Positions 1 through 48,434 of a DNA stretch of 48,434 nt are shown piece after piece (the first letter of the stretch is position 1; each line of letters opens with the position of its first letter). The notes below the pieces were generated by a model. That model saw only the letters and a list, made by a program, of their open reading frames with translations. It ran no database searches and was not told the DNA's origin. Source of the stretch: Lachnospiraceae bacterium AM48-27BH (lineage in GTDB: Bacteria > Bacillota > Clostridia > Lachnospirales > Lachnospiraceae); contig QUFC01000032.1 in NCBI GenBank assembly GCA_003478355.1, positions 1-48,434 on the forward strand, given 5' to 3'. The position numbers and the translations under genes are program-made.

Positions 1-1
1 G

Positions 2-778
2 AAACATCATAAATATTTCCTTCGGTTTTCATACACAGAGGAAGTAGGCTTATCAAAAACAGATGTAAAAGAGCAGGTGATATGCAGCGTTGATTTAGGA
101 ATCAATACGGATGCGGTCTGCAGCATCATGCGTGCAGATGGCACGATCCTGGGACGTAAATTTATCAATTTCTCCAGTGATAAAGACCATTTGTATCATG
201 TACTTGGCAGAATCCGCCGTTTTCAGAGAGAACATTCCTCCAGACAGGTTCAAAGCCGATGGGATTATGCAAAAAGGCTGAACATGGAACTGTCCCGCAA
301 AACAGCTGCGGAGATCACGAAATATGCCGCAGAATATCAGGCCGATGTAATTGTTTTTGAGTATTTGGAAATGCAGGGGAAAATATCAGGAAAAAAGAAG
401 CAAAAGCTTCATTTATGGAGAAAGCGGGATATTCAGAAGCTGTGTGAACACCAGGCACATCGGAATGGAATTCGTGTGTCCAGAGTCAGTGCCCGGAACA
501 CCAGCAGGCTGGCTTGTGACGGGAGCGGAGTGGTAGTAAGGAACCCGGAGAACTATAGCCTATGTACCTTTCGGACAGGAAAGCAGTATAACTGCGACCT
601 GTCAGCATCCTATAATATCGGATCGAGATATTTTATACGGGAACTTTTAAAACCCTTGCCGGAAACGGAAAGGTCTTTACTGGAGGCAAAAGTCCCTGCA
701 GTGAAGCGTAGAACCTCATGTGTTTATGCAGATTTAAGAAAGCTTTATGTAGAGGTAAATAACTTAAAAGCAGCATAA
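2..778 (+). CDS. tnpB: TnpB-family RNA-guided nuclease, 5' truncated by window edge
   Basis: Proteins of this family are RuvC-type nucleases guided by an RNA made from the end of their own element. The frame is open to the first bases of the window, so the true start lies outside; GTG at 77 is only the first possible internal start. Counting from that GTG, RuvC motifs are visible: D6 in VDLGIN, E95 in VFEYLE and D174 in NCDLSASYNIG, so the catalytic triad looks intact. The zinc-ribbon region between E95 and D174 has only scattered cysteines (147, 163, 173) rather than two CxxC pairs, as in the TnpB-related branch common in clostridia. It is followed directly by the guide-RNA region. Confidence 0.88.
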   Translation, partial: KHHKYFLRFSYTEEVGLSKTDVKEQVICSVDLGINTDAVCSIMRADGTILGRKFINFSSDKDHLYHVLGRIRRFQREHSSRQVQSRWDYAKRLNMELSRKTAAEITKYAAEYQADVIVFEYLEMQGKISGKKKQKLHLWRKRDIQKLCEHQAHRNGIRVSRVSARNTSRLACDGSGVVVRNPENYSLCTFRTGKQYNCDLSASYNIGSRYFIRELLKPLPETERSLLEAKVPAVKRRTSCVYADLRKLYVEVNNLKAA

Positions 779-789
779 ACACAGGCAGA

Positions 790-946
790 TATCCAGCGGA
801 CTACCTGTGATGTGGAAACCAGCCGTATCCGGCATGGAAAACGTGCGTATCCGCACGAATTCTAAGTTACTGGCGTATCCGCCGATATTTAGTCTTGCCG
901 TTTAAAACGGCTGAGAAGCACGTGACTTTAGCCATGTGAGGTTCAC
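790..946 (+). ncRNA. Putative TnpB guide RNA (omega/reRNA) scaffold
   Basis: The 3' region after the tnpB stop carries several short repeats of the form GTATCCGC and, at the end, a hairpin of arms CACGTG (919-924) and CATGTG (933-938) with loop ACTTTAGC, followed by GAGGTTCAC. This matches the recalled 3' scaffold of TnpB-associated RNAs. The guide would start at 947 (TAGAATCCTCGG...). The 5' end is not determinable and probably overlaps the tnpB coding region. Confidence 0.65.
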
Positions 947-1319
947 TAGAATCCTCGGAAATACCATCAGTATTTTTGATACAAAATCCCATAAAAATGA
1001 AAAAGAGATTTTTTATCATGGAATCTTACTGGGGCTTTTGCGTTGCAAGTCCAACTGGCTGATCCGGTCGAATGTGGAATCTGGAGATGGATTTGTGGAT
1101 ATTTTAATTGAGCCAGAGGATCCAGATGCTGGAATCATCATCAAACTAAAATATGCCCAGACATTTGCTGGTTTGGAAAATGCCTGTGAAAAAGCATTGG
1201 CGCAGATCCGGGAGAAACGGTATGAGGAACGGCTGCGGGAAGATGGACGGGAGAAGATCCTGGCGTATGGGATAGCATTTTATAAAAAACGGTGTATGGT
1301 GAAGGTTCAAGAAATTTGA
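947..1319 (+). pseudogene. AAA-ATPase / PD-(D/E)XK nuclease-like protein, C-terminal remnant
   Basis: The frame entering from the IS end encodes about 123 residues resembling the C-terminal domain of the abundant clostridial AAA-ATPase-like proteins with a PD-(D/E)XK (DUF1703) tail. Visible features are FYHGILLGLL, the SGDGFVDILIEP strand pair, the IIIKLKY strand holding the nuclease lysine, and the family-typical end ILAYGIAFYKKRC. The N-terminal ATPase part is missing because the TnpB element abuts the fragment. An in-frame ATG at 936 lies inside the IS hairpin and is not a credible native start. The rest of the gene may lie beyond the left end of the element, outside the window. Confidence 0.75.
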
Positions 1320-1324
1320 GATGG

Positions 1325-1351
1325 GAGGCGGCTGAGTGGCCGCCTCTTTTT
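1325..1351 (+). terminator. Intrinsic terminator after AAA-ATPase remnant
   Basis: Perfect 8-bp stem GAGGCGGC (1325-1332) / GCCGCCTC (1339-1346), 6-nt loop, followed by five T. Confidence 0.85.
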
Positions 1352-1434
1352 GCGAAAACCGCTTTCTGCGTTCAAAAAACCGTTTATTTCATCAATAAGC
1401 CACAAAATCCATAGATTTCCAAATAAAAATTCGT

Positions 1435-1440
1435 TATAAT
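1435..1440 (+). promoter_or_regulatory. Possible -10 box for abfA
   Basis: TATAAT lies 71 bases before the abfA start, after the preceding terminator. No good -35 hexamer is seen at the right spacing (TAGATT at 1412-1417 is weak), so an activator may be needed. Confidence 0.4.
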
Positions 1441-1495
1441 AGCTACAAAACTGGAAGTAAATGCATCACAACATAGGTTGGAGAAAACATTTTAG

Positions 1496-3010
<1,515 letters not shown>

Positions 3011-3056
3011 AGATCTGCTCAGGACCATAGGGATCATGAGGGATGATTGAGGGAAC

Positions 3057-3090
3057 AAAATGGCGGTCTGCGGGGACAGACCGCCATTTT
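3057..3090 (+). terminator. Terminator after abfA
   Basis: Perfect 14-bp stem, AAAATGGCGGTCTG (3057-3070) with CAGACCGCCATTTT (3077-3090), 6-nt loop. The A-tract/T-tract symmetry would also allow function on the minus strand. Confidence 0.88.
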
Positions 3091-3137
3091 CCAACCGTAT
3101 TTTGAAAGTACACTTATGGGAAAAGGGGAAGAATTTT

Positions 3138-4311
3138 ATGAATAAGGAGAAGAATATCCGGTGGATACCGGTTCTTTGTTTTGGGGTGCTGATGCTGGGA
3201 CTTGGTTCCAGCGATTCTTTACGGGGGATTTTCTCCCCTGTTTTTCAGGAACATTACAGTGTCGGAGGCAGAGGACTGTCCATGATGGTGGTGATCAGCT
3301 ACGTGGGCAACCTGCTGTTTTTAAGTGTTGGCGGGAAATGATGGACACCTTTGACCGGAAAAAGGTGGCCATGGGAATGCTGGGAATCTGGATGGCGGCG
3401 GTTTTATTAAATGTTCTGACGGATTCTTATCCGATGATCCTGTTATCCATGTTCCTGGCTCTTGGGGCGTCCACCATGTTAAATACTACCGTGAATCTGT
3501 TAACGCCCATGGTCTGTGCCGGATATGCGGGAATGATGGTCAATATCTTTTTCTTTATTCAGGGAATCGGCACCAGCGGAAGCCAGTTTTTACTGGGAAG
3601 ATTCGCGTTCAGCTATGACGGCTGGAAAATGATCAATGGCGTGCTTTTTGCGGTCGGGCTGGTGAGCCTGGGTTTGTTTGCCATGGTGAATTTGAAACCA
3701 GAAAAAGAAAAGACAAAACCTAAGACCAGCCAAAAGAAAAAGCCACAGGATATGCCTGGGGCTTCGATCTTCTGGTTATTGGTCCTGATGATGGGATTTT
3801 ATTTCATTGGTGAACACGGCATCATGAACTGGATGCTGACGTACTGCATGAATGCCTTACAGATGCCTTCACACACAGCATCTGCTTATCTGTCCATTTT
3901 CTGGGGCGGTATGACCGTAGGCCGTCTGGTCTTTGCGCCGGTTGTTCAGAAATTAGGTGTCAGAAAAAGCCTGAAGTACTTTGGCGGCGCAGGAACAGTT
4001 CTTTTTGTGACAGGGGTTCTGTCTGGTTCTAAAGGTGTGATCCTGCTTAGCAGCTCTGGTCTGCTGATCTCCATCCTCTACCCGACGATGGTGCTGTTCT
4101 TCCAGCAGATCTATCCAGTGTCAGTGGTTGCTACCAAGACCGGAGCGATCATCAGTGCTGCTACCATTGCGGATATTGTATTCAACGCAGGCTTTGGCGC
4201 ACTGTCAGATCTATGGGAATCCAGATCAGCTTTCTGATCCTTCCGGTTTGTATGGTACTGTATTATTGCTTTTATCTGCTGCTTTTGCGGGTATCCCCGT
4301 CGGAAGTCTGA
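3138..4311 (+). CDS. MFS transporter, interrupted by two apparent frameshifts
   Basis: Twelve-segment-type major facilitator permease; substrate unknown. The start at 3138 (MNKEKNIRW) has a GGGGAAG-type ribosome site in front. The reading frame breaks at 3336-3338, where GGGAAATGATGG would need one more A to continue into the segment starting MMDTFDRKK, and again at 4215-4217, where one more G would give the final segment GIQISFLILPVCMVLYY and stop at 4311. Corrected, the protein is about 390 residues with a cytoplasmic K-rich loop (EKEKTKPKTSQKKK) between its halves, normal for MFS. Because both breaks repair with one homopolymer base, the gene is probably intact in the organism. Its position after abfA suggests, without proof, a sugar or oligosaccharide substrate. 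Confidence 0.75.
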
Positions 4312-4341
4312 CCATTCCATGATGATTCCGTGATTTCACGG

Positions 4342-5292
4342 TTACTGGTCACTTTGATCAGAGGAAAGATCTGCCAGATAAGTCAGTATATTTAACTGGA
4401 TCTCAAAATTTTGTCTGCTCTGCTTGGTCTGGGTGTCTAAGATCAGACCACAGCAGAACAGCAGAATGGCGGTTATCATAATAAAACCGGACACGATCAG
4501 AGTTGGAAATCTGGGAACCAGTCCGGTATGGCTGAATTCCATCAGCACCGGCACAAATAAGATCACGGAAAGTAATGCCAGAATTCCGGCAAAAAGAGAG
4601 AAAAATGGCATCGGTCGGTAGTTCTTATACAGGTTAAAGATGGTTTTTAACACTTTAAAGCCATCAGAGTAAGTATTTAGCTTGGACACACTGCCTTCCG
4701 GGCGGTCCCGGTAGGTGACAGGGATGGAACGGAGGCTTAAATTTTTATCCAGGGCGTGGATGGTCATTTCCGTCTCGATCTCAAAGCCTTTGGACAGTAC
4801 CGGGAATGACTTGACAAAAATCGGGCTGAAGGCCCGGTATCCGGTCATAATATCCGTGATGTCTCCGTGGAAGAAGCGGTTTACTAATTTGCGTACCAGC
4901 ACATTGCCCATATTGTGGAAGGGCCGTTTATTTTCCTCAAAATAGGTGGAAGAAAGGCGGTCGCCGATGACCATGTCCACCTTGTCATTTAAGACCAGAT
5001 CTACCATCTGGCGGGCATATTCTGCCGGGTAAGTGTCGTCGCCATCGATCATCAGATAGGCATCCGCATGGATTTCCCGGAACATGGTCCGGATCACATT
5101 GCCCTTGCCCTGACGGTGTTCATAGCGGACGATGGCTCCGGCTTCCCTGGCCAGAACATCTGTCCCATCAGAAGAATTATTATCATACACATAAATATCT
5201 GCCTCTGGAAGAGCAGTCCGGTAATCGGCTACCACCTTCTGGATGGTCTTACTTTCATTATAGCAGGGAATCAAAACTGCAATCTTTTTCAT
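4342..5292 (-). CDS. GT2 glycosyltransferase, polyprenyl-phosphate sugar synthase-like
   Basis: Family 2 glycosyltransferase of the dolichol/undecaprenyl-phosphate type. Visible are AVLIPCYNE at the N-terminus, YDNNSSDGT, the metal-binding motif LMIDGDDTYPAEYA, and two C-terminal membrane segments (about residues 234-256 and 267-288). Such enzymes usually charge undecaprenyl-phosphate with a sugar for use on the outer face of the membrane. The start is set at 5292 (MKKIAVLIPCYNE), where AAGGGG lies upstream; the 34 in-frame residues before it overlap the next gene and are not conserved-looking. It lies 34 bp downstream of the CxxCxxCC protein on the same strand and probably shares its transcript. 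Confidence 0.88.
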   Translation of the reverse strand: MKKIAVLIPCYNESKTIQKVVADYRTALPEADIYVYDNNSSDGTDVLAREAGAIVRYEHRQGKGNVIRTMFREIHADAYLMIDGDDTYPAEYARQMVDLVLNDKVDMVIGDRLSSTYFEENKRPFHNMGNVLVRKLVNRFFHGDITDIMTGYRAFSPIFVKSFPVLSKGFEIETEMTIHALDKNLSLRSIPVTYRDRPEGSVSKLNTYSDGFKVLKTIFNLYKNYRPMPFFSLFAGILALLSVILFVPVLMEFSHTGLVPRFPTLIVSGFIMITAILLFCCGLILDTQTKQSRQNFEIQLNILTYLADLSSDQSDQ

Positions 5293-5326
5293 AAATCCAA
5301 ACCCCTTGTATTGTTTTTTAATAGAA

Positions 5327-5989
5327 TCAGCCGTTCCAGCCGAACTGACGCATTCTGCTGTAAAACTGTCCATAAAAATCAGCCGCTCCATCATACGGCA
5401 TCATGTAAAACACCTTTAACACCGACAGACTGACCATTTTCGCAAAGGACGGATCGTCCGCCTTTGCAGCGATCTCCTCCTCCAGATCCTTCAGATAATA
5501 ATGCCAGTCGCAGACAAACTTCTCGTAGCGGTCAAAATCCGGCGTGTCGATCCATTTGCGGACGCGGACCTTGGTGCGGTCGGTCTTTTTGCACTCGTGG
5601 GTCTGTAAAAAGTACCGGAAAGAACGGTCCTCATAGTAGCGTCCCAATGGAAATAAACGGCAGAAGCCAGGGCGGATATCATGGATGGTACAGCGGCCTT
5701 CTTCATTTAAAAAGGAGCAGCAGGCCGGGGCACCGGACATCTTCATATGGGGCAGGATGATCCCGTCCACCACGCCCAGTTCCAGACGGTCCGTCAGCAG
5801 CGCCTCAAAAGTGCAGGAAAGACCCGTGGTCAGCCGGAAGGCGTCCAATGGGTCTAAAATAATCGTATCAGCCATGCTTTTGCAGCAGTCTGAACAGCCT
5901 TTGCAGTCTCCACATCCGGCTTTCACCAGATCCTCAGAGGTATATAAATGGCCATCGGAAATATCTTCCAGGCTCACGTAACGTTTCAT
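5327..5989 (-). CDS. YkgJ-family CxxCxxCC cysteine-cluster protein
   Basis: Member of the YkgJ/UPF0153 family, thought to bind zinc or an Fe-S cluster; the cellular role is not established. Cysteines appear as CGDCKGCSDCC near residues 26-36, a later ACC, and CTIHDIRPGFCRLFPLG, which is the second conserved block of the family. The start MKRYVSLEDISDG at 5989 is chosen by resemblance to relatives; an upstream in-frame TTG at 6016 with AGGA eight bases before it is an alternative. First gene of a two-gene minus-strand unit with the GT2 at 4342. The 259 bases upstream, up to hddC, contain no gene. Confidence 0.85.
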   Translation of the reverse strand: MKRYVSLEDISDGHLYTSEDLVKAGCGDCKGCSDCCKSMADTIILDPLDAFRLTTGLSCTFEALLTDRLELGVVDGIILPHMKMSGAPACCSFLNEEGRCTIHDIRPGFCRLFPLGRYYEDRSFRYFLQTHECKKTDRTKVRVRKWIDTPDFDRYEKFVCDWHYYLKDLEEEIAAKADDPSFAKMVSLSVLKVFYMMPYDGAADFYGQFYSRMRQFGWNG

Positions 5990-6248
5990 AAATAATGGAA
6001 TGTCCTTTCGTATCAAATTGTGTATCCTATCGCTCCTATCATACCATCTGAAGGGTACGGATTCAATGTTTTTTCTTATTACGTCTATTTCTTTGCGGGA
6101 TTTGATGGTATATATCTGGTAAAAACGAAGAAATGATGGTATTATAAACTAGGTTCATTGTGAAGTAGGTCTGTGTATCTGCTGCATTGACCGCAAGAAC
6201 AAGATCATGGATGTTAAAGTCTGAAATTTAAAAATTTGAGGTAACTAT

Positions 6249-6956
6249 ATGCAGGCAATTTTACTGGCTGGTGGATTAGGAACCAGACTTCGGAGCGTGG
6301 TAAGCGACCGTCCGAAGCCCATGGCGCTGATCCAGGATAAGCCATTTATGGAATATGTGATCCAGGAACTGAAAAAACAGGGGATCGATGAGATTATTTT
6401 CGCTGTAGGCTACAAAGGTTCTATGGTGGAAGAGTATTTCGGCGATGGAAGCCGGTTTGGAATCACTGCTTCTTACGCTTATGAGGAAGAACTGCTTGGC
6501 ACAGCGGGAGCGATCAAGAATGCGGCCCGTTTTATGACCGGAGGGCAGGTGTTTGTGTTAAATGCCGATACCTTTTACCGGATCGATTACAGCCGTTTCC
6601 CGAAGCTGTGTGAAGAGAAACAGCTGGATATGGCGCTGGTGCTGCGGGAAGTGCCGGACATCACCCGTTATGGTGAGGCTACACTGATTGACGGAATTCT
6701 CACCGGATTTAACGAGAAAAGTGCCGAGAAACGCCCGGGAACCATCAACGGCGGCATTTACCTGCTGTCTAAGGATCTGATCCAGGACATCCCGGCAGGT
6801 AAGGTCTCTCTGGAAAATGAGATGATCCCGAAGTGGATGAAAGAAGGCAGACGCCTGGGCGGTTTTGTCAATGACGGATATTTTATCGATATCGGTGTGC
6901 CGGAGGACTATTTCCGGTTCCAGAAAGACGTGGAGGAAGGAGTGATCGCATGGTAA
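6249..6956 (+). CDS. hddC: D-glycero-alpha-D-manno-heptose 1-phosphate guanylyltransferase
   Basis: Last step of GDP-D-glycero-alpha-D-manno-heptose synthesis: GTP plus heptose 1-phosphate gives GDP-heptose. The protein has the nucleotidyltransferase loop LLAGGLGTRLRS at residues 5-16, RPKPMALI, and the metal-binding N-A-D in VFVLNADTF, then the sugar-site motif INGGIYLLS. The 235-residue length fits HddC and is shorter than glucose-1-phosphate thymidylyltransferases. GAGGTAAC precedes the start. It is first in a tightly packed heptose operon and overlaps hddA by 7 bases. A -10-like TATTAT at 6140-6145 lacks a clear -35. Confidence 0.88.
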   Translation: MQAILLAGGLGTRLRSVVSDRPKPMALIQDKPFMEYVIQELKKQGIDEIIFAVGYKGSMVEEYFGDGSRFGITASYAYEEELLGTAGAIKNAARFMTGGQVFVLNADTFYRIDYSRFPKLCEEKQLDMALVLREVPDITRYGEATLIDGILTGFNEKSAEKRPGTINGGIYLLSKDLIQDIPAGKVSLENEMIPKWMKEGRRLGGFVNDGYFIDIGVPEDYFRFQKDVEEGVIAW

Positions 6957-8020
6957 TCAGAGGAAGAGCCCCTTTAAGAGTCAGCTTTGGCGGCGGAGGA
7001 ACCGATGTGGCACCATTCTGCGAGGAACAGGGCGGTGCGATCATCGGAAGCACCATCAATAAATACGCATATTGTTCCATCGTACCAAGAGAGGATGACC
7101 AGATCATCGTCCATTCTCTGGATTTTGATATGACAGTCAAATACAACACCAAAGAAAACTATGTGTACGATGGCAAATTAGACCTGGTAACGGCGGCGTT
7201 GAAAGCCATGGACATCAAGCAGGGCTGTGAAGTGTATTTACAATGCGATGCACCTCCAGGCTCCGGTCTGGGAACCTCTTCTACCGTGATGGTGTCCCTG
7301 CTTTGCGCCATGGCCCGTTGGAAAGGCGTGGAGATGGATGCCTATGCCCTGGCGGATCTGGCTTATCAGGTAGAACGTGTGGACTTAAAGATCGATGGCG
7401 GCTATCAGGATCAATATGCGGCTGCCTTCGGCGGATTTAATTTTATTGAATTCCATGGACGTAATAACGTGGTGGTAAACCCGCTGCGGATCAAGAAGGA
7501 TATCATTCATGAGTTACAGTATAACCTGTTGTTATGCTATACCGGCAATATCCATGTTTCGGCTAATATCATCAAGGACCAGGTCAGTAACTATACTAAG
7601 AAAGAACCATTTGAGGCGATGTGCGAGGTGAAGGCTCTGGCCTATGCCATGAAGGACGAGCTGTTAAAGGGCAATCTCCACAGCTTTGGCAAATTGCTGG
7701 ATTACGGCTGGCAGAGTAAAAAGAAGATGAGCAGCAAGATCACCAATCCGCAGATCGACGCACTTTATGACGAGGCTATCCGTGCAGGCGCTTTAGGCGG
7801 CAAGCTGCTTGGCGCCGGTGGAGGTGGATATCTGCTGATGTACTGTCCGTATAACGTCAAACACAAGGTTGCAGCCAGGATGGAAGAGCTGGGCGGTCAG
7901 CTGGCGGACTGGAATTTCGAGCTTCGTGGCGCCCAGTCCTGGATCGCCGATGAAAACCGTTGGAATTATGAGGATATTAAGGTCCATATGCCGAATGGCG
8001 AATATCATTTTCAGGTGTAA
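6950..8020 (+). CDS. hddA: D-glycero-alpha-D-manno-heptose 7-phosphate kinase (GHMP kinase)
   Basis: Phosphorylates heptose 7-phosphate at C1 to give the alpha 1,7-bisphosphate. GHMP-kinase motifs are RAPLRVSFGGGGTDV at the N-terminus, the phosphate-binding loop APPGSGLGTSSTVMVS near residues 101-116, and the C-terminal GGKLLGAGGGGYLLMY. The 356-residue length is normal for HddA. Start and stop are coupled to neighbours: it overlaps hddC by 7 bases and ends 3 bases before gmhB, which implies translational coupling. Confidence 0.9.
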   Translation: MVIRGRAPLRVSFGGGGTDVAPFCEEQGGAIIGSTINKYAYCSIVPREDDQIIVHSLDFDMTVKYNTKENYVYDGKLDLVTAALKAMDIKQGCEVYLQCDAPPGSGLGTSSTVMVSLLCAMARWKGVEMDAYALADLAYQVERVDLKIDGGYQDQYAAAFGGFNFIEFHGRNNVVVNPLRIKKDIIHELQYNLLLCYTGNIHVSANIIKDQVSNYTKKEPFEAMCEVKALAYAMKDELLKGNLHSFGKLLDYGWQSKKKMSSKITNPQIDALYDEAIRAGALGGKLLGAGGGGYLLMYCPYNVKHKVAARMEELGGQLADWNFELRGAQSWIADENRWNYEDIKVHMPNGEYHFQV

Positions 8021-8023
8021 CAG

Positions 8024-8617
8024 ATGGAAAAAATCGTATTTTTAGACCGTGATGGTACCATTAATGAGGAAGTCAATTATCTGCACCGGACGGAAGATCT
8101 AAAGTTTCTTCCAGGTGTTCCAGAGGCATTAAGGCTATTAAAAGAAGCTGGTTTTAAGCTGGTGGTGGTGACCAACCAGGCGGGGGTAGCCAGAGGATAT
8201 TACACTTGTGTAGACGTGGAACATTTACACGCCTATATGAATGAAGAATTGAAAAAGTATGGAGCAGAGATCGATGCATTTTATTACTGCCCCCATCATC
8301 CGGTCCACGGGATCGGTATTTATAAAAAGGTCTGCCAGTGCAGAAAGCCGGGAACCGGGATGTTTTTGCAGGCAGAAGAACGGTTCCGGATTGATAAGGC
8401 CCATTCCTACATGATCGGAGATAAGCTTTTGGATGTGGAAGCGGGAGTGAATTATGGGGTTCCCGGGATTTTAGTGGGAACCGGGTATGGAGCGGACATA
8501 AACCGGGAAATAAAAGAAAAGGGGGAGAAACCCTTATATGATTTTTACGCGGAAACTCTTATGGACGCAGCACGATATATCAGAGCCAGAGAAGGAAAAA
8601 CAGCATCAGCTGTTTGA
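8024..8617 (+). CDS. gmhB: D-glycero-D-manno-heptose 1,7-bisphosphate 7-phosphatase
   Basis: HAD-superfamily phosphatase removing the 7-phosphate of heptose bisphosphate. The catalytic motif FLDRDGTINE occurs at residues 6-15, followed by VVTNQAGVARG and a zinc-loop pattern CPHHPVHG...CQCRKP typical of GmhB; the acidic motif IGDKLLDVEAG is near residue 132. Length 197 is near the usual 180-190. It sits between hddA and gmhA in the heptose operon, matching its step. Confidence 0.92.
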   Translation: MEKIVFLDRDGTINEEVNYLHRTEDLKFLPGVPEALRLLKEAGFKLVVVTNQAGVARGYYTCVDVEHLHAYMNEELKKYGAEIDAFYYCPHHPVHGIGIYKKVCQCRKPGTGMFLQAEERFRIDKAHSYMIGDKLLDVEAGVNYGVPGILVGTGYGADINREIKEKGEKPLYDFYAETLMDAARYIRAREGKTASAV

Positions 8618-8645
8618 ATTTCACAGCCATATGGAGACAAACAAT

Positions 8646-9293
8646 ATGACAGAACAGGAATACTTAGATGAACTGATCGAGCGTTATCCGTGTCTTGCAC
8701 CTATGAAGGAGCAGATCGGACACGCATATGAGATTTTAAAAGAAGCCTATGAATCCGGCCACAAGCTTCTGATTGCCGGAAATGGCGGCAGCGCGGCAGA
8801 TTCCGAGCATATCGCAGGGGAACTGATGAAGGGCTTTCGGAAGAAACGCACCATGTCAAAGGAGATGTCAGAGACCTTCTGGAAGGTGGATTTAGAGGCA
8901 GGAGAGGAGTTGTCTGAGAAATTGCAGGGCGCTCTTCCGGCCATTGCTCTGTGCGGCCATCCGGGGCTTTCCACGGCATTTTTAAATGATGTGGACGGCC
9001 AGCTGATTTTCGCCCAGCAGGTTTATGGCTATGGAAATGAGGGGGATGTGCTTTTGGCTATCTCTACCTCCGGCAATTCTGCCAATATCTACTATGCCTG
9101 TGTGACAGCGAAGGCCAAAGGCATGAAGGTGATCGGCTTAACAGGCCGTGATGGAGGAAAATTAAAACACATTTCTGATGAGACTCTGATCGTTCCGGAG
9201 AGCGAGACCTTTAAGATCCAGGAGCTTCATCTGCCAATCTACCATGCGTTATGCCTGATGCTGGAAACGCATTTTTTCCAGGAGGAAAATTAA
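8646..9293 (+). CDS. gmhA: Sedoheptulose 7-phosphate isomerase (SIS domain)
   Basis: First step of heptose synthesis, converting sedoheptulose 7-phosphate to D-glycero-D-manno-heptose 7-phosphate. The SIS-domain phosphate site AGNGGSAADSEHIAGEL is clear, as are LAISTSGNSANI and the late IQELHLPIYHAL motif containing the catalytic glutamate and histidine of GmhA. An insert of about 30 residues after the first motif (KKRTMSKEMSETF...) makes it 215 residues, slightly longer than the enterobacterial enzyme. The start at 8646 is chosen because GGAGA lies 9 bases upstream; upstream in-frame ATGs at 8538 and 8631 have poorer sites and the former overlaps gmhB. Confidence 0.9.
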   Translation: MTEQEYLDELIERYPCLAPMKEQIGHAYEILKEAYESGHKLLIAGNGGSAADSEHIAGELMKGFRKKRTMSKEMSETFWKVDLEAGEELSEKLQGALPAIALCGHPGLSTAFLNDVDGQLIFAQQVYGYGNEGDVLLAISTSGNSANIYYACVTAKAKGMKVIGLTGRDGGKLKHISDETLIVPESETFKIQELHLPIYHALCLMLETHFFQEEN

Positions 9294-9294
9294 C

Positions 9295-10083
9295 ATGATG
9301 TTTCATACCTTTGTGATCAGCGCCTACCAGGAATCTCCATATCTGGAGAGCTGCATCAAGTCCTTAAAGGCGCAGACGGTACCGTCTGAGATCATCTGCA
9401 CCACCTCTACACCAAGCCCATATCTGATGAAGCTGATGGAGAAATACCAGATCCCGCTGTATGTGCGGGAGGGCAGAAGCGATATCCAGGAGGACTGGAA
9501 TTTTGCCATTTCCAAGGCCAGCGGCGAGTTTGTGACCGTTGCCCACCAGGATGATATGTACAACCGCCATTATACCGAAGAGCTGATGAAACAGTTCGAT
9601 AAATGGCCGGATATGACCGTGTTCATGACCGATGCGGTCACCGTGAAAAATGGGAGATTATATCATTGGGGAAGCAAGGAGATGGTGAAGAAGCTTCTTC
9701 GCCTGCCTTTGAAGCTTCACCGTTATTCGGATAAAGAGAGCATCAAGAAGGGCGTGTTAAAGCTGGGCAATCCGGTGATGTGTCCGTCCTGCGCCTACAG
9801 GAAGAATTATCTGCCGGATCCTATTTTCCATTCCGAGCTTCATTTTGCCCTGGACTGGGACTGCATGATCGATCTGGCCAAATGGCCGGGAAGATTTATC
9901 TGTGTGGAGAAGCCTCTTCTGTACTACCGGGTACATGAGGACGCTACCACAGGAGCCTGTATCCGGGATCACAGCCGGGAGAAGGAAGAACGGATGATCT
10001 ATGAGAAATTCTGGTCAAAACCGGTGGTGGATCTGCTGATGCATTTCTACCGGAAAGCCTATAAAGACTATGAGGGAGCCTGA
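9295..10083 (+). CDS. GT2 family glycosyltransferase
   Basis: Soluble family 2 glycosyltransferase of 262 residues, acting at the cytoplasmic face. GT-A features are FVISAYQESPYLESCIKSLKAQT at the N-terminus, the conserved SDIQEDWNFAISKASGEFVTVAHQDD with the metal-binding HQDD near residues 83-86, and ALDWDCMIDLA further on. It starts one base after gmhA, with GGAGGAAA as ribosome site, so it is co-transcribed with the heptose genes and is a reasonable candidate to transfer heptose; that assignment is inference only. Confidence 0.85.
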   Translation: MMFHTFVISAYQESPYLESCIKSLKAQTVPSEIICTTSTPSPYLMKLMEKYQIPLYVREGRSDIQEDWNFAISKASGEFVTVAHQDDMYNRHYTEELMKQFDKWPDMTVFMTDAVTVKNGRLYHWGSKEMVKKLLRLPLKLHRYSDKESIKKGVLKLGNPVMCPSCAYRKNYLPDPIFHSELHFALDWDCMIDLAKWPGRFICVEKPLLYYRVHEDATTGACIRDHSREKEERMIYEKFWSKPVVDLLMHFYRKAYKDYEGA

Positions 10084-10086
10084 TTT

Positions 10087-11607
10087 ATGGAAAAGAAACG
10101 GAAACAATGGTGGCTGTCTGAGCTTGACTGGAAAAGCGAAGTGATCGTATTCCTTCTTCTGATGGCATCTGCCTTCTTTATCAACCGAGGTATTAAGATC
10201 AAGGGCCTGTTCATGGACGATCTGTATATGTGGTCCTGCTACGGCGAGCAGACCTTTCGTGAGTTTGTATTCCCGGTGGGAGGAACCCGGTGCCGATTTG
10301 TATTCTATCTGGCGGCTTACCTGCAGATGGCGCTGATCGGGATTAAATTAGATTGGTTCGTTCCCTGTAATATCATCATCAACGGTCTGATCAGCTATAC
10401 CGTGTACCGTTTTGGCATGCGCCTGTCTAAGAATCGGGTCCTGGGATTTTTATGTGGATTTTTCTATCTGCTTTCCCGGATGGCCTATTACCAGATCGCT
10501 CAGGCCTGTGGACTGATGGAAACGCTGGCACTGTGGTTTGCCATCGGCGTTTTGTATGGTGTATACCGATATTTGACGGAAAAAGAAATGCCGGAGCGTT
10601 TTTTCTGGCTGGCCAATGGGCTGTATTTCGGCGTCTGCTTTGTACATGAGCGGTATATGGTTCTGGTGGCTCTGCTGTTGGTGGCGCTTGCTTTAAAGGG
10701 TGAGAAAAACTGGAAACGGTGGCTGCTGCCAATCACTTTATGCGTATTGGTGCAGGTGATCCGCCTGATCTTTATCGGAACCTTATCCCCGGCGGGAACC
10801 GGAGGAACTACGGTAGAGGAGACGTTTCATCTGAAACAGGCGGTCAAATTTGCGATCAGTCAGGTGTTTTTCCTGTTTGGTATCAATGCAGGACCCTCCT
10901 ATCTGACCGCATTAAGCTGGGAAGAGAGTGCTGCATGGGTGCAGAAGCTGGTTTTGGCTGCTGACGCAGTACTGTTTGTTCTGATCGGCGCTTTTGTGTG
11001 TCTGCTGGTCCGCAAAAAAGAGAGACGGGCAGAGCGGTTGAAGGTGTCCGCCTTGTTTGTGATCTTTGTGGGAGCCTGTATCGCCTGCTCCAGCGTTACC
11101 ATCCGTGTGGAGGTCCGCTGGATCTACGTGTCTATGACGGCGGCATGGCTGTTCCTGGCTTATATGTGCGGGGAACTGGCAGAGGGCGAGAAAAAACGCA
11201 TGAAGCTGTGCCTGGGGCTGGTGGCCGCTTACGGAGTGCTTATGTATCCGGTGGAAACCTATTACCGGAATCACTTTGACAATATTTATTTCTGGCACAG
11301 CCAGCAGGAGTATAACTCCCTGACGGAGGAAACCTATGAGAAGTATGGGGACGCCATTTTCGGAAAGAAGATCTATATTCTGGAAAATACTTATGGTGTG
11401 ACCCGTTTCTATGCGGATACGTTCTTTAAAACCTTTGATCCGGAGCGGAAAGCGGAAGGAACAGAGGTGATCTTCGCAGACAGCATTGAGGAGATCGGAA
11501 CCATCACGGACGATATGATCGTGTTGAGAGAAGATCCCAAGGCGTACCGGTATCAGGATATCACGGATATTCTGAAGGAGTTCCAGGCGAAAGAACAGGA
11601 AAATTAG
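10087..11607 (+). CDS. Polytopic membrane protein, GT-C-like
   Basis: About 506 residues with roughly ten to eleven hydrophobic segments starting at residue 16, then a soluble C-terminal part of about 110 residues. An acidic pair in GLFMDDLYMW, right after the first segment, lies where GT-C glycosyltransferases carry their catalytic acid in the first outer loop; this is the main hint of function. GT-C enzymes use polyprenyl-phosphate sugars outside the membrane. It follows the GT2 by 3 bases and precedes a second polytopic protein. No closer family can be named, and a polymerase or flippase role is not excluded. Confidence 0.65.
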   Translation: MEKKRKQWWLSELDWKSEVIVFLLLMASAFFINRGIKIKGLFMDDLYMWSCYGEQTFREFVFPVGGTRCRFVFYLAAYLQMALIGIKLDWFVPCNIIINGLISYTVYRFGMRLSKNRVLGFLCGFFYLLSRMAYYQIAQACGLMETLALWFAIGVLYGVYRYLTEKEMPERFFWLANGLYFGVCFVHERYMVLVALLLVALALKGEKNWKRWLLPITLCVLVQVIRLIFIGTLSPAGTGGTTVEETFHLKQAVKFAISQVFFLFGINAGPSYLTALSWEESAAWVQKLVLAADAVLFVLIGAFVCLLVRKKERRAERLKVSALFVIFVGACIACSSVTIRVEVRWIYVSMTAAWLFLAYMCGELAEGEKKRMKLCLGLVAAYGVLMYPVETYYRNHFDNIYFWHSQQEYNSLTEETYEKYGDAIFGKKIYILENTYGVTRFYADTFFKTFDPERKAEGTEVIFADSIEEIGTITDDMIVLREDPKAYRYQDITDILKEFQAKEQEN

Positions 11608-11629
11608 TAATTTTAGTGAGGACATTTTC

Positions 11630-13021
11630 ATGGAGAGAAAGAACCGGAACTGGTTTTATCTGGTGCCCGTGGCAGGGGCGGTGTTCTGCCTGTGGTATCT
11701 GTATACCTCTTTTTATGATGTGGTATATTCGGATTATATCCGTCTGGTCAACAGCTATCTGCCGGACGTGTGGAACCCGGCGAAATTCTGGGTGCCGGAT
11801 CTTTTGACCAGAGTTCCGGTAAATTTCCTGGCCCGCATCATCAACATCACGTTTTTCCACTACAGCATCCGGTTTGACCAGGTGCTGGGGGTGGTGTCAC
11901 TGGCATTATCAGCAGTCAGTGTGACATATTATGTCAATCAGAAGCAGATCGGAACAATCTGGTTTCTGGCGGTGATGGCGGTGATGTTCAGCCTGAATAA
12001 ATGGGAAATGTTAAACAATGGCAGCGGCTGGGTGCATTTCCTGGCCTTTGCCGGATTTTACTATCATTACCAGATATGGGACCGCGTATGGGGCAGAGAG
12101 GAACGAAAGGGAGACCATCTGCAGATGATCCTGCTTCCCTGGATTCTGATCCTGGCTGTGGCAGGTCCCTATTGTGCCGTTTATGTGGCGGTGCTGATCG
12201 CAGGATATGCATTCTGCATGACGGTGACCTGGAAACGGGAAAAACGGCTGGAGAAGCGGTATCTTTTGTATGGACTGTCGGTGCTTCTGCCATTTTTCTG
12301 TTATCTGTGGAGCAATGCCCAGGTGGTGCCGGACTGGAGCGGTTATGGGGCGGCCCAAGGGTCGCTGTTGCAGAACCTGTTCCGGATTCCGGGTTATTTT
12401 ATCCGGTTTATGTTAAAATCCCTGGCGTCAGTGGTGACCGGACAGGAGCTGGCCAAATCCCTGTGGAGTACGAATCTGCCATATCTGGCGGTCGGTATCT
12501 TTGTGGCGGCGGCTTATCTTATGGCGCTGTACCTGCAGTTTTCCAGGAAGCTGTATGAGACCACGGTATTTCCACTGGTGATGCTGGTGTCCGGAGCCTT
12601 GAACCATGCACTGATCCTGCTTTCCAGGTGGAGTTTTCTGGTGGAGGACTACGGCATGAGTTCCCGGTATGCCCTGCAGTTCCAGGTTGGCGTGGTGGGA
12701 ATTCTGCTGACGTTGGCGCTGTGCTGGAAGGAATGCCAGAAAGCAGGAAGGCAGGTGATCTGGCGTGGTGCTGCAGTTCTTGTAACCGCCATCTTCCTTC
12801 TCGGCAACATCACTACCACCCGCAAAGAGCTGCAGACAGCTCCCTATCGCAAAGAATTATGTGTAAAACGGGCAGAAACCGCCCTTGATTTTGAAAATAA
12901 AACAGATGATGAGCTGCGGGCGGAGTTTGAATTCCGCACCAGCTGGGACCAGAGCGGCGCTATGGTGCGCAGCGCCCTGACCATTCTGAAAGAAAACCAT
13001 TGGAATGTATTTCATCAGTAA
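11630..13021 (+). CDS. Polytopic membrane protein of the glycan locus
   Basis: 463 residues with about ten hydrophobic segments from residue 10 onward and a short hydrophilic C-terminus (about 50 residues). A VYSDYIRLVN stretch after the first segment may be the outer-loop acidic site of a GT-C fold, but the family is not recognised. It lies 22 bases after the preceding polytopic protein and 13 before rfbF, within the same transcript. Its function in adding or moving surface sugars is inferred from location only. Confidence 0.6.
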   Translation: MERKNRNWFYLVPVAGAVFCLWYLYTSFYDVVYSDYIRLVNSYLPDVWNPAKFWVPDLLTRVPVNFLARIINITFFHYSIRFDQVLGVVSLALSAVSVTYYVNQKQIGTIWFLAVMAVMFSLNKWEMLNNGSGWVHFLAFAGFYYHYQIWDRVWGREERKGDHLQMILLPWILILAVAGPYCAVYVAVLIAGYAFCMTVTWKREKRLEKRYLLYGLSVLLPFFCYLWSNAQVVPDWSGYGAAQGSLLQNLFRIPGYFIRFMLKSLASVVTGQELAKSLWSTNLPYLAVGIFVAAAYLMALYLQFSRKLYETTVFPLVMLVSGALNHALILLSRWSFLVEDYGMSSRYALQFQVGVVGILLTLALCWKECQKAGRQVIWRGAAVLVTAIFLLGNITTTRKELQTAPYRKELCVKRAETALDFENKTDDELRAEFEFRTSWDQSGAMVRSALTILKENHWNVFHQ

Positions 13022-13034
13022 CGGAGGAAAAAGA

Positions 13035-13808
13035 ATGAAGGTTGTACTGCTGGCCGGAGGCCTTGGAACAAGAATCAGTGAAGAAAGCCATTTAAAGCCG
13101 AAGCCCATGATCGAGATCGGAGGGAAGCCGATCCTGTGGCACATTATGAAATATTATTCCCAGTTCGGATTTCATGAGTTTGTGATCTGTCTGGGCTACA
13201 AACAGTATGTGGTGAAGGAGTTTTTTGCAGACTATTTCCTGCATACTTCCGATGTGACCTTTGATCTTGCCAACAACAAGATGGAAGTTCACAACAACTA
13301 TTCCGAGCCATGGAAGGTGACTCTGGTGGATACCGGACTTTATACCATGACTGGTGGAAGAATCAAGAGAATCCAGGATTATATTGGAAATGAACCGTTT
13401 ATGATGACTTATGGAGACGGTGTCTGCGATGTGGATTTGAACGCCCTGTTAAAGTTCCACAAAGAGCATGGCAGGATCGCAACCATGACCACAGTCAACA
13501 TCGCCCAGATGAAGGGTGTGCTGGACATCACCCAGGATAATGTGGTGAAATCCTTCCGTGAGAAGGATGAGGCTGACGCAAGCCTGATCAACGGTGGATT
13601 TATGGTCTTAAATCCGGAGATTTTCAACTATCTGGAAGACGATACGACTGTATTTGAAAAAGAGCCACTTCAGAGACTGGCGGCAGAGGGACAGCTGATG
13701 AGCTTCCACCACAACGGTTTCTGGCAGTGTATGGATACCCAGAGAGAGATGAAGAAGCTGGAGGAGTTATGGCAGAGCGGCCACGCTCCGTGGAAGATCT
13801 GGGAGTAA
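13035..13808 (+). CDS. rfbF: Glucose-1-phosphate cytidylyltransferase
   Basis: Makes CDP-glucose from CTP and glucose 1-phosphate, entry point of the CDP-3,6-dideoxyhexose pathway. Diagnostic features are VVLLAGGLGTRISEES at residues 3-18, KPKPMIEIGGKPILWHIMKYYS, and the metal site MTYGDGVCDVD; the C-terminal HNGFWQCMDTQREM is typical of RfbF. The 257-residue length is standard. The start is set at 13035 because CGGAGG lies just upstream; an earlier ATG at 13005 overlaps the previous gene. Confidence 0.95.
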   Translation: MKVVLLAGGLGTRISEESHLKPKPMIEIGGKPILWHIMKYYSQFGFHEFVICLGYKQYVVKEFFADYFLHTSDVTFDLANNKMEVHNNYSEPWKVTLVDTGLYTMTGGRIKRIQDYIGNEPFMMTYGDGVCDVDLNALLKFHKEHGRIATMTTVNIAQMKGVLDITQDNVVKSFREKDEADASLINGGFMVLNPEIFNYLEDDTTVFEKEPLQRLAAEGQLMSFHHNGFWQCMDTQREMKKLEELWQSGHAPWKIWE

Positions 13809-13828
13809 AAATATGAGGAGAGATATCT

Positions 13829-14911
13829 ATGGAAGTGTCAAGAAAAGACAGCTGGAGTGAACTTCAGGATTTCTATCGCGGCAAGCGGGTTCTTGTCACC
13901 GGGCACACTGGTTTTAAAGGAAGCTGGCTGGTGCGGATCCTGATGAATATGGGTGCCGATGTTACTGGATATGCTTTAAAAGGTCCTACGGATCCGTGTC
14001 TGTTTGACGTGGCGGGCCTGGAAGACCATATGGACAGCGTGGAAGGCGATGTGCGGGATCTGGCCCATTTAAAAGAAGTATTTGAACGGGTCCGGCCGGA
14101 GGTGGTGCTTCACTTGGCGGCACAGCCGATTGTGCGGGATTCCTATAAAGATCCGGTCTACACCTATGAGACGAATGTGATGGGAACGGTTAATGTGCTG
14201 GAATGTGTCCGCCTGACCCCATCGGTCCGCTCCTTCTTAAACGTGACCACGGATAAGGTCTACGAGAACAAAGAGTGGGAGTACGGTTACCGGGAAAATG
14301 ATCCGTTAGACGGCTATGATCCTTATTCCAACAGCAAATCCTGCTCAGAGCTAGTGACCCACAGCTACCAGAAATCCTTCTTCCAGGACGGCAGATGTGC
14401 CATTTCCACTTCCCGTGCCGGTAATGTCATCGGTGGTGGTGATTTCGCCAACGACCGGATCATTCCGGACTGCATCCGTGCGGCGGCTGGCGGACGGGCC
14501 ATCGTGGTGCGGAATCCATTTTCCACCAGACCGTATCAGCATGTATTAGAGCCGCTGGCGGTGTATCTGACCATTGCCATGTGCCAGTGGAAGGATGCGA
14601 AATATGCAGGCTATTATAATGTAGGCCCGGACGACCGGGACTGCGTCACCACCGGGGAACTGGCAGATTTATTCTGCAGCGCCTGGGGAGATAACCTTAC
14701 CTGGGAGAACCACTATGACGGCGGTCCCCATGAAGCTAATTTCCTGAAATTAGACTGTTCCAGGATCAAGAGCGTCTTTGGCTGGAAACCGCGGATGTCT
14801 GTGAAAGAAGCCGTAGAATGGACTGTGGAATGGACAAAAGCCTATTTAGACGGCCGGGATATGCTTCAGGTGATGGATCAGCAGATCCAGGCATTCTGGA
14901 GTGAGAAATAA
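13829..14911 (+). CDS. rfbG: CDP-glucose 4,6-dehydratase
   Basis: Extended SDR enzyme converting CDP-glucose to CDP-4-dehydro-6-deoxyglucose. The NAD site VLVTGHTGFKGSWL lies at residues 21-34, the TTDKVYENKEW segment carries the active-site T-D-K, and the YSNSK tetrad tyrosine/lysine follows at GYDPYSNSKSCSE. Length 360 is typical. It lies 20 bases after rfbF and 15 before rfbH. Confidence 0.95.
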   Translation: MEVSRKDSWSELQDFYRGKRVLVTGHTGFKGSWLVRILMNMGADVTGYALKGPTDPCLFDVAGLEDHMDSVEGDVRDLAHLKEVFERVRPEVVLHLAAQPIVRDSYKDPVYTYETNVMGTVNVLECVRLTPSVRSFLNVTTDKVYENKEWEYGYRENDPLDGYDPYSNSKSCSELVTHSYQKSFFQDGRCAISTSRAGNVIGGGDFANDRIIPDCIRAAAGGRAIVVRNPFSTRPYQHVLEPLAVYLTIAMCQWKDAKYAGYYNVGPDDRDCVTTGELADLFCSAWGDNLTWENHYDGGPHEANFLKLDCSRIKSVFGWKPRMSVKEAVEWTVEWTKAYLDGRDMLQVMDQQIQAFWSEK

Positions 14912-14926
14912 GAAGGAGTAAAAACC

Positions 14927-16266
14927 ATGTTTGAACATAAAACAGAAGCGCAGGCAAGAGAAGAGATCTTAAACCTGGTGGCGGAATACTGCGACCGCTT
15001 CCACCAGAAGAAATCATACGAGGAGGGCGACCGGATCCCATACGCTTCCAGAGTCTATGATCATCAGGAGATGGTCAATCTGGTAGACAGTTCCCTGGAA
15101 TTCTGGCTGACTTCCGGCCGTTACACCGTAGAATTTGAGAAGAAGCTGGCAGAATACCTTCATGTCCGCTATGCGGCGCTGGTAAACTCTGGTTCTTCTG
15201 CCAATCTGATCGCTTTCATGACCCTGACCTCCCCATTACTGGGCGAGAGAAGAGTCAAGAGAGGGGACGAGGTGATCACCGTGGCAGCCGGCTTCCCAAC
15301 CACGGTAACTCCGGTGATCCAGTACGGGGCAGTTCCGGTATTTGTGGATGTGACCATCCCTCAGTATAACATCGATGTGGCAAGGTTAGAGGAGGCTTAC
15401 TCTGAGAAGACCAAGGCTGTTATGATCGCCCATACTTTAGGCAATCCGTTTGATCTGGCGGCGGTAAAGGCTTTCTGTGACCGCCATGGCCTGTGGCTGG
15501 TGGAGGACAACTGTGATGCCTTAGGAACCCGCTACACGATGAATGGGGAAGAAAAATTCACCGGAACAATTGGTGATATTGGAACCTCCAGCTTCTATCC
15601 GCCTCACCACATGACCATGGGAGAAGGCGGTGCAGTTTACACCGACAACCCGTTATTAAATAAGATCATCCGCTCCATGCGTGACTGGGGCCGTGACTGT
15701 GTCTGTGCTTCTGGACAGGATAACTTATGTGGACACCGCTTCGACCGCCAGTATGGAGAGCTTCCGCTGGGATATGATCACAAATATGTATATTCCCATT
15801 TCGGATATAATTTAAAAGCGACCGACCTGCAGGCGGCTATCGGCTGTGCCAGATCGAGAAATTCCCATCCTTCGTAGAGAAGAGACGTCATAATTTCGAA
15901 CGTCTGCACAAGGCGCTGGAGGGCTTAGAGGACCGCCTGATCTTACCGGAGGCAGCGCCCAATTCCCGCCCAAGCTGGTTTGGCTTCTTAATCACCTGTA
16001 AGGAAGGCACCGACCGCAACAAAGTGGTCCAGTACGTGGAATCCAGGGGTGTCCAGACCCGTATGTTATTTGCCGGCAACCTGATCAAACACCCATGCTT
16101 CGATGAGATGCGGGCAGAAGACAAGGGATACCGGGTTGTTGGTGACCTGACCAATACCGACCGGATCATGCGCGATACCTTCTGGGTCGGTGTTTACCCA
16201 GGTATGAATGATGAAATGATCGATTACATGGCAAAGACCATCCGGGAGGCGCTTGATGAGCAGTAA
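14927..16266 (+). CDS. rfbH: CDP-4-dehydro-6-deoxyglucose 3-dehydrase (E1), one apparent frameshift
   Basis: PMP-dependent, [2Fe-2S] dehydrase that removes the 3-hydroxyl of CDP-4-keto-6-deoxyglucose. Unlike ordinary DegT aminotransferases, the PLP lysine is replaced by histidine ([16 protein letters not shown]228), diagnostic for this enzyme. Cysteines for the iron-sulphur site are seen in [13 protein letters not shown] (C258, C260, C268) and C196. The frame breaks at CC 15849-15850: one more C restores [22 protein letters not shown] and the remaining ~135 residues to the stop at 16266. Corrected length is about 446 residues, as usual. No E3 reductase or final ketoreductase is found next to it. 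Confidence 0.9.
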
Positions 16267-17115
16267 AACTTACGATCTGTCGGCTGTTCACGGAGCAGAT
16301 CTGGCGATTCTAAAGGAAATTGACCGGATCTGCCGAAAGCACAAGATCCAGTATCTGATGGACGCAGGGACCTTTTAGGGGCTGTCCGCCACAAGGGATT
16401 TATCCCATGGGACGATGACGCAGATGTAGCATTTACCAGAGAAAACTATGAAAAATTCAAAACGGTGGTCCGGGACGAGCTTCCAGAGGGCATGGAATTT
16501 CTGGAGCCGGATCAGATGCAGGGGGGAAAAGCATTTTTCGATTTCACTCCAAGAATCCTCTATTTAAACAGTAAAACCCATGAGGATGGACCGGAGATGG
16601 ACTTTTACGACGGCAAACTGAACCATATCTATGTGGATCTGTTTATCCAGGACCGTCTTCCGGATAATAAGCTGGCAGCGGGCTGGACGAAGCTTGTGCA
16701 GACGGTGATCTACGGTTTGGCCATGGGACACCGTTATCATCTGGATTACTCCAAGTACAGCCCAGTCAATAAGCTCTGTGTGGGCGCTTTGGCGCTCATT
16801 GGCAAGTGTATCCCTATGAACCTGATCCGGAAAATGCAGCATGCCGTGGCGGTGAAGGACCGGAACAGGGACACAGACCAGTATTATTACAGCAATTATG
16901 CACCGGATTATTTTTACGTCACGGTGCGCCGTCACTGGGTAGACCAGGTGGTGGATCTGCCATTTGAGAATATGAAGCTGATGGCGCCGGCCGGCTGGCA
17001 TCAGATTCTGGCATGGCTCTACGGCGATTACATGACCCCGCCTCCAGAAGATAAGCAGGTTCCTACCCACTCCAGCATGGAGATTGAAGTTTATGAAGAT
17101 GTCAGCTTACGCTGA
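16256..17115 (+). CDS. licD: LicD-family phosphotransferase, one apparent frameshift
   Basis: LicD proteins transfer phosphocholine or a similar phospho-group onto surface polysaccharide. The start at 16256 overlaps the end of rfbH by 11 bases. The first 41 residues end at a false stop in TTTT (16373-16376); one more T gives the family signature [25 protein letters not shown], whose acidic cluster is the presumed metal site. The rest (about 245 residues) follows in the second frame to 17115, including FFDFTPRILYLN and HIYVDLFI. The acceptor and the group transferred cannot be read from sequence; choline is suggested by the LicC-LicA fusion at 42.8-44.6 kb. Confidence 0.82.
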
Positions 17116-17149
17116 CTGTAAAAATTCGTTTACCATGAAGGAGAGGACT

Positions 17150-19447
17150 ATGGGAAATACAAAAGAAAAAGAATGGCTTTCCGTAGTTCTTCTGACCATA
17201 GCAGTGTTGGGAGCCCTGTTTTTTTCCATTGACCGGCTGTTTTTTCATGGGATTCTTGGCGCGTGTATCCGTCTGTCAGAGACCCATGAGATGGCGCTGG
17301 AACTGATGATTCTTGGGATGATCATCTTTTTTCTTCTGACTTTTACACCGGGGAAATGGAAAAGCGGTGGATTACTTTTGTTTTTTAGCGGATTTTTGTG
17401 GATACACCGGATACTGATCCCGATTCTGGTATCCGGGTGTTATCTGGCGGTGATCTGTTTCATCGGAATGAACATCGGCAGAGAGAAACTGGGGCTGCTT
17501 CGGAATTTTCTAAAGGGAAGCGCGGTGGTGATCACGTTGTTCTGTGTCATGTCTGCAGTGGGAATCGGAAGTATCCCGTGGCTGTCCACAGCAGTGCTGG
17601 CGGCAGGCAGCGTGGCGGCGATCCGGTGCTGGCGAGGAAAATGGGTCTGGAGTGCCAGAGTGTCGCTAAAGCGACCCGCCGCAGGCGGAGAATCCTGCAA
17701 GCAGGATTCTTTTTTAAGGGATACCAGCCAAAATCAGATAGTTCAGAATCTTGGCCTTACGTTTGTTCTCTTGATTCTTGCCCTTCAGGCAGGCCGGATG
17801 AACGGGGCCATTGATTTTGACAGCCTGTGGTACGGCGTGCGCGGCAGCAAGATCCTGGATATGGGAAAGGGAATTTACGAAAATCCCGGCATGATCGGTA
17901 TCGTTTATACCTACTCGAAGGGATTGGAGACCTTAACGCTCCCATTATCCGTGCTTCCGTCCTTCAGTTTCCAGATCTCGTTTAACTGGTGGCTGCTGAT
18001 CCTGACCCTGTATGGTGTATACAGAACTGCCAGCCACATGATGAGCCTGAAAATGGCTGGATATCTGACAGTATTTTTGAGCGCTGTTCCGGCGATCACC
18101 AATATGTCCATTACGGCGAAAACAGATATCATCACCCTGTTATTCCAGGTGGTGATGATCGAAGAACTGATCCGCACCCGAAAGGGAGAAGCGGGGGCTT
18201 TGGGATATGCAACAGGGGCATTCCTTCTTTCCTGGACCATGAAGCCCACGGCGCTGCTGTTTTCCAGCGCGGTGTTTGGCATGGGAGTTCTGGGAAATCT
18301 GGGATTATGGCAGCAGAGATGGAGAATGGCGGGTGGATGGCGGCTCAAAACGGAGAATTTCACCGAAAACAGAGATGGCGTGATCTGTGTGGCACTTGCC
18401 CTGGCGGCTCTTATGGGTATCTGGGCCAGAACACTTCTGATCACAGGAATTCCGGTTACCTCTGTCTTTTCTTCCATCTTTACCCGGATGGGATTTACCC
18501 TAAAATACCCATTCAGCGTCCAGACCATTCCTAATGCGGGAGAATCCTTAGGGCTGACGGCGTGGTTAAGCGAGGGCATGAAAAGACTGCTGGAGCTGCT
18601 ATTTGCCCCCACATCGGGCGAGATGCTTCATGTATTTGTAGCCTGGGGAGCCCTGAGCCTGTGGTTTGTGATCGCCCTGTTGTGTGTGCTGAAGCTCCAG
18701 GGAATATCAGGACAATCCAACAGGTACTTTTTCTGGATCTTGCTTCCATTTACCGCAGGAAATCTGTTAAGTCTATTGATGCTGACCCAGGTAGACGGCA
18801 ACTATTTTGAACTGCTCTATGTCCTCTGGGGCATCTGGGGTTTTGCAGCATTGGACCAGTTAAAGCCGGGCCATTTAAAGAAAACTGCTTATGGGATGGC
18901 AGTCGTGGTTATCTGTTATGGCGGTCTGATCACAGGTCTCACCAACTGGAGCCAGAGTGGTTGTCAGGGCTTGTTTCCGGCAAAAATGATCCATAGAGGC
19001 TACTATGATCATGAACTGGCGGCCAGGGATCGTTTTGCAGCAGAAGGAAAAGGAGAAATCTGGAATTTTCTGGCGGCGGACAGCCGAACCAGAGTGATCG
19101 CCATAGGAAGACACACCGAGTCCTTATATCTTCCATGCTGTGTCCAGACATACGAGGACGTAACCGGAAGCCAGGGAAATGTGATGCTGGTGAAGACCAT
19201 GGCCAATTTTGTGGAGTTTCTGGATTATGCAAAGACCGATTACATCTATATCGAAGCCGGATATATGGCAGAAGGGGAGCGGGCAGACATATTGACCTGT
19301 GACCTGGTGGAATATGGAATTTTAACACCGGTGTGTTATGAAAATGGCAATGTTCTGGCCCGTGTGGATGTTCACGGTGAAAAGACAGAAGAATCGGAAG
19401 AGAAGCTTGTAGAATTCAAACAAAATCGCCGGTTACAGCAACCGTGA
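17150..19447 (+). CDS. Large polytopic membrane protein, GT-C-like, with an in-frame repeat element
   Basis: About 765 residues with many hydrophobic segments and a soluble C-terminal part (roughly the last 160 residues). NGAIDFDSLWYGVRGSKIL after an early membrane segment resembles the acidic first outer loop of GT-C glycosyltransferases. The start at 17150 is chosen for GGAGAGG eight bases upstream; upstream in-frame ATGs overlap licD. Residues encoded by 17662-17715 (SLKRPAAGGESCKQDSFL region) come from a palindromic repeat inserted between membrane segments without breaking the frame. It lies between licD and a GtrB-like GT2, so extracytoplasmic sugar transfer from a lipid-linked donor is plausible but not shown. 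Confidence 0.65.
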   Translation: MGNTKEKEWLSVVLLTIAVLGALFFSIDRLFFHGILGACIRLSETHEMALELMILGMIIFFLLTFTPGKWKSGGLLLFFSGFLWIHRILIPILVSGCYLAVICFIGMNIGREKLGLLRNFLKGSAVVITLFCVMSAVGIGSIPWLSTAVLAAGSVAAIRCWRGKWVWSARVSLKRPAAGGESCKQDSFLRDTSQNQIVQNLGLTFVLLILALQAGRMNGAIDFDSLWYGVRGSKILDMGKGIYENPGMIGIVYTYSKGLETLTLPLSVLPSFSFQISFNWWLLILTLYGVYRTASHMMSLKMAGYLTVFLSAVPAITNMSITAKTDIITLLFQVVMIEELIRTRKGEAGALGYATGAFLLSWTMKPTALLFSSAVFGMGVLGNLGLWQQRWRMAGGWRLKTENFTENRDGVICVALALAALMGIWARTLLITGIPVTSVFSSIFTRMGFTLKYPFSVQTIPNAGESLGLTAWLSEGMKRLLELLFAPTSGEMLHVFVAWGALSLWFVIALLCVLKLQGISGQSNRYFFWILLPFTAGNLLSLLMLTQVDGNYFELLYVLWGIWGFAALDQLKPGHLKKTAYGMAVVVICYGGLITGLTNWSQSGCQGLFPAKMIHRGYYDHELAARDRFAAEGKGEIWNFLAADSRTRVIAIGRHTESLYLPCCVQTYEDVTGSQGNVMLVKTMANFVEFLDYAKTDYIYIEAGYMAEGERADILTCDLVEYGILTPVCYENGNVLARVDVHGEKTEESEEKLVEFKQNRRLQQP
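17662..17715 (+). repeat. Modular hairpin repeat, modules 2+3 (copy A)
   Basis: Three successive perfect hairpins: GTCGC/GCGAC (17662-17675), CCGCC/GGCGG (17676-17688) and AGAATCCTGC/GCAGGATTCT with an AA loop (17689-17710), then TTTTT. The same order, spacing and loop sizes recur at 37001-37051 with compensating base changes. It lies inside an open reading frame. Confidence 0.8.
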
Positions 19448-19486
19448 CTATAATCACAGACAGACAACTAGTAAGAAAGGGAAACC

Positions 19487-20431
19487 ATGAGACGTTTATT
19501 ATCAGTAGTAGTATCGGTATATAACGAAGAGGAGGCGCTGGCGCAGTTCTACCAGGTGACGGAAGGGATCTTAAATACCATTTCCTGGGATTACGAACTG
19601 GTGTTTGTTAATGATGGGAGCAGGGACCAGAGCCTTCCCATTTTAAACCATTTAGCGGATAGTAACCCGAAGGTCAAGGTGGTCAGCTTCTCACGGAACT
19701 TCGGCCATGAGGCGGCCATGATCGCGGGAATCGATTATAGCCAGGGTGATGGCATCATCTGCATGGACGCGGATCTGCAGCATCCACCAGCCTGTATTCC
19801 GGAGATCATCCGACGCTTTGAGGACGGATACGAAGTGATTAATATGGTGCGGACGAAAAATGAATCCGCTGGATGGTTTAAGAATATGGCATCGTCAGCA
19901 TTTTATAAGCTGATCAATGCCCTGTCGGATGTGAAGTTCGAGAGCAATGCATCGGATTTCTTTGCCATCAGCCGGAATGTGGCAGCCGTATTAAAGGAAA
20001 ACTACCGGGAAAAGGTCCGCTTTTTAAGGGGATATGTCCAGAATGTAGGATTTCCGAAAACAACGATTGAATATGAAGCGAGAGCAAGGGTGGCAGGAGA
20101 GAGCAAGTACAGCATCCGGAAACTGTTTCAATTTTCTGTGAATACCATCGTCTGCTTTTCCAATCTGCCGTTGAAGCTGGGAATCTTTGCAGGGATTTTT
20201 GCAGGATTTTTAGGACTTGTGGTACTGGTCTATACGCTGTTTACCAGAAGTGGTGCACCCAGCGGTTATGCAACGATCGTTATCCTGAATTGTTTTATGT
20301 TTGCGTTCCTGTTTCTGATCGTTGGCATTATTGGTGAATATATCTCGATATTATTTACAGAATTGAAAGACAGACCGATTTATATTGTGCAGAATACCAG
20401 AAATTTAGGGGAAAATATAAAAAATTCATAA
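19487..20431 (+). CDS. GtrB/DPM1-like polyprenyl-phosphate glycosyltransferase
   Basis: GT2 enzyme that probably charges undecaprenyl-phosphate with a hexose at the cytoplasmic face. Visible are VVVSVYNEEEAL at the N-terminus, LVFVNDGSRDQS, the DXD-type CMDADLQHPP, and the RVAGESKYSIRKL motif characteristic of bactoprenol glucosyltransferases, followed by two C-terminal membrane helices (about residues 229-252 and 262-286). Length 314 is normal. AAGAAAGGG precedes the start. Last gene of the glycan locus, separated from the GT-C-like protein by 39 bases, which fits a donor/transferase pair. Confidence 0.9.
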   Translation: MRRLLSVVVSVYNEEEALAQFYQVTEGILNTISWDYELVFVNDGSRDQSLPILNHLADSNPKVKVVSFSRNFGHEAAMIAGIDYSQGDGIICMDADLQHPPACIPEIIRRFEDGYEVINMVRTKNESAGWFKNMASSAFYKLINALSDVKFESNASDFFAISRNVAAVLKENYREKVRFLRGYVQNVGFPKTTIEYEARARVAGESKYSIRKLFQFSVNTIVCFSNLPLKLGIFAGIFAGFLGLVVLVYTLFTRSGAPSGYATIVILNCFMFAFLFLIVGIIGEYISILFTELKDRPIYIVQNTRNLGENIKNS

Positions 20432-20503
20432 AAAGATAACATATCGCCCTTAAGCTGTCCTGATTTAGGATACACTGTCTTCGAGTAAGGAGATGGTTAA
20501 ATT

Positions 20504-20743
20504 ATGAAAATTTGTGAAGCAACAACGCTTCGGATCCAAGAACTTCGCAAAGAAAAAAGAATGACCGTTTATTCCCTGATCTACCAGAGTGGAATGCCAG
20601 CTTCTACTGTGAAAAGTATTCTCAGTGGAAAAAGTAAAAATCCGGGGATTGTAAATATTGAAAAGATCGCTGAAGGTTTAGGGGTGACGATCCGGGAATT
20701 TTATGATTCAGAAATATTTGATAATCTTGATCCAGAAGACTAA
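20504..20743 (+). CDS. Small XRE-family helix-turn-helix regulator
   Basis: 79-residue protein that is almost entirely one HTH domain (residues 8-68): LRIQELRKEKRMTVYSLIYQSGMPASTVKSILSGKSKNPGIVNIEKIAEGLGV has the Cro/C1 layout. A strong AAGGAG site precedes the ATG. It follows the glycan locus and is closed by a terminator, so it may be the last gene of that operon or independent. Its target is unknown. Confidence 0.85.
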   Translation: MKICEATTLRIQELRKEKRMTVYSLIYQSGMPASTVKSILSGKSKNPGIVNIEKIAEGLGVTIREFYDSEIFDNLDPED

Positions 20744-20822
20744 AAACAATGATTGACAAAATTCTTTTTCTAACACAGAATAAAAGCAGCAGGAATATGC
20801 TGTAATGATCAGAAAAAGAAAC

Positions 20823-20859
20823 AAGGCATTACAGGAAGGATAACCTGTAGTGCCTTTTT
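20823..20859 (+). terminator. Terminator between XRE regulator and pyrC
   Basis: 13-bp stem AAGGCATTACAGG (20823-20835) / CCTGTAGTGCCTT (20844-20856) with one G-U pair, 8-nt loop and a five-T tract. Confidence 0.85.
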
Positions 20860-20897
20860 GTTTCATAGGAAATAGTAAAAATACGGAGGCTGGAAGT

Positions 20898-22163
20898 ATG
20901 ATCTTAATTAAAGGCGGCCGGGTGATCGACCCGGAGAAGAAAAAAGAATGGAAAGCAGATGTGGCTCTGGACGGGCAGAAGATTGCTGCGATCGGTGAAA
21001 TTGAGGATGATGGTACTTATGAGCAGGTGATAGATGCTGAGGGGCTGGTGGTTGCTCCAGGACTGGTGGACGTCCATGTGCATTTCCGTGATCCGGGACT
21101 GACCTACAAAGAGGACATTCAGACGGGGGCGAAGGCTTCAGCGGCAGGTGGCTTCACCACGGTTGTCTGCATGGCAAACACAAAACCTCCGGTGGATAAT
21201 GTGGAGACTCTTCAGCACGTGATCGCAGAAGGCAAAAAGACCGGAATCCATGTGCTGGCAGATGCAACCGTATCCGTAGGAATGAAAGGCGAGACGCTGG
21301 TGGATATGGACGCACTGAGAGCCGCTGGAGCTGCAGGTTTTACCGATGACGGGATTCCGCTGATGGATGGCGCGCTGGTGAAGGCAGCAATGGAAAAGGC
21401 GAAAGAGTTAAATGTTCCATTAAGCTTCCACGAGGAAGATCCTCATTTTATCAAAAACAATGGCATCAACCATGGAAAGGTATCTGACCAGCTTGGAATC
21501 TACGGTTCCCCGGCTCTGGCAGAGGATTCCCTGGCTGCCAGAGACTGCATGATCGCCCTTCATACCGGAGCAACGGTAAATATCCAGCATATCAGCTCCC
21601 GGTATTCTGTGGAGGCAGTCCGTCTGGCGAAACAATTAGGTGCTGATGTGTGGGCAGAGGTGACCCCTCATCATTTCACCTTGACAGAGGACGCAGTTTT
21701 GACATATGGAACCCTGGCGAAGATGAACCCGCCGTTAAGAACGGAAGAAGACCGTCAGGCCCTGATCGCAGCTTTGAAGGATGGTACTATCGATATGATC
21801 GCCACAGATCATGCGCCACATGCAGCAGAGGAAAAGGCAAAACCATTGACAGAAGCGCCAAGCGGCATCACAGGAATCGAGACCTCCCTGGCATTAGCCA
21901 TTACGAACCTGGTAAAACCGGGGCATCTGACACTGCCGGAGCTGATGGAGAAGATGAGTCTGAATCCGGCCAGACTGTACCGGTTAGACTGCGGACGGAT
22001 GGCAGAGGGCGCTCCTGCAGACCTGGTGATCTTTGATCCGAATGAGGAGTGGGTAGTAGAACATTTCTATTCCAAGGCATCGAATTCCCCATTTAAGGGC
22101 TGGAAGCTGACCGGTAAGGTAAAAAAGACCATCTGCGATGGACGGGTTGTATACGAGGATTAA
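20898..22163 (+). CDS. pyrC: Dihydroorotase
   Basis: Pyrimidine synthesis: cyclises N-carbamoyl-aspartate to dihydroorotate. The zinc-binding DVHVHFRDPG, HEED, and late ATDHAPH motifs of the class I amidohydrolase type are all present. 421 residues, normal. The start at 20898 (MILIKGGRVIDP) follows ACGGAGG; the in-frame ATG at 20850 lies inside the preceding terminator and is rejected. No other pyr genes adjoin it here. Confidence 0.95.
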   Translation: MILIKGGRVIDPEKKKEWKADVALDGQKIAAIGEIEDDGTYEQVIDAEGLVVAPGLVDVHVHFRDPGLTYKEDIQTGAKASAAGGFTTVVCMANTKPPVDNVETLQHVIAEGKKTGIHVLADATVSVGMKGETLVDMDALRAAGAAGFTDDGIPLMDGALVKAAMEKAKELNVPLSFHEEDPHFIKNNGINHGKVSDQLGIYGSPALAEDSLAARDCMIALHTGATVNIQHISSRYSVEAVRLAKQLGADVWAEVTPHHFTLTEDAVLTYGTLAKMNPPLRTEEDRQALIAALKDGTIDMIATDHAPHAAEEKAKPLTEAPSGITGIETSLALAITNLVKPGHLTLPELMEKMSLNPARLYRLDCGRMAEGAPADLVIFDPNEEWVVEHFYSKASNSPFKGWKLTGKVKKTICDGRVVYED

Positions 22164-22189
22164 AAAAAGATGTACGTTTGTCCCAAAAG

Positions 22190-22198
22190 TGGTATACT
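22190..22198 (+). promoter_or_regulatory. Possible extended -10 promoter of the HIT gene
   Basis: TGGTATACT, an extended -10 form (TGN-TATACT), lies 44 bases before the HIT start. No matching -35 was seen. Confidence 0.45.
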
Positions 22199-22242
22199 GT
22201 ACTTAGCAGTAAAATATTTAACAGATAAAAGGAGAAAAACAC

Positions 22243-22662
22243 ATGAAAGATCAGAATTGCGCATATTGTATGCAGGGTGATTTAGTTGCTAAATTTGCTT
22301 ATCCGGTCTGCCAGATGAAGACAGGTTATCTGTATCTGTTCAAAGAGCAGAGCAAGAGAGGCCGTGTGATTCTGGCATACAAAGATCATGTCAGTGAGAT
22401 GATCGATATCAGTGATGAGGATCGCAACGCATTTTTCGCAGAGGTTGCACAGGTTGCCAGAGCGGTTCACAAAGTATTTAACCCGGCAAAAGTAAACTAC
22501 GGCGCATACGGCGATACCGGCTGCCATCTGCATATGCACATCGTTCCAAAATACAAAGATGGCGATGAGTGGGGCGGTACTTTCCAGATGAACCCAGACA
22601 AAGTATACTTAACTGACGAAGAGTATGAGGCTATGGCAGAGCAGATCCGCCGGGCCCTGTAA
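22243..22662 (+). CDS. HIT-family nucleotide hydrolase/transferase
   Basis: 139-residue histidine-triad protein; family members hydrolyse nucleoside phosphoramidates or dinucleoside polyphosphates. The triad HLHMHIVPK lies near residues 98-106, and N-terminal C7 and C10 (CAYC) resemble a zinc site of some HIT proteins. AAAGGAG precedes the start. It stands alone between pyrC and the ABC-F gene. The precise substrate is unknown. Confidence 0.9.
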   Translation: MKDQNCAYCMQGDLVAKFAYPVCQMKTGYLYLFKEQSKRGRVILAYKDHVSEMIDISDEDRNAFFAEVAQVARAVHKVFNPAKVNYGAYGDTGCHLHMHIVPKYKDGDEWGGTFQMNPDKVYLTDEEYEAMAEQIRRAL

Positions 22663-22758
22663 GACAAAGTCAGATTTTAAAACTCCTGTTGCTGTTCGCA
22701 CAACGCATAAATGATAACAGGGAGCCGTGTATTTTCCATGTTTTTATTTGGAAAGTGC

Positions 22759-22786
22759 TTGCAAAATAGGGATTTTCATGTACAAT
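22759..22786 (+). promoter_or_regulatory. Predicted promoter upstream of ABC-F gene
   Basis: TTGCAA (22759-22764), 16-bp spacer, TACAAT (22781-22786). The start site would fall near 22793, giving a leader of about 90 bases that begins with the hairpin at 22803. Confidence 0.55.
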
Positions 22787-22802
22787 ATATATGGCATAAA
22801 AG

Positions 22803-22830
22803 ATGGGGCCCATAAAAAGGACCCCATTTT
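22803..22830 (+). terminator. Hairpin/terminator between HIT gene and ABC-F gene
   Basis: ATGGGGCC / GGACCCCAT stem (22803-22827) followed by TTTT. It may end HIT transcription, or, if the promoter at 22759 is real, form an early attenuator in the ABC-F leader. Confidence 0.55.
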
Positions 22831-22883
22831 CTATGGTTATGGTAGCAATGGAACAACTGGTTTTGTGAGAAAGGATAGAAAGA

Positions 22884-24532
22884 ATGATTAGTGCAAATAA
22901 TGTGACTCTGCGAGTAGGAAAAAAGGCATTGTTTGAGGATGTGAATATCAAATTCACCGAGGGAAACTGTTATGGACTGATCGGTGCCAACGGCGCTGGA
23001 AAGTCTACTTTTTTAAAGATCTTATCCGGACAGCTGGAACCGACCAATGGTGATGTGGTGATCACACCAGGTCAGCGTCTGTCCTTTTTACAACAGGATC
23101 ATTTTAAATATGATGAATATCAGGTATTAGACACCGTCATCATGGGCAACAAGCGCCTGTATGAGGTGATGAAAGAGAAAGACGCCATCTACATGAAGGA
23201 AGATTTCTCTGATGAGGACGGTATCCGCGCAGCTGACTTAGAGGCAGAATTTGCGGAAATGAACGGCTGGGAGGCAGAGTCTGACGCAGCCAACTTATTA
23301 AATGGTCTGGGCGTTGATACGGAGTATCATTACAGCCTGATGAAGGATTTAACCAGTGCTTTGAAGGTTAAGGTTCTGTTGGCACAGGCGCTGTTTGGCA
23401 ACCCTGACATCCTGCTTCTGGATGAGCCTACTAACCATTTAGACTTAGACGCCATTGCATGGTTAGAGGAGTTCCTGATCAACTTTGAGAATACGGTTAT
23501 TGTAGTATCCCATGACCGTTATTTCTTAAACAAAGTTTGTACCCATACTGCAGACATCGACTACGGCAAGATCCAGTTATACGCAGGAAACTACGATTTC
23601 TGGTACGAGTCCAGCCAGCTGATGGTGAAACAGATGAAGGAAGCAAACCGCAAGAAAGAGGAGAAGATCAAGGAGTTACAGGAGTTCATCCAGAGATTCT
23701 CCGCCAACGCATCCAAATCCAAGCAGGCAACCTCCAGAAAGAGAGCACTGGAGAAGATCGAGCTGGATGACATCCGTCCTTCCAGCCGTAAGTACCCGTA
23801 TATCGATTTCCGTCCGGCACGTGAGATTGGTAATGAGGTTCTGACCGTTGAGAATTTGACTAAGACCATCGACGGCGTAAAGGTACTGGATCACATTTCC
23901 TTTATCTTAAACCGTGAAGATAAAGTAGCTTTGGTTGGCCCGAATGAGCAGGCAAAGACTGTATTATTCAAAATTCTGGCAGGTGAGATGGAACCAGACG
24001 AGGGAAGCTACAAGTGGGGTCTGACCACATCCCAGTCCTATTTCCCGAAGGACAATTCTGCGGAGTTTAACAACGATGACACGATCGTAGACTGGCTGAC
24101 CCAGTATTCCCCGGAGAAGGATGTGACTTACGTCCGCGGCTTCCTTGGAAGAATGTTATTTGCTGGTGAGGACGGCGTAAAGAAAGTGAAAGTCCTTTCC
24201 GGTGGAGAGAAAGTGCGTTGTATGCTTTCCAAGCTGATGATCTCCGGCGCTAACGTGCTGATGTTAGATGAGCGACTGACCATTTGGATATGGAGTCCAT
24301 CACTGCGCTGAACAATGGTCTTATCAAGTTCCCGGGCGTGCTGATCTTCTCTTCCCGTGATCATCAGATCGTACAGACCACTGCAAACCGTATCATGGAG
24401 ATCGTTAACGGTCAGCTGATCGATAAGATCACGACCTACGACGAATACTTAGAGAGCGATGAGATGGCTCGTAAGAGACAGGTATTCACCGTTGTGGACG
24501 ATGAGAACGCAGAGGGTGAAGACGCGGAATAA
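22884..24532 (+). CDS. ABC-F ATPase (YkpA/YbiT type), one apparent frameshift
   Basis: Soluble tandem ATP-binding protein of the ribosome-associated ABC-F group. First Walker A is GANGAGKST, first Walker B LLLDEPTNHLD; an inter-domain linker rich in K, E and R follows (KEANRKKEEKIKELQEF); the second P-loop is the variant GPNEQAKT, and the second signature is LSGGEKVRC. The frame breaks at 24273, where GAG-CGA lacks one C; with CC it reads MLDEPTDHLDMESITALNNGL and runs to 24532, about 549 residues. The first signature (LTSALKVKV) is non-canonical, as in relatives of this group. Whether it protects from antibiotics is unknown. Confidence 0.85.
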
Positions 24533-24536
24533 TCAT

Positions 24537-25274
24537 TCACACAATTGAATCATGACTGGATTGCTGTAATCCGGACCGATAAGCTGTAGGGGCCTGCCCC
24601 TGCAGCTTTTTAAATGTCCGGGCAAAATAATTGGCGTCGGAAAAGCCGCACTGGAAGGCGATCTCCTGGATGGGAAGAGCCGTAGTATTTAATAGTATCA
24701 GGGCCTGGCGGATCCGGGTGTGGTTGATATAGTCGGTCAATGTCATCTGTACTTCTTTGCGGAACTGGGCGGACAGATGGGTGCTGCTGACACTGCACAT
24801 GGACGCCATCTGGCTTAAAGACAGGTTCTCAGCATAGTGGAAATCAATATGATTTAAGCAGGTGCGAACCAGGGAAGACACGTTCTGGCGGGAATAGTTC
24901 TGTACCAGAAGGCAGTAGCGGCGCACAATGGTCAGACCAAAGGCATCCAGATCATGCAAGGTATTCATGGATTCAATCTGGATGGCGATCTGGGTGGAGA
25001 GTCGGTCGATATGAAGGGGATGGACACCTCCGGCCTGTGCCGCTTTTCGTAAAAGGGTATTTAAAATGATCATCATGTTCTGGCTGTTACGCACCAGATC
25101 ATCAGTCCTGGGAACCAGATGGTGTTCGCGGAAGCGACGCTGGTATTCCAGGGCATTTTTGGTATCACCGACGGATACCGCGTTCATCAACAGCTCTTCT
25201 AAAGCATAGCGCTCTTCAATGGGAGAGCGCGAAACAGATTCAAAGTCCAAGTTCAGAGTCTCCTTTATAAGCAT
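24537..25274 (-). CDS. AraC-family transcriptional regulator
   Basis: Two AraC helix-turn-helix units occupy the C-terminal 100 residues: LSLSQMASMCSVSSTHLSAQFRKE and LPIQEIAFQCGFSDANYFARTFKK. The N-terminal 130 residues are an unassigned helical domain with no sugar-binding cupin motif. The ATG at 25274 has no good ribosome site; AAAGGAG lies inside the frame, 9 bases before a TTG at 25250, which may be the true start (237 residues). It is divergent from the HAD/GH3 pair and may control it. It converges on the ABC-F gene, whose stop is 4 bases away. Confidence 0.88.
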   Translation of the reverse strand: MLIKETLNLDFESVSRSPIEERYALEELLMNAVSVGDTKNALEYQRRFREHHLVPRTDDLVRNSQNMMIILNTLLRKAAQAGGVHPLHIDRLSTQIAIQIESMNTLHDLDAFGLTIVRRYCLLVQNYSRQNVSSLVRTCLNHIDFHYAENLSLSQMASMCSVSSTHLSAQFRKEVQMTLTDYINHTRIRQALILLNTTALPIQEIAFQCGFSDANYFARTFKKLQGQAPTAYRSGLQQSSHDSIV

Positions 25275-25293
25275 ATAATTTCATATTAATCTT

Positions 25294-25322
25294 ATGATAC
25301 AATAAAATTGTGCTAAAAACAA
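25294..25322 (-). promoter_or_regulatory. Predicted promoter of the AraC-type gene
   Basis: On the minus strand TTGTTT (25322-25317), 17-bp spacer, TATCAT (25299-25294). It lies in the 110-bp divergent region shared with the HAD gene. Confidence 0.55.
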
Positions 25323-25384
25323 GGAAGATTGTCATAGGTAAAAATAGGAAAAACAGGTATACTTATGGCTAAGGAGGACGGAAG

Positions 25385-26224
25385 ATGAAGAGTCTGGATG
25401 AATTTGTCAAAAAGAAGAGATATCTGATCTGCGTGGACTCAGATGGCTGTGCCATGGACACCATGGATGTGAAGCATATCCGCTGTTTCGGTCCCTGTAT
25501 GGTGAAAGAATGGGGACTGGAGGAATGGCAGGATCAGGTACTTAAGCGTTGGAATGAGATCAACCTGTATTCTATGACCAGAGGAATCAACCGGTTCCTG
25601 GCATTGGCACAGGCGTTGACCGAAGTAGATAAAAATCTGAAAAAAATTGATGGGATCGAGAAGCTGGTTCAGTGGTCGGAGACAGCAGATGAGTTGTCCA
25701 ACAGCTCCGTAAAAGCGGCTTTTGAGCAGAGCGGAGAGCAGATCTTCCTGAAAGCCTATGACTGGTCTGTGGCAGTGAACCAGGCGATCGGACAGCTTCC
25801 GGAAGAGCTGAAGCTGCCATTTGCAGGAGTAAAAGAAGGACTGGCAGCAGCCCATCAGGAGGCAGATGTTGCGATTGTATCCTCTGCCAATTTGGACGCT
25901 GTATTAGAAGAATGGAACCGCCACAAGCTGATGGACAGCGTAGATGTGTGCCTGACCCAGAACGTGGGAAGCAAGGCCAGCTGTATTGGAAAGATGTTAG
26001 GCTATGGCTATGAGAAGAACCATGTGCTGATGATTGGTGATGCGCCGGGGGATTTAAAGGCGGCTCAGAAAAATGAGGTTCTTTATTATCCGATTTTAGT
26101 AAAGCATGAAAAAGAGTCCTGGCAGCGGTTTGTTATGGAGGCGCTTCCGAAGTTTTTAGAGGGGACATACGAGGGGGCTTATGCCGAAGAACAGATCCAG
26201 GAGTTTAAAGAGAACTTATCGTAA
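25385..26224 (+). CDS. HAD-superfamily hydrolase
   Basis: 279-residue HAD phosphatase-like protein. The nucleophile/acid pair is D18 and D20 in CVDSDGCAMDTMD; motif II is VSSAN and the metal-binding motif IV is MIGDAPGDLKAA. A helical cap of about 110 residues sits between motifs I and II. Strong GGAGG precedes the start. It is 32 bases upstream of the GH3 gene and probably co-transcribed, so it may act on a phosphorylated sugar from that pathway; this is inference. Confidence 0.85.
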   Translation: MKSLDEFVKKKRYLICVDSDGCAMDTMDVKHIRCFGPCMVKEWGLEEWQDQVLKRWNEINLYSMTRGINRFLALAQALTEVDKNLKKIDGIEKLVQWSETADELSNSSVKAAFEQSGEQIFLKAYDWSVAVNQAIGQLPEELKLPFAGVKEGLAAAHQEADVAIVSSANLDAVLEEWNRHKLMDSVDVCLTQNVGSKASCIGKMLGYGYEKNHVLMIGDAPGDLKAAQKNEVLYYPILVKHEKESWQRFVMEALPKFLEGTYEGAYAEEQIQEFKENLS

Positions 26225-26256
26225 GGAGAAATTTCAAAGAAAAGGAGAAGGCAGCT

Positions 26257-27957
26257 ATGGTAGATTTGAGAAAGAAACCGTATTATTTATCGGAAGAGCA
26301 GGTTCAGTGGGTGGAAGACACGATCAATTCCATGACTATCGAGGAGAAGATCGGCCAGTTGTTCGTCAATATGGTAACCGACCGTTCTCCAGAGGCATTA
26401 AAAGAGGTCGTTGACACTTATCATCCGGGTGCCATCCGTTACCAGAACGCTCCGGCAGATGTGCTTTATGATCAGAACAAGACCTTACAGGAGGCGTCCA
26501 GAATCCCGTTGTTGATCGCTTCCAACTGTGAACAGGGCGGTAACGGAGGTGTCGGCGGCGGCACTCCGATCGCATGCGGCGCAGCCATCGCTTCCACTGG
26601 AGATGAAGAGAATGCGTATCTGATGGCAAAGGTCGGCGCGGCAGAGAGCTGGGCAGTAGGCTGTAACTGGAACTTCGCCCCGATCGTAGACTTAACCTAT
26701 AACTGGAGGAATACCATTGTCCAGATCCGTGCATTTAATAACGTTCCGGACGATGTAATCCGTTATTCCAAGGCATTTTTCAAGGGAACCAAGACACGGG
26801 AGATGGCTACCTGCATGAAACATTTCCCTGGTGATGGAACGGAGGAAAATGATCAGCATCTGATCATGGGCGTTAATGAGATGTCCTGTGAAGAGTGGGA
26901 TCAGACTTACGGAAAGGTATACAAAGCCCTGATCGAGGAGGGTGTTATGACCGTTATGGCAGGCCATATTGCTCTGCCTGCATATTCCAGGAAATTAAGA
27001 CCTGGCATCAAGGATGTGGATATCCGTCCGGCAACTCTGGCTCCAGAGCTGATCACCGACCTGTTAAAAGGCCAGTTAGGCTTTAACGGACTGGTAGTGA
27101 CTGATGCATCCCATATGATCGGTATGTTTGGCGCGACTGTTCCGAGAAGCGAGCAGGTTCCGGGCGCCATTGCAGCAGGCTGTGATATGTTCCTGTTCTT
27201 CAATGACCGGGAAGAGGATTTTGGCTACATGATGGAAGGCTATAAGAATGGAACCATCACCGAGGAGCGTTTAAATGATGCCCTGCACCGTATTTTGGGC
27301 TTAAAGGCGGCGTTGAATCTCCATATCCACAAGAAAGAGGGAACTCTGATGCCTCCGAAGGAGGGATTATCCGTTGTTGGATGTCTGGAGCATCATCAGA
27401 TCGCAGCCCAGATCGCAGACCAGTATGTAACTCTGGTAAAAGACCGTGAGAATTACCTTCCGATGACTCCTGAGAAATACAAACGCATCAAGCTGGTATT
27501 TATCGGTGGCGAAGGCAGAGTTATCGCTGGCCAGTTATTAAAGGGCAACGATGAGGTGATCAAGGCAGATGTGATCCGTCAGCTGGAAGAGGCCGGATTT
27601 GAGGTTGACGCAGAAGAACCGGTTCTGAAGGGCAAGATGGAAGAGTTCAAGAAGCGGTTTGACGCGGTGCTGCTGATCCTCAGCGTGGAAGGCTTTGCCC
27701 AGTATAACGTGATGCGTGTGAAATGGAATCTGCCGATCAAGCAGCCATGGTACATGAGTGAGGTACCTACCATTGTTGCTTCCCTGACTTATCCGAATAT
27801 GCTGATCGATGTGCCGATGGCAAGATGTTACGCAAATGCTTACATGAATCATCCGGAAGCAGTCCATGCGCTGATCGAGAAGCTGATGGGCAGATCCGAA
27901 TTCAAGGGAGCTTATAATGATAATGTATTCTGTGGACGCTGGGAGACCAGATTTTAA
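26257..27957 (+). CDS. Glycoside hydrolase family 3 (NagZ-like beta-N-acetylhexosaminidase)
   Basis: Cytosolic GH3 enzyme without signal peptide, 566 residues. KHFPGDGTEENDQH (residues 188-201) resembles the NagZ phosphate/substrate loop with its catalytic Asp-His dyad (D199, H201), which favours N-acetylhexosaminidase or phosphorylase over beta-glucosidase. The nucleophile is D283 in LVVTDASHM. A C-terminal alpha/beta domain follows from about residue 380. AAAGGAG precedes the start. Operon partner of the HAD gene, under a divergent AraC-type regulator; muropeptide or chitobiose recycling is plausible. Confidence 0.88.
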   Translation: MVDLRKKPYYLSEEQVQWVEDTINSMTIEEKIGQLFVNMVTDRSPEALKEVVDTYHPGAIRYQNAPADVLYDQNKTLQEASRIPLLIASNCEQGGNGGVGGGTPIACGAAIASTGDEENAYLMAKVGAAESWAVGCNWNFAPIVDLTYNWRNTIVQIRAFNNVPDDVIRYSKAFFKGTKTREMATCMKHFPGDGTEENDQHLIMGVNEMSCEEWDQTYGKVYKALIEEGVMTVMAGHIALPAYSRKLRPGIKDVDIRPATLAPELITDLLKGQLGFNGLVVTDASHMIGMFGATVPRSEQVPGAIAAGCDMFLFFNDREEDFGYMMEGYKNGTITEERLNDALHRILGLKAALNLHIHKKEGTLMPPKEGLSVVGCLEHHQIAAQIADQYVTLVKDRENYLPMTPEKYKRIKLVFIGGEGRVIAGQLLKGNDEVIKADVIRQLEEAGFEVDAEEPVLKGKMEEFKKRFDAVLLILSVEGFAQYNVMRVKWNLPIKQPWYMSEVPTIVASLTYPNMLIDVPMARCYANAYMNHPEAVHALIEKLMGRSEFKGAYNDNVFCGRWETRF

Positions 27958-28028
27958 GTACGGGAAATTTCAGATTCCAGAAGTGAAAGTGCAGAGTCTT
28001 CACAATTACTCTGAAATTGGAAGAGCAG

Positions 28029-28063
28029 GGGATAAGTTTTCGTTCTGAAAATCTTATTCCCCG
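28029..28063 (+). other. Hairpin between GH3 gene and deacetylase gene
   Basis: Imperfect stem GGGGATAAGTTTTC (28029-28042) / GAAAATCTTATTCCCC (28048-28063) with bulged T residues. No T-tract follows; TACAAT at 28067-28072 may be a -10 box for the next gene. Role unclear. Confidence 0.45.
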
Positions 28064-28097
28064 CATACAATAGAATAAAAAGCAACCAGGACTCGCT

Positions 28098-28888
28098 ATG
28101 AGACGAGAAGAATGGTATTGGGCAATCTGGCTGTGGGGCCTGATTGCCCTTTTTATTTCAGTGGATGTGTATGACAATTTCGGTGGCGGGGCGGCTTTGC
28201 GGGTGGAAAGAAGTGTGGCAGCAGGGGGCGGTGCGGTGCTGGAAGGAACGTCAGAGCCTGATCTGCTGGAGCTGCGCTGCCTGGGCAAAAGTCCGGAATC
28301 AGACAGGAAGCTGCCGCGACATTGGAAGGATCACGGAAAGAGATTGCCTTGACTTTCGATGATGGTCCCCATCCTGTTTATACGAAACTTCTCTTAGACG
28401 GACTCCGGGAACGAGGCGTTAAGGCCACATTTTTCCTGATCGGCCAGAACCTGGACGGTAACGAGAAGCTGGTGCGCCAGATGAAGGAGGATGGCCATCT
28501 GATCGGAAATCACAGCCAGAAGCATATGCAGCTGACTGCAGAAGCCGTGAAGGATGCCTGCAGCCAGATCCAATGGACCAATGAAAAAATCCAGGCGATC
28601 ACCGGAGAAAGTCCGCAGTACATTCGCCCGCCTTATGGTTCCTGGAGCGAGGAACTGGAATGTGTGGTGCCTATGACGGTGGTTCTGTGGGATATTGATC
28701 CCCTGGACTGGAAGGTGCAGAATACCAGGCAGATCGTGGATCATGTGGTAAAACGGGTTCAGGATGGAAGTATCATTTTATTGCACGATTCTTATGAGAC
28801 ATCTGTGGAGGCGGCACTGGAAATCATTGACACCTTATCCGCAAATGGCTATAATTTTGTTACAGCAGATGAACTGGTGATCGAATGA
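28098..28888 (+). CDS. Polysaccharide deacetylase (CE4/NodB), membrane-anchored, one apparent frameshift
   Basis: NodB-homology enzyme expected to remove N-acetyl groups from peptidoglycan or another surface glycan outside the cell. The first part (from 28098) has an N-terminal membrane anchor, WAIWLWGLIALFISV, and runs to GG at 28306-28307; one more G joins it to the catalytic part via ESDREAAATLEGSRKEIALTFDDGP. Motifs are TFDDGPHP (catalytic base and metal Asp), GNHSQKH (metal His), RPPYG, DIDPLDW and IILLHD. Total about 263 residues. It is closely followed by rarA. Confidence 0.85.
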
Positions 28889-28901
28889 AGGATGAGAGAT
28901 T

Positions 28902-30218
28902 ATGGATTTATTTGATTATATGAGAACCAACACGATGAAACAGGAATCCCCGTTAGCCTCCCGCATGCGGCCGGAGACTCTGGATCAGGTAGTAGGTCAG
29001 AAACATATCGTAGGGCCCGGAACCCTGCTTTACCGGGCAATTAAGGCCGACCAGCTGGGCTCCATCATTTTCTATGGCCCGCCAGGAACCGGCAAGACCA
29101 CTCTGGCGAAAGTGATTGCCCACACCACCAAAGCGGAATTCTGCCAGATCAACGCCACCGTAGCAGGTAAAAAGGATATGGAAGAGGTGGTTCAGAAAGC
29201 CAAGGATACTTTGGGGATGTATGGGAGACGGACGATCCTTTTTGTAGATGAGATCCACCGTTTTAATAAGAGCCAGCAGGATTATCTGTTACCGTTCGTG
29301 GAGGATGGAACCCTGATCCTGATCGGCGCCACCACGGAAAATCCTTATTTTGAGGTGAATGGGGCGCTTCTTTCCCGTTCCCGCATTTTTGAGTTAAAGG
29401 CCCTGGAAAAAGAGGATATCCTGGAGCTGCTTCACCGGGCTGTGACCGATGTGGAAAAGGGCATGGGAAGTTATCGGGCAGTTCTGGATGAGGATGCGGC
29501 TGATTTTCTGGCAGATGTGGCCAATGGGGACGCCAGGGCGGCGTTAAATGCCCTGGAACTGGGTGTTCTGACTACACCAAGAGCTGAGGACGGCAAGATC
29601 CATATCGATCTGGAGGTGGCCCAGGAGTGTATCCAGAAGCGGGCAGTCCGCTATGATAAGGACGGCGATAATCACTATGATACCATTTCGGCTTTTATTA
29701 AAAGCATGCGGGGGTCTGATCCGGACGCAGCGGTTTACTATCTGGGCCGGATGCTCTACGCAGGAGAAGATATCAAATTTATTGCCAGAAGAATCATGAT
29801 CCACGCGGCAGAGGATGTAGGCATGGCAGATCCCCAGGCGTTAAATGTAGCAGTCAGCGCTGCTCAGGCAGTGGAGCGGATCGGTATGCCGGAAGCGCGG
29901 ATCATACTGGCTGAGGCAGTGATCTATATAGCCTCAGCACCGAAGAGCAATTCCGTGATATCGGCCATTGACCAGGCTATGGAGGCAGTCCGCACAGAGA
30001 AGACCAGGCCGGTTCCGGTCCACCTTAAGGACACGCACTATAAGGGGGCAGAGAAACTTGGACATGGCGCCGGATACCTGTACCCCCATGATTTCCCGGG
30101 GCATTACGTGAAACAGCAGTATCTCCCGGATGGGATGGAAGGAAGGACATTCTATCATCCGTCCGATGAAGGATTTGAAAAGGAAGTCAAAAACATCTTT
30201 TCAACGAGAAAAAAATAG
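28902..30218 (+). CDS. rarA: Replication-associated recombination protein A
   Basis: AAA+ ATPase related to clamp-loader subunits, acting at stalled replication forks. Walker A YGPPGTGKTT near residues 55-64, Walker B ILFVDEIHRFNK, sensor ATTENPYFEVN and the arginine-finger segment LLSRSRIFEL are all present. 438 residues, normal for RarA/MgsA. It starts 13 bases after the deacetylase stop. Confidence 0.95.
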   Translation: MDLFDYMRTNTMKQESPLASRMRPETLDQVVGQKHIVGPGTLLYRAIKADQLGSIIFYGPPGTGKTTLAKVIAHTTKAEFCQINATVAGKKDMEEVVQKAKDTLGMYGRRTILFVDEIHRFNKSQQDYLLPFVEDGTLILIGATTENPYFEVNGALLSRSRIFELKALEKEDILELLHRAVTDVEKGMGSYRAVLDEDAADFLADVANGDARAALNALELGVLTTPRAEDGKIHIDLEVAQECIQKRAVRYDKDGDNHYDTISAFIKSMRGSDPDAAVYYLGRMLYAGEDIKFIARRIMIHAAEDVGMADPQALNVAVSAAQAVERIGMPEARIILAEAVIYIASAPKSNSVISAIDQAMEAVRTEKTRPVPVHLKDTHYKGAEKLGHGAGYLYPHDFPGHYVKQQYLPDGMEGRTFYHPSDEGFEKEVKNIFSTRKK

Positions 30219-30220
30219 TC

Positions 30221-30226
30221 TATAAT
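30221..30226 (+). promoter_or_regulatory. Possible -10 box for rho
   Basis: TATAAT just after rarA, with a weak TTTTCA 17 bases upstream. It would give rho a leader of about 180 bases. Confidence 0.35.
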
Positions 30227-30268
30227 AAAAATAACTATGAAAGTACCGTGTACGTGAGTATAGTTTAA

Positions 30269-30288
30269 AGGCGGCGTTCACGCCGCCT
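30269..30288 (+). other. GC-rich hairpin in rho leader
   Basis: Perfect 8-bp stem AGGCGGCG / CGCCGCCT with TTCA loop and no T-tract. It lies in the 195-base region between rarA and rho, which holds no gene. It could be a leader structure or a weak terminator. Confidence 0.45.
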
Positions 30289-30413
30289 GGTATCTGATCT
30301 TCTGGATTATTCACAGGAAATCCCAAGACATATTTTTTAGATAAAAAGATCCAGTATTGTTATGGACAGGTTTGGACAGGCTGGAAGAATGGAAAAAGAA
30401 AAAGGAGAAACAT

Positions 30414-32144
30414 ATGCGTGAAAAACTGCAGACATTACCGTTAACACAGTTAAAAGAGATTGCGAAATCCCAGGGCATGAAGGGTGTCAGTGGAATGAAA
30501 AAAAGCGATCTTATCGATCTTTTATGCCAGAAAGCAGAAGAAAGCCAGGGAGAGACAGGCGTGACTGAGACACCGGCCCGTACCGAGAGCCAGAGCCGTA
30601 CTGAAGGTCAGAACCGTACTGAGAACCAGAGCCGTACTGAAAATCAGCCACGTTCTGAAGGCCAGATGCGTCCATATAACCAGTACCGTCAGAATAATTA
30701 CCAGTCCCGCAATGATGGCCAGTACCGCCAGAACAGAACTTATGGCCAGTATAACCGTCAGGACCGTAACGACAGCCGTACCGATAACCGTTCGGACCGT
30801 AACGATAGCCGTATAGATAACCGTATAGATAACCGCACCGATTATCGTCAGGACAGAGCTGCGAGTACCATGGAGCAGAATCTGTCTGCCCAGTCATCTG
30901 CCCAGCAGAGCATCCAGAACCCGTCAAACAGCTATTCTGAACGTACAGAACGCACATACCAGACGAATCCGGCTCCGATCGAACCGCTTCCACAGGGACC
31001 TGCGGATTTAGACAGTGGCATTGAAGCGAATGGTATCTTAGAGGTTATGCCGGACGGTTTTGGATTTATCCGTTGTGAGAACTTCCTTCCGGGTGAGAAT
31101 GATGTTTATGTGGCGCCATCCCAGATCCGCCGTTTCAATTTAAAGACTGGTGATGTGATCGTGGGAAGCCGCAGGATTAAGACTGCCCAGGAGAAATTCG
31201 CAGCACTTCTGTATATTAAGACGGTGAATGGTTATCCGCTGTCTTCTCTGGAGCACAGACCGAATTTCGAGGATCTGACCCCGATCTTCCCAAATCAGAG
31301 ACTTCATATGGAAACTCCTGGAAGAGCCAATTCTATTGCCATGCGTGTGCTGGATCTGTTAGCTCCGATCGGTAAAGGACAGAGAGGTATGATCGTGTCC
31401 CCGCCAAAAGCAGGTAAGACCACCCTGTTAAAACAGGTAGCCCAGGCGATTACCACCAATCATCCGGATATGCATCTGATCATCCTGCTGATCGATGAAC
31501 GTCCGGAGGAGGTTACGGATATTAAGGAATCGGTTGTGGGAGATCAAGTAGAAGTCATCTATTCTACCTTCGATGAACTGCCAGAACGCCATAAGCGGGT
31601 ATCTGAGATGGTTGTGGAACGTGCCCGCCGTCTGGTAGAGCATGGCCGGGACGTCATCATTTTATTAGACAGCATTACCCGTCTGGCAAGGGCATATAAT
31701 ATTGTGGTTCCGCCAAGCGGACGTACTCTATCCGGTGGTATGGACCCGGCGGCGCTTCATATGCCGAAGCGTTTCTTTGGAGCAGCCCGCAATATGCGTG
31801 AGGGCGGCAGCTTAACCATTCTCGCAACAGCCCTGGTCAATACCGGAAGCCGTATGGATGATGTGGTCTACGAGGAGTTTAAGGGAACCGGCAACATGGA
31901 ACTGGTACTTGACCGTAAATTATCTGAAAAACGCATCTTCCCGGCTATCGATATTTTGAAATCCGGTACCCGTAATGATCAGCTGCTTTTAACACCAGAG
32001 GAGCAGGAATGTGTGGACAGTATCCGCAAAGCGACCAACAGCTTAAAGCCGGAAGACTCGGTAGAACAGGTATTAAATCTGTTTGCACGTACCAGAACCA
32101 ACAAAGAATTTATTGAAATTGCGAAAAAAACACGTTTTTCTTAA
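30414..32144 (+). CDS. rho: Transcription termination factor Rho with long disordered insert
   Basis: Hexameric RNA helicase ending transcription. N-terminal SAP-like helix bundle is residues 1-40 ([30 protein letters not shown]). Residues about 42-200 are low-complexity, rich in N, Q, R, S, D and T, with repeated units like RTENQS and [10 protein letters not shown]. The RNA-binding cold-shock domain starts near 205 ([14 protein letters not shown]), Walker A is SPPKAGKTT, Walker [15 protein letters not shown]. 576 residues in total, about 150 longer than E. coli Rho. The start at 30414 follows AAAGGAG; an upstream in-frame ATG at 30357 is less likely. Confidence 0.95.
30585..30850 (+). repeat. 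Degenerate coding repeats in rho insert
   Basis: Short direct repeats around CGTACTGA...AACCAGAGC (30588-30660) and GACCGTAACGA-type units (30764-30845) encode the N/Q/R-rich insert. They look like slippage-expanded coding repeats. Confidence 0.6.
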
Positions 32145-32153
32145 TTTTTTCGC

Positions 32154-32182
32154 TTGCATTACCATTGATCCTATGCTATACT
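32154..32182 (+). promoter_or_regulatory. Predicted promoter of rpmE
   Basis: TTGCAT (32154-32159), 17-bp spacer, TATACT (32177-32182) with a TGC extension before the -10 box. It starts 10 bases after the rho stop. Confidence 0.75.
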
Positions 32183-32257
32183 ATGTAGGCTGCTTATTAT
32201 GATAAAAAGTGGCTTTCTAGTCACAATTAATAGAAAATAACTTGAGAGGTGAAAATC

Positions 32258-32467
32258 ATGAGAGAAGGAATCCATCCAGCATACTATCAGGCAAAGGTTA
32301 CCTGCAACTGCGGTAACGAGTTCGTAACAGGCTCTACAAAGCCAGAGATCCACGTTGAGGTTTGCTCCAAGTGCCATTCATTCTACACTGGCCAGCAGAA
32401 AGCTGCTGCAGCTCGTGGACGTATTGATAAGTTCAATCGTAAGTATGGCGTAAACGCTGGTAAATAA
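32258..32467 (+). CDS. rpmE: 50S ribosomal protein L31 (zinc-binding form)
   Basis: 69-residue ribosomal protein. CNCGNEF and [13 protein letters not shown] show the four-cysteine zinc-binding form. Start at 32258 ([11 protein letters not shown]) follows GAGAGGTG; the in-frame ATG at 32249 lies within the ribosome site. Own promoter and terminator. Confidence 0.96.
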
Positions 32468-32486
32468 ACAGAGTATGAGGAGAACA

Positions 32487-32527
32487 GGTTGAGTCTGTAG
32501 TGGAAACACACATACTCAGCCTTTTTT
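32487..32527 (+). terminator. Terminator of rpmE
   Basis: Stem GGTTGAGT (32487-32494) / ACTCAGCC (32514-32521) with one G-U pair and extra pairing inside, then six T. Confidence 0.75.
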
Positions 32528-32539
32528 CTTGTTTTATTT

Positions 32540-32617
32540 CAGTCGAGAAGACTCCTGCCTTTTCAGGTGGTGAGGCATAACGTTCGACTTGAAAACAGTT
32601 CAGTATCTTCATGGTTA
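32540..32617 (+). other. Structured leader upstream of yqhQ
   Basis: AGTCGA (32541-32546) can pair with TCGACT (32584-32589), enclosing smaller arms such as CCTGCCTTTTCAGG (32554-32567). CATAACG at 32576-32582 and TTCAGTATCTTCATGGTTA at 32599-32617 recur in the leuA leader (39564-39570 and 39583-39601). No known RNA class is recognised. Confidence 0.4.
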
Positions 32618-32647
32618 TATCACTTTTTTTTCGAAAGGAGTAGATTC

Positions 32648-33601
32648 ATGAAATATTCCGGAATCGGCGGTCAGGCCGTCATTGAAGGAATCATGATGAA
32701 GAACAAGGACGATTACGCCGTAGCAGTCCGCAAGCCGGATGGTCAGATCGAGGTTCAGACAGACCGCTACGTAAGCATGACGGAAAAGGTGAAATTTTTC
32801 TCCCTTCCATTTATCCGCGGCGTGTTCAGTTTTGCCGATTCCATGATCTTGGGCATGCGCGCCTTGACTTTTTCCACCAGTTTTTTCGAGGATGACGAGG
32901 ATTCCAGTCCGAGCAGATTTGAACTGTGGCTGGATAAGGTTTTTGGCGAGAAACTGGAGAAAGTGCTGATGGCAGCAGTTATGGCATTTTCCGTGGTGGC
33001 GGCAGTGGGTATCTTTATGATCCTTCCGCTGGCATTAAGCAGTCTTTTAAGACCGTGGATCACGTCCGATACGCTGATGGCATTTTTAGAAGGCGTTCTT
33101 CGTCTGGTGATTTTCATTTTATACATCAAACTGGTTTCTAATATGGAAGATATCCGCCGTACCTTTATGTATCACGGCGCAGAACATAAATGCATCAACT
33201 GCATTGAGCACGGTATGGTGCTGAATGTGGAAAATGTCAGAAAAAGTTCCAAACAGCATAAACGCTGCGGAACCAGCTTTCTGATCATTGTGATGATGAT
33301 CAGTATCCTGTTCTTCATGGTGATCCGTGTGGATGGGATTTTATTAAAGATTGTAAGCCGGATCGTACTGATCCCGGTGATTGCGGGTGTGTCCTATGAG
33401 TTTTTGCGTCTGGCTGGAAGAAGTGACAATCCGATCGTCAACTTTTTGAGCAAGCCGGGTCTGTGGATGCAGAATATGACGACCAAGGAGCCGGATGATT
33501 CCATGATCGAGGTGGGAATCGCTTCTGTAGAGGCGGTTTTTGACTGGAAGACCTATTTAAAAGACACATTTCCGGACCAGTATCCGGAAGGCAGCTTATG
33601 A
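32648..33601 (+). CDS. yqhQ: DUF1385 membrane protein, YqhQ-like
   Basis: Polytopic protein of unknown function conserved in Firmicutes beside prmC/prfA. Family marks are GGQAVIEGIMM near the N-terminus and MYHGAEHKCINCIEHG near the middle; several hydrophobic stretches (about residues 96-130, 138-162 and 210-260) indicate membrane helices. Start at 32648 follows GAAAGGAG; 317 residues. Its stop overlaps the prmC start (ATGA), so the two are translationally coupled. Confidence 0.88.
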   Translation: MKYSGIGGQAVIEGIMMKNKDDYAVAVRKPDGQIEVQTDRYVSMTEKVKFFSLPFIRGVFSFADSMILGMRALTFSTSFFEDDEDSSPSRFELWLDKVFGEKLEKVLMAAVMAFSVVAAVGIFMILPLALSSLLRPWITSDTLMAFLEGVLRLVIFILYIKLVSNMEDIRRTFMYHGAEHKCINCIEHGMVLNVENVRKSSKQHKRCGTSFLIIVMMISILFFMVIRVDGILLKIVSRIVLIPVIAGVSYEFLRLAGRSDNPIVNFLSKPGLWMQNMTTKEPDDSMIEVGIASVEAVFDWKTYLKDTFPDQYPEGSL

Positions 33602-34470
33602 CGGCGGCAGAGCTGATCGCCCAGGCGGCGAAACGGCTGTCTGATGCCGGAGTGCCGGAGCCGGAGCTGGATGCGAAGATATTATTTCTGGAAGCGTTCC
33701 ACATGGATCAGGTGCATTTCCTTATGAACCGGATGCGGCCGCTGACAGAGGAACAGAGAGCGCAGCAGGAGACGTATGAGGTGATGATCGACCGGAGGAG
33801 TGCCCGTGTGCCGCTGCAGCAGATTCTGGGCAGCCAGGAATTTATGGGGCTGACCTTCCGCGTGACGCCGGATGTGCTGATTCCGAGACAGGATACGGAG
33901 ACCTTGGTGGAACAGGTACTGCAGGAGCAGAAAGACCCGGATATCCGTCTGCTGGATCTGTGTACCGGATCCGGCTGTATTGCCATCAGCCTGGCAGTCA
34001 TGGGCGGTTACCGGGATGTGACGGCAGCGGACTTATCGGAAGCAGCGCTGAAAGTAGCTGCGGAAAATGCGGATCATTTATTACAGGAACGCTGGAAAGA
34101 GGGATGCCGGTTTACCTTGCGCCGGGGAGATCTGTTCGAGGCTTTAAAACCAGGAGAAAGGTTCGATGTCTTAACCTCCAATCCGCCATATATCCCTACA
34201 GAGGTGGTTCGTGGACTGGAGCCGGAGGTAAAGGACCATGAGCCGTGGATGGCATTAGACGGTACAGAGGATGGGCTGGCATTTTACCGGAGAATTGCCC
34301 ATGAAAGTAAAGCCTGGTTAAATCCAGGGGCTTGCATCTACCTTGAGATCGGTTATGATCAGGGGGAGGCAGTCAGCAGACTGTTAGAAGCGGCTGGATT
34401 TTGTAACATAGAAGTGATCAAGGATCTGCCTGGTCTTGACCGGGTGGTGAGAGCAGAGATAAAAAAGTGA
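33598..34470 (+). CDS. prmC: Release factor glutamine methyltransferase
   Basis: Methylates the GGQ glutamine of release factors. SAM-binding DLCTGSGCIAISLA near residues 120-133 and the catalytic NPPYIP near residue 194 identify it. 290 residues, typical. It overlaps yqhQ by four bases and precedes its substrate gene prfA by 66 bases, the usual order. Confidence 0.96.
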   Translation: MTAAELIAQAAKRLSDAGVPEPELDAKILFLEAFHMDQVHFLMNRMRPLTEEQRAQQETYEVMIDRRSARVPLQQILGSQEFMGLTFRVTPDVLIPRQDTETLVEQVLQEQKDPDIRLLDLCTGSGCIAISLAVMGGYRDVTAADLSEAALKVAAENADHLLQERWKEGCRFTLRRGDLFEALKPGERFDVLTSNPPYIPTEVVRGLEPEVKDHEPWMALDGTEDGLAFYRRIAHESKAWLNPGACIYLEIGYDQGEAVSRLLEAAGFCNIEVIKDLPGLDRVVRAEIKK

Positions 34471-34536
34471 GCGGTTTCTGATCCTGCACAGTGGGAGAGA
34501 TCGCGCCAGGAGTAGAAAGAATAATAGGAGGTTTCC

Positions 34537-35610
34537 ATGTTTGATCGTTTAGATGACATTTTGATCCATTATGAAGAACTGATGCTGGAACTGAACAATC
34601 CTTCCGTTGCGGAAGATCAGAACCGTTTCCGCAAGCTGATGAAGGAGCAGGCAGATTTAGCTCCATTGGTAGACACATACAAAGAATACAAACAGGCAAA
34701 GCAGGACGAGCAGGACAGCTTAGCTTTACTGGAAGAAGAAAAAGACGAAGAGATGCGTGAATTAGCGAAGGAAGAACTTTCTGATGCGAAAAAACGCATT
34801 GAGGAGCTGGAGAACCAGTTAAAGATCCTTCTTCTGCCAAAGGACCCGAATGATGATAAGAACATCATCATGGAGATCCGCGCAGGCGCAGGCGGTGATG
34901 AGGCGGCTTTATTTGCGGCTGAGTTATACCGTATGTATGTGAACTATGCAGAGAGCCAGAGATGGAAAGTCGAGTTAGTCAGCGTCAATGAAAATGGAAT
35001 CGGCGGTTTCAAGGAAGTGGTTGCCATGATCACAGGGAAAGGTGCTTATTCCAAGTTAAAATACGAGAGCGGCGTACACCGTGTACAGCGTGTGCCGGAA
35101 ACTGAGAGCGGCGGACGTATCCATACTTCCACTGCAACGGTAGCCGTTATGCCGGAGGCAGAGGATGTAGATGTCCAGATCGACATGAAGGACTGCCGTA
35201 TCGATGTGATGCGTGCATCCGGTAATGGTGGACAGTGTGTCAATACCACAGACTCCGCAGTACGTCTGACCCATATTCCGACTGGCATCGTGATCTACAG
35301 CCAGACCGAGAAATCCCAGTTACAGAACAAGGAGAAAGCTTTCCGCCTTCTGCGTTCCAAGTTATACGACATGGAGTTAGAAAGAAGACAGAATTCAGAG
35401 GCTGAGGAGAGAAGAAGCCAGATCGGTACCGGAGACCGTTCTGAGAAGATCCGTACCTACAACTTCCCACAGGGCCGTGTGACAGATCACCGGATCGGCC
35501 TGACCCTGTATAAGTTAGACAAGATTATGAACGGCGATATCCAGGAGATCATCGACGCCTGCATCGCGGCTGACCAGGCTGCCAAACTGGCGAAGATGAA
35601 CGAGAACTAA
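34537..35610 (+). CDS. prfA: Peptide chain release factor 1
   Basis: Reads UAA and UAG stop codons. The codon-recognition tripeptide P-x-T appears as PET in [10 protein letters not shown], which separates RF1 from RF2 (SPF), and the catalytic GGQ is in [11 protein letters not shown]. 357 residues, no programmed frameshift. AGGAGG precedes the start. Confidence 0.97.
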
Positions 35611-35672
35611 AATCCACTATATCGGGGAATGCCGTGAAGGATAGATCTGCCGGTTGCGGGACCGGTGGATTT
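35610..35672 (+). other. Structured region after prfA
   Basis: Outer stem AAATCCAC (35610-35617) / GTGGATTT (35665-35672) encloses a CCGGT/ACCGG hairpin (35650-35665 region). The two right arms share a base, so they compete at the edge. No T-tract follows. Role unknown. Confidence 0.35.
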
Positions 35673-35741
35673 ATACGTGTAATTATGAATGGATGGAATC
35701 GTTAACAAATGGTTAGCGATAATTGCAACAGGAGGAGTCAT

Positions 35742-36859
35742 ATGGAACAGTCAAAAGTGTATTTTACAACCTTCAAAGCAACAGAACACGAAAATCTGCT
35801 TCAGAAGCTGCATCGTCTGATGAAAACAGCAGGATTTGAGCAGATCGATTTTACAGACAAATACGCGGCTATCAAGATTCATTTTGGTGAGTACGGCAAC
35901 CTTGCGTTCCTTCGGCCAAACTATGCAAAGGTCGTAGCAGATTATGTAAAAGAATTAGGTGGAAAGCCATTTTTAACAGACTGCAACACCTTGTATGTAG
36001 GAAGCCGTAAGAATGCCCTGGATCATTTAGACACTGCTTATGTCAATGGATTTTCTCCGCTGCAGACCGGCTGCCATGTGCTGATCGCTGATGGATTAAA
36101 GGGAACCGATGAAACCTTAGTCCCATTGAATGGCGAATACGTAAAAGAGGCGAAGATCGGTCATGCCATTATGGATGCTGACGTATTGATTTCCCTGACC
36201 CATTTTAAGGGCCACGAGATGACCGGATTTGGCGGCACCATCAAAAATATCGGCATGGGCTCCGGCTCCAGAGCTGGTAAGATGGAGCAGCACTGTGATG
36301 GAAAGCCAAGTGTTGACCAGTCCCTGTGTGTAGGCTGCGGTGCCTGCGGACGGATCTGTGCCCATGGCGCTCCGGTGATCAAAGACCGGAAAGCACCATT
36401 GACCATGACAAATGTGTAGGTTGCGGACGGTGTCTGGCTGTCTGCCCGAAGGATGCCATTGCAGCGGATTATAATGATTCCCTGAAGGTGTTAAACTGCA
36501 AGATGGCAGAGTACAGCCTGGCAGTCTGCAAGGACCGTCCATGCTTCCATGTATCCCTGATCTGTGATGTGTCTCCGAACTGTGACTGTCATCCAGAAAA
36601 TGATATTCCGATCATTCCGAATATCGGCATGCTGGCTTCCTTTGACCCGGTTGCCTTAGACCAGGCCTGCGCCGATCTCTGCAATCAGCAGACCCCGGTC
36701 GCATCCAGTATTCTTGGAGAGAACATTAAGGCTCATGGCAATCACGAGGGTCATGATCATTTCCACATGGTACATCCAGATACCGAGTGGAGAACCTGTA
36801 TCGAGCATGCAGTGAAGATTGGTCTGGGAACCGACCAGTATGAAATGGTAAGAATTTAA
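35742..36859 (+). CDS. DUF362 protein with two 4Fe-4S motifs, one apparent frameshift
   Basis: Iron-sulphur protein of unknown role; DUF362 proteins often carry ferredoxin domains. Start MEQSKVYFTTF at 35742 follows AGGAGGAG. The first cluster motif is CVGCGACGRICAHGAP; the frame then breaks near CC 36396-36397, and one more base gives IDHDKCVGCGRCLAVCPKDAI with the second CxxCxxCxxxCP motif. The rest continues to 36859, total about 372 residues, ending in a His-rich stretch (HGNHEGHDHFHMVHP) that might bind metal. Confidence 0.82.
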
Positions 36860-36880
36860 TAAATCCCGATAACAAAAGAG

Positions 36881-36928
36881 AAAGCTCATCCTGTGGAAGA
36901 AAATCAAAATCCACAGGGTGGGCTTTTT
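36881..36928 (+). terminator. Terminator after DUF362 gene
   Basis: 17-bp stem: 36881-36897 pairs with 36910-36926 (two G-U pairs), then TTTTT at 36924-36928. That T-tract is also the first part of the repeat hairpin at 36924-36962. Confidence 0.85.
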
Positions 36929-37051
36929 ATGTCATAGGAAACTTCGTCCTATGACATAAAAACGCTCCGCGGGATGCGCACTCGCACGAAGAAGAAATAT
37001 GTCGCAAGCGACCGCGCTCGGCGCGAGAATGTGCCAAGGCACATTCTTTTT
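36924..37051 (+). repeat. Modular hairpin repeat, modules 1+2+3 (copy B, fullest)
   Basis: Module 1: 16-bp perfect stem TTTTTATGTCATAGGA (36924-36939) / (36947-36962), loop AACTTCG, then CGCTCCGCGGGAT (36963-36975) and CGCACTCGCACGAAG. Module 2: GTCGC/GCGAC (37001-37012) and CGCGC/GCGCG (37013-37025). Module 3: AGAATGTGCC/GGCACATTCT with AA loop (37026-37047) plus TTTT. Module 1 recurs at 41370; modules 2 and 3 recur at 17662. Confidence 0.88.
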
Positions 37052-37085
37052 CATGTTTGGAACCCGGACCGGAATGGAGGAAACG

Positions 37086-37877
37086 ATGAGAAAGCATGGG
37101 AAAATACGAGCCCTTCATAGGGCAGTTCCGATCTTTCTGGCTGCCCTTAGCCTGATAAGCGGCAGCATACTTGCAGACCTATGCACAGAACGGCTAGAGG
37201 AACAGAAACAGGAGATCCAGAAACAGGAGCAGGAGATTCAGAAACAGGAACAATTAGCAGAGCTTGTCAAGGAATCCTCAAAAATATCTCCAATAGACTT
37301 TGCATATCTTATATCATGCAATCCGGATACAGCTGCCTGGCTTTACATCCCGGAAACGAACATAGATTATCCGGTGGTTCAGGGTAAGGACAATGAAACC
37401 TATATGACCAGAAATTTTTATGGAGAGGAGGCCCCAAGCGGTACGATTTTCCTGGATTACCAGTCAGCAATCCGGCAGAAAAACTATGTCTTCTACGGCC
37501 ATAACATGAAAAATGGCACGATGTTCCGCGATATTGCCCGTTACGCTGAGAAAACCTATTTTGATACCCACCGCCAGATCTGGCTTTACACTCCACAGGA
37601 AACTCTGGAACTGGAAGCGGTGGAATGGTTCAGCGCACCCAATTCCCGGGAGCTGCGGGAACAGTGCCTGACAGAACAGACGAAAGGAACCTATGTTTTT
37701 GTTACCTGCAGCTATGATGGCAAGGACAACCGGGGGATTTTGTGGGCACGTGAAGTATCACGAGTGGAATTGCCAAATAAAAAAAGTTATGGTATGATGT
37801 TGTTCGGAATTGATGAAAACAAATCAAGCATTGTTGATAGAAAGCAAGGAAAGAGTAACCTTCAGGCAGGCGGATAG
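37086..37877 (+). CDS. srtB: Class B sortase
   Basis: Membrane-anchored transpeptidase attaching proteins to the cell wall. N-terminal anchor is residues 13-31, followed by a short coiled coil (EEQKQEIQKQEQEIQKQEQ, with two near-identical repeats). Catalytic residues are H139 in FYGHNMKNGTMF, C208 in FVTCSYD and R222 in ILWAR. 263 residues. Start at 37086 follows GGAGG; an in-frame ATG at 36999 lies in the repeat element and would add 29 odd residues. No sorting-signal protein was seen in this window. Confidence 0.9.
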   Translation: MRKHGKIRALHRAVPIFLAALSLISGSILADLCTERLEEQKQEIQKQEQEIQKQEQLAELVKESSKISPIDFAYLISCNPDTAAWLYIPETNIDYPVVQGKDNETYMTRNFYGEEAPSGTIFLDYQSAIRQKNYVFYGHNMKNGTMFRDIARYAEKTYFDTHRQIWLYTPQETLELEAVEWFSAPNSRELREQCLTEQTKGTYVFVTCSYDGKDNRGILWAREVSRVELPNKKSYGMMLFGIDENKSSIVDRKQGKSNLQAGG

Positions 37878-37934
37878 ATCCCGGAAAACGGAATATCGGA
37901 TAGAACTGCAGGAGCGTTACGGGAGGATGATATT

Positions 37935-39287
37935 ATGGGAAAATATTTTGGAACTGATGGTTTCCGTGGAGAGGCAAATGTAACCCTGACCGTGGAGCAC
38001 GCATACAAGGTAGGCCGTTTTTTAGGCTGGTATTATGGACAGAAAACACCTGGCGAGAAATGCCGTATCGTTATTGGTAAAGATACAAGAAGAAGCAGCT
38101 ATATGTTTGAGTATTCCCTGGTGGCTGGTCTGACCGCTTCCGGCGCAGATGTTTACCTGCTCCATGTCACCACGACCCCAAGTGTGTCATATGTGGTCCG
38201 CACCGAGGATTTTCACTGTGGAATCATGATCTCAGCCAGCCATAACCCATACTATGATAATGGAATCAAGGTCATTAATGAGAAGGGCGAGAAGCTGGAA
38301 GAGAGCGTCATCGAGAAGATCGAGAGCTTTTTAGATGGTGAGAGCGGTGAGATCCCATTTGCAACGAAGGAAAATATTGGCCGTACTGTGGACTTTGCAG
38401 CAGGAAGAAACCGTTACATCGGCTATCTGATCTCCATCGCTACCCGTTCCTTTAAGAACAAGAAGGTGGGATTAGACTGTGCTAACGGAAGCGCATCTGC
38501 CATTGCGAAGAATGTATTCGATGCTTTAGGCGCTGAGACATATGTCATCAACAATGAGCCAAATGGCTTAAATATCAACACAGACTGTGGCTCCACCCAT
38601 ATCCATGTACTGCAGGATTTCGTAAAGAAGAATCATTTAGATGTGGGATTTGCGTATGATGGCGATGCAGACCGCTGTATCGCAGTGGATGAAAATGGTG
38701 AAGTGGTTGACGGTGACAGGATCATGTATGTCTGCGGCAAATATATGAAGGAACAGGGAAGCCTGGTCAATAATACCATTGTGACGACTATCATGTCGAA
38801 CTTCGGCCTCTATAAGGCTCTGGACAGAGAGGGCATTGCCTATGAGAAAACAGCCGTAGGTGACAAATATGTATACGAAAATATGTCCGCTAACGGTCAT
38901 TGTCTCGGCGGTGAGCAGTCCGGCCATATCATTTTCAGCAAGAACGCAACCACCGGAGACGGTATTCTGACATCCTTAAAGGTGATGGAGGCCATGCTGG
39001 AGAAGAAACAGTCCTTAGGCAAGCTGGCTTCTGAGGTGGAGATCTTCCCACAGGTATTAAAAAATGTGAAAGTAAAGGACAAAAAAGCAGCACAGGATGA
39101 TGCGGCTGTACAGGCAGAGGTGGCGAAGGTGACAGAGAGCCTTGGCGACGATGGAAGAATCCTTCTGCGTCAGTCAGGAACGGAACCGGTAGTCCGCGTT
39201 ATGGTTGAGGCACCGAGTCTGGAAATCTGTGAGAAGTATGTAGATCAGGTCATCCAGGTCATGAAAACCCAGGGGCACGTTCTGTAA
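37935..39287 (+). CDS. glmM: Phosphoglucosamine mutase
   Basis: Converts glucosamine 6-phosphate to 1-phosphate for UDP-GlcNAc and peptidoglycan. The phosphorylated serine is S102 in MISASHNPYYDNG; the metal loop is YDGDADRC, the sugar loop GEQSGHI and the phosphate loop RQSGTEPVVRV. 450 residues, normal. GGGAGGATG precedes the start. The usual cdaA-cdaR neighbours are absent; it lies 57 bases after srtB. Confidence 0.96.
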   Translation: MGKYFGTDGFRGEANVTLTVEHAYKVGRFLGWYYGQKTPGEKCRIVIGKDTRRSSYMFEYSLVAGLTASGADVYLLHVTTTPSVSYVVRTEDFHCGIMISASHNPYYDNGIKVINEKGEKLEESVIEKIESFLDGESGEIPFATKENIGRTVDFAAGRNRYIGYLISIATRSFKNKKVGLDCANGSASAIAKNVFDALGAETYVINNEPNGLNINTDCGSTHIHVLQDFVKKNHLDVGFAYDGDADRCIAVDENGEVVDGDRIMYVCGKYMKEQGSLVNNTIVTTIMSNFGLYKALDREGIAYEKTAVGDKYVYENMSANGHCLGGEQSGHIIFSKNATTGDGILTSLKVMEAMLEKKQSLGKLASEVEIFPQVLKNVKVKDKKAAQDDAAVQAEVAKVTESLGDDGRILLRQSGTEPVVRVMVEAPSLEICEKYVDQVIQVMKTQGHVL

Positions 39288-39359
39288 CCTGATATGGAAT
39301 ATGGCATAGTTTTTAGAAAAAATGATTAGAAAAAATGATCTGACAGACCATTTTGTGTC

Positions 39360-39388
39360 TTGAAACCATCTTTTAGATATGCTATACT
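39360..39388 (+). promoter_or_regulatory. Predicted promoter of leuA
   Basis: TTGAAA (39360-39365), 17-bp spacer, TATACT (39383-39388), preceded by TGC. The start site near 39395 leaves a 250-base leader. Confidence 0.78.
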
Positions 39389-39394
39389 ATAGGA

Positions 39395-39630
39395 ACTATT
39401 TTGTAACGCTTCACCGCGTTACCAATTCTAAAGCAAAGGGATGATGAAGATGGGGTTAGACCTGTAAAAGCAAAGATGTACATTATCTACAAGTATAGCG
39501 TGATTTACCGACTCCAAAGCCTGGTCCTATGCTGACAAGGTCAGCGCACACAGGTATATGATTCATAACGAAAACGTAACGATTCAGTATCTTCATAGTT
39601 ACGCGAAAACAAACACTAAAGCAAAATTCA
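39395..39630 (+). ncRNA. Unassigned structured leader of leuA
   Basis: The region between promoter and leuA holds no normal gene. Hairpins: GTAACGC/GCGTTAC (39403-39422), GCTGAC/GTCAGC inside CCTG/CAGG (39520-39554), and CGTAAC/GTTACG (39575-39603) whose 17-nt loop includes TTCAGTATCTTCATA. The first and last stems share complementary arms, so alternative pairings are possible. An 8-codon reading frame (39441-39467, MMKMGLDL) with two Leu codons is preceded by AAAGGG. There is no T-box TGGNACC motif and no T-rich terminator before leuA. Confidence 0.5.
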
Positions 39631-39643
39631 GGAGGAAGTTATC

Positions 39644-41311
39644 ATGTTAAATTATCAGAGATATAAAAGAGTACCAGTAGTGAATTTTCCAGAGAGAACC
39701 TGGCCGGACAAGGAGATCATGAAAGCGCCGATCTGGTGCAGCGTAGACCTTCGTGATGGCAACCAGGCATTGGTAGAGCCAATGGTGGTAGAGGAGAAGA
39801 TCGAGTTCTTCAATATGCTGATTAAATTAGGCTTTAAGGAGATTGAGATCGGTTTCCCGGCTGCGTCCCAGATTGAGTATGATTTCCTGAGACAGTTAGT
39901 AGAGCGCCGCATGATTCCTGATGACGTAAGAGTACAGGTTCTGGTACAGTGCAGAGAGCATCTGATCAAGAGAACCTTTGAGGCGATCCAGGGCATCAAG
40001 AATGTGGTAGTTCATATTTACAATTCCACATCCACACTGCAGCGTGATGTGGTATTCCATAAAGGGAAAGATGAGATCACCCAGATCGCGATCGAAGGTA
40101 CCAAGCTGGTAAAGAAATATGCAGAGAATTTTGATGGAAACATCGTATTAGAGTATTCTCCGGAGAGCTTTACCGGAACAGAATTAGATTATGCATTAGA
40201 GATCTGCACGGCAGTTCAGGATACCTGGGGTGCCACTAAGGAGAATCCGATCATTATCAACCTGCCATCTACCGTTGAGATGAACACACCGAACGTCTAT
40301 GCAGATCAGATCGAATGGATGAACACCCATTTCAAGAACCGTGAAAGCATCATTTTAAGCGTTCATCCTCACAATGACCGTGGTACCGGCGTTGCAGCAA
40401 CGGAACTGGCATTATTAGCAGGTGCTGACCGTGTTGAGGGTACTTTATTCGGCAACGGCGAGCGTACCGGTAATGTCGATATTCTGACCTTGGCTTATAA
40501 CATGTTCTCCCAGGGCATCAATCCGGAGCTGGAGATCGAGAATATTCGTGAGATCGCAGAGGTTTACGAGCGCTGCACCAAGATGGATATTCCGGAGAGA
40601 CACCCATATGCCGGTAAGCTGGTATTTACTGCATTCTCCGGTTCTCATCAGGATGCTATCAATAAGGGTATGCAGGCTCTTAAAGAACGCAACAGCCAGT
40701 ACTGGGAGGTTCCATATCTGCCGATCGATCCAAGTGATATCGGAAGAGAGTATGAGCCGATCGTCCGTATTAACAGCCAGTCCGGCAAAGGCGGCGTAGC
40801 CTTTGTTATGGATACTTTCTTCGGCTTCAAGCTGCCGAAGGGTATGCACAAGGAGTTTGCAGACATCATCCAGGCGATTGCAGAGAAGCAGGGCGAGGTT
40901 GCACCGGAGCAGATCATGGAGCAGTTCCGCCTCAACTATACAGAGCGCAAAGAGCCGATCCACTTCCGCAAGTGTCAGATCCACGACACCGAGACAGCAG
41001 ACGGCGATTTCGCTACACTGGTTACAGTTACTTACACCAACCATGGAATTGAGAAGACCTTCGAAGGTATCGGTAATGGACCGATCGATGCGATGCAGAA
41101 GGGTCTGGAGAAAGAACTCGGCATCGAGATCCGCGTACTGGATTACAGCGAGCATGCATTGACATCCGGTTCCGGAGCAGAGGCGGCTTCTTATATCCAT
41201 CTGATGGATGTGAAGAGTGGAAAGGTTACCTACGGTGTTGGCATCAGCTCCAACATCACAAGAGCGTCCTTCCGTGGTATCTTCAGTGCAGTGAACAGAC
41301 TGTTTTACTAA
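39644..41311 (+). CDS. leuA: 2-isopropylmalate synthase
   Basis: First committed step of leucine synthesis: condenses 2-ketoisovalerate with acetyl-CoA. The catalytic barrel starts at about residue 30 with SVDLRDGNQAL (metal and catalytic residues) and includes VHPHNDRGTGVA; the C-terminal leucine-binding regulatory domain occupies roughly residues 430-555. 555 residues with the N-terminal RTWPD segment mark the longer LeuA2 type. AGGAGG precedes the start. No other leu genes follow in the window. Confidence 0.95.
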   Translation: MLNYQRYKRVPVVNFPERTWPDKEIMKAPIWCSVDLRDGNQALVEPMVVEEKIEFFNMLIKLGFKEIEIGFPAASQIEYDFLRQLVERRMIPDDVRVQVLVQCREHLIKRTFEAIQGIKNVVVHIYNSTSTLQRDVVFHKGKDEITQIAIEGTKLVKKYAENFDGNIVLEYSPESFTGTELDYALEICTAVQDTWGATKENPIIINLPSTVEMNTPNVYADQIEWMNTHFKNRESIILSVHPHNDRGTGVAATELALLAGADRVEGTLFGNGERTGNVDILTLAYNMFSQGINPELEIENIREIAEVYERCTKMDIPERHPYAGKLVFTAFSGSHQDAINKGMQALKERNSQYWEVPYLPIDPSDIGREYEPIVRINSQSGKGGVAFVMDTFFGFKLPKGMHKEFADIIQAIAEKQGEVAPEQIMEQFRLNYTERKEPIHFRKCQIHDTETADGDFATLVTVTYTNHGIEKTFEGIGNGPIDAMQKGLEKELGIEIRVLDYSEHALTSGSGAEAASYIHLMDVKSGKVTYGVGISSNITRASFRGIFSAVNRLFY

Positions 41312-41313
41312 TA

Positions 41314-41374
41314 AAAAAGCCACTGACAGTTTCAGATATGAGAAAATCATATGAGAAACTGCCAGTGGCTTTTT
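41314..41374 (+). terminator. Terminator of leuA
   Basis: Very long hairpin: AAAAAGCCACTG (41314-41325) with CAGTGGCTTTTT (41363-41374), continuing inward through CAGTTTC/GAAACTG and ATATGA/TCATAT. Its T-tract (41370-41374) is also the first part of the repeat hairpin that follows. Confidence 0.9.
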
Positions 41375-41430
41375 ATATGATAGGAAATTGCGTCCTATCA
41401 TATAAAAACGCTCCGCGGGATCGCACTGAA
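41370..41430 (+). repeat. Modular hairpin repeat, module 1 (copy C)
   Basis: 16-bp perfect stem TTTTTATATGATAGGA (41370-41385) / (41393-41408), 7-nt loop AATTGCG, followed by CGCTCCGCGGGAT (41409-41421) identical to copy B and then CGCACT. Two stem positions differ from copy B and both are compensated on the other arm. Modules 2 and 3 are absent; the minus-strand gene stop follows at once. Confidence 0.85.
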
Positions 41431-42555
41431 TTATCTTGGACCACCGGTCTGTCCGGGAGTCAGATTACTGTAAGAAGAACTGCCAGAGCTACCAGAGGAG
41501 GAAGAACCTCCTGGCGCTGCCGAACTGCCGGAGGAGGAAGAACTTCCAGGGCCTGACGAACTGCCGGAAGAGGAAGAATCTCCCGGTGCTGACGAACTGC
41601 CGGAAGATGGAGTGCTGGAGGAAGAACCTCCAGGGCCTGTCGTTCCGCCACTTACTACGGTAGTAGCACAAGAATTGCCGGGTGTTGTGGTCGTAGTATT
41701 AGGACTGGAGCTGTTTCCATTCGCAATATATGCGCCATCTGAACCAAAGCTATAAGAAACGCCATCAATGGTCAGGGTCTTGTTGGCTGCCATCTTGCCG
41801 GAATCCGATGGATTTAAGTAATAATACTTACCATTCAGATTCAGCCATCCGGTTAGCATATGTCCGGACTCATTAAAATAATACCAGGCATTCTCAATCT
41901 GTTTCCAGCCCTTGGACATGGCGCCGGAGTTTGGATTCATATAATACTTGTTGGTTCCATCACTGAGCCATCCGGTCATCATCTTACCATCTGTATTCAA
42001 ATAGTAGTAGATATCATTGATCTTCTGCCATCCGGTCATCATTTTGGCGTCAGAGCCGAAATAATACCAGCTGTTGTTGATCTGCTTCCACCCGATCACC
42101 ACCTTGCCGGAAGTGTCTGCATAGAACCAGCCATTATCCATCTGCCACCAGCCGGTAGCCATAGCACCGCTGCTCTTTAGATAATAATAATCATTACCGA
42201 TCTTTAACCATCCGGTGACCATCGTACCATTTTCATATAAATAGTAAAATTTGCCCTGATCTGTGATCCAGCTGCTGGCCACCATAGTTCCATCAGGACG
42301 GAAAAAATACCACTTGTTGTCGATCTTTTTCCAGCCTGTGGTCATCTTCCCTGAGGACTGATCCATATAATAGTAAGCCCCATCGGAGGTTCCCAGCCAT
42401 CCTTTGCGGAGATTGCCGCTGCTGTCATAATAAACCCACTGGTTGTCTACTTTATTCCAACCGGTAGCAGCCATGGAAGGAACGGTAGAAGCCAGGGTCA
42501 TCACCCCGAGGAAGCCTGCAAAAAGCATCGCTTTCAGATGTTTCCGATTGATCAT
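41431..42555 (-). CDS. Secreted choline-binding-repeat protein with Ser/Gly/Pro tail
   Basis: Signal peptide (AMLFAGFLGVMTLASTVPSMAA, cleavage near residue 30), then about eleven cell-wall/choline-binding repeats of about 20 residues with the pattern TGW-x-x-x-x-x-x-WYY(F/L)-x-x-x-G-x-M (residues 33-270), and a C-terminal tail of about 90 residues made of S, G, P and T. No catalytic domain is present, so it is probably a structural or adhesive surface protein held on phosphocholine. Start at 42555 (MINRKH) follows GGAGGG; an in-frame GTG at 42561 is less likely. Next upstream gene on the strand is the LicC-LicA fusion. Confidence 0.88.
   Translation of the reverse strand: MINRKHLKAMLFAGFLGVMTLASTVPSMAATGWNKVDNQWVYYDSSGNLRKGWLGTSDGAYYYMDQSSGKMTTGWKKIDNKWYFFRPDGTMVASSWITDQGKFYYLYENGTMVTGWLKIGNDYYYLKSSGAMATGWWQMDNGWFYADTSGKVVIGWKQINNSWYYFGSDAKMMTGWQKINDIYYYLNTDGKMMTGWLSDGTNKYYMNPNSGAMSKGWKQIENAWYYFNESGHMLTGWLNLNGKYYYLNPSDSGKMAANKTLTIDGVSYSFGSDGAYIANGNSSSPNTTTTTPGNSCATTVVSGGTTGPGGSSSSTPSSGSSSAPGDSSSSGSSSGPGSSSSSGSSAAPGGSSSSGSSGSSSYSNLTPGQTGGPR
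41521..41628 (-). repeat. 36-bp minisatellite encoding the Ser/Gly/Pro tail
   Basis: CGAACTGCCGGA recurs at 41521, 41557 and 41593, giving exact 36-bp periods of about 12 residues each (GSSSxPGxSSSS on the minus strand); further degenerate units flank them. In-frame copy-number change would alter tail length without breaking the gene. Confidence 0.75.
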
Positions 42556-42613
42556 AATCACCCTCCTACTGAAAAGTTACACATTTCCTATAAAATCAGC
42601 ATCCGGTATCAGA

Positions 42614-42635
42614 GGGATCAAAAGCTTTTGATCCC
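42614..42635. promoter_or_regulatory. Perfect 22-bp palindrome in leader of the minus-strand choline-binding gene
   Basis: Arm GGGATCAAAAG is followed directly by its exact reverse complement, with no loop. It lies between the predicted -10 box and the ribosome site of the gene starting at 42555. Candidate operator for a dimeric regulator. Confidence 0.55.
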
Positions 42636-42685
42636 AACATCATTTTGATGCAGTTATAAGCTTTTGTAACAATAACGTTTCTCTA

Positions 42686-42732
42686 AGTATAGCATACCTG
42701 CCATAAAAATTGTAGGAAAAATTCCTGTAAAA
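42686..42732 (-). promoter_or_regulatory. Predicted promoter region of the minus-strand choline-binding gene
   Basis: TATACT on the minus strand (42691-42686) preceded by TGC, without a -35 hexamer. Upstream (42711-42740) are short repeats GTAGGAA, TTCCTGTAAAA and TTCTTACAA, resembling the TTTCTGTAAGA boxes at 44765-44786. An activated promoter is likely. Confidence 0.5.
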
Positions 42733-42775
42733 TTCTTACAACTTTCAGTCCCGAAGTGTGACTGGTCATGGTATC

Positions 42776-44635
42776 CTAATGGAGCTGTTCATGGAGACGG
42801 CGGTAATACCGTTTCGCATAGCGGTACATGATGATCGTATATTCACCAAATTCCTCACCAAGTTCGCTTTTATAAACAGCCCATAAACTCCATAGGAATC
42901 CACCAAGAGCCACATAAGAATAGATCACAGTCCGTTCTTCTTCCGTCGGTTCCCGATGCAGGTAGATGTGGATCAGCCAGTCCATCTGTTCCTCGTTCAG
43001 ATAGGAATAGATTCCGCACATGGCAACATCGATCAGCGGATCGCACATGCCGCAGTATTCCCAGTCGATCAATTTCAGATCGCCATCTGGAAGAAACAGA
43101 AAATTATCGACATTGCTGTCAATATGGGCAATGGTCTTCGGACGGTTCAGGGCATCCAGATGGTCCATCAGCGTATTCATCCGGTCTTTTACGACTTCAT
43201 AGTCCTCAAATGGGATACCGCCGTGTTTGATGCACAGATTTTCGTAAAATGCGATCCGTTCCCGGATATCAAAGGAATGCTTCAGCTGGATTCCGGACTG
43301 ATGGAGCTTTGTCACCAGATCCATGCATTGCTGCATATCCGATTCCTTGTGGACATCTGCATTTCTGGAATTTTCATAATATTCTGTGATCTTATAGCCG
43401 GTATCCCGGTTAAAATAGATCACATGCTCTGTAATTCCAAGATTCGCCACTGCCTCCAGCACATCTCCCTCCTGATGACGGTTGATCAGCAGTCCTGTAC
43501 CGGGACCTGGAACCCTGCAGATATAAGATTTGCCATGAACCTGGAACAAGAATGATTTATTCGTCATTCCGGACTTTAAACAGTGGATATTGTGAATCTC
43601 TGATTCCGGGATCTGGAAAACAGAAGAAATCAGTTCCATGGCCTGGTTATTGGAATGGTTCTGATAGCTTTCATCAAATACCCGAAGCTCTTCCAGATTT
43701 TCAAATTCATATACCTGATCAGAAGGCTGGCGGTTGATATCCATCTCCATGTGCTCTGCCTGGCTTAATACCTCATCCGCAGACTGGCCGCCAATGTTTG
43801 TAATCCCGGCTTCCTTTATGCGCTTTCTTGCAGTGCCATTTAACAGCTCCATCATGACATTTTCCCAATAAAACTGCTCTGTGCCTGGAAGCGTGTAGTA
43901 CACCTCCAGAATTGGAAGAAACGCAGAAAGCCACTGGGATGACATATAGACAGGTCCATACATCACATAGCAGTCATGTCCGCCGATTTCTACATTCTGG
44001 ATACGTCCCTTTTTATTATAAGAAAGACTCCATTCAGAAGTATCTCCTTCCTTATAGACAGAAGAATACCAGGCGCCGCATTCATAAGTGTGGTACATAT
44101 TTTCACGCATCCAGTTATCCGAAGAGAGAAGATACATATTTTTCCCCTCCAGGACATTTCTGGCGCGGTAAACGGTCGTCAGAGTATTTTTATTAGAATA
44201 TTCCGGGTTGTAGAGCAGTTTTACGTCATATTTATCAATCAGGTATTCAAATTTTTCTTTCAGGTATCCGACAACAATCGTAATGTTGTGGATTCCTGCT
44301 TCATGGAGCTGACGGATCTGGCGCTCGATCATCCGTTCCCCAAATACCTCCAGAAGTCCCTTCGGAGTTTCAAATGTCAATGGCACAAACCGGGAACCAA
44401 ATCCAGCAGCGATGATCACCGCTCCGTCTACCTTAAACGGTTCCATAAATTTCATACCGTCCTCAGTCACCTGATAATGGTTATCATCCATTACTTCTAT
44501 ATAATGAAGTGCCAGACATTCCTTCACCAGCTGGTTCACTGTCCCAAGAGAAAGCTCCAGTCTCTGAGCCATCTCCCTTTGCGTAATCTCAGTCTGCTCC
44601 AGGATACTGCGGCAGATCAGTGCATATCTGTTCAT
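42776..44635 (-). CDS. Winged-helix / LicC cytidylyltransferase / LicA choline kinase fusion
   Basis: Three domains in one 619-residue protein. Residues 1-65 form a winged helix (ITQREMAQRLELSLGTVNQLVKECLALHYIEV). Residues 70-290 are a LicC-like nucleotidyltransferase (VIIAAGFGSRFVPLTFETPKGLLEVFGERMIERQI; YLLSSDNWM as metal site), which would make CDP-choline. Residues 330-619 are a LicA-like choline kinase (HIDSNVDNFLFLP and LIDWEYCGMCDPLIDVA as catalytic and metal loops). The protein could both activate choline and bind DNA. Promoter 44708-44680; GGAGG precedes the start. Flanking choline-binding proteins and a LicD gene at 16 kb fit the role. Confidence 0.88.
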   Translation of the reverse strand: MNRYALICRSILEQTEITQREMAQRLELSLGTVNQLVKECLALHYIEVMDDNHYQVTEDGMKFMEPFKVDGAVIIAAGFGSRFVPLTFETPKGLLEVFGERMIERQIRQLHEAGIHNITIVVGYLKEKFEYLIDKYDVKLLYNPEYSNKNTLTTVYRARNVLEGKNMYLLSSDNWMRENMYHTYECGAWYSSVYKEGDTSEWSLSYNKKGRIQNVEIGGHDCYVMYGPVYMSSQWLSAFLPILEVYYTLPGTEQFYWENVMMELLNGTARKRIKEAGITNIGGQSADEVLSQAEHMEMDINRQPSDQVYEFENLEELRVFDESYQNHSNNQAMELISSVFQIPESEIHNIHCLKSGMTNKSFLFQVHGKSYICRVPGPGTGLLINRHQEGDVLEAVANLGITEHVIYFNRDTGYKITEYYENSRNADVHKESDMQQCMDLVTKLHQSGIQLKHSFDIRERIAFYENLCIKHGGIPFEDYEVVKDRMNTLMDHLDALNRPKTIAHIDSNVDNFLFLPDGDLKLIDWEYCGMCDPLIDVAMCGIYSYLNEEQMDWLIHIYLHREPTEEERTVIYSYVALGGFLWSLWAVYKSELGEEFGEYTIIMYRYAKRYYRRLHEQLH

Positions 44636-44679
44636 AAATGCCTCCGTTCAAAAATAATTGATTTGCAAAAGATATGAAC

Positions 44680-44708
44680 ATTATAACACGGAACGTTTTG
44701 CGTGACAA
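44680..44708 (-). promoter_or_regulatory. Predicted promoter of the licC-licA fusion gene
   Basis: On the minus strand TTGTCA (44708-44703), 17-bp spacer, TATAAT (44685-44680). Close to consensus. Confidence 0.8.
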
Positions 44709-44923
44709 TTCCCCTTAAAATAATCTTTGTATTTACTTTCGTACAATCTAAGAAAGAATGTTGGTTTCTGTAAGATTTCTGTAAGAAAATGAACAGAGAA
44801 AGTTTATAGCATTTTGCTCGGAAGTATATTATACTAACGTTGTGATTGAGAGATGGTACGAAATACCTGAGATCACAGCATTTAACAGGGTTTGTAATTC
44901 CTACAAAAAATGTTAAAAAAGTG
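44709..44923. other. Divergent intergenic region, no gene
   Basis: This stretch, part of the 386 bases between the licC-licA fusion and the plus-strand choline-binding gene, is AT-rich and holds the tandem boxes at 44765-44786 and a TATACT at 44830-44835. No further gene was found in it. Confidence 0.6.
44765..44786 (+). promoter_or_regulatory. Tandem 11-bp direct repeat, candidate response-regulator site
   Basis: TTTCTGTAAGA occurs twice with no gap (44765-44775, 44776-44786), an 11-bp period matching one helical turn as in OmpR/PhoB-type binding sites. It is 43 bases upstream of a TATACT box (44830-44835) that lacks a -35. Confidence 0.55.
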
Positions 44924-44952
44924 TTGCAGATTCCAGAGTTTAGTAGTACAAT
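44924..44952 (+). promoter_or_regulatory. Predicted promoter of the plus-strand choline-binding gene
   Basis: TTGCAG (44924-44929), 17-bp spacer, TACAAT (44947-44952), 69 bases before the start codon. A second TATACT at 44830 may provide a longer transcript. Confidence 0.65.
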
Positions 44953-45021
44953 TACCTCGTAATGCAATTTTAGGATTTTCAAAAGGAAAATTCAAAACAG
45001 GAAAAGGAGAGTGCATTTATT

Positions 45022-46473
45022 ATGAGAAAGCAGACAAAATTAGTTGCAGTTCTTTCTGCAGCATCTCTGTTAGCTATCGGCGCTTCCATGACCTCTTTCG
45101 CTAAAGGCTGGACTGAGGAGAATGGCGAGTGGGTTTACTTAGATAGCGACGGCGAGAGAGTAAGCCAGGAGTGGAAAAAATCCGGTTCTAACTACTACTG
45201 GTTAGACGAGAACGGTGTTATGGCTACAAGCCAGATCGTTGATGATGATGATAATACCTACTATGTAAATGAGTATGGTGTTAGAGCTAAAAATCAGTGG
45301 ATCTCCGTTGAGAACGAGGATGATGCTGATGTTAACGGCGAAGAAGTAGATACTCTGTGGTACTACTTTGGTGATAACGGTAAAGCTTACAAAGCTGATA
45401 CTGATAATCTGAAAAAGAAAACTTGTCCAGACGCTACAGGTTCCAGAACATATTTCTTCGATTCCGAAGGACATATGGTAAGTGGTTGGGTTGATTATGA
45501 GAATGATACCTACTACTGTGGTACTGAGAACGAAGGTTGGGCTTATACTGGATGGCAGTATCTTGAGCCAGATGATGATCTGAATAGCAGTGATTACGAT
45601 GATCAGGAATGGTTCAACTTCAAGTCCTCTGGTAAGGCAAGAAAGAATGCTACTTGGTATAGCAAGGGCAGATACTACACATTCGATGACAATGGTGTTA
45701 TGACCAGCGATTGGTATGATCTGGCAGTTGCTTCTAATACTAACGGTGTAGCTACTGGTACTAACGGTGGTGAGAATGCTTACACATCTGAGGATGGTTC
45801 CAAGGGTACTGGCTGGGTTTACACTGAGAACGCAGCTGAGACTGATTCTTACTGGTACTATCTGGTAAGCTTCAAAGATGCTAACGGTATTGTTCGTAAT
45901 ATTCCATTCAACTCTCAGTCTGGCGATGACATGATGAGAGCAAAAGTTATCAAGGGCAAGACTTATATCTTCAATGCCGATGGTACAATGGAAGATGGCC
46001 GTGTAATCCTGGGTTATAATACTCCAAATGATTACAAGGGTGGTGCAGTTTCCAAGGCGCTGACTGCTGGTGTTTACTACTTCAACGAGTCTGATGGTTC
46101 TTCCAATGGTCAGATGGTAACTGGTAAGACTACTGTTACTAAAGATGGTGAAGATTACTACTACTACTTCGATAAGACTACAGGTCGCGCTGTTACTGAT
46201 ATCGTTAAAGACGGTGTTGTATATGGCCATGACGGTGAGAGAATCGATGCTGAGGATGGCAACACCAACGCAATCGTAACTCTTGATCATGATACTTACT
46301 ACAACAAGAAAGTTAACGGTACAACTTGCGAGTACATCAAAGCTGGTAGCCGTGTTATCGTAAGCTCTACTGGTAAACTGAGAACTTCCGGTACTGTTAA
46401 AGTTGACGGTGTTAAGTGCCAGGTAAATGCATCTGCTGATGGTAACTGGAACGTTGCTGAGGATGTTGAGTAA
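45022..46473 (+). CDS. Secreted choline-binding-repeat protein (CBP1)
   Basis: 483 residues with a signal peptide (KLVAVLSAASLLAIGASMTSFA, cleavage near residue 27) and cell-wall-binding repeats of GW/WYY type through most of the length, spaced by acidic, Asp-rich segments (IVDDDDNTYYVNEYG). The last ~70 residues form a non-repeat end domain (VIVSSTGKLRTSGTVKVDGVK) shared with the two fragments downstream. No enzyme domain is recognised. AAAGGAG precedes the start. It is ended by a strong terminator. Likely a phosphocholine-bound surface protein. Confidence 0.88.
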   Translation: MRKQTKLVAVLSAASLLAIGASMTSFAKGWTEENGEWVYLDSDGERVSQEWKKSGSNYYWLDENGVMATSQIVDDDDNTYYVNEYGVRAKNQWISVENEDDADVNGEEVDTLWYYFGDNGKAYKADTDNLKKKTCPDATGSRTYFFDSEGHMVSGWVDYENDTYYCGTENEGWAYTGWQYLEPDDDLNSSDYDDQEWFNFKSSGKARKNATWYSKGRYYTFDDNGVMTSDWYDLAVASNTNGVATGTNGGENAYTSEDGSKGTGWVYTENAAETDSYWYYLVSFKDANGIVRNIPFNSQSGDDMMRAKVIKGKTYIFNADGTMEDGRVILGYNTPNDYKGGAVSKALTAGVYYFNESDGSSNGQMVTGKTTVTKDGEDYYYYFDKTTGRAVTDIVKDGVVYGHDGERIDAEDGNTNAIVTLDHDTYYNKKVNGTTCEYIKAGSRVIVSSTGKLRTSGTVKVDGVKCQVNASADGNWNVAEDVE

Positions 46474-46495
46474 TTAATTTTTTCAACTACAGTAG

Positions 46496-46531
46496 AAAAG
46501 AGCATTGCAGGAAAACCTGCAATGCTCTTTT
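46496..46531 (+). terminator. Terminator of CBP1
   Basis: Perfect 16-bp stem AAAAGAGCATTGCAGG (46496-46511) with 46516-46531, AAAA loop, T-tract at its end. Confidence 0.92.
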
Positions 46532-46540
46532 TGCATATAA

Positions 46541-47862
46541 GTAAATAATACCTACTATGTAAATGAGTATGGTGTTAGAGCTAAAAATCAGTGGGTTTCC
46601 GTTGAGAACGAGAACAGCGAAGATGTTAACGGTGAAGAAGTTGACACACTGTGGTACTATTTTGGCGATAATGGTAAAGCATATAAAGCAACTGCTGAAG
46701 ATGGCGATGACAAGAGAAAGAAAACTTGCCCAGATGCTACTGGTTCCAGAACATACTTCTTTGATTCCAATGGTCGTATGTTAAGCGGTTGGGTTGAAAA
46801 AGAAGGCGAACTGTACTACTGTGGTACTGAGAATGAAGGTTGGGCATATACTGGATGGCAGTATCTTGAGCCTGATGAGGATATCATGAGCGGTGATTAT
46901 GATGATCAGGAGTGGTTCAACTTCAAGTCTTCTGGTAAAGCACGTAAGGCAGCAGCAGGAAAAACAATAGATTGGTATTCCAAGGGAAGATACTATACAT
47001 TTAATGAGTATGGTATTATGACTAGCGATTGGTATGGCTTAGCTGTTAGCGGTGTTGCTACTGATAGCATTGCAACAAGCAATAATGCAAGTAAGAATGC
47101 ATATACTAGTGAAGATGGTTCTAAGGGAACTGGTTGGATTTATACCGAGAATGCAGCTGAGTCTGATTCTTATTGGTATTATCTTGTAAGCGTTAAATCT
47201 ACAGATGGAAAGAACACTTACAGAAATATTCCATTCAACTCTCAGTCTGGTGATGAAGCTTGGAGAGCAAAAACTATTAAGGGTAAAACTTATATCTTCA
47301 ATAGCAATGGTGAAATGGAAGATGGCTTAGTTATCCTTGGTAACGATGGCAATGGTACTACTGGTAAGACAAACGTTTATGATGCAAATGGAGATGCAAC
47401 ATTCGATAACAAGGGTGGTGCTGTTTCCAAAGCAATGGCAGATGGCGTTTACTACTTTAACGAGGGTAATGGTTCTGTAAATGGTCAGATGGTAACTGGT
47501 AAGACTACTGTTACTAAAGATGGTGAGAATCGTTACTACTATTTTGACAAGAAGACTGGTCGTGCTATCGATAACGAAGTTAAAGATGGTATCGTTTACG
47601 GTGCTGATGGCCAGCGTGTAGCAGCAGATGATGGAACTCTAATGAAGTAGTTGAAGTTACAAATGACACTCTGTATAAGAATGAATATATTGCTGCTAAC
47701 TCTAATATCATTGTAAGTTCTGCAGGCAAACTGAGAACTTCTGGTACTGTTAAGGTTGATGGTGTTTACTGGGATGTTAAAAAAGTAGATACTGGACGTA
47801 CTATTGATGGTAAGAAAGTTTATACTTGGGATGTTTCTTACAATGTCAAGAAAAATGACTAA
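46541..47862 (+). pseudogene. Choline-binding-repeat protein lacking its 5' end (CBP2)
   Basis: From 46547 the sequence is a near-copy of CBP1 beginning at NTYYVNEYGVRAKNQW; the signal peptide, start codon and promoter are missing, since an in-frame stop lies at 46538-46540 and only the CBP1 terminator precedes it. The first in-frame ATG is 46778. The frame also breaks at AA 47635-47636; one more A restores DDGNSNEVVEVTNDTLYKNEY and the common end domain (SSAGKLRTSGTVKVDGV) to the stop at 47862. Either a deletion fused it to the CBP1 end or near-identical tandem genes were misassembled. Confidence 0.78.
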
Positions 47863-47888
47863 TTAAAAGTTTATTTAATTACAAAAAG

Positions 47889-47918
47889 GCGGTGCAGATT
47901 TTTCTGCACCGCTTTTTT
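47889..47918. terminator. Bidirectional terminator between CBP2 and CBP3
   Basis: 10-bp stem GCGGTGCAGA (47889-47898 region) / TCTGCACCGC (47903-47912), TTTT loop, flanked by A5 on the left and T6 on the right, serving the converging genes. Confidence 0.85.
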
Positions 47919-47929
47919 ACTGTTAAAAA

Positions 47930-48328
47930 TTACTGATTGTTAGACTCGGTAACTGTCCAAGTAGCATCCTCTTTAGTATTAGAATGAATATCATACTTAA
48001 CACCATCTACTTTAACGGAACCAGAAGTTCTCAGTTTACCTGTAGAGCTTACGATAATCACAGAATCCTTCAGAATCTTATGACCATTGTAGGTAATGTC
48101 CTCAGTAACGATATATTTAGCATTTGTATTACCATCCTCAGCATCAACTCTATCGCCTTCTGGACCATATACAACACCATCTTTAACTGTGTTCTTCAGA
48201 GCAACACCAAGCTTCTTGTCAAAATAGTAGTTGTAGATCTCACCATCATCCTCAACAGTAGTCTTGCCAGTTACCATCTGACCCTGAGCAGAACCACTGG
48301 TCTCTGTAAAGTAGTAATAACCAGCGAG
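47930..48328 (-). pseudogene. Choline-binding-repeat protein C-terminal fragment (CBP3), cut by IS
   Basis: Minus-strand frame encoding about 130 residues homologous to the end of CBP1: AGYYYFTETSGSAQGQMVTGKTTV, the YNYYFDKKLG repeat, VKDGVVYGPEGDRVDAEDGNTNA and SSTGKLRTSGSVKVDGVK, stop at 47930-47932. Upstream (above about 48328) similarity stops and IS256-like sequence begins, so the N-terminal part is separated or lost. An ATG at 48277 is internal to the repeat domain and not a native start. Confidence 0.78.
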
Positions 48329-48434
48329 CCTATGAAACTTTTTCTGTAAAATAACCTAAGTAAGGTCCTTCTATGATACAATAAATATCATTAGGAGGGC
48401 CTTTTACTATGGCAAAACAAAAGAAACCAGTTCA
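48329..48434 (+). mobile_element. IS256-family-like element, 5' end
   Basis: The point where CBP3 homology ends marks the approximate left end (exact base uncertain). A short leader with TACAAT (48377-48382) and GGAGGG leads into a transposase start. The terminal inverted repeat cannot be checked because the other end is outside the window. Confidence 0.6.
48409..48434 (+). CDS. Putative IS256-family transposase, N-terminus only
   Basis: The frame begins MAKQKKPV and is cut by the window edge after eight full codons. The KKPV opening after a strong AGGAGGG resembles, from memory, the start of clostridial IS256-type transposases (M-A-x-K-K-P-V-H...). Too short for proof. Confidence 0.5.

Follow-up and report, generated by a model that had tools for sequence, protein, structure and literature searches.

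The repeats described here form a family of hairpin-rich sequences of about 130 nt that lie mostly at the T-tract behind terminator-like hairpins. They are probably (we put this at roughly 60%) non-autonomous mobile elements, which are predicted to depend on an enzyme supplied in trans and to enter the lagging-strand template in single-stranded form. The copies are numerous, share a structure and are biased in both position and replication strand, and orthologous sites occur with and without the element.

The window analysed is the whole 48,434-nt stretch of contig QUFC01000032.1 of Lachnospiraceae bacterium AM48-27BH. Its best LeuA match was 70% (in the genus of G001) and its best DNA match 78% (in a family draw of 397). 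A preliminary description had reported three copies of a hairpin repeat, and all three were recovered in the sequence itself, as inverted and direct repeats, and by covariance-model scores. With filters off, the model gave 140.9 bits at 36924-37050 (E 2e-32), this copy being one of the model's 51 training sequences, and 48.8 bits (E 3e-10) and 48.5 bits (E 3.5e-10) for the copies at 17661-17715 and 41370-41428, which lie outside the training set. One complete element is present in the window, and its 3' end was set by conservation as far as TTTTTYAT in 125 tails. The features are as follows.

36884..36928, forward strand: terminator-like hairpin of a DUF362/ferredoxin-like ORF that ends at 36859 (fold z; ORF and Pfam)
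36924..37054, forward strand: full-length element, from the T-run through TTTTTCAT (covariance-model score)
36924..36962, forward strand: P1, a 16-bp hairpin with the base TTTTT...AAAAA (inverted repeats, fold, covariation)
36963..36975, forward strand: P2, CGC-TCC-GCG followed by GGAT (covariation)
36976..37000, forward strand: linker, which would supply the 5' side of a putative long-range stem, P3 (by eye)
37001..37012, forward strand: P4, GTCGC-AA-GCGAC (fold, covariation; GCGAC belonged to the search pattern)
37013..37025, forward strand: P5, CGCGC-TCG-GCGCG (covariation)
37026..37051, forward strand: P6, AGAATGTGCC-AA-GGCACATTCT and T-tract, terminator-like (terminator scan 37025-37048; inner pairs covary)
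41314..41374, forward strand: leuA terminator hairpin, its T-run common to the adjoining copy (inverted repeat I5; leuA ORF by Pfam)
41370..41428, forward strand: 3'-truncated copy with P1, P2 and GGATCGCACTG (covariance model; profile positions 1-62)
17661..17715, forward strand: tail-only copy with P4, P5, P6 and T-tract, encoding SLKRPAAGGESCKQDSFL (in frame within the ORF 17084-19447)

The first hairpin module forms a perfect 16-bp stem at both 36924-36975 and 41370-41421 (inverted repeats I24 and I25), and these two copies make up direct repeat D11, with 89% identity over 55 nt. The second and third modules lie together at 37001-37051 and 17662-17715. The region 36924-36975 folded with z = -6.2, and 36884-36960 with z = -10.9; the T-run of the hairpin at 36884-36928 is common to the 5' end of the element. 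Both ends of the element are TTTTT on the same strand, and the terminator scan indicates that it closes with a terminator-like hairpin of its own, P6, and a T-tract. Loop sizes had been described as kept between copies, which is wrong for the first small stem, where the loop is AA in one copy (GTCGC-AA-GCGAC) but TAAA in the other (GTCGC-TAAA-GCGAC). Elsewhere in the window, 45251-47780 and 47987-48325 contain long diverged repeats, both direct (76-86% identity) and inverted (73-90%), which suggest duplicated genes.

Relatives were collected with a pattern of the tail only, in which GCGAC and AGAAT..AA..ATTCTTTT were fixed, and 92 stretches in genome contigs matched. Among the 80 matches listed were Lachnospiraceae bacteria, Coprococcus, Eisenbergiella, Hungatella, Murimonas, Clostridium, Eubacterium and unclassified Clostridiales, Eubacteriales and Clostridia bins. 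We examined 94 tail matches, two of them from the window; 78 carried P1, and 16 lacked it by our rule or had too short a flank. Seven of the 78 were dropped (at least three in which the wrong hairpin had been paired, L047, L093 and L094, and four others), and removal of near-identical sequences from the remaining 71 left the 51 of alignment A1, on which the covariance model is based. The search of relatives with such a model, which the preliminary description had suggested, found copies in plenty. All 20 seed genomes contained between 1 and 107 matches at E <= 0.001; some of the matches counted are weak, and others are shadows that the palindrome casts on the opposite strand. Within one family, made up mostly of gut bacteria, 156 of 299 genomes had at least one match; the filters were stricter here, no more than 11 candidates were scored for each genome, and some matches were weak. 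A class-wide draw gave matches in 12 of 391 genomes at the stricter E <= 1e-6, at least four of these genomes being already in the family draws. No Rfam 15 family reached its gathering threshold in the window or in the elements of 60 loci, where matches were sub-threshold only. This is a real and large family that Rfam does not list at threshold, so that annotation misses it, and the earlier claim of a dispersed, structured and covarying repeat family is supported.

In literature other than preprints and subscription papers, none of the listed titles or abstract openings concerned an element of this kind. A search of plasmids gave no match to the element, and neither did two specific element patterns in viral sequences; ten viral 16-mer matches were rejected as chance, their contexts being without element flanks. 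In a phage collection, 26 records matched the element, and the 15 of these that were listed were all unannotated human faecal 'Bacteriophage sp.' records, which may be prophage or bacterial DNA.

A search with an nhmmer profile gave 239 matches in 330 partly overlapping sequences. Of these, 180 spanned nearly the whole profile, 30 were truncated at the 3' end, 28 at the 5' end and one at both; the shares are biased, since most of the loci had been selected by a tail or by a full match. The order of the parts was fixed in relatives. Given this order and the predominance of near-full matches, the separate modules of the window read best as truncated copies of one ordered element, and not as the freely combining modules of the earlier proposal. 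A hairpin-rich insert of about 46-49 nt is optional between P4 and P6 (L212, L213 and L214 from G250, L221 from G209); L210 and L215 are two further long copies. Tails of the A type were found on other bodies in L032, L038 and L080, and judging from these sequences limited mosaicism exists.

The secondary structure is supported by covariation. In A1, 97.7% of 1462 cells were paired, and changes on both sides of a pair were found in 237 cells, compared to 73.4 in shuffled alignments (none of 500 reached 237) and at most 50 in versions with the structure slid along. The earlier observation that stem changes are compensated was thus borne out. The number of further pair types was less telling (36, compared to 31.8 in shuffles, 17 of 500 reaching 36). 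P1 was richer, several of its positions having all four pair types and one-sided changes being few, and in P2 seven of 51 rows had C-G in place of G-C at the pair 57-66, which was unpaired in five. The changes in P5 and P6 represent few events, because they largely separate two subtypes. The constancy of AGAAT, ATTCT and GCGAC proves nothing because these were in the search pattern, a constraint from which P1, P2, P3, P5 and the inner part of P6 are free. Viewed by eye, the long-range stem P3 was clear in the B-type copies and L077 and weak in the A-type copy of the window; in B-type copies P3 and P5 are mutually exclusive.

The pairs in P1 provided information on the level at which the structure is kept. 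P1 was clear in 138 of 145 copies, and 2247 of its 2323 pairs were Watson-Crick, a count favoured by our choice of the pairing register with most Watson-Crick pairs. The mismatches were 46 A.C, 17 G.T and 13 others, with an excess of A.C over G.T (P = 0.0003). Selection for structure, as put forward in the preliminary description, is plausible, but so few G.T pairs (17/2323) are unusual for a helix that is maintained as RNA. The near-perfect palindrome and the scarcity of G.T pairs suggest that P1 is maintained as DNA rather than as sense RNA. The excess of A.C pairs has the appearance of tolerated pairing in the bottom strand, or of strand-biased mutation.

The position of the element is largely bound to terminators, and neither this nor the strand bias had been noted before. 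We searched for terminator-like hairpins, defined by at least seven Watson-Crick pairs, three of them G-C, ending at most 3 nt from the T-run. Such a hairpin was found at the T-run of the element in 116 of 145 copies, at 113 of 1500 control T-runs sampled from 4249 in the same loci, and in 7 of 145 shuffled flanks. A few of the 145 copies are shadows on the opposite strand, of which L033 and L227 are among the 29 misses; eight misses come from G001 (L099 by matching coordinates), where the T-tract alone may suffice. We count the misses against a mobile element. The nearest upstream ORF was codirectional in 54 of 63 copies (62 from seven genomes, and the window copy) by a simple ORF rule, which for the window copy took a small antisense ORF and not the codirectional gene ending at 36859. 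The neighbouring genes of the copies were unrelated to one another.

Several copies lie in regulatory leaders. An Rfam scan of 60 loci detected eight T-box leaders, six of which end 12-32 nt before the element.

L208, L221, L234, L241, L243, L246: T-box ending just before the element (Rfam)
L244, L245: T-box before the element (read by eye from GGTGGTACCGCG and GGTGGAACCGCG)
L205: TPP riboswitch shortly before the element (Rfam)
L219: tRNA-Sec shortly before the element (Rfam)
L260: tRNA shortly before the element (Rfam)
L208, L234, L245, L244, L205: genes behind these copies, above the cut-off, namely pheS (L208), thrS (L234, L245), aspS (L244) and thiD (L205)
L221, L243: genes behind these copies, below the cut-off, namely trpX-like (L221) and aldo-keto reductase-like (L243)

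The element, including its terminator-like P6, separates the T-box switches from the genes they would control. With P6 between the switch and thrS or pheS, either passage of the polymerase or another promoter would be needed. In several of the T-box-leader copies, the T-tract after P6 is interrupted.

To assign replication strands, dnaA was taken as the origin and half the chromosome as the terminus; G123, where dnaA is on another contig, and the second contig of G121 were left out. Of 50 strong copies (at least 50 bits, six genomes), 48 point with the replication fork, the two opposed being at 2077546 in G313 and 3734897 in G104. At least one weaker match, at 2365003 in G250 (46.4 bits), also opposes the fork, the weak matches including palindrome shadows; these exceptions count against the proposed route. 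Other long ORFs agreed with the direction of the element in 146 of 215 cases (58 loci, seven genomes), so that the fork bias of the element exceeds that of genes (Fisher P = 1e-5). Thirteen of 14 contigs with at least two listed copies were uniform in strand, and in the remaining one, the whole chromosome of G007, the strands fit its two arms.

Orthologous sites were then compared between relatives. In the aspS leader of C. fessum, a hairpin and CTTTTT are followed by the element and TTTTTCATTATT; the site is empty in three congeners (L266, L268, L274), which have the same terminator, TTTTTT and a short spacer. Among seven congener loci of the thrS leader, L374 carries two tandem copies and L375 one copy of the other subtype, L373, L376 and L377 are without the element, L378 is ambiguous and L372 could not be aligned. 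We inspected 35 leuA orthologs by eye. P1 lies right at the terminator T-tract in L344 (degenerate) and L356, as in the window, and a hairpin and T-run without the element are present in L349, L350, L351, L353 and L354; the other 28 loci have no clear hairpin and T-run, run into the next gene, or break off early (L340). The T-runs flank the element on both sides, and the comparison of occupied and empty sites is made at T-rich sites of about 75% identity. It indicates that the same kind of site was hit in separate lineages; some of the congener sites could be old copies altered by gene conversion. Nine further C. fessum copies, at other genomic places, were 94-99% identical over 124-152 nt, which points to recent spread. 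Mobility is suggested by the occupied and empty sites and by the near-identity of copies that lie at unrelated positions within the same genome. Another repeat, about 135 nt long and carrying ACTGTTCACG and CGTGAACAGT near its ends, was seen at L245:278-412 in C. fessum (G003); more than 30 copies were listed, at 95-98% identity and on both strands, and it looks like another, strand-neutral mobile repeat.

The parasite-like behaviour of the element is well supported, and for the route and the enzyme we infer the following scheme. The fork would expose the lagging-strand template, on which the top-strand hairpin of a terminator could fold. An enzyme would recognise the hairpin and T-tract at the target as well as at the 3' end of the element (P6 and TTTTT) and cut there. 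Joining would place the element in the T-tract, where its inner A-run would pair with the T-run of the target and so form the base of P1. P6 and its T-tract would remake the target, so that further copies could land behind; a P1-like motif was found within 28 nt behind 14 of 125 tails, with a background of 1.4%. The single-stranded route is suggested by the strand bias and the hairpins, and the hairpin and T-tract at both target and 3' end, the orientation with the fork and the P1-like motifs fit an enzyme that acts on hairpins of the single-stranded lagging template. That this enzyme acts in trans is suggested by the lack of any coding copy of the element in 1.84 Mb of loci (330 sequences). 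C. fessum copies with altered T-runs served as a test of whether the target templates the outer arm of P1; read by eye, the arm was compensated in L246, L256 and L259 and uncompensated in L247, L250, L251, L258 and L260. In T-box and riboswitch leaders, some transcription would have to continue through P6, or an additional promoter would have to serve the gene.

It is possible, though rather doubtful, that these repeats represent a new class of terminator-parasitic transposons. Such a 130-nt element would find any intrinsic terminator as single-stranded DNA, by the hairpin and T-tract on the lagging-strand template, and its 3' end would be a copy of the target that enables stacking. Its main hairpin would be kept a near-perfect palindrome by templated repair, and its enzyme would belong to a family not yet linked to transposition. 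If this were true, insertions into T-box and riboswitch leaders would rewire the control of essential tRNA synthetase genes.

Other routes would also explain part of the data. A transcript ending at P6 and its U-tract could be reverse-transcribed into the T-tract, for example by the enzyme of a group IIC intron, with the A-strand of the target priming on the U-tract. The sense orientation at terminators, the 3' end consisting of a terminator-like hairpin and T-tract, and the occurrence of 5'-truncated copies agree with this, and group IIC introns require a terminator stem-loop before their target (excerpt of PMC7923331). However, reverse transcriptase matches did not track copy number: the fragmentary bins G001 (47 copies) and G014 (60) had none, G003 and G250 had one each, G018 (107 copies) had 18 and G010 (3 copies) had 20. 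Copies truncated at the 3' end were as common as those truncated at the 5' end (30 and 28), which argues against target-primed reverse transcription, and we regard the RNA route as unlikely.

Alternatively, the element could be a unit derived from an IS or similar to a REP, and be moved by a classical Y1 (HUH) transposase of the IS200/IS605 or REP-associated kind. This would account for the hairpins at both ends, the lagging-strand bias and a single-strand logic like that of IS608 and REP (excerpt of PMC6006769). A Y1 transposase was present in 11 of 15 genomes. Yet none was detected in G014, G004, G250 and G008, some of these being fragmentary bins, despite 60, 45, 26 and 4 matches to the element, respectively. 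The ends of resident IS200 copies differ from those of the element, no element match was found in their loci, and the canonical REP foot GT[AG]G is not in the consensus. We consider this explanation quite improbable.

We think it hardly probable, too, that the repeat is a host regulatory RNA, an attenuator or 3'-end module at fixed sites that is homogenised by gene conversion. The strong covariation, the terminator-like P6, the recurrence in T-box leaders of thrS and other genes, and the exclusive pairing of P3 or P5 in B-type copies would be expected of such an RNA, but the empty orthologous sites, the unrelated neighbours, the tandem copies, the copy inside a gene, the fork bias above that of genes and the rarity of G.T pairs would not. 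A BOX-like composite of freely recombining modules, the view taken in the preliminary description, is very improbable, since the head-only and tail-only copies of the window and the insert of about 49 nt that some copies carry are outweighed by the fixed order, by the predominance of near full-length matches (in loci partly picked for that), by the lack of any tandem internal module in the alignment and profile matches, and by a strand bias that differs from that of BOX. The interpretation in that description is thus partly supported.

One copy counts against insertion at terminators. The tail at 17661-17715 lies in frame in a 787-aa membrane protein, to which it adds the peptide of the feature list. 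The protein gave no Pfam match at 0.001, and its homologs are annotated, for example, as glycosyltransferase family 39 or sodium:solute symporter. The genic tail is kept in P0001-P0003 (94-97% identity), and P0004 and P0005 (76%) have other sequence in that variable stretch.

Small structured repeats are common in bacteria, and what places them is often obscure. The family we propose to be mobile combines a sharp placement rule (terminator hairpin and T-tract, with the fork) with a large covarying set of copies, which makes the enzyme and the route testable. Terminators would be a home for parasites without coding capacity, and copies between leaders and thrS, pheS or aspS would naturally give rise to changes in how genes are controlled in abundant gut bacteria.

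Among known systems, group IIC introns have as their target an intrinsic-terminator stem-loop followed by a short pairing sequence (excerpt of PMC7923331), and they resemble the element in the terminator stem-loop directly upstream (116 of 145 copies here). Unlike these introns, the element is about 130 nt long, no coding copy, ribozyme core (domain V) or encoded reverse transcriptase was found for it in the loci searched, and no Rfam intron model reached threshold. The enzymes of IS608 and ISDra2 act on single-stranded hairpins of the lagging-strand template (excerpt of PMC6006769). IS200/IS605 and REP/TnpA-REP units share with the element the hairpins near the ends and the preference for the lagging-strand template (48 of 50 here), but the lengths differ (21-65 nt, compared to about 130 nt here), 4 of the 15 genomes have no Y1 transposase, and there is no GT[AG]G foot in the consensus. 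BOX, RUP and SPRITE of pneumococcus are likewise small structured repeats in high number. In BOX, boxA and boxC enclose tandem boxB modules whose number varies, and its strand distribution mirrors the coding bias of the chromosome, with leading-strand shares of 60.8% for BOX, 60.9% for RUP and 63.3% for SPRITE; one BOX combined with two T-boxes is reported, and SPRITE is terminator-like (excerpts of PMC3049150). The element differs from BOX in its fixed order without a boxB-like tandem, its terminator-bound position, and its strand rule, 48 of 50 strong copies pointing with the fork compared to 146 of 215 genes. It is also distinct from a strict MITE, which has terminal inverted repeats, whereas both ends of the element are TTTTT on the same strand. 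Rickettsia palindromic elements occur in frame within genes, where they add a short peptide to the product. The in-frame copy at 17661-17715 resembles these elements, but it is a truncated tail, and most of the copies examined lie behind terminator-like hairpins.
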